Program-made: the position numbers and the translations under genes
IMG/VR virus record: IMGVR_UViG_3300026078_000460
Location: 1-23,606 of that record
Strand: one strand, 5' to 3'
DNA from: a virus
Length of the DNA stretch: 23,606 nucleotides
Shown: piece by piece, positions 1-23,606 of the stretch
Layout of the letters: the number at the start of each line of letters is the position of its first letter
Numbering within the stretch: position 1 is the first letter of the stretch
Notes under the pieces: model-generated
What the model was told of the DNA's origin: nothing
The model's database searches: none
The model's input: the letters and a program-made list of their open reading frames with translations, nothing else

Positions 1-6
1 ATAGAT

Positions 7-115
7 AACTCACACCGATTCACGAAAACTCACGGATGAGGGCGCACGAGTACTAACTGGCAGTTAAATCACAGTTACTCGTAGCAAATTCACATGCGAG
101 CGCCCGGGGATTCAC
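7..115. repeat. Phased RAHTCAC repeat array
   Basis: Six copies of RAHTCAC (GTGADTY on the minus strand) start at 7, 17, 27, 66, 87 and 109. The first three are exactly 10 bp apart and the last three about 21-22 bp apart, so most lie on the same face of the helix. A CAGTTA pair also occurs at 61 and 72. I see no gene in 1-155. Such phased arrays are typical of iterons or multi-site operators; the role here is inference. Confidence 0.5.
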
Positions 116-127
116 ACCCCCGGGCGC
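100..127 (-). terminator. Hairpin downstream of the primase-polymerase gene
   Basis: A perfect 10-bp GC stem (GCGCCCGGGG at 100-109 with its complement at 118-127) encloses an 8-nt loop, 29 bp past the stop codon of the primase-polymerase gene. No U-tract follows on the minus strand, so it is a terminator candidate by position and stem only. Confidence 0.55.
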
Positions 128-155
128 GTGATCCTACTGTGCTACCTACGTGCAT

Positions 156-2627
156 CTAGTCTTCTTCAGACAGGTCGTACCCGGCCTTCTCCAGGATCTG
201 GGCGGTAAAGGCCGCCGGAATCTCGGTGTAGCGGGCCCGGCCGGAGTCGTCGTGAGTCTTAGGCCCGTACTTCTTGACGTGGGACGGCCCGCAGCCGATC
301 GCTTTCAGCTCGGTCTCGATTGCAGGCTCGGATCCCAGCTGGCGCTCTCGCGCGGACAGATTGTGCCTGTCGTGCCAGCGGTCGGCCAGCGTACCCACGT
401 GCACCCACACCGTGGCCGTGCGCTCGTTGTAGTAAGCAGGCTGCTTTCCCTTGGGAGAGGTGGGCATGCCACCACCCGCCGTCCGCAGCGCCCACGGGAT
501 GATCTCATTCACAGCAAGGTTGGCTGCCCCGGTGTCTGCCTGGCTCTCGGCCCAGGCGTCTACTCGCGCGACATGCTCCTCGTCACCGGTTACCGCCGAC
601 AAGATACGGGCACCCATCCGCAGAATGGCCATCTTGTCCGCGTGGCGTCCGGCACCGGGGGGGCGCAGAGAAGCCAGGAGAGACAGACGGGGAGCCTCAG
701 ACAGCACCAGGGCCACTACGGACCCGGCTACCGCTGTGAGGCCAGCTACGTGGCCCCCGTACCGTGCGGACAGCTCCACCACGTCGTCCCACTGCGGGCG
801 CTCCGGATCTCGCAACGACCGGCGTCCCTTGGGGGACCCGAACGACAGCTTCACCGCCCGGTCATGCATCGCTTTCTCGGACATCATAGTGCCCGACCCC
901 TCGCCCGACACCAGAATCGGCGACAGCAACGTAACCCGCTCGGTCGACTTGTTGTCCCCAGATTTCTTGCCCCGGTTTCCCTCCGAGGTAGCCTGGCGGA
1001 TGATGTCTACCACCTGGCCGCCGGACAGGTCAGTGAGGTCGTCCAGCCATGCTATGCCGTTACGGTGGGCAGCCACCGCGTCACGGAAACTGGCTGCTGT
1101 ATGCTGTCCAGGCCCGTCCTTGGACCCGGCCAGCGCCACCATCATCGCGAAGAATCCGGTAGTCTTACCGGACTCCGACCCCGCTTCCAGCATCATGAAC
1201 GGGAACAGCGAAGCCGGATACCGGCCCTTCAGAATGGACATCGCCCACCAGGCGCCGAACACCGACGCCACCGTCTCTTCTTGGAAGGTCAACACCTCAC
1301 GCAGCACCTGTACCGCTTCATCCTTCGGGCAGACACCGTATCGATAGTTGACCCAGCCGGACAGGTGCGCGGCCGGAACCACAGTCCGATGCGGCACTAC
1401 ACCGCCTCCCTCCACCAACCCATCCGGAGTGAGAAACGACCCATCCTCCTGGTGACCGTAATGCGTAGCTACCTGTGCCGCTTCAGGGTTCTGCGCCAGC
1501 AAGTACCGGATCAGCCGGGTGCCGTAAGCGACTTTACACAGATCCTGGGGATGTCCGACGATTCCGATGTGATGAGCGGCCAACCAGACATTCAGTCGGT
1601 TGATGTTTCCCAGAACTTCGGCTCGCAGGGGCTCGTTGAGGTAAGTGGTATGGGCGGTCTCTACGTCGACATAGAACACCCGCTCGTCTTTTTCTTGGAC
1701 GACACGCCGGGCGTGGATGTCGAAATCTGCCCACTCTACCGCGTATATGTTGCCGTCTTCGGCCTTGCGCCGGGTGTATAGCTTGCCGTCCCGACCGGCC
1801 AGCCAGCCGGATGCGGCTTCATGTGGTAGTTCCCCCGAGCGGTTTTTCTCCCGGTCCCACACAGACTCCGCAGTCTTCTGAATCTCACCATCGTCCATCG
1901 GATCCGGCAGGTTCTGTCCGATGTACTGCATCAGTTCCAGGTAGGCGTCCTGCATCGGGCCGGGCCACAGTCGAGCCAAGTGCCCGCCGACCTTGGTCAG
2001 CCAGTTGTTTCGCCCACCTTCGCTCGGAGGATCTGCCAGTAGACCGGTGAGAGTGCTGCCCGGGGTTCGCTTCTCCCGCGCCCGGTCCAACGATTTAACA
2101 TTGGAGTCCTTGTGGGGGGAGTGGCGTAGCGCCTCCGGCACGTCGAGCAATTCTCCGCCTGCCCACTCATACACACGGCCGGAGGCATGTACGGACGGCG
2201 GCACCACTACACCACCCCCGTCCGCCCGCAGATCGTATCCGAGATCATTGTCGGAGTGGCATTCCCACGGCCGATCGTCGTCGTCCGGGATTCGGAAGTG
2301 CAGGTGGTATCCCTTGCCGGTGCTAACTCGCAGCGCCCGGTCAAATACGTCGGGGCCGATCTTGTCGCGCCAGTAATCTCCCGCCTCAGGTTTGTCGATG
2401 TCTAGAACCACCCGCTTGGAGATCTGGCCGCACGCCAGCCACAGCCCTTCGGCATCGAACTGAGCAGCCGCCAGCTGGGGCCACGGGTTGCGTTGCTTTT
2501 CTACCCAGGTCTTTTGCCACTTGATCCCCAGATCTCCAGGGTTCTTACCGCCCGCAGGCAAGGGGAAAACGTACGCCCCTTGTTCGAACAGCTCCCGCCA
2601 CTGTTCCTCCACCTGCGTGTTGCGCAT
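156..2627 (-). CDS. Bifunctional primase-polymerase / helicase
   Basis: This 823-aa protein probably primes and unwinds DNA at the phage replication fork. The N-terminus matches the Prim-Pol (AEP) family: a metal-binding VVLDID at residues 73-78, the STGKGYHLHF histidine motif at 102-111, and GGGVVVPPS at about 137-145. Residues around 200-260 (GGRNNWL then an EIQKTAESVW segment) resemble a PriCT-type primase C-terminal domain. The C-terminal half is a P-loop ATPase with Walker A AGSESGKTT at 482-490 and Walker B IAWLDD at 525-530, resembling DUF927-type phage helicases. The ATG at 2627 follows an AAGGGCGGG ribosome site. It is the last gene of the minus-strand replication run, with hairpins on both sides. 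The GGGVVV codons coincide with one copy of the 13-bp dispersed repeat. Confidence 0.9.
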   Translation of the reverse strand: MRNTQVEEQWRELFEQGAYVFPLPAGGKNPGDLGIKWQKTWVEKQRNPWPQLAAAQFDAEGLWLACGQISKRVVLDIDKPEAGDYWRDKIGPDVFDRALRVSTGKGYHLHFRIPDDDDRPWECHSDNDLGYDLRADGGGVVVPPSVHASGRVYEWAGGELLDVPEALRHSPHKDSNVKSLDRAREKRTPGSTLTGLLADPPSEGGRNNWLTKVGGHLARLWPGPMQDAYLELMQYIGQNLPDPMDDGEIQKTAESVWDREKNRSGELPHEAASGWLAGRDGKLYTRRKAEDGNIYAVEWADFDIHARRVVQEKDERVFYVDVETAHTTYLNEPLRAEVLGNINRLNVWLAAHHIGIVGHPQDLCKVAYGTRLIRYLLAQNPEAAQVATHYGHQEDGSFLTPDGLVEGGGVVPHRTVVPAAHLSGWVNYRYGVCPKDEAVQVLREVLTFQEETVASVFGAWWAMSILKGRYPASLFPFMMLEAGSESGKTTGFFAMMVALAGSKDGPGQHTAASFRDAVAAHRNGIAWLDDLTDLSGGQVVDIIRQATSEGNRGKKSGDNKSTERVTLLSPILVSGEGSGTMMSEKAMHDRAVKLSFGSPKGRRSLRDPERPQWDDVVELSARYGGHVAGLTAVAGSVVALVLSEAPRLSLLASLRPPGAGRHADKMAILRMGARILSAVTGDEEHVARVDAWAESQADTGAANLAVNEIIPWALRTAGGGMPTSPKGKQPAYYNERTATVWVHVGTLADRWHDRHNLSARERQLGSEPAIETELKAIGCGPSHVKKYGPKTHDDSGRARYTEIPAAFTAQILEKAGYDLSEED
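2207..2219 (-). repeat. Dispersed motif GGGGGTGGTGTAG, copy 1
   Basis: Exact 13-mer on the minus strand inside the primase-polymerase gene, where it encodes Gly-Gly-Gly-Val-Val of the Prim-Pol motif. Confidence 0.6.
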
Positions 2628-2683
2628 GCGGCACCCGCCCTTTTGTATTAGAAGAGACCAACACCGAGTGTATAGGAGATGCG

Positions 2684-2722
2684 GCAGCCCCCGCCGTCCA
2701 ACATGGGAACGGCGGGGGCTGC
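2684..2722 (-). terminator. Strong hairpin between the ssDNA-binding-like and primase genes
   Basis: Perfect 14-bp stem (2684-2697 with 2709-2722, left arm GCAGCCCCCGCCGT) around an 11-nt loop, 22 bp after the stop of the ssDNA-binding-like gene. There is no T-run after it on the minus strand. It could stop or attenuate transcription before the primase gene or protect the upstream mRNA 3' end. The 56 bp between it and the primase start holds AT-rich -10-like stretches but no convincing promoter. Confidence 0.7.
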
Positions 2723-2744
2723 AGGTTGTGCGTGTGCCCGCGTG

Positions 2745-3227
2745 CTAGAACAGCGGGACGTCGTCCTCGACGGGCTTCTTCGACTTGCCGCTCTTCGACC
2801 CGGCCTTGTCGGCGCCGGGGGTGCTCACGGTGGCCTGGCTGTACGGCAGAACCTGGCGGATCTCGTTGCCGATGTCCCCCTTGCGGCTACCGCCCCCGAT
2901 GATCTTCTGGACGATCATCAGCTTCACCGGCTTGCCGATCAGGTCATCGGTGTCGGTGTCGGCCGCCACGCCGAAGGCCTCGAAGACCTCCTTCAGCTTC
3001 CACATGGCCTTGTCCGACAGCGAGGTGTTCAGCCAGGCGTTCCGGCCCTCGAACTCCCCGTCCGTTGTGATCTTGAAGGTCCACTTCCAGTAGATGCCGT
3101 TGGTGCCGTCGCCGGTCTCCACCTCGCCGTCCAGCACGGCGTCGTAGATGCCCTCCGGCATTGCCTCGAAGTTACCACCTTCGGCCTCCTCGACCTTGGC
3201 GGCCGTGGCGCTGTTCAGCTTGGGCAT
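2745..3227 (-). CDS. ssDNA-binding-like protein (DUF669-type)
   Basis: The 160-aa product probably coats single-stranded DNA for the neighbouring recombinase and replication proteins. Two things point there: a central beta-rich segment (EGIYDAVLDGEVETGDG, then a WKWTFKITTDGEFEGR stretch) like OB-fold phage proteins of the DUF669 type, and an acidic-hydrophobic end, VEDDVPLF, that mimics the partner-binding tail of bacterial SSB. The start was set at the ATG at 3227, which has GAAAGG upstream. A longer ORF begins at 3308, but its first 27 residues look like untranslated leader. It lies 84 bp downstream of a RecA-fold ATPase of the kind usually paired with such a protein. The family assignment is from pattern recognition and was not searched. 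Confidence 0.72.
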   Translation of the reverse strand: MPKLNSATAAKVEEAEGGNFEAMPEGIYDAVLDGEVETGDGTNGIYWKWTFKITTDGEFEGRNAWLNTSLSDKAMWKLKEVFEAFGVAADTDTDDLIGKPVKLMIVQKIIGGGSRKGDIGNEIRQVLPYSQATVSTPGADKAGSKSGKSKKPVEDDVPLF

Positions 3228-3311
3228 TTCGTTGTTCCTTTCACGATAGCCAGTGGGGTTCGTCCGTCTGCTGGCCCCATGGTAGACGATAGCTTGTCCG
3301 GGAGTCAATCC

Positions 3312-4250
3312 CTACGCCGCAGCCGAATCCTCGTCGGCGGGCTTGTCTTCCGGCGCCTTCTCGTCGCCGTCCTCCTTGAACGGCTGCGGATCCGGACGCG
3401 CCGCGCGCACGCGACTGACGTACTGGCCCTGTGCCCAGTCCGAATCCAGGTCCAGCTCTTCGAAGATGACCTGGGCGACCCGGTGGAATGACGGATTGGC
3501 CAGCACGGCGGGCAGCCCTCCCAGGCGGTCCTTGCCCTTGTACTTGCCGGTGTCACGGAACACGCCGAGGTACCCCGAGGAATCTTCCACGCCGGGGGCT
3601 CTTGAGCAGAATCCGACCACATCCACGAATCCGCGCAGCTGGGTGCCGAATTTCGGCGGCAGCTGGGGCAGCATCTCCAGGCCGTCACCGCTGGAAGACA
3701 CCTCGCGTTTGGTCAGCGCGGTGAACGCGGTATGGCACGGCAGATCTCGGAACCGGCGCGTGATCCGGCGCAACTGCTCGGTCACGATGCCGCGCTCGGG
3801 AAGCTCCACCAGGAACTCGTTGTCGTCGACGTCCTGGATCAGAGACCCGTCCCGGGCGGTGACCTTCCTGCGCGCCTTCTCATGCCGGATGCCGACCTGC
3901 TCGCCGATGAACGTGTCGTGGATCTCGGTGATCGAATCGAAGATCACCCCGGCGACATCTTGGCCGTCCTCCAGTTCCTGCCTCAGGTACCAGTAGAACT
4001 CCTCGATGTCCTTGTAGCAGGACACCTGCACCGGCCGTATGTTCTTGACCGGGATACCCAGCTTCTTCAACGGCCGGGCTTTTGCACCGGACTCGACGTC
4101 CAGCAGGTAGACCACGCCGAGGTGGGCCATGGCGGCGGCGGCGGAGGTCTTGCCCGACCCTGGCTCGCCGTAGTACAGGATGTTCAAGTACTCGGCCATC
4201 TCGTCCAAAGACTGGCTGTACTTCTTATCCTTCTTCTTGTTCTCGCTCAA
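3312..4250 (-). CDS. Sak4-like RecA-fold ATPase
   Basis: The 312-aa protein is a P-loop ATPase of the phage AAA_24/Sak4 type, which act as single-strand annealing or strand-exchange proteins. Walker A GEPGSGKT is at residues 28-35, an acidic strand end (YLLDVES) near 49-54, and the Walker B segment GVIFDSIT at 101-108. The C-terminal 30 residues are acidic, proline-rich and probably disordered. The start is TTG at 4250, preceded by a weak AGAGAG. An internal ATG 17 codons on would still keep the P-loop. It sits directly upstream of the ssDNA-binding-like gene and two genes below a Cas4-like nuclease, which together look like a recombination set. Confidence 0.82.
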   Translation of the reverse strand: MSENKKKDKKYSQSLDEMAEYLNILYYGEPGSGKTSAAAAMAHLGVVYLLDVESGAKARPLKKLGIPVKNIRPVQVSCYKDIEEFYWYLRQELEDGQDVAGVIFDSITEIHDTFIGEQVGIRHEKARRKVTARDGSLIQDVDDNEFLVELPERGIVTEQLRRITRRFRDLPCHTAFTALTKREVSSSGDGLEMLPQLPPKFGTQLRGFVDVVGFCSRAPGVEDSSGYLGVFRDTGKYKGKDRLGGLPAVLANPSFHRVAQVIFEELDLDSDWAQGQYVSRVRAARPDPQPFKEDGDEKAPEDKPADEDSAAA

Positions 4251-4574
4251 CTCTGCTCTCTCTGGTGGGTTGATGATCGATGTAGTTTGATCTTGTTCTA
4301 TTCTGTCTGCTTCTTGTGTGGCCGGGGTGGCAGCCGGAATCCAACCGGCTTAGCGACGGGAAAGAACCCTGTGTCGGGAGATGAACAAACCGACGCAGGA
4401 TGTACCGCCTGTACTCCGGTGCTTGCCGAGCACTACTTGGCCAATCTCGGATCGCACCTCTGCCACCACCCCGGCCGCCCCTTCACCGGGGAACCGCCGC
4501 AGACCAGCTATTCCCTGTGGGCGCAGCACATTCTGGGCTACGCCGCTATCGTCTCATACCGCCGGGCGAGCTGT
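4251..4574. other. 324-bp gap; possible small Cys/His-rich plus-strand ORF
   Basis: No minus-strand gene is convincing here, although the flanking genes are minus strand. On the plus strand a GTG at 4371, preceded by GGGAAAG, opens a 107-codon frame to 4694. It encodes a CTAC pair and an HLCHH cluster that could bind zinc, but its 3' part runs antisense to the small membrane protein gene. An ATG at 4381 opens an 85-codon frame in another phase. A 6-bp hairpin (AGCCGG at 4332, CCGGCT at 4345) lies between. The gap may instead hold the promoter or leader of the ATPase gene; I found no good -35/-10 pair. Confidence 0.3.
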
Positions 4575-4766
4575 CTATCTGGGCCAATGGAACACCGCGC
4601 GCGTGGTGTTGAACGCCCGGACGCTGCCTACTACGTAAGCCTCATAGAACCACACCAGGGTCCACACCAAGAGCCAGGCGCACGCTACCAGTAGCCACCC
4701 GATACCGATGAACGGGACAGCCCACCAGCATACGTGGCGAGAGTGGTGCCGGTATACGTGCAGCAC
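4575..4766 (-). CDS. Small membrane protein
   Basis: A 63-aa protein with a long hydrophobic stretch at about residues 17-44 (PFIGIGWLLVACAWLLV and on), rich in Trp, which should span the membrane once or twice. The GTG at 4766 has a full AGGAGG site 5 nt upstream, overlapping the stop region of the nuclease gene, so translation is well supported despite the small size. I do not recognise the family. Its place between a nuclease and a RecA-fold ATPase is unusual for a membrane protein. Confidence 0.7.
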   Translation of the reverse strand: MLHVYRHHSRHVCWWAVPFIGIGWLLVACAWLLVWTLVWFYEAYVVGSVRAFNTTRAVFHWPR

Positions 4767-4774
4767 GGATCCTC

Positions 4775-5659
4775 CTAGTGCCGGGTGTCGTCCTGGATGT
4801 AGCCGGTGTCCAGCAGGAACTGGCGCTCTCGCGCGGCGTCGGTCTTACGTCCTAGCAGGCACGCCTCCAGGAACTGGGTGCACTTCCACTGGCACCGGTC
4901 AGCGTCCGGGTGGCGCTCAGCGATCGCCTTGGCGGCGTATGCCTTGCGGGCGGTGGCGTAGGCCTCCTGAGCGATGGTAGACAGCTCCCGATCGGTGCGT
5001 GCCAGCATCGGACGGTCGAATCGCTCGGTCAGCGTCATCTCCCGCTTCAGCCGGGTGGATCGTGCCGCGTTCCAGATCGCGCCGAACGCCTCGTATCCCA
5101 GCTCGCGCATGCCCCACAGGTAGAAGCTGAACTGGTCGGCCATGTCCAGATTTTTCTGCTTGGGAAGATCGGCGCCGGTCTTGTGGTCGACGATGAACAG
5201 ACGGCCGCGCATCGACCGGATCCTGACAATCAGGTCGATCTGCATCTTCAAGGTGAACCTGGACCGCCTGCCCTGCTTGGTCAGCAGCGGCACCTCCAGC
5301 TTCTGCTCGACACCTCGGATCTCCCAGTCGTCGTCAGCCCCGTACCGGTTGACGTACCCATCGTACATCCACCAGATCAGCTCGGCATACTCGTTGTCGT
5401 TGCCGCCCCACTCGGTCGACCACTCGGTCAGCCACTTCTCAGCAGCCAGCCGAGCGGAGATCAGGTCACCCGGACGTTCCATCAGAGACCGATAGTGGCC
5501 CTCCATCACCTTGTGGTACAGGCTGCCCTTCTGCAGGGACGGGCTGGTGGTCTTGCCCACCCACCTCTGCTTGTAGGCCAGGTCGTGCTTGTGGGGGCAG
5601 TCTCGGTACGTGTCGATCTCTGACCATGAGATCGTGACCGGATCGATCCGACGCGTCAC
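4775..5659 (-). CDS. Cas4-like PD-(D/E)XK nuclease with Fe-S cysteines
   Basis: The 294-aa product is a probable Cas4/RecB-family exonuclease. The N-terminus has the family signature SWSEIDTYRDCP (residues 11-22). Nuclease-core candidates are H49, E118, D142 in QIDLIV, D158 and K160 in VDHKTG, and a QFSFYLWG helix near 176. Four cysteines, C21 and C256/C260/C267, fit the Fe-S staple seen in Cas4 and AddB. The start chosen is GTG at 5659: it overlaps the upstream stop as GTGA and has AGGGAG just before it; a frame upstream to 5692 lacks a ribosome site. It probably resects DNA ends for the Sak4-like ATPase downstream. Confidence 0.85.
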   Translation of the reverse strand: MTRRIDPVTISWSEIDTYRDCPHKHDLAYKQRWVGKTTSPSLQKGSLYHKVMEGHYRSLMERPGDLISARLAAEKWLTEWSTEWGGNDNEYAELIWWMYDGYVNRYGADDDWEIRGVEQKLEVPLLTKQGRRSRFTLKMQIDLIVRIRSMRGRLFIVDHKTGADLPKQKNLDMADQFSFYLWGMRELGYEAFGAIWNAARSTRLKREMTLTERFDRPMLARTDRELSTIAQEAYATARKAYAAKAIAERHPDADRCQWKCTQFLEACLLGRKTDAARERQFLLDTGYIQDDTRH

Positions 5660-5949
5660 TTGTTCTCCCTGTCGATCATCTTGGCCGACCACGGGGTCGG
5701 ATGGAACTGGGACACTTCGATTGCTTCGATGATTCGCTGACCGTCGCGTCTCTTTGCGCCCGGTTGGCTGTTCAGCGCCTCCATCAACCCGAGACCGACC
5801 TTCATCGTCCGCTCCTTCTGACGGTCGATCGCCTCCACCACCCCCTGCTGTATCGCGGTCACAGTTATCTCAACCCAATCCGGGTGAGCGGCCAGCGTCG
5901 AATAGACGACGCTGGCCCACTCCTGTGCCGTTAGTTCGTGGTTGCTCAT
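5656..5949 (-). CDS. Hypothetical protein, 97 aa
   Basis: I do not recognise this protein. It is mostly predicted helix, with a conserved-looking core HPDWVEITVTAIQQGVVEAI (about residues 22-41) and a Lys/Arg-rich second half; it has no membrane segment and no cysteine. Its ATG overlaps the stop of the upstream gene (ATGA at 5946-5949) and its own stop overlaps the GTG of the nuclease (GTGA), so it is translationally coupled on both sides and probably serves the same nucleic-acid operon. Confidence 0.75.
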   Translation of the reverse strand: MSNHELTAQEWASVVYSTLAAHPDWVEITVTAIQQGVVEAIDRQKERTMKVGLGLMEALNSQPGAKRRDGQRIIEAIEVSQFHPTPWSAKMIDRENK

Positions 5950-6659
5950 TTCCGCTTGGCCTTGGTGAACTTGGTATCCGCCACCACGATCTCTTGGCCC
6001 CGGGCCGACCCCTCCAGCAGCCGAATCTGCAGGTTCTCGTTGTCCTGCCTGCGCAGCACCTGGGCCCCGAACTGCCCAGAACGCAGCTTCACCGTTCCGA
6101 CGTCTCCGGAAGTCGGCCGCCGAGTGGCCTGGAATTCCATTATCCGATCGACTCGATCGAGGCTGGCTCGGGTCTTGGCTTCCGCGTCAGACAGCATCGT
6201 GGTGTGTGGCGCGCGGCGTTCCGGCTGAGGCTTGTGCCCCGCCAGCACCTTGTTTCGCCAGAATTCGCTGCCGCCACCCCGGCGCTCGTCGAGCCACTCC
6301 GCGATCGAGATCGCCTGGTCCAGTTCTCCGGTCAGCGGGTGTCGGACCGTGTCGCCCTGGGCGTGAGCGGTCGTCAGGATGGACTTGAACCGGGCGTCAT
6401 GGCCGGAGCGGAACAGGCCGCCCGCCTTCGCCGCCAGTTGCTCGCCGCATCCGCATCCGCACACTTTGGCGCGAGCGGGGGTGGTGGAGGTACCGGGCTG
6501 CTCGGCTTTCGGCGAGACCTTGTTGGCGTGCTTCTGAGCCTTGCCGTAGGCAGCACTGGGCGAAGACCCGGTGAACTTCTCGCCGCAGACGCACGGGGTG
6601 TTCCACTTGCCGTTCAGCTCGAAGGACTCGGCAGGCCGGTGCTCAATCGTGGTGTTCAT
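5946..6659 (-). CDS. Zinc-binding protein of unknown function
   Basis: The 237-aa product carries two Cys/His clusters: CVC at residues 23-25 with H44, and CGCGC at 67-71 followed by FRSGHDARF (H87). The second motif recurs in actinophage proteins of unknown role and probably binds zinc. The C-terminal 60 residues (from about GTVKLRSGQF) look like a small beta barrel of the kind that binds nucleic acid or peptides. The ATG has GAAAGG about 12 nt upstream. It is first of a tightly coupled set ending in the Cas4-like nuclease. The 115 bp upstream (6660-6774) holds no gene; TAGAAT and CATACT occur on the minus strand but without a good -35. Confidence 0.75.
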   Translation of the reverse strand: MNTTIEHRPAESFELNGKWNTPCVCGEKFTGSSPSAAYGKAQKHANKVSPKAEQPGTSTTPARAKVCGCGCGEQLAAKAGGLFRSGHDARFKSILTTAHAQGDTVRHPLTGELDQAISIAEWLDERRGGGSEFWRNKVLAGHKPQPERRAPHTTMLSDAEAKTRASLDRVDRIMEFQATRRPTSGDVGTVKLRSGQFGAQVLRRQDNENLQIRLLEGSARGQEIVVADTKFTKAKRK

Positions 6660-6774
6660 CTCGACAGAACCTTTCAGGCCGGTAGGGGAGAATTCTACAG
6701 CGACAGTATGACAGTGGCGGGGCGGAACATGTCAGGCAGACGCGTGGGACCGTACCTACCCGGTGTCCAGGGAC

Positions 6775-7740
6775 TCAGTCCTCGGTCCAGTCGGGGTTCT
6801 TCAGCGACTGCCACAGCGACCGGAACCAGCCGGATGTCTTCTCCTCGGCGTCCTCGGCGGGGACGCCGGTACCGGGTCGGGGCGTCCGAACGGTGCGTCC
6901 CGCGTCCGCGCGGACGCCGGGGGCTTTTGGGGCCTGTGCACCACCTCCCGCCACGGCCTGTTCGACCTTCGGCAGGTTCTGGGTGTCGCTGACGGTGGAC
7001 AGCGCCGACGCCACCAGGTCGTCGTTGGACTGTTTCCGAGCCAGAACGTCGGAGGTGCACGGCGCCATGCTCAGCTTGTTCATGGCACGGTCGGCGTGGG
7101 CAGCGGCCCGTGCTCGGTACGTCTCCGCCGTCACCTGGTCCTGGGCGCGCTGCCGCTCCGTCCACTCCTGGCGTTCTTGCGAGGTGAACCCGTCGTCCGA
7201 CTGGTCGGCCAGGGTCGGTCCTCCCCCGTACGTCACACCCATCGTCATGTCCTTGGCCTTCGCCCGGTTGACGGTGAATTCGTAGTGTTTCGGGGTGACC
7301 TGGTACTCGGGGCCGACATGCTCGAAGGTCAGCCAGACGCCGGGGGCGTAGCCCTTCAGCGGGACATTGCGGCCGGGCAGTGTCACCAGCAGGGTGCCGT
7401 TCGGCAGCACCTTGGCCACCGCATAGTCGAACTTGTCCGGCTCGGGGAACCCATGGGTCCAGACCACCGTGTGATGCGGTCGGACCTGAATCTGTTCGCC
7501 GGTAGAGTCCTCGACCGTAGGCCGCCCGTCCTCGACTGCCGCGACCCAGCCGTACGGGTCGACGTCGGGCGCCTCGGGGGTCTGCGGCTCACCGTCCGGG
7601 CCGTTCGTGCCCTCGGGGTCGGCGTGAGACCACTCCTGCGGGACCGGGTGAGGAGCCGCCCACAGCTCGGTGTCCGGGTCGTCCTTGGCTGACCGAATCA
7701 GCCGTTCGGCCTGTTCCTGCAACTCCTGTGCCGTGGTCAT
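6775..7740 (-). CDS. Hypothetical protein, 321 aa
   Basis: I do not recognise this protein. Residues 1-80 are acidic and Pro-rich (EWSHADPEGTNGPDGEPQTP); about 80-175 form a beta-rich domain (HHTVVWTHGF, LLVTLPGRNVPLKGY, VWLTFEHVG); about 185-240 are charged helix rich in Gln and Arg; the C-terminus is low complexity, ending in WFRSLWQSLKNPDWTED. No catalytic motif or membrane segment is visible. The ATG follows GAGAGGC by about 7 nt. It is the first gene after the tRNA-like element and separated from the next gene by 115 bp. Confidence 0.75.
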   Translation of the reverse strand: MTTAQELQEQAERLIRSAKDDPDTELWAAPHPVPQEWSHADPEGTNGPDGEPQTPEAPDVDPYGWVAAVEDGRPTVEDSTGEQIQVRPHHTVVWTHGFPEPDKFDYAVAKVLPNGTLLVTLPGRNVPLKGYAPGVWLTFEHVGPEYQVTPKHYEFTVNRAKAKDMTMGVTYGGGPTLADQSDDGFTSQERQEWTERQRAQDQVTAETYRARAAAHADRAMNKLSMAPCTSDVLARKQSNDDLVASALSTVSDTQNLPKVEQAVAGGGAQAPKAPGVRADAGRTVRTPRPGTGVPAEDAEEKTSGWFRSLWQSLKNPDWTED

Positions 7741-7784
7741 ATCGATGCCTCTCGTTGTTGTATGGTGCTTTTTTGCATATTGGG

Positions 7785-7920
7785 TGGACCGGGCAGGACT
7801 CGAACCTGCGAGCGGGATATCTCCCTTTTTGCTACCAAGAATGAAGGGGAATCGAACCCCACACCCCGTTCCGAGGGGACGCCCGACTCGAACGGGCTTG
7901 ACTCATCCGATTTCCGGTCC
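7785..7920 (-). ncRNA. Composite tRNA-like element with three T-arm hairpins
   Basis: Three hairpins match the tRNA T-arm (TTCRANY loop of 7 nt): 7881-7897 (5-bp stem), 7846-7860 (4-bp GGGG/CCCC stem) and 7793-7809 (5-bp stem). The last abuts CCGGTCC plus a discriminator A (7785-7792), exactly as at a tRNA 3' end, and the complement GGACCGG lies at 7914-7920, closing a perfect 7-bp acceptor-like stem around the whole element. The D and anticodon arms of a normal tRNA are not recognisable for this outer stem, and 136 nt is too long. It sits between a terminator hairpin and the next gene start. It may be a novel structured RNA, a tRNA split by another, or decayed tRNA genes. Confidence 0.55.
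7838..7908 (-). tRNA. Inner 71-nt cloverleaf, possible atypical tRNA
   Basis: Inside the composite element a 71-nt stretch folds into four arms: acceptor GGATGAG with TTCATTC (7 pairs, two of them G-U), a first arm of 5 bp, a second arm CCCC/GGGG with loop TCGGAAC, and a T-arm with loop TTCGATT. A loop position 33 of C, a first arm without the GG of a D-loop, and a 4-bp T-stem all depart from normal tRNAs, so a working tRNA is doubtful. If the second arm is an anticodon arm the anticodon would read GGA. Confidence 0.3.
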
Positions 7921-7924
7921 ATGT

Positions 7925-7960
7925 GCCGACCCTGCCGGGCGCCGTGACGGCAGGGTCGGC
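7925..7960 (-). terminator. 13-bp hairpin terminator
   Basis: Perfect stem GCCGACCCTGCCG (7925-7937) with 7948-7960 around a 10-nt loop, 11 bp after the stop of the zinc-binding gene and 4 bp before the tRNA-like element. No U-tract follows. It separates the two units and could also define the 5' side of the structured RNA. Confidence 0.7.
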
Positions 7961-7971
7961 GGTCTGTGCGG

Positions 7972-8592
7972 TCAGCCCCAGGGGAGGCCGCGCTTGGCAG
8001 CGCACTTGGGGCCGTAACCGGCGTCGATGCTGCGCTCGTCGGTCAGGTCGATCGAGCAGAAGATGCAGTTGCCGTAGAGCTTGCCCCATTCCCGAGCCTG
8101 CTCGGCGGTCAGCTCCATGGCCGGGGTGAGCTTGTGGACCAGACCCGACTCGTACTGCCAGTGCGCACCGTCCCAGCGCTTGGCGTACAGGTGGCCGCTG
8201 CCGTGCTTGGCCTGCTGCACCTTCACGTAGTCGTCACCCAGCTTGTAGAAGCCGTCCGTGACCTTGGGCGAAGCCTGCGGCCGAGCCGCCGGGCGGGCCC
8301 GGTACGGCAGCTCCTTCAAGGCGTCGATCAGCTGGCTGCACTCCTTCGCGGCAACCGGACCGCCGGTGGTCAGGCGGGCCACGGCCTGCAACAAGTGGTC
8401 GGGAAGCAGTTCGTACTGGCGGCTCTGCACCAGCTTTCCCGCCCACTCCCGGGCCTTCTCGCTGGCCCCGGGCTGGTGCTGACGCCGGGCCGGGGTCTCG
8501 CACCTGCGGACGACCTCGGTCGCGATCTTGCGTGCGTCGGTGGTGTTCAGGGCGAACATCGGGTGCATGTCGCGGATTTCGAGCTTCGGCAT
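7972..8592 (-). CDS. DUF6011-like zinc-binding protein
   Basis: The 206-aa product ends in a compact Cys cluster: C176 and C179 (NCIFC), LTDERSIDAGYGPKC with C197, and a terminal GLPWG. This resembles the DUF6011 domain often found at the C-terminus of actinophage and actinobacterial proteins, which probably binds zinc. The N-terminal 100 residues are helical and basic; residues 115-150 are beta-rich (FYKLGDDYVKVQQ). The ATG at 8592 has GAGGAA just upstream. It is driven by the best promoter in the window (8635-8663) and followed by a terminator, so it is probably a monocistronic, strongly expressed gene. Function unknown. Confidence 0.8.
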   Translation of the reverse strand: MPKLEIRDMHPMFALNTTDARKIATEVVRRCETPARRQHQPGASEKAREWAGKLVQSRQYELLPDHLLQAVARLTTGGPVAAKECSQLIDALKELPYRARPAARPQASPKVTDGFYKLGDDYVKVQQAKHGSGHLYAKRWDGAHWQYESGLVHKLTPAMELTAEQAREWGKLYGNCIFCSIDLTDERSIDAGYGPKCAAKRGLPWG

Positions 8593-8634
8593 TTCCTCAA
8601 CCCCCAGCTTCGGTTTTCCCCAGCTACTGAGACC

Positions 8635-8663
8635 ATACTAGCATAGGATTGTCCCAGTGTCAA
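8635..8663 (-). promoter_or_regulatory. Consensus promoter for the DUF6011-like gene
   Basis: Minus strand: -35 TTGACA (8658-8663), a 17-bp spacer and -10 TAGTAT (8635-8640), 42 bp upstream of the ATG. The -35 is a perfect sigma-70-type hexamer with ideal spacing. A copy of the dispersed 13-bp motif lies 15 bp upstream of the -35. Confidence 0.75.
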
Positions 8664-8678
8664 GCAGGGTAGAACCGG

Positions 8679-8691
8679 CTACACCACCCCC
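8679..8691 (-). repeat. Dispersed motif GGGGGTGGTGTAG, copy 2
   Basis: Intergenic exact copy just after the stop of the 99-aa gene and upstream of the consensus promoter. With its flank it shares 18 identical bp with the copy at 20391. Confidence 0.65.
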
Positions 8692-8696
8692 GCCCG

Positions 8697-8996
8697 TCAG
8701 ACCCCTGCGAGCCTGCGGAACGTGCGGAACTGCTCGTTGCCGCTGGGTCCAGTTACCCGGATGTCGGTAACCACTGGTGACGCGTACTCCTCGCGGGTCT
8801 CGTGGACGGTTAGGCGAGTCTCGCCGTAGGCGTATCCGGTTTCGATCACGGTCTTGGTCTGCGGGTGCTCCCACCGGTCGATCCGGACCTGTCGGTACTG
8901 GCTGGCGGTCAACTGAGCCAGAGCAAGCTTGAGGCAGTCGCGCGCCTGCGTGGCCCAGCCTGCGGGAGTGTTGGGGTACAAGGACTTGGTTGTCAC
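8697..8996 (-). CDS. Hypothetical protein, 99 aa
   Basis: I do not recognise this protein. The first 40 residues are helical (WATQARDCLKLALAQLTASQ), the rest alternates as beta strand with many Thr, Arg and Glu; no cysteine cluster or membrane segment. The GTG start overlaps the upstream stop as GTGA (8993-8996), so it is coupled to the XRE-type regulator and may be its partner or co-regulated target. Confidence 0.7.
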   Translation of the reverse strand: MTTKSLYPNTPAGWATQARDCLKLALAQLTASQYRQVRIDRWEHPQTKTVIETGYAYGETRLTVHETREEYASPVVTDIRVTGPSGNEQFRTFRRLAGV

Positions 8997-9274
8997 GCGG
9001 CCATCTTTCTCTCAGAGCCGTCTTCGTTCAGGTCGACCTCGGGTTCAGGTCCGAAGACGTGCATGCGGATGTAGTGGCCGAAAGTCTCGCGGCCTCCGGC
9101 CATCGCCTGGGTCATCTCATCCAGGTCGAGGTCGTATTCCTCCACGATCTTGCGTGCCACGTCGATGGACGGCACCCGCTCCCCATTGCGATAGCGGGAA
9201 GCCGTCGTGAAATGCACCCCCACAGCGCGGCCGAAGGAGGCGTTGCTGACCGGTGTTTTCGTAGGGCTGTCCAT
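8993..9274 (-). CDS. XRE-type helix-turn-helix regulator
   Basis: The 93-aa product has a Cro/C1-type HTH over about residues 12-50: SFGRAVGVHFTTASRYRNGE is the recognition region, followed by the usual VPSIDVARKI helix. The C-terminal 40 residues are acidic and may mediate oligomerisation. No good ribosome site precedes the ATG. Instead TACCAT lies exactly 6 bp before it, as expected for a -10 element of a leaderless mRNA, and a 14-bp palindrome covers the start codon, which suggests autoregulation. A lytic-switch role is possible, but no integrase is in view. Confidence 0.8.
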   Translation of the reverse strand: MDSPTKTPVSNASFGRAVGVHFTTASRYRNGERVPSIDVARKIVEEYDLDLDEMTQAMAGGRETFGHYIRMHVFGPEPEVDLNEDGSERKMAA

Positions 9275-9284
9275 ACCCGTATGG
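9271..9284. promoter_or_regulatory. Palindromic operator candidate over the regulator start
   Basis: CCATACCCGTATGG is a 6-bp inverted repeat with a 2-bp centre. It overlaps the ATG of the XRE-type gene and the TACCAT -10-like box, so a bound repressor would block both transcription and the first codon. The rest of the 43-bp gap (9275-9317) shows nothing else. Confidence 0.5.
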
Positions 9285-9317
9285 TAGCACAGGGATTGAC
9301 CACCTGGCTATATTACG

Positions 9318-9725
9318 TCAGGGGTTGCTGGCTTCCGGACAATCCAGTCTTGAATACTGTCTGTGCAGCGCGCTAGACGCCTTGGCCGCGTTAGCCAGTT
9401 GTCCAGCAGACGCCCCCGGCAAAGGGTTGTCGGCAAATCCGATCAGCATCTGATATAGCGGGCACAGCAGGTCGGTGCGTACTTGCTTCTGCTGTTGGGA
9501 GGTGGTGTAGTTCTGGGCCAGCGCTTGCTGAAGGCGGTGGTTGATGTTGATCTGACCGTGTACCACGCTCCACAGTACGGCGGTGATGATCAGGTCCAGC
9601 AAGAAACTGGCAGCCAGCCCGATCGTCACGTGTTTCAGCAATCGAAACCTACGGGACAGCCCCTGGACCTCTTGGACCAGCTGGCTGCCCACAACAGCCA
9701 GGTCGTCTGGCTCAGGATCGGTCAT
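9318..9725 (-). CDS. Single-pass membrane protein, possible holin accessory
   Basis: The 135-aa protein has one transmembrane segment at about residues 32-56, preceded by an acidic then Arg-rich N-terminus and followed by a Gln-rich domain with two cysteines, C88 and C129, that could form a disulfide outside the cell. It overlaps the upstream gene by ATGA. With the next two genes it forms a set of small proteins, two with a membrane segment, that resembles an actinophage lysis cassette, but no lysin is present, so the role is open. Confidence 0.7.
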   Translation of the reverse strand: MTDPEPDDLAVVGSQLVQEVQGLSRRFRLLKHVTIGLAASFLLDLIITAVLWSVVHGQININHRLQQALAQNYTTSQQQKQVRTDLLCPLYQMLIGFADNPLPGASAGQLANAAKASSALHRQYSRLDCPEASNP

Positions 9726-10024
9726 GCCTTCGAGTCTCCCTCACGCCTCCTGTCGGCTTCACGGGACAACTCCTGGGCGAAGGAGCTGAGTTTGCCTACC
9801 GTGCGGTTGGCGTCTGCCGCCCACTTGCGCTGAAAAGCAGTCTGTATGCGCCCCGCCAGTTGGTCGGCGTCCCGGGTAGCAGCCAACTGTGTCACCAACT
9901 CCTTGACCTGAGGGCTTCGTGCCTTGACACGAGCCTTCTGTGCGCGGGCTTCTTGGCGGGCGGCCTCGGCCTCCCGTCTCTCCTGCTTCAGCTGCTTTGA
10001 CTTCCTAGACTGCCACAGTCGCAT
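9722..10024 (-). CDS. Coiled-coil protein, 100 aa
   Basis: The product is charged and almost wholly helical (KQERREAEAARQEARAQKAR), with a likely coiled coil in the first half. The start chosen is ATG 10024, which has AAGGG upstream and overlaps the previous gene by 20 nt. The open frame continues to 10144, but the extra 40 residues are a shadow of that gene. It lies between two membrane protein genes and may link or regulate them. I do not recognise the family. Confidence 0.7.
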   Translation of the reverse strand: MRLWQSRKSKQLKQERREAEAARQEARAQKARVKARSPQVKELVTQLAATRDADQLAGRIQTAFQRKWAADANRTVGKLSSFAQELSREADRRREGDSKA

Positions 10025-10328
10025 CAGAATCGCCCTTGGGGTCGGGGGTTCGGCTTGCGACAGTTGGCGGGGTGGAGCCGGGGGCGGGAAGGGCACTGAT
10101 GACTTGGTTTGCAGTCTTAGCGTACCCGACCAGTAACGCGTCACGCTGTTCCTCCGCCTTTACCCGGCCTTCTCGTTCGTGCTCGTAAGTCTCTTTCCAA
10201 ATGTCCGCAATTCGGCGGGTCTCCTTAAGCAGAGATCTGGGCACCAGGTACCCGAACACCACCGCACCTACCACAAGAGCCACGATACCCCAGGGTCCGG
10301 CTTGCTGGAATATCACGGAGGTCGTCAT
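10005..10328 (-). CDS. Holin-like membrane protein
   Basis: The 107-aa protein has an N-terminal transmembrane segment (GPWGIVALVVGAVVFGYLVP, residues 11-30), then a charged helix (TYEHEREGRVKAEEQRDALL) and a Pro/Asp-rich tail. This shape fits the small holin-like proteins of actinophages, though one segment is not diagnostic. The ATG lacks a good ribosome site; a strong AAAGGAG lies 45 bp upstream. From there an in-frame ATT at 10367 would give 13 more residues, and an out-of-frame TTG opens a 10-codon leader ORF that stops just before the ATG. Confidence 0.65.
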   Translation of the reverse strand: MTTSVIFQQAGPWGIVALVVGAVVFGYLVPRSLLKETRRIADIWKETYEHEREGRVKAEEQRDALLVGYAKTANQVISALPAPGSTPPTVASRTPDPKGDSDATVAV

Positions 10329-10333
10329 CGGAT

Positions 10334-10380
10334 CTAGACCCCCAATGTCGTGGCGAACAGGGACAATACGGGGCTCCTTT
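10334..10380 (-). promoter_or_regulatory. Strong ribosome site with 10-codon ORF
   Basis: Minus strand AAAGGAG (10374-10380) is followed after 7 nt by TTG, a 10-codon frame and a TAG at 10334-10336, 5 nt before the ATG of the holin-like gene. The ATT one base earlier is in frame with that gene. Either a leader peptide or a non-canonical start would explain the site. Confidence 0.4.
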
Positions 10381-10394
10381 GTCGACTCCGTTGC

Positions 10395-10682
10395 CTAAAT
10401 GTTAGCATCAGAAGCCGTATATCGGCCATACACCACCCCCTCCCCGGTCGGGTTGACAGCTGTGCGGAATTCATACGGGGCCGGATAGCGTTCGCGTAAC
10501 ACGCGGGCCACCTGTCCAGCTCGCACCCGGGATGTATGACGAGACACTATGGCCCATCGACCGGGGTGACGTGGCAAGGCGGCCACGATCTCTTCGCGGT
10601 CGGCATTCTTTTTAACGTCGTACTCCGGGCGATAGATTCGGGCCCCGGGATCTGGCGGGTCTTCAAATACTAGGTCGACCAT
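10395..10682 (-). CDS. Hypothetical protein, 95 aa
   Basis: I do not recognise this basic protein. It contains a segment HPGRWAIVSRHTSRVRAGQV and a Thr/Val-rich C-terminus that includes one copy of the dispersed motif in a different reading phase from the others. There is no ribosome site: TACGAT lies exactly 6 bp before the ATG, so a leaderless transcript is likely. It is the first gene of the left minus-strand region and is divergent from the sugar cassette. Confidence 0.65.
   Translation of the reverse strand: MVDLVFEDPPDPGARIYRPEYDVKKNADREEIVAALPRHPGRWAIVSRHTSRVRAGQVARVLRERYPAPYEFRTAVNPTGEGVVYGRYTASDANI
10429..10440 (-). repeat. Dispersed motif, copy 3 (12 of 13 bp)
   Basis: GGGGGTGGTGTA on the minus strand inside the 95-aa gene, read in a different codon phase (GGG GTG GTG TAT) from the copies at 2207 and 20391. 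Its right flank shares CCGGTCGG with the copy at 14051. Confidence 0.55.
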
Positions 10683-10694
10683 GATAGTATCGTA
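10662..10694 (+). promoter_or_regulatory. Divergent overlapping promoters
   Basis: Plus strand: -35 TTCAAA (10662-10667), 17-bp spacer, -10 TAGTAT (10685-10690), serving the sugar cassette. Minus strand: -10 TACGAT (10689-10694) for the leaderless 95-aa gene, without a clear -35. The two -10 boxes share bases, so polymerases could not occupy both at once. The TAGTAT box is identical to that of the promoter at 8635. Confidence 0.5.
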
Positions 10695-10759
10695 CCATTG
10701 TCAGGTTGTGGTCTAATCGGTGCGGCAGATCCGGCCGACAGCCCCAAAGGAGCTACACA

Positions 10760-11743
10760 GTGAAGATTGCGGTGACCGGCGGAGCCGGATTCATCGGAGG
10801 GCACGTGGTGGACGAGCTGCATCGGCGTGGTCACACTCCGGTTATCTTCGACCATCGTCGCGATCGTCGGCACACGGTGGCGGACACTCCAGAGGCCTAC
10901 TGGCCGGTGATGCTGGGAGACTGCCGGGACGAGGTCGCCGTAACCGAGCTGGCTGCTCACGTCGACGGAATCATCCATCTGGCCTCGGTACTGGGTACGC
11001 AGGAGACCGTGTTCAACCCGCGTCCAGCTGTGATGACCAACGTCATCTCCGGCATGAACGTGATGGAGGCGGCCACTCAGTACAACATCCCGATGGTCAA
11101 CATCTGTGTCGGGAATGCTGGGATGTCCAACCCGTACTCGGCCAGCAAGACCTGCGTCGAGACCCTCGGGCATATGTACGCCCGGGACCGGGGCACCAAG
11201 ATCAACCAGGTGAGGGTGGTGAACGCCTACGGACCGCGTCAGCTGATGGCTCGGCCGTACGGCCCCGGGAAGGTCCGCAAGATCATCCCGGCATTCGTCG
11301 CCCGCGCCCTCACCGGGGCGCCGATCGAGATCTACGGGGACGGTGAGCAGGTCTCGGACTGCGTGTACGTGGGCGATGTGGCCAAGGCGCTGGTGTCGAC
11401 GCTGGAGCACACCGCCGAGAACCATCTGGAGCTGCCGCATGTGGTCGAGGTCGGCCCGTCCGAGCATCGCACTGTGAACGAGGTCGCACACTTGGTGCGC
11501 GGGATGGCACTGGCAATGGGAGTTCCGCAGCCGGAGCTGGTGCATCTTCCGATGCGACCGGGCGAGACGCCGGGTGCCCGGATCGTCGCCAAGAACGAGA
11601 CCCTGCACTCGATCGGGATGGACCCGGCCAACCTGGAAGCGCTGGACTCCGGGCTGTCCCGGACGGTTGCCTGGTACGCGGACAACTGGCTGCCCGGCCA
11701 CCGGGAGTGGCTGTCTCAGAATCAGTCCGACTGCCGTGGGTAA
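10760..11743 (+). CDS. NAD-dependent epimerase/dehydratase
   Basis: This 327-aa enzyme belongs to the extended short-chain dehydrogenases that remodel nucleotide sugars. The Rossmann signature TGGAGFIG sits at residues 6-13, an HLASVLG strand follows at about 73, and the catalytic pair is in NPYSASK (Y126, K130). The usual Ser/Thr of the triad is not obvious, as the matching stretch reads NICVGNAG. The GTG start has AAAGGAG 7 nt upstream. It heads a four-gene plus-strand operon with two glycosyltransferases, so it probably supplies or modifies the donor sugar; the exact reaction cannot be told. Confidence 0.88.
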   Translation: MKIAVTGGAGFIGGHVVDELHRRGHTPVIFDHRRDRRHTVADTPEAYWPVMLGDCRDEVAVTELAAHVDGIIHLASVLGTQETVFNPRPAVMTNVISGMNVMEAATQYNIPMVNICVGNAGMSNPYSASKTCVETLGHMYARDRGTKINQVRVVNAYGPRQLMARPYGPGKVRKIIPAFVARALTGAPIEIYGDGEQVSDCVYVGDVAKALVSTLEHTAENHLELPHVVEVGPSEHRTVNEVAHLVRGMALAMGVPQPELVHLPMRPGETPGARIVAKNETLHSIGMDPANLEALDSGLSRTVAWYADNWLPGHREWLSQNQSDCRG

Positions 11744-12749
11744 GGCGTGGTTGTGGGCGGCCGACGACGGTGGCTGTGGCTGGTACCGCACAGTCATCGT
11801 CGCCGAGGCGTTGCGCAAGATGGGCCACGACGTCGGGCGGGGAATCACCTACGACACCGAGAACTACGGTGACGCAGAGGCGATCCTGGGCCAGCGGATG
11901 GCGCTTCCCGGTCCCACCACCTCGTGGGCGCGGTGGAACTTCGAGCACTCCAAGACCACAGTGTTTGACGCCGATGACAACTACTTCCACATGTACCAGC
12001 ATCCCGAGTTCGGCCCGTCTGCTGTTGAGTACAGCCGTTCGCGGGTTCAGGCCCGGTTGCTGGCTAACGCCGCATCGGCAGCCTTCACCACCTGCGCCAG
12101 CTGGCGACTGGCGGAAATCTTCGACGTCTACTGCAATAATGTCGTGATGGTGCCGAACGGCCTGCCGGAGCGGTATCTGGATCGCCCGGCACCGTACGAG
12201 CAAGACCCGGCGTTGTGTCCGATCGTCGGCTGGGCCGGATCGTCGTTCACCCAGTTCGAGCTGACCGACTCGGTCAAGGAGATGTTCTCCAAAGTCGCCG
12301 AATGGAGCGGCCAGATGCACACGGTCGGTGTGCCGTACGAGTACGCTCGCAAGATCGGGATCGCTCTTCCTGGAGTAAGAACCACCGGGTGGGTCAAGGG
12401 CACAGACCACTACCTGGACACCATCGACTTCGACATCTGGGTGGCGCCGTACCGGCGAACCGAGTACAACGAGGCGAAGGTGGCCACGAAGGCGCTGGAG
12501 GCGGCTTTCCTGGGCATCCCGATCGTGGCATCCGACACCACCCCCTACCGCCAGTTCGTGATTGACGGCGGGACCGGGTTTTTGGTTCCCCCCGGCGGGG
12601 ACTGGGAGACTCCGGTACGGACACTGATCAACGACCCGGCACTGCGCGAGCAGATGGGTCGAGCCGCGCGCAAGGTCGCTCAGAGGTTCACCATCGAGAA
12701 ACTGGCTGCTCAGTTTTGGGAGCCACTGCTGTTCGGAGGTCGTCCGTGA
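11736..12749 (+). CDS. GT4-like glycosyltransferase
   Basis: The 337-aa protein has a GT-B layout. The N-terminus GCGWYRTVIVAEALRKMGHD is the usual first helix of GT4-type enzymes, residues near 160-170 begin the second Rossmann domain (CPIVGWAGSS), and the donor-binding region reads KALEAAFLGIPIVASDT followed by GGTGFLVPPG. The GTG start overlaps the epimerase stop by 8 nt (GTGGGTAA); no strong ribosome site is seen, so translation is probably coupled. It should act in the host cytoplasm. The acceptor may be a virion protein, DNA or a surface glycan. Confidence 0.82.
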   Translation: MGKAWLWAADDGGCGWYRTVIVAEALRKMGHDVGRGITYDTENYGDAEAILGQRMALPGPTTSWARWNFEHSKTTVFDADDNYFHMYQHPEFGPSAVEYSRSRVQARLLANAASAAFTTCASWRLAEIFDVYCNNVVMVPNGLPERYLDRPAPYEQDPALCPIVGWAGSSFTQFELTDSVKEMFSKVAEWSGQMHTVGVPYEYARKIGIALPGVRTTGWVKGTDHYLDTIDFDIWVAPYRRTEYNEAKVATKALEAAFLGIPIVASDTTPYRQFVIDGGTGFLVPPGGDWETPVRTLINDPALREQMGRAARKVAQRFTIEKLAAQFWEPLLFGGRP

Positions 12750-13606
12750 TCGCGGGCAAGAAGGTGGTGGCGTGGACGCCGTACGGTCGTGAATCTACCG
12801 TGTCGATCCTGTTCGAATATCTGCGCCGAGAGCATGAGCGTGGGCTGATCGACGAGTACTGGCTGTATCTGAACACCGACGACAGCCAAGGATCGGACCT
12901 GGCCTACGCCTACAAGCTGGCACGTCGGCACAAGAACTGGGTGCGGTTGATCGAACGGCCGACCGGGCTGCCCCGCCTGCAACCCAAGCAGCGCAACACC
13001 GGATACGCCTATCGGTACATGGCCGACCCGAACGCTCTGTTCTTCCGATTCGACGACGACATCGTGTACGTGCACGAGGACGCCGTGTCGAACCTGTGTA
13101 CGGCCAAAGTCAACCTGCCCGGCACGCTCGCCTGTTTCGCGCTGATGTGGAACAACGCCATCACCTCGTGGTTCGCGCAGAAGCTCGATATCATCCCGAC
13201 CGAATACGGGGTGGTGGCTTCACCTTACTGCATGGACCCGGTCGGATGGGGAGACGGCCAGTTCGCGGTTAAGATCCACAACCTGCTGCTGGGCTGGCTG
13301 GCGGATGGCACGCCCGAGAAGGCGTTCTTCTATCAGAACTTCCCGCTCGCTCCCAAACAGCAATTCAGTGTGTCGTGCCACGTGATCGACGGTCAGGAGT
13401 TCTGCGACCTGCCGACACCTGGGGTGCTGGACTATCCGGAGGAAGAGCACTGGATCACGGTGCATCGGCCGCCATTGGTCGGCAAAGACAACGTGATCGT
13501 GGGCGACGCCCTGGTCTCGCACTACACCTTCTACCCGCAGGGCAAGGTCGTGCGAGCAACCAACATCCTGGACCGTTACCGAGACATCGCAAGGAAGCTG
13601 ACATGA
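12746..13606 (+). CDS. GT-A-like glycosyltransferase
   Basis: The 286-aa protein resembles a metal-dependent GT-A enzyme. It has a nucleotide-binding first strand (VVAWTPYGRE), a DDD motif at residues 103-105 (FFRFDDDIVYV) that fits the DXD metal site, and aromatic and His-rich strands near the C-terminus (HWITVHRPP, VSHYTFYP). The GTG overlaps the upstream stop as GTGA and has GGAGGT 6 nt before it. The family number is uncertain. As third gene of the sugar operon it probably extends or starts the same glycan as its neighbour. Confidence 0.75.
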   Translation: MIAGKKVVAWTPYGRESTVSILFEYLRREHERGLIDEYWLYLNTDDSQGSDLAYAYKLARRHKNWVRLIERPTGLPRLQPKQRNTGYAYRYMADPNALFFRFDDDIVYVHEDAVSNLCTAKVNLPGTLACFALMWNNAITSWFAQKLDIIPTEYGVVASPYCMDPVGWGDGQFAVKIHNLLLGWLADGTPEKAFFYQNFPLAPKQQFSVSCHVIDGQEFCDLPTPGVLDYPEEEHWITVHRPPLVGKDNVIVGDALVSHYTFYPQGKVVRATNILDRYRDIARKLT

Positions 13607-13959
13607 GCGTGAGCCCCAAGAACCTGACTCAGGGCGAGACGAGAGAGTACAAGGCGAAGTCGTCCGGAAGCGCCGCTCGCAAGCCCACTGCCGAGGAGAT
13701 CGCGGCCGAAGCGATCGAGGCGGCAACTCCAGCGCCGGACGGAACGACCGCGTCCGCCCAGATCGGGACGGACCGCGAAGAAGTCTACATCGACCCGCAG
13801 GAGCTGGCGCAGGCGACTCAGAACAAGAACGCCCGCCTGATCGCAATGATGGTCCACGAGAACGCGATGCTTGAAGTCGCCCTGGAACAGGAGCGCAGGG
13901 CCCGGCAAGACGCTGAGAACAAGTACGGGGCCCTGCTGGAGTCCCTGCGAGACGACTAA
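13603..13959 (+). CDS. Small helical protein of the sugar operon
   Basis: The 118-aa product has a low-complexity N-terminus rich in Lys, Ser, Ala and Thr (YKAKSSGSAARKPTAEEIAA), then an acidic linker and a C-terminal helix likely to form a coiled coil (MLEVALEQERRARQDAENKY). The ATG overlaps the glycosyltransferase stop (ATGA) with AAGGA upstream. I do not recognise it. A Ser/Thr-rich, disordered start beside two glycosyltransferases makes an acceptor or scaffold role worth considering, which is inference. Confidence 0.75.
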   Translation: MSVSPKNLTQGETREYKAKSSGSAARKPTAEEIAAEAIEAATPAPDGTTASAQIGTDREEVYIDPQELAQATQNKNARLIAMMVHENAMLEVALEQERRARQDAENKYGALLESLRDD

Positions 13960-13961
13960 TA

Positions 13962-13990
13962 TTGTCTTCCTGACACGTGAGTGCTAGGCT
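13962..13990 (+). promoter_or_regulatory. Candidate promoter for the structured leader
   Basis: TTGTCT (13962-13967), 17-bp spacer and TAGGCT (13985-13990) directly follow the stop of the sugar operon. Both hexamers are degenerate but the spacing is ideal and the -10 fits the TANNNT actinobacterial pattern. Confidence 0.45.
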
Positions 13991-14013
13991 GGTCTTTGTA
14001 CGGCCTACCGTGA

Positions 14014-14034
14014 CAGGAGGACAAGATGCTCTAG
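14014..14034 (+). promoter_or_regulatory. Strong ribosome site with a two-codon ORF
   Basis: AGGAGG lies 6 nt before ATG CTC TAG (ATG at 14026). The site is as good as any in the window, yet the frame stops after Met-Leu and no longer frame follows in phase. It could hold a ribosome in place as a regulatory device, or mark a gene lost by mutation. Confidence 0.5.
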
Positions 14035-14050
14035 GACATTTCTGAACTCC

Positions 14051-14063
14051 CTACACCACCCCC
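14051..14063 (-). repeat. Dispersed motif GGGGGTGGTGTAG, copy 4
   Basis: Intergenic exact copy in the plus-strand region, still oriented on the minus strand. Its C-run continues into the left arm of the hairpin at 14061. Confidence 0.65.
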
Positions 14064-14102
14064 CGCCGGTCGGCCTTGGGCACCGAGTGATCCCCGGCGG
14101 GG
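14061..14102 (+). ncRNA. Leader hairpin
   Basis: CCCCGCCGG (14061-14069) pairs perfectly with 14094-14102 around a 24-nt loop in which TCGG (14070-14073) and CCGA (14083-14086) can also pair. It lies between the two-codon ORF and the ribosome site of the next gene. It may be a terminator, an attenuator or part of a small RNA. Confidence 0.5.
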
Positions 14103-14133
14103 ATCTGCGTATACAAGTACTGAGGAGTCAACG

Positions 14134-14346
14134 ATGAAACTGACTGAGAACTTCAAGAAGAGAAACGTCGCCTACGCCAGGTACCAGCGAGCATTGATCA
14201 TACTGGTGCTGTTTCCTACAGTCTTGTGGCGAGAGGTGTCTGACCCCACCGAGTCTCACGCGCTGCTCACGGCAGCGGTGACAGGAATAGGGCTGCTGGC
14301 GGGCTGGATGTATCGAGAATCGATCCGGTGGTGGGACGGCCGATAG
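14134..14346 (+). CDS. Small two-helix membrane protein
   Basis: The 70-aa protein has a basic N-terminus and two hydrophobic segments (about residues 19-32, ALIILVLFPTVLW, and 43-59, LLTAAVTGIGLLAGWMY), as in small holins or inner-membrane phage proteins. The ATG follows TGAGGAG by 7 nt. It ends 3 bp before the convergent minus-strand tail operon, with no terminator between. It sits behind a structured leader, so its expression may be tightly controlled, as would suit a toxic membrane protein. Confidence 0.72.
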   Translation: MKLTENFKKRNVAYARYQRALIILVLFPTVLWREVSDPTESHALLTAAVTGIGLLAGWMYRESIRWWDGR

Positions 14347-14349
14347 CAA

Positions 14350-14562
14350 CTACACCGCCGTTCCGTGTTTCTCGTCCAGCAGCTCGTTGATTCTCTGGTT
14401 GGCGGCGTCCAGGTCGGACTTTATCCGCTGAATCTGGTCGTCCCGAGTACGGATGCGGGCGTTCGCTAGTGCCAGTTCTGAAGTCCTGGTGTGCAGCTGA
14501 GATTCCAACTCAGCGATCAGGTGCTGATGAGGAATCTGTTCGGTGTTGGCGTCGACGGTCAC
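14350..14562 (-). CDS. Coiled-coil protein, 70 aa
   Basis: Almost the whole sequence is heptad-like helix (LIAELESQLHTRTSELALAN, then KSDLDAANQRINELLDE). The GTG overlaps the upstream stop as GTGA. It is the last gene of the tail operon and I do not recognise its function; short coiled-coil proteins are common after tail fibre genes. Confidence 0.65.
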   Translation of the reverse strand: MTVDANTEQIPHQHLIAELESQLHTRTSELALANARIRTRDDQIQRIKSDLDAANQRINELLDEKHGTAV

Positions 14563-14792
14563 AACAGACCCGCTCGCTGTGCTAGAGCCTTGACCAGGGG
14601 ATCCGGATGGTCAGCTGCCGCCCGCGCCAGCTCCGCGTCAGCGTCCACTCGTGCCCGGTGCTCTCGGTCAGCCCGGACTTGGGCCTGTCGCATGTCTTCG
14701 ATCTCTTGATCGGCCAGCACGGTGTGGGTGACCGCGCCGGTAGAACAGTCGATCTCTATATGTGTGGGCCGGTCGTTCTGTTCATCCGCCAT
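14559..14792 (-). CDS. Small tail-operon protein, 77 aa
   Basis: The N-terminus HIEIDCSTGAVTHTVLADQE is a beta hairpin-like stretch, followed by a charged helix (RQAQVRADREHRARVDADAE). Small proteins with this shape often follow minor tail genes in actinophages, but I cannot name a role. The ATG is 18 bp after the tail protein stop; the ribosome site is weak. Confidence 0.65.
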   Translation of the reverse strand: MADEQNDRPTHIEIDCSTGAVTHTVLADQEIEDMRQAQVRADREHRARVDADAELARAAADHPDPLVKALAQRAGLL

Positions 14793-14810
14793 GGGTGTTA
14801 TTCTAGCAGC

Positions 14811-15689
14811 TCATTCCCCGTACAGGCAGAACACGCTTCCTGACGTGAAGCTTCCAACGTTGAGAAGCAGGGTGAGCGACGTGATAGCCGCCGTCACAGT
14901 CGAATTACTACCCGACCAGCTTTGCATGACCCCGGCAGCCCCGCCGTCACTGGCGGACCCGTACGAGCTGAACCCCTTTCGAGCTGTGGCGTTGGAGTAG
15001 TTTGGGAAGAACGCGGTATTCACCCCTCGGCCTGCGGACGCAAAATGCGCGTTCCATACTGCGCTGAATTGGGATGATGTGGCTGACGTGCCGGACGCAG
15101 TGGAGGGTGCTCCGCCCTGCGTGGCGTAGATGGTGTTCCAGTTGTAGGTGGTAGAAGACACCCCGTTGAACTGGACCAGTCCTGAATCCCATCCCTGAGC
15201 CGTACCACCGCTGCTGATGGCAGACATCACAAGACGCAGGTTGGTAAAGTTCTGGGGTATGTTGCTGAACGTGACAGACGCGGATGTACCGCTTAGCACC
15301 GTCTTGGCCAGCAGCTGCCCACTGGGGTAGAGGAAAGAACTTCCGTTGTAGATAGCCGACAAAGCGGTGTCGGTCTCGTATATCTGCAGCCCGGTGGACA
15401 ATCCGCTGGTGGGATGGGCCGAGCTGGTGGACGACATGGCCGAATGAGACATGTAGGTCCATACCGGACTGGCCTTGGTTCCCGTATTCTGAACGTATCG
15501 GCCTGAATCATGCTCGTACGCGATCTGGCCCTTGTACGTGTTGCTGGGGCGGGTGGTGGAGGTGCAGTCTGGCGCGCCCATCATCGAGTCTACGGTGCTG
15601 AAGTTGTTCTCTACATGCAGGGCGAAATTGAATGTGTCGCCCAGGTCTGGCAGTAGCAGCCCGATGTTGGCGGTGTTGGTGTCAGCCAC
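14811..15689 (-). CDS. Minor tail protein, probable tip or fibre
   Basis: The 292-aa protein starts with ANIGLLLPDLGDTFNFALHV, a segment typical of actinophage minor tail proteins, then Ser/Thr/Gly-rich beta structure and a C-terminal sandwich-like domain (TVLSGTSASVTFSNIPQNFT to GSFTSGSVFCLYGE) of the kind found on receptor-binding tips. The GTG has AAGGAGGT 5 nt upstream, the strongest ribosome site of the tail operon, suggesting many copies. Receptor binding is inference from position and composition. Confidence 0.75.
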   Translation of the reverse strand: MADTNTANIGLLLPDLGDTFNFALHVENNFSTVDSMMGAPDCTSTTRPSNTYKGQIAYEHDSGRYVQNTGTKASPVWTYMSHSAMSSTSSAHPTSGLSTGLQIYETDTALSAIYNGSSFLYPSGQLLAKTVLSGTSASVTFSNIPQNFTNLRLVMSAISSGGTAQGWDSGLVQFNGVSSTTYNWNTIYATQGGAPSTASGTSATSSQFSAVWNAHFASAGRGVNTAFFPNYSNATARKGFSSYGSASDGGAAGVMQSWSGSNSTVTAAITSLTLLLNVGSFTSGSVFCLYGE

Positions 15690-16140
15690 GGCTGACCTCC
15701 TTGTGGGGATTCGTGCCGTGGCGGCGTACGTGATCGACGTACGCTTGCCGCTGGGAGTGCTCTTCTGGTACGTGAACGTGGGCCGTCACGATCTTCGCCA
15801 GATGGCCGTCCGGGTCCACCACTCGCACTCGGTTTTTGACCTTGTTCAAGCGACCGTCCAACCCCACCCGTGCTGTGTCTCGGTCGCAGTTGTATATGAA
15901 ATCCGGGTGCTGGTGGGTGTGACCGACTATATGACGTTCATGAAGAACAACGTCCAGCAAACTGGCCGCGTCTGTCGGGTCGTACCCGTACTCGGCCGCT
16001 CGCCAGTGCAGCGTTTCCGGCGGAAATACGTGCCGCACCCGTGTTCCGTCCGGCTGCGTCATGTCTACAGCCCACCAATCATCGCGGTTGGACACCGAAC
16101 ACCGATTCACAGCGTCAACTCTATGTTCTTCGATCGTCAC
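15682..16140 (-). CDS. Tail-operon protein, 152 aa
   Basis: The start was set at GTG 16140, which overlaps the upstream stop as GTGA; the frame runs further up to 16407 but that part is a shadow of the minor tail gene. The protein is His/Asp-rich, with DDWWAVDMTQPDG, FPPETLHWRAAEYGYDPTD and VLHERHIVGHTHQHPDF. Proteins of this look recur behind minor tail genes in actinophages; the function is unknown. The histidines could bind metal. Its end overlaps the next start by 8 nt. Confidence 0.72.
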   Translation of the reverse strand: MTIEEHRVDAVNRCSVSNRDDWWAVDMTQPDGTRVRHVFPPETLHWRAAEYGYDPTDAASLLDVVLHERHIVGHTHQHPDFIYNCDRDTARVGLDGRLNKVKNRVRVVDPDGHLAKIVTAHVHVPEEHSQRQAYVDHVRRHGTNPHKEVSRG

Positions 16141-18983
16141 TGTCTCCACGCCCAAATCATGACCCGCACCGCTTTTGCATTGGGGTAGTTTACCGTACAT
16201 CCGGTAACACTGTCTGCGGACACGGCAGCGTAAGTGTTGGTACTGAACGAATCGAATATGGTCGCTATCGGGTTGACCTGGCTGGCCATGGTGGGCCCAT
16301 AGGTAAGGACCAGTGCTCCAAAACCGGCGGCAATGTCGGTGGCAGACCCGCACAAGGCGTCCAGAGCAGTATTTGCATTGGACGGCCAAGTTCCAGTGAT
16401 CAGCCAATTCCCGGTGTTGGACGCAGTTTGGAAGTCAGCCAGTACACCCGAAGCGTTTCCGCTACCAAAATGGACCGTGCCGTGGTTGTGGTCATAAAAC
16501 CCACCGTCGAAGTTCCCGTTACCGTCTACCTGACGAAAAGTACTGCCAAACCCACCGATCTGAATGTAAGCTCTACGAGTTCCGGAGTTGACCAGGCCTC
16601 CGGATATCTGGATACCGGCGCCACTGGACAAGTCATAGGCTTGAATTGTGGCGGGGTTGGACCCAGCCGGGGCCGAGTAGAAGTACATCGTAGGCTGGGT
16701 GGTGCTGGTGTCGACGGTAATTTGAGCCGGAGTGGCTCCCACCTTACCCAACGTAAGAATCGTGCTGGTGTCGTTCACATCGAACACCAAGTTGCCGCTG
16801 GCGTCGTACGAGTGGAACCCGTTCAAATCCATGACGCAGCGCTGACCGGAAGCGGCGGTGGCAATTGTGCCACCTAGGATGATGCTGGCGGTGATGGTAC
16901 CGGCAGTAAGCTTTGACACTGACAAGTCGGTTATGTAGGCGTTTGACCACAGGGTGGCAGTAGACCCGGCAGCCGCGCTGGGATTCGATTTGTTTCCTGC
17001 TTCATCCACCGCTATCAGCTTGATGTACATGGCATTCGCGGGTGGCTGATTCGGCGGCAGAGTGAACGACCCCACCACCGGTATCTGACCGGTGATATTT
17101 CCGATGTTGGCCGGTAGATTGCCCAACTTGGTGGCGCTAACGGGCGTGAACAGTGGCTCGTATGAACCATGAATTTCGACGTGATGCAGGTCAACCGCTT
17201 GGTTAAATGTTCCACCCGACGCACTTCCACAGTCCCAGGTAACCTGCACCGAGGCCATGTTGCTGGCTACGGACGGCGTATTCGGGGTGGGTGGCGCAAT
17301 TGTGTCCATCTGCGCCTGATAGTCAGTAGTGGCCGACCAAGCCCCATAATTGGGGGGGTTGGCAGTGTCTACCGCGCGAATCTGGAAGTCGTAAGCGACC
17401 GCCGGAGTCAGTTCCTGCACCAGCAGTTGGTTGACTCCACCCGCTACAAACGTCACCTTCCAGTTGGATACGGTGGTAGGGATCAGGTTGTTGTAGGTCC
17501 CGCCCAGAGATGCCAGGCTGCTGTAGGTGTATCCGGCTAGATTCAGCGCGGAATAAGTGGGGTTGGTGGTGAAGAATCCCAGGTTGGGGCGATACCGGAC
17601 TTCGTAATGATCCAGGTCCGTCATAGTGGTGCCGTCTGTGTTGGTCGGAGTCGACCATTGTACCTGGATCTGAGCTTTGGTCCGACCGTCCGACACACCT
17701 TGGTAGGAGGTACTGGAAAACGCCCCGAATACCGGCACACCTGGAATCGTGGTGTCCGGCTGCGGTCGTGGCCCCACCGGTTCAGACGAGTTAACCAGAT
17801 TGCGGTTGTATCCACCTACAGTCAGCTGAGTGGCGTTGCCGTCCTCGAACATCACGTAGTCGGTTAGGTCGTGCCAGGTACCCGTTTGGTCGCGGTAGGC
17901 GACGGTCATATCCGAGGTAACCGGCCAGTCGGCTTGAATCAGTCGTTGTCTGGTCGGGTTTATCCTCTGGCCTCGGAATACAATCTCATTCGAGGAGTCT
18001 ACAAACCCCGCGTCCGGGTCGTACAGCCACACATAGTCGCCGACTTGCAAATTACCCCGGATGTCGTAGTCGTCACTAGACAGCCGAACTTGGCCAGCGG
18101 GGGTGGTGTACGGAATCAGGGCAGCCTGCGCCGACTGGTTGGCGTTCAACGATGACACCGAAGAGGCGCTGATCAGCCGAGTCATCTTTACCGGGTTGCC
18201 GAAGAAATCGGTATACGGGTTTGAAGCACCCACGTCTGAGCTGTTGGCCACTCCAGCCGCGATTGTTTGACCTTCACCACCAGTCAGTACGATCGCTCGG
18301 GTGGTGTAGTCTTTAACGTCTTCGATTAACTCCGCAACCCCGGACAGACCGCGTACCGCCATGTCCACGCCAGCATTTTTCGATACGACCGCGACAGTGG
18401 GGACAGTGCGGTATAGGCTAGCGATCGGTCCGAAATCCAGGGTACAGTTGCTGTTTACGCGCCATTCAGCTATTTGAGTGTCGGCCGGGCCCTGAGTGAC
18501 CTGAGTCGCAAACGACGTCAGAGCTTCGCTGGGCAGTTTCCATACGAACCCACCGGTGTATGTCGCGGAGGTGGGCATTGAGTAAATGGTACCCGCACCG
18601 ATCGCCACCGGTCGCAGCGTATTTACCACCGTGGCGTACGCTGCGCTAGTGAACTGGTAACCGTTGGCGGACGACCCCGGGGTGTTGTTGCCCTCGATGA
18701 TCGGTCCGACCTTGGAGGCGTTCCCCAGCCACCCAGCCAACCCGTCACCAGAGATCACTGGGCCGCGTCCCTGAGACAGAGACTGAAAATCCAGGCCCGT
18801 TATGTACCCGGTGTAGCGGCTCGAACTGAACAGCCCGTTTCCTTCCAGCACCGGGTTGTGCCGTCCAGTCGAGATCACAATGTGCTGGTAATAAGCTAGC
18901 GCGTCGATGATCGAACGAGGAGTGTTCGGAGACAGAGTAACCGACCACGACCCGGGAGCCATGATCGTTTCAGTGACGGACAC
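16137..18983 (-). CDS. Minor tail protein, Gp37-like with fibronectin-type repeats
   Basis: The 948-aa protein fits the ReqiPepy6 Gp37-like siphovirus tail family: an N-terminal beta domain (residues 1-400, with SRYTGYITGLDF and VWLYDPDAGFV), then two fibronectin-III-like domains at about 420-560 and 565-690, each with a PP-rich lead and a VQVTW or IQVQW strand. From about 695 a fibre-like region begins with ITDLSVSKLTAGTITAS, typical where a tail hub passes into a fibre. The C-terminus (AKAVRVMIWAWRQ) is a beta domain that may bind a glycan. The GTG start has no gap from the dispersed motif, whose G-run may serve as ribosome site. Confidence 0.82.
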   Translation of the reverse strand: MSVTETIMAPGSWSVTLSPNTPRSIIDALAYYQHIVISTGRHNPVLEGNGLFSSSRYTGYITGLDFQSLSQGRGPVISGDGLAGWLGNASKVGPIIEGNNTPGSSANGYQFTSAAYATVVNTLRPVAIGAGTIYSMPTSATYTGGFVWKLPSEALTSFATQVTQGPADTQIAEWRVNSNCTLDFGPIASLYRTVPTVAVVSKNAGVDMAVRGLSGVAELIEDVKDYTTRAIVLTGGEGQTIAAGVANSSDVGASNPYTDFFGNPVKMTRLISASSVSSLNANQSAQAALIPYTTPAGQVRLSSDDYDIRGNLQVGDYVWLYDPDAGFVDSSNEIVFRGQRINPTRQRLIQADWPVTSDMTVAYRDQTGTWHDLTDYVMFEDGNATQLTVGGYNRNLVNSSEPVGPRPQPDTTIPGVPVFGAFSSTSYQGVSDGRTKAQIQVQWSTPTNTDGTTMTDLDHYEVRYRPNLGFFTTNPTYSALNLAGYTYSSLASLGGTYNNLIPTTVSNWKVTFVAGGVNQLLVQELTPAVAYDFQIRAVDTANPPNYGAWSATTDYQAQMDTIAPPTPNTPSVASNMASVQVTWDCGSASGGTFNQAVDLHHVEIHGSYEPLFTPVSATKLGNLPANIGNITGQIPVVGSFTLPPNQPPANAMYIKLIAVDEAGNKSNPSAAAGSTATLWSNAYITDLSVSKLTAGTITASIILGGTIATAASGQRCVMDLNGFHSYDASGNLVFDVNDTSTILTLGKVGATPAQITVDTSTTQPTMYFYSAPAGSNPATIQAYDLSSGAGIQISGGLVNSGTRRAYIQIGGFGSTFRQVDGNGNFDGGFYDHNHGTVHFGSGNASGVLADFQTASNTGNWLITGTWPSNANTALDALCGSATDIAAGFGALVLTYGPTMASQVNPIATIFDSFSTNTYAAVSADSVTGCTVNYPNAKAVRVMIWAWRQ
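18099..18110 (+). repeat. Dispersed motif, inverted copy (12 of 13 bp)
   Basis: GGGGGTGGTGTA on the plus strand, antisense to Tyr-Thr-Thr-Pro codons of the minor tail gene. It is the only full-core copy in this orientation and may be a by-product of the coding sequence. Confidence 0.35.
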
Positions 18984-18996
18984 CTACACCACCCCC
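18984..18996 (-). repeat. Dispersed motif GGGGGTGGTGTAG, copy 5
   Basis: Fills the whole gap between the stop of the distal tail gene and the GTG of the Gp37-like gene. Its G-run (GAGGGGGG with the stop codon) is the only ribosome-site-like sequence there. Confidence 0.65.
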
Positions 18997-18997
18997 C

Positions 18998-20254
18998 TCA
19001 CCGGCGGACGCCCTGTATCAGTTCAGACGGTGTAGCCAAGTACTGGTTGTACAAATCAGCAACCAGATCTCCGGACGCTGAAGTGGAAACCTGGGCCCCG
19101 ATCAGCGCGTCCATGTACACAACCGAAGCCGAGGATGTTATGCCTCCGTTGACCAGATCCGCCGTGGTAGACAACGCTGACCCTACGATGTACTTGTCGC
19201 CTGCTGCATCCGCCGAGGTAGCATAAACATACCCGGTTGCGGAAGACCCGACCTCCGCTGTGGCTCGAACCACCTTGAACTGGCCTGACACCTGCGATTG
19301 CAAAAACACCTCCACGTGCCGAGCACCGCGCCGCAACGTCAAGTCGCAGGTGATTCGAGTTACGGACTGGTAGGTGAACAGCATGCGAAGAACAACGATT
19401 TCGGGTTCATTACGCAACAGAGAAACGCCCTGCGGCTGGCCTAGGCTCGTGCTGTTGAACTTTAGATCCCACACCTTGGCGGCGGCAAATCCTGTCGGGT
19501 TGTTGTAGGTCTGCAGTTGTATTACACCACTGCCCACCGATACCGGCGTGATCTTCAACAGCCCGTTGGCCAGTGTCCAGCTCGTGGGGTTGGAAGGCGT
19601 AAATTGGACGCCAGACCGTTCTATGCCGTTTTGATCTTGGAAGTACACACGTCCGTTCATGTAGTTGCCGACTGCACAACCCCAGCGGGGAATGGTGGTC
19701 AAACTAGCGGGCAACCCGAGATACACCACGTGTGTGCCGTCAGAACCCACCCGGTTCACTACGCTCGGAGTATTCCCCTGCGCACTGAAGTATGAGTAGT
19801 GCCCGACGCTGGGTGAGTGCCAGCGCACACCAGACAGCCCAAACGAATTGTTTCGAGTAGTTCCCGTCAGTCGAGATTCAATGTCGATTTCGAAGTCGGT
19901 ACCGACTCGCATCAAGTCCAGCGCCCAGGTGAGGGTCTGCTGTTCGCCCTCCCAGTTCTGTAGATCGGCTGAATGGTCGATTACGATGTAGTACCCGTTG
20001 AGTCCTACTTTGTCGGTAAACGTAACCGGAACAAAGGCGTTCACCAACCCGGCCATGTCCGCCCGCCAGGCTTCCAGCATCGCGGAAGTAGTAGCGATAT
20101 TGGAAGCCGAGGGCACCGATTCTTGTCCTGAAATCTTCAGTGTGCGACCGGTGGGGGTGGTGGACGAAGGCGCTGAACTAGCGTCGGTAGCAACCTGGGT
20201 GGGGAACTCCACCAGCGGAAATCGCCCCAGGTTGATTACACCGAACTGCGTCAT
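18998..20254 (-). CDS. Minor tail / distal tail protein
   Basis: The 418-aa protein directly follows the tape measure gene, the usual place of the distal tail protein that joins tube to tip. It begins with short beta strands (FGVINLGRFPLVEFPT), carries a DHSADLQNWEGEQQTLTWAL segment like the strand-rich core of such proteins, and the rest is a large beta domain with a concanavalin-like feel (SGVRWHSPSVGHYSYFSAQG). It overlaps the tape measure stop as ATGA. The distal-tail name rests mostly on gene order. Confidence 0.72.
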   Translation of the reverse strand: MTQFGVINLGRFPLVEFPTQVATDASSAPSSTTPTGRTLKISGQESVPSASNIATTSAMLEAWRADMAGLVNAFVPVTFTDKVGLNGYYIVIDHSADLQNWEGEQQTLTWALDLMRVGTDFEIDIESRLTGTTRNNSFGLSGVRWHSPSVGHYSYFSAQGNTPSVVNRVGSDGTHVVYLGLPASLTTIPRWGCAVGNYMNGRVYFQDQNGIERSGVQFTPSNPTSWTLANGLLKITPVSVGSGVIQLQTYNNPTGFAAAKVWDLKFNSTSLGQPQGVSLLRNEPEIVVLRMLFTYQSVTRITCDLTLRRGARHVEVFLQSQVSGQFKVVRATAEVGSSATGYVYATSADAAGDKYIVGSALSTTADLVNGGITSSASVVYMDALIGAQVSTSASGDLVADLYNQYLATPSELIQGVRR

Positions 20255-23200
20255 GGGTTGTCCCTGCTCACCGTAATCAGCGCATCTCGAATCTGCTTAG
20301 CATACAGTTTCGAATTGGCGTCCAACGAGTTCGGTCGGCTAAAGTCAGCCATCATGCGGTTAGTGATGTTGACTACCAAATTTTGTACCACTACACCACC
20401 CCCGCCCGACTGCGCCGCAGGCCCCGGCTGAGTGTGGCCGTACCCCAGTGGCTCGACCTTTGCCCCCTTGGGCAGGAACAACCGTTCGGGTCCGGCGTCA
20501 CCCACCACGGCCACACCGCCTTCGGCGATATTTCCTCCCTGCGCCAGCTGAGGTATCTGGGCCCACGACGGTATGCCCACGGTCCATCCGCCCAGTTTGC
20601 CCAGCGGTCCCAGGTCGATGCTGGGCAGAGTGAACGACAGGCCGTCCCACGCCCGAGCTATCCAGTTGTACACCTTCTTGAACTCGTTCCACAAGCCGTC
20701 CCACAGGCCAGATACTGCGCTGGACACCCGACCGGGCAACTTGCTGATGAATCCTACGGTCTCATTCCAGAATTCGGGAATCTTGCCCAGCCAGGAAGAT
20801 ACCGACCCCGCTATGACCTGCATCCAGTGCTCGATGTCTCCCGCCAGGATGGACCATCCTTGCACTACCGGCCCCAGGATCTTGTCTACCAACGTCAAGA
20901 ACCAGGTGATCATGTTGGTAATCGGGGGGATTACCTTCTGCAAAACTGCAACAGCGAACTGGGTGAACATCTCCATCAGCGGCATGAACGCGTCAGCCAG
21001 CTTCAGAACGTCTTCGATCAGCGGTATCAATACCGGCATGATCTTGATCAACATCTCGGTGACGGTCTGGACCAAGGGCACCAAGTCTTGTATGTGCTTG
21101 GCCAGGTACACACCAAACATGTCAGCTATCTCGCGAATCAACGGGATCAGCGGCGTCAGAACTTGAGCCAGCAGATCCAGCAGCGCAACTATCAAATCGC
21201 TTAGGGGCTTCAAGATTGGAGATATGGCTTCCATTACGTCACCCAGCACCTGGGCCACCAGGTCGAACAGCGGGGACAGCGCACGGATCACCGGCAACAG
21301 AGCTTCGGTCAGGGCGCCTATGAACCTGGACAACGGTGGCAGCAAGGTGTTGATTGCCGGTCCAAGGGCAGCCGAAATCGCGGCAACCAGCTTTCCTATC
21401 GGTCCGAGTAGATCTGAGATCAGAGTGAGGACGCCGTGGATGGTGTCGCCCGCGCCCTGGCCCCCGGTAACCAGGCCCGCGAACAGATCACCCACACTGG
21501 ATAGAATCTCCGACAGTCCCGATCCGACAGCCTCTACAATCGGACCGGCTTGCGAAGCGGCGGTCATCACCTTGTTGAACATGTCCAGGAATCCGCCGCC
21601 CACTTGCGACATGAATCCGACACCCTGGTGCAGTACCTCGAAGAAGTCGCTAACGAATTGCTTGTTCTGGAATAGCGCGCCCAACTGCTCAAAGAAGTGA
21701 CCGAACGCACCGCCCGCTTCTTCGATTGCCTTTCGAACCTGAGGCATCAACGGCTGCAGGTCCTGCAGGAATTTTAAGAAGCCGGGCAGGAACGATTCCT
21801 GGGCAGCTCCACTGAGCGCCGACTTCATCTGCAGGATGATGTTGGCCACTTGCTGACCGACCGGAGTCAGCTTCGCCATGGCCTGTTGGAACGCGTTTAC
21901 ACCACCCGCCCCCGCTGCGCCAGCCGCTGCCGCCGCGAGCTGTTGTTGCTTCAACGTGTCAGACAGGCGTTGGACCGCCTTGTTCACAGCCTCAGTTGAG
22001 CTGATCTGTTGGTTGGCAGCATTTCGCTGAGCGACCTCCAACGCGTGCTGAGCGTTCGCCGCCGATTGGCTGGCCGCCGCCACTCCATGTTGTGCAACGG
22101 CCACTGCTTCAATTGCCGACTGCAACTGGCGCTGGGCCTGGAGCACGTTCGGTGCGTTGTCGACCCCGTTCTTGTCCGCCTGGTTGGCCTTTTGAGTGGC
22201 CTCCAAATCACGCTGCTTCGCGTCTATCAGCGCTTGCTGCGCCTGGGCCAGCTGCAACGCTGCGTGTTGCTTCTGCAGATCAGTGGACAGACTGTTATCG
22301 TTTACCTGCTGCAAGTTGCGCTGGGCGTCGGCCACTCCCAGCTGAGCCGCCTGCACCGACAGGTGGGCGTCGGCCGCCGCGTTATTCGTATCGACCAGTG
22401 CGTTGGTGGCGTCCTCGCGCGCCTGGGTCAGCTGTTGCTGAGACAGCAATTCCGACTGTTCGGCATTCTGCAGCGACTGCTCGGCTCGCTGTACCGAATA
22501 CATCGAATTCGCCACCTGCTGCTGCGCGGAGGCGATTTGGTCGGCCGAATTCTGGGTGGCTATCGCGGCCTGGCGGCGGGCGTCGGCGATCGCTGTTTCA
22601 GCGTCACGAATCTGTATCGCGTTCGAGAACGCAGTTTGAGCGGCTTGTCCGGTGGAAGCTCCCCCGCCAGACATCTGTTGGTCGGCGGCCGACACCGCCT
22701 CCATCACGCCCTTCATCGCCCCCATGGCCGCGCCGATACCCAGTCCGAACCCGGAAACGGCAGCCGGAATTGCAGCCAGCGCCGGAGCCAAAGCTAGAGC
22801 GGCCCCGATCATCGACATCATCATGCCGCTCATGCCGCTGCCGCTGTTGGTCGCGCTGGCAGCAGATCTTCCGAAATGTTCGGCCTTGTTGGCTGCCCCC
22901 TCGACGCCATCTCCGGCGTCCTCGGCGGCACGCCCAGAATCTTCAAGCGCCGTCCGAACCTCGTCAGCTGCTTGTTTCACGTCGCCCAGAGATCCGTGAA
23001 CAGTATCCACGGACTGATTCAGACCGATGATGTCCCCGGCCAGACCGTCGATCGAGGCCCGCAACCGGTCAATGCCGGAGGAGTCGCCCATGTCGTCGGC
23101 CTTGAGCTTTACCTCTTCTTCCTCGGCCGCAACCGCTGCCAGCTTGGCTTCAGCGTCGCCTGTCTCCAGATGCAGGTCTACGTGGGACTCTGCCTTCAGC

Positions 23201-23469
23201 TCGTCGATCTCGGCTTTGGCGTGCCCGACCGCAGCCTCATCCTCGATGTGCATCGGAATATCGAGCTGCTCGCCGGATTCGGCTTTCTTGATCTTGGCCG
23301 AAACCTGCTCTCTCAGGCCCTCGTCCTGAGCCTCCAGCTGGATCCGCATCGCCTGACCGGAGACTGCTCGCTCCAGCATGGTGTTGACCTGGTCGCGCAG
23401 GCCGTCTTCCTTGGCGGAGATCTGTATATAGGCGCGAGCGATCTCAAAGCCCATACCGTCGTCCGCCAC
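20251..23469 (-). CDS. Tape measure protein
   Basis: The 1072-aa protein sets tail length and should scale to a tail of roughly 160 nm at 0.15 nm per residue. Residues 1-200 are acidic helix with repeated DEGLREQV and KEDGLRDQV units; about 215-265 form a hydrophobic Gly/Ala-rich segment (MMSMIGAALALAPALAAIPA); about 270-520 are a Gln/Ala-rich coiled coil; about 560-900 are hydrophobic helices (LIPLIREIADMFGVYLAKHI); the C-terminus is Gly-rich (SGGGGVVVQNLVVNI). The GTG start has AGGAG 7 nt upstream. One dispersed motif copy encodes the GGGVV of the tail end. Confidence 0.93.
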   Translation of the reverse strand: MADDGMGFEIARAYIQISAKEDGLRDQVNTMLERAVSGQAMRIQLEAQDEGLREQVSAKIKKAESGEQLDIPMHIEDEAAVGHAKAEIDELKAESHVDLHLETGDAEAKLAAVAAEEEEVKLKADDMGDSSGIDRLRASIDGLAGDIIGLNQSVDTVHGSLGDVKQAADEVRTALEDSGRAAEDAGDGVEGAANKAEHFGRSAASATNSGSGMSGMMMSMIGAALALAPALAAIPAAVSGFGLGIGAAMGAMKGVMEAVSAADQQMSGGGASTGQAAQTAFSNAIQIRDAETAIADARRQAAIATQNSADQIASAQQQVANSMYSVQRAEQSLQNAEQSELLSQQQLTQAREDATNALVDTNNAAADAHLSVQAAQLGVADAQRNLQQVNDNSLSTDLQKQHAALQLAQAQQALIDAKQRDLEATQKANQADKNGVDNAPNVLQAQRQLQSAIEAVAVAQHGVAAASQSAANAQHALEVAQRNAANQQISSTEAVNKAVQRLSDTLKQQQLAAAAAGAAGAGGVNAFQQAMAKLTPVGQQVANIILQMKSALSGAAQESFLPGFLKFLQDLQPLMPQVRKAIEEAGGAFGHFFEQLGALFQNKQFVSDFFEVLHQGVGFMSQVGGGFLDMFNKVMTAASQAGPIVEAVGSGLSEILSSVGDLFAGLVTGGQGAGDTIHGVLTLISDLLGPIGKLVAAISAALGPAINTLLPPLSRFIGALTEALLPVIRALSPLFDLVAQVLGDVMEAISPILKPLSDLIVALLDLLAQVLTPLIPLIREIADMFGVYLAKHIQDLVPLVQTVTEMLIKIMPVLIPLIEDVLKLADAFMPLMEMFTQFAVAVLQKVIPPITNMITWFLTLVDKILGPVVQGWSILAGDIEHWMQVIAGSVSSWLGKIPEFWNETVGFISKLPGRVSSAVSGLWDGLWNEFKKVYNWIARAWDGLSFTLPSIDLGPLGKLGGWTVGIPSWAQIPQLAQGGNIAEGGVAVVGDAGPERLFLPKGAKVEPLGYGHTQPGPAAQSGGGGVVVQNLVVNITNRMMADFSRPNSLDANSKLYAKQIRDALITVSRDNP
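20391..20403 (-). repeat. Dispersed motif GGGGGTGGTGTAG, copy 6
   Basis: Exact copy in the 3' part of the tape measure gene, encoding Gly-Gly-Gly-Val-Val in the same phase as the copy at 2207. With flanks it matches the copy at 8679 over 18 bp. Confidence 0.6.
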
Positions 23470-23486
23470 CGACGTCTCCTATCTAG

Positions 23487-23606
23487 CTATCCGAAGCTGA
23501 ACATGTCGCCAATTTCCGAGAACTTCAACGCCGCTGGCGTCGCTTCTATCACCTTTCCGTCCCACGGAGACGGCGGACCCGGCAGCAGCGGCGTTGAAGT
23601 TCTCGG
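23487..23606 (-). CDS. Partial gene upstream of the tape measure
   Basis: The C-terminal 39 residues of a frame that enters from the right edge and stops with TAG at 23487, 18 bp before the tape measure start. It reads as a Pro-rich piece (PLLPGPPSPWDGKV) then ATPAALKFSEIGDMFSFG. By position it should be the tail assembly chaperone or its frameshift product. Another frame is open beside it. The first seven codons lie in the right arm of a 21-bp inverted repeat and may not be genuine sequence. Confidence 0.5.
   Translation of the reverse strand, partial: PRTSTPLLPGPPSPWDGKVIEATPAALKFSEIGDMFSFG
23516..23606. repeat. Perfect 21-bp inverted repeat at the window edge
   Basis: 23516-23536 is the exact reverse complement of 23586-23606, with a 49-nt spacer. 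The right arm ends with the last base of the window, so the repeat may continue beyond it. Confidence 0.75.

Follow-up and report, generated by a model that had tools for sequence, protein, structure and literature searches.

We report here that the genome of a soil phage contains, between two genes, a 136-nt element (7920 to 7785, (-) strand) whose two ends have the acceptor stem and T-arm of a tRNA and whose interior holds two further hairpins with T-arm-like loops. The element lies within a 23,606-nt stretch of DNA, which we analysed as a whole and refer to as the window, and the nearest cultured relatives of the phage are Streptomyces phages. It appears to be neither a tRNA nor a tmRNA nor a Y RNA and, judged from its sequence, it probably cannot decode. 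The explanation we prefer, to which we give about an even chance, is that the element encodes a structured phage RNA with tRNA-like ends, probably non-decoding, which is transcribed with the adjacent DUF6011 gene, processed, and serves as a trans-acting mimic of tRNA. The open-licence literature searched contained no description of this architecture, nor anything relevant on permuted, nested or two-T-arm phage tRNAs, which is weak evidence of absence.

Architecture of the element

The initial annotation of this region drew attention to three TTCRANY hairpins within 136 nt of one strand, and these are present at 7897-7881, 7860-7846 and 7809-7793 (-), as is the perfect 7-bp acceptor stem GGACCGG/CCGGTCC that it had placed at the outer ends, together with a canonical T-arm and a discriminator A. 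The 5′ strand of the acceptor (7914-7920) pairs with its 3′ strand (7786-7792) with a probability of ~1 both in the window and in the relative L005 (see below), and the adjoining outer T-arm, GCAGG-TTCGAGT-CCTGC (7793-7809), is invariant; with probabilities >0.9 in both sequences, these two are the sole thermodynamically firm parts of the element. The last nucleotide is a discriminator-like A (7785), which is also A in L005 and in a third relative, L027, and it is not followed by an encoded CCA.

Inward from the 5′ acceptor strand the element has no D-stem, but we infer a D-loop-like role for the stemless segment AAATCGGAT (7905-7913), which is invariant in L005 and L007. The earlier statement that there is no D-loop GG has to be amended, as this segment, directly after the acceptor strand, contains a GG that is kept in L005, and GG also occurs in TTGGTAGC and in the loop of hairpin 2. 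Next come GAGTCAA (7898-7904), the 5′ strand of a closing helix; hairpin 1, GCCCG-TTCGAGT-CGGGC (7881-7897), with a T-loop-like loop; hairpin 2, CCCC-TCGGAAC-GGGG (7864-7878), which sits between T-loop hairpins 1 and 3 and has an invariant stem and, in L005, a loop 1 nt shorter; and hairpin 3, the second T-arm, GGGG-TTCGATT-CCCC (7846-7860), invariant in L005 and L007. A variable linker, TTGGTAGCAAAAA (7826-7838), is represented in L005 by CGGCACAAAAA, in which GGTA is lost and the A-run retained, and hairpin 4, GGGA-GATA-TCCC (7814-7825; GGGC-GGCG-GCCC in L005), precedes the last T-arm.

Could three T-arm hairpins have come together by chance? A scan of both strands of the entire window found just 2 further such hairpins in 23.6 kb, from which the chance expectation for 136 nt is ~0.006, and we therefore consider the three to be real. 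The folding energy of the element has a moderate advantage over shuffled sequences (z -1.8), and the pairing probabilities of the window element and its relative show hairpins 1-3 competing with alternative pairings. Hairpin 1 can be read in two ways, as its 7-nt loop doubles as an anticodon loop, with CGA (Ser) in the window and CAA (Leu) in L005; because the loops fit both readings, T-arm versus anticodon arm is undecidable from sequence alone.

The fold of the inner part is likewise ambiguous. In one option, that of RNAalifold, the closing helix is GMGT with GCKC (GAGT/GCTC in the window, the latter at 7810-7813), adjoining the outer T-arm. In the other, GMGTCAA pairs with TTSATKY (TTCATTC in the window, 7839-7845) to enclose hairpins 1-3 within 66 nt, with the window forming 6/7 pairs and the relative all 7. 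The latter stem overlaps GGATGAG/TTCATTC, the stem of the minimum free energy structure of the window, which we took to be that of the 71-nt inner cloverleaf proposed at the outset, as no pairs had been given for it; so defined, the cloverleaf stem is not conserved, with just 4/7 of its pairs retained in L005.

Conservation and covariation in related phages

Relatives were located by scans with the exonuclease and primase proteins. The exonuclease search of bacterial genomes found no relatives, and a DNA pattern search of bacterial genomes gave one match, in a MAG, that is unrelated. The element, for which we built covariance model R1, lies between the same two genes in L005 (IMG/VR 3300005535_000057) and L007/G001 (L007 being IMG/VR 3300020069_000003), with 86% identity to the window; since the L005 and L007 elements are identical, they provide effectively one comparison.

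Relative to the window, the L005 element has 19 substitutions and 3 gaps. Writing out the helices from the window sequence defined 29 core pairs, that is, 58 columns in six helices, four of which (acceptor, hairpin 3, hairpin 4 and last T-arm) appear in the predicted fold of the window. The paired columns changed less than the unpaired ones (4/58 vs 15/75 ungapped columns), and the four substitutions in core pairs amount to two complete compensations, leaving 0/29 pairs broken: acceptor pair 6 is G-C in the window and A-U in L005, where the 3′ strand is CTGGTCC, and the closing pair of hairpin 4 is A-U in the window and C-G in L005. In Monte Carlo trials with 19 random changes, no break combined with two compensations occurred in 3/100,000 (~3e-5). 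A third change from A-U to C-G, which involves A18 of the GAGTCAA strand (column 18), is compensated under either closing helix, and the loop of hairpin 1, TTCAAAC in L005, has changed solely at the degenerate positions of TTCRANY. With just two distinct full-length sequences, the covariation comprises two or three pairs, and none of the covarying pairs is in hairpins 1-3. That the helices are maintained by paired mutations in relatives nevertheless makes a working RNA more probable than debris. The search for covarying pairs in related phages that had been suggested with the initial annotation did find compensations, with no core pair broken, which is the opposite of scattered T-arm remnants devoid of covariation, albeit in what is effectively a single comparison.

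A coding role was considered and rejected: a small ORF spanning the element is interrupted in L005 and, as the reading frame is broken there, the element is not coding. In a fourth relative, L006/G002, the gene order is the same and the RNA is absent, from which we conclude that the element is dispensable.

The T-arm/acceptor end of a tRNA gene is a frequent integration point for temperate phages, which raises the question of whether the element acts at the DNA level, as an attachment site consisting of a tRNA 3′ end that the phage carries. We regard this as extremely improbable, because it leaves both the paired 5′ strand and the compensatory changes unexplained and because a PHROGs scan of ten window proteins revealed no integrase.

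Possible origins of the element

A more serious alternative is that the element is a drifting scar, in which two tRNA genes were fused or nested by deletion or insertion and the remainder is no longer selected. Genes with a tRNA inside a tRNA do exist in other viral contigs (L119 and L091, below), GGTA-like remnants of a D-loop precede the last T-arm in the window, and the succession of T-arm, linker, second T-arm and 3′ acceptor strand is the expected residue of a fusion of neighbouring tRNA genes. A sequence released from selection would not, however, be expected to preserve its core pairs by compensatory change, to vary less in its paired columns or to keep a 7-bp acceptor stem perfect in both sequences, and for these reasons we consider the scar unlikely, though still to be reckoned with. 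Both ideas had been raised in the initial annotation. On the sequences compared, its structured RNA that mimics tRNA ends is better supported than its inserted-gene scar, in that core helices vary by compensatory pairs, with the reservation already made that there is one comparison. The insertion of one tRNA gene into another survives as a plausible origin, given its occurrence in other viral contigs, although no intact outer or inner tRNA can be recovered from the element. Plausibly, then, the element originated from fused or nested tRNA genes.

Does the element still encode a functional tRNA, or two, with one split by the other and made whole when the inner part is cut out? Such layouts occur in other contigs, and hairpin 1 could be the anticodon arm (CGA/CAA), and hairpin 2 the variable arm, of a type II tRNA. 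However, a matching inner acceptor would lack its 5′ strand, and in the window A36 is followed by G37, which is unusual for a Ser tRNA. Furthermore, no inner tRNA was called, and restoration of an outer tRNA by removal was at shuffled background: trial removals gave differing ARAGORN identities in the two relatives, Arg(tct) vs Ile(gat), and the 28 removal calls are no excess over a median near 40 for shuffled interiors, although the scan is not discriminating for a hidden outer tRNA because shuffled interiors reach 814 calls. Overall, we find an interrupted functional tRNA highly improbable.

Comparison with known RNA classes

As the initial annotation had stated, no normal tRNA is present. 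ARAGORN at default settings called 0 tRNA genes in the window and, with -m, no tmRNA; Rfam gave no match over the window at E 1, and its tRNA model (RF00005) none in the window record. The element has three features of RF00005, the 7-bp acceptor, the TTCRANY T-arm and the discriminator, and lacks a cloverleaf score above the gathering cut-off or an ARAGORN call. A tRNA-Ser(cga) and a tRNA-Arg(tct) in the element were called by ARAGORN solely at the relaxed setting -ps50 and were rejected, as dozens are likewise called in ordinary phage DNA and such calls are not evidence. An Rfam search of 7770-7930 returned fragments alone, all far below gathering scores: beta-tmRNA (15.4 bits), permuted tmRNA (13.4), Tymovirus tRNA-like structure (10.9) and tmRNA (9.4).

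Several known RNAs resemble the element in part. The tRNA-like domain of tmRNA (RF00023, RF01850) also has an acceptor and a T-arm, its D-loop likewise lacks a clear stem, and in tmRNA too the central part is replaced by other helices; in contrast, the element has no tag reading frame or tmRNA call, and its T-arm fragments score 9.4 and 15.4 bits vs gathering scores of 47 and 84. YrlA (RF02553), a Y RNA bound by Ro60/Rsr, is likewise a tRNA mimic and has no anticodon arm. The element, however, has no Ro-binding stem and ends in an open acceptor, whereas in YrlA the mimic is permuted and its acceptor is closed into a hairpin; the element falls outside YrlA because its best match is limited to one T-arm (11.3 bits vs 69). 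The Tymovirus-type structure (RF00233) is a viral RNA that mimics the acceptor/T end of tRNA, but the element scores 10.9 bits vs 40 against it, lacks a pseudoknotted acceptor and is from a DNA phage, not a plant RNA virus. Finally, the sequence of the outer T-arm and 3′ acceptor strand is shared with tRNA-Phe of Streptomyces phage Omar and tRNA-Asn of Curtobacterium phage Sunfish; in those genes either the cloverleaf is complete or an intron is annotated, and the element has neither. The element does belong to a grouping that we propose, multi-T-arm tRNA-like RNAs, in which one acceptor stem surrounds two or more T-arms.

Genomic context and proposed function

Upstream of the element is a gene for a 206-aa DUF6011 protein (7972-8592, (-) strand; Pfam PF19474), a homologue of which also lies upstream of the RNA in L005, L007 and L027. 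Between them is a long gene-end hairpin (7925-7960, (-) strand), identified as a self-complementary match, and L005 has a hairpin of different sequence. A consensus scan points to a candidate promoter, a strong sigma-70-like match, before the DUF6011 gene, TTGACA-17-TAGTAT with TG before the -10 (8635-8663, (-) strand). The downstream gene (6775-7740, (-) strand) encodes a 321-aa protein with homologues downstream in L005 and L007 and no match to a Pfam or PHROG family; the 3′ end of the RNA is 44 nt before its start codon at 7740.

That 44-nt distance, and a position kept in L005, L007 and L027, would suit a cis-acting leader that regulates translation of the 321-aa gene, or the end of its transcript, by binding a protein that recognises tRNA. 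Cells are known to have mRNA leaders of this tRNA-mimicking kind, for example that of thrS in E. coli. We nevertheless think a leader role distinctly unlikely, since a leader does not need a precise tRNA-like acceptor end with its A, and since L006, without the RNA, retains the downstream homologue.

Under the preferred explanation, a trans-acting tRNA mimic, the RNA would be transcribed together with the DUF6011 gene, likely from the TTGACA-17-TAGTAT site (8663-8635). The host could excise it with RNase P and then tRNase Z, enzymes whose recognition site on tRNA precursors is the acceptor/T-arm, and CCA addition would follow. The product might then occupy or recruit proteins that recognise the tRNA elbow or acceptor.

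tRNA-like RNAs and Y RNAs in related phages

In L027, the same place between genes is taken by a 69-nt tRNA-like RNA that ends in A and has a 6-bp acceptor, a short GG-bearing D-arm, a T-arm and, at the position of the anticodon loop, a 12-nt hairpin loop. The sister Hiyaavirus phages of Streptomyces, Keanu, Galactica, Hiyaa and Spocter, and contig L032 share an unannotated 77-nt cloverleaf upstream of a recombinase gene (L014 7588-7668 in Keanu, L015 7567-7647, L016 7655-7735, L017 7762-7842 and L032 4375-4455). It has an NCCA end and an “anticodon” hairpin of 7 bp with a 10-nt loop, and among the five sequences 6/25 pairs are compensated and 0 broken. In G001 (47350-47410; L020 1598-1658, locus L063) we observed a tRNA that lacks the whole anticodon arm and has a D-arm, T-arm, acceptor and encoded CCA (Rfam tRNA, 46.2 bits). 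From these three cases we conclude that tRNA-like RNAs without the usual anticodon loop recur in this phage group. Separately, G002, the relative without the window element, has a 99-nt tRNA-like gene whose anticodon arm is expanded (37926-38024, locus L064; Rfam tRNA, 39.9 bits).

G001, G002, G005 and contig L009 also encode YrlA-like Y RNAs (28.9 to 47.5 bits vs a family cut-off of 69), permuted mimics of tRNA in which the Ro-binding stem is human-Y-like and which ARAGORN misses. Their arrays are at L020 1260-1600 (G001 ~47.0-47.35 kb), L009 5950-6445 and L006 16100-16700, and those of L020/G001 and L009 are immediately followed by a phage Ro60 gene, whose product has TROVE and Ro60 vWA (vWA_Ro60) domains. 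Permuted tRNA genes were considered for these units and rejected, as the units match YrlA Y RNAs beside a Ro60 gene instead. The window stops at the primase gene, just short of the expected Y RNA/Ro60 locus, and a link between the element and Ro60 is only a suggestion.

Other viral RNAs with one acceptor around several T-arms

At least 120 viral contigs match a pattern of two T-arms 35-65 nt apart. Among the matches listed, 28 of 117 non-redundant places have a 7-bp outer acceptor enclosing the first T-arm, an enrichment over controls in which acceptor strands were exchanged between places (500 swaps), which gave 5.1 on average and never more than 13. Some contain a tRNA gene within a tRNA gene, such as L119 (4972-5121) with a complete tRNA-Phe (GAA) and L091 (4994-5145) with a complete tRNA-Ile (GAT), each in the anticodon loop of the other gene. 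Others have no complete inner tRNA, and their layout resembles that of the window element.

The Streptococcus suis phages Javan577, Javan584 and phi5218 encode an unannotated 113-nt tRNA-like RNA with two T-arms in one acceptor (L204 1501-1631, Javan577; L203 1501-1616, phi5218; L103 2569-2681). The 3′ part, which runs from first T-arm to acceptor, hardly varies; the anticodon arm has diverged and the flanks are not alignable. Like the element, it has an acceptor around a T-arm, a GG-bearing linker hairpin, a second T-arm and the 3′ acceptor strand; unlike the element, it is 113 nt long with two T-arms and has a D-arm, and we claim no sequence homology between the two, or between any multi-T-arm lineages.

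It is possible, though we put it forward tentatively and with some doubt, that phages of unrelated hosts share an undescribed kind of RNA, in which a tRNA-like acceptor and T-arm surround one or two more T-arms, and that these RNAs are probably non-decoding, under selection, and mimics that work against host tRNA-handling proteins or in their favour, the window element being a three-T-loop example. Phage tRNA genes are usually interpreted as codon supplements. Conserved RNAs with the elbow and acceptor of a tRNA and without a usable anticodon would point to another use, in which they occupy, recruit or mislead the numerous enzymes for which the top of a tRNA is the recognition site. Because ARAGORN and the Rfam tRNA model miss such RNAs, the class would be invisible in current annotation. 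Because comparable RNAs occur in cultured phages, namely the Hiyaavirus group and those of S. suis, this question is open to direct testing.

The covariance model of the window element gave 46.7 bits in contig L126, where three T-loops occur in the same order (2365-2492), a score that is inflated because the contigs were preselected for two close T-arms. Just upstream of that three-T-loop element, L126 also has a tRNA-like gene (2220-2360) with an insert of ~80 nt in its anticodon loop.
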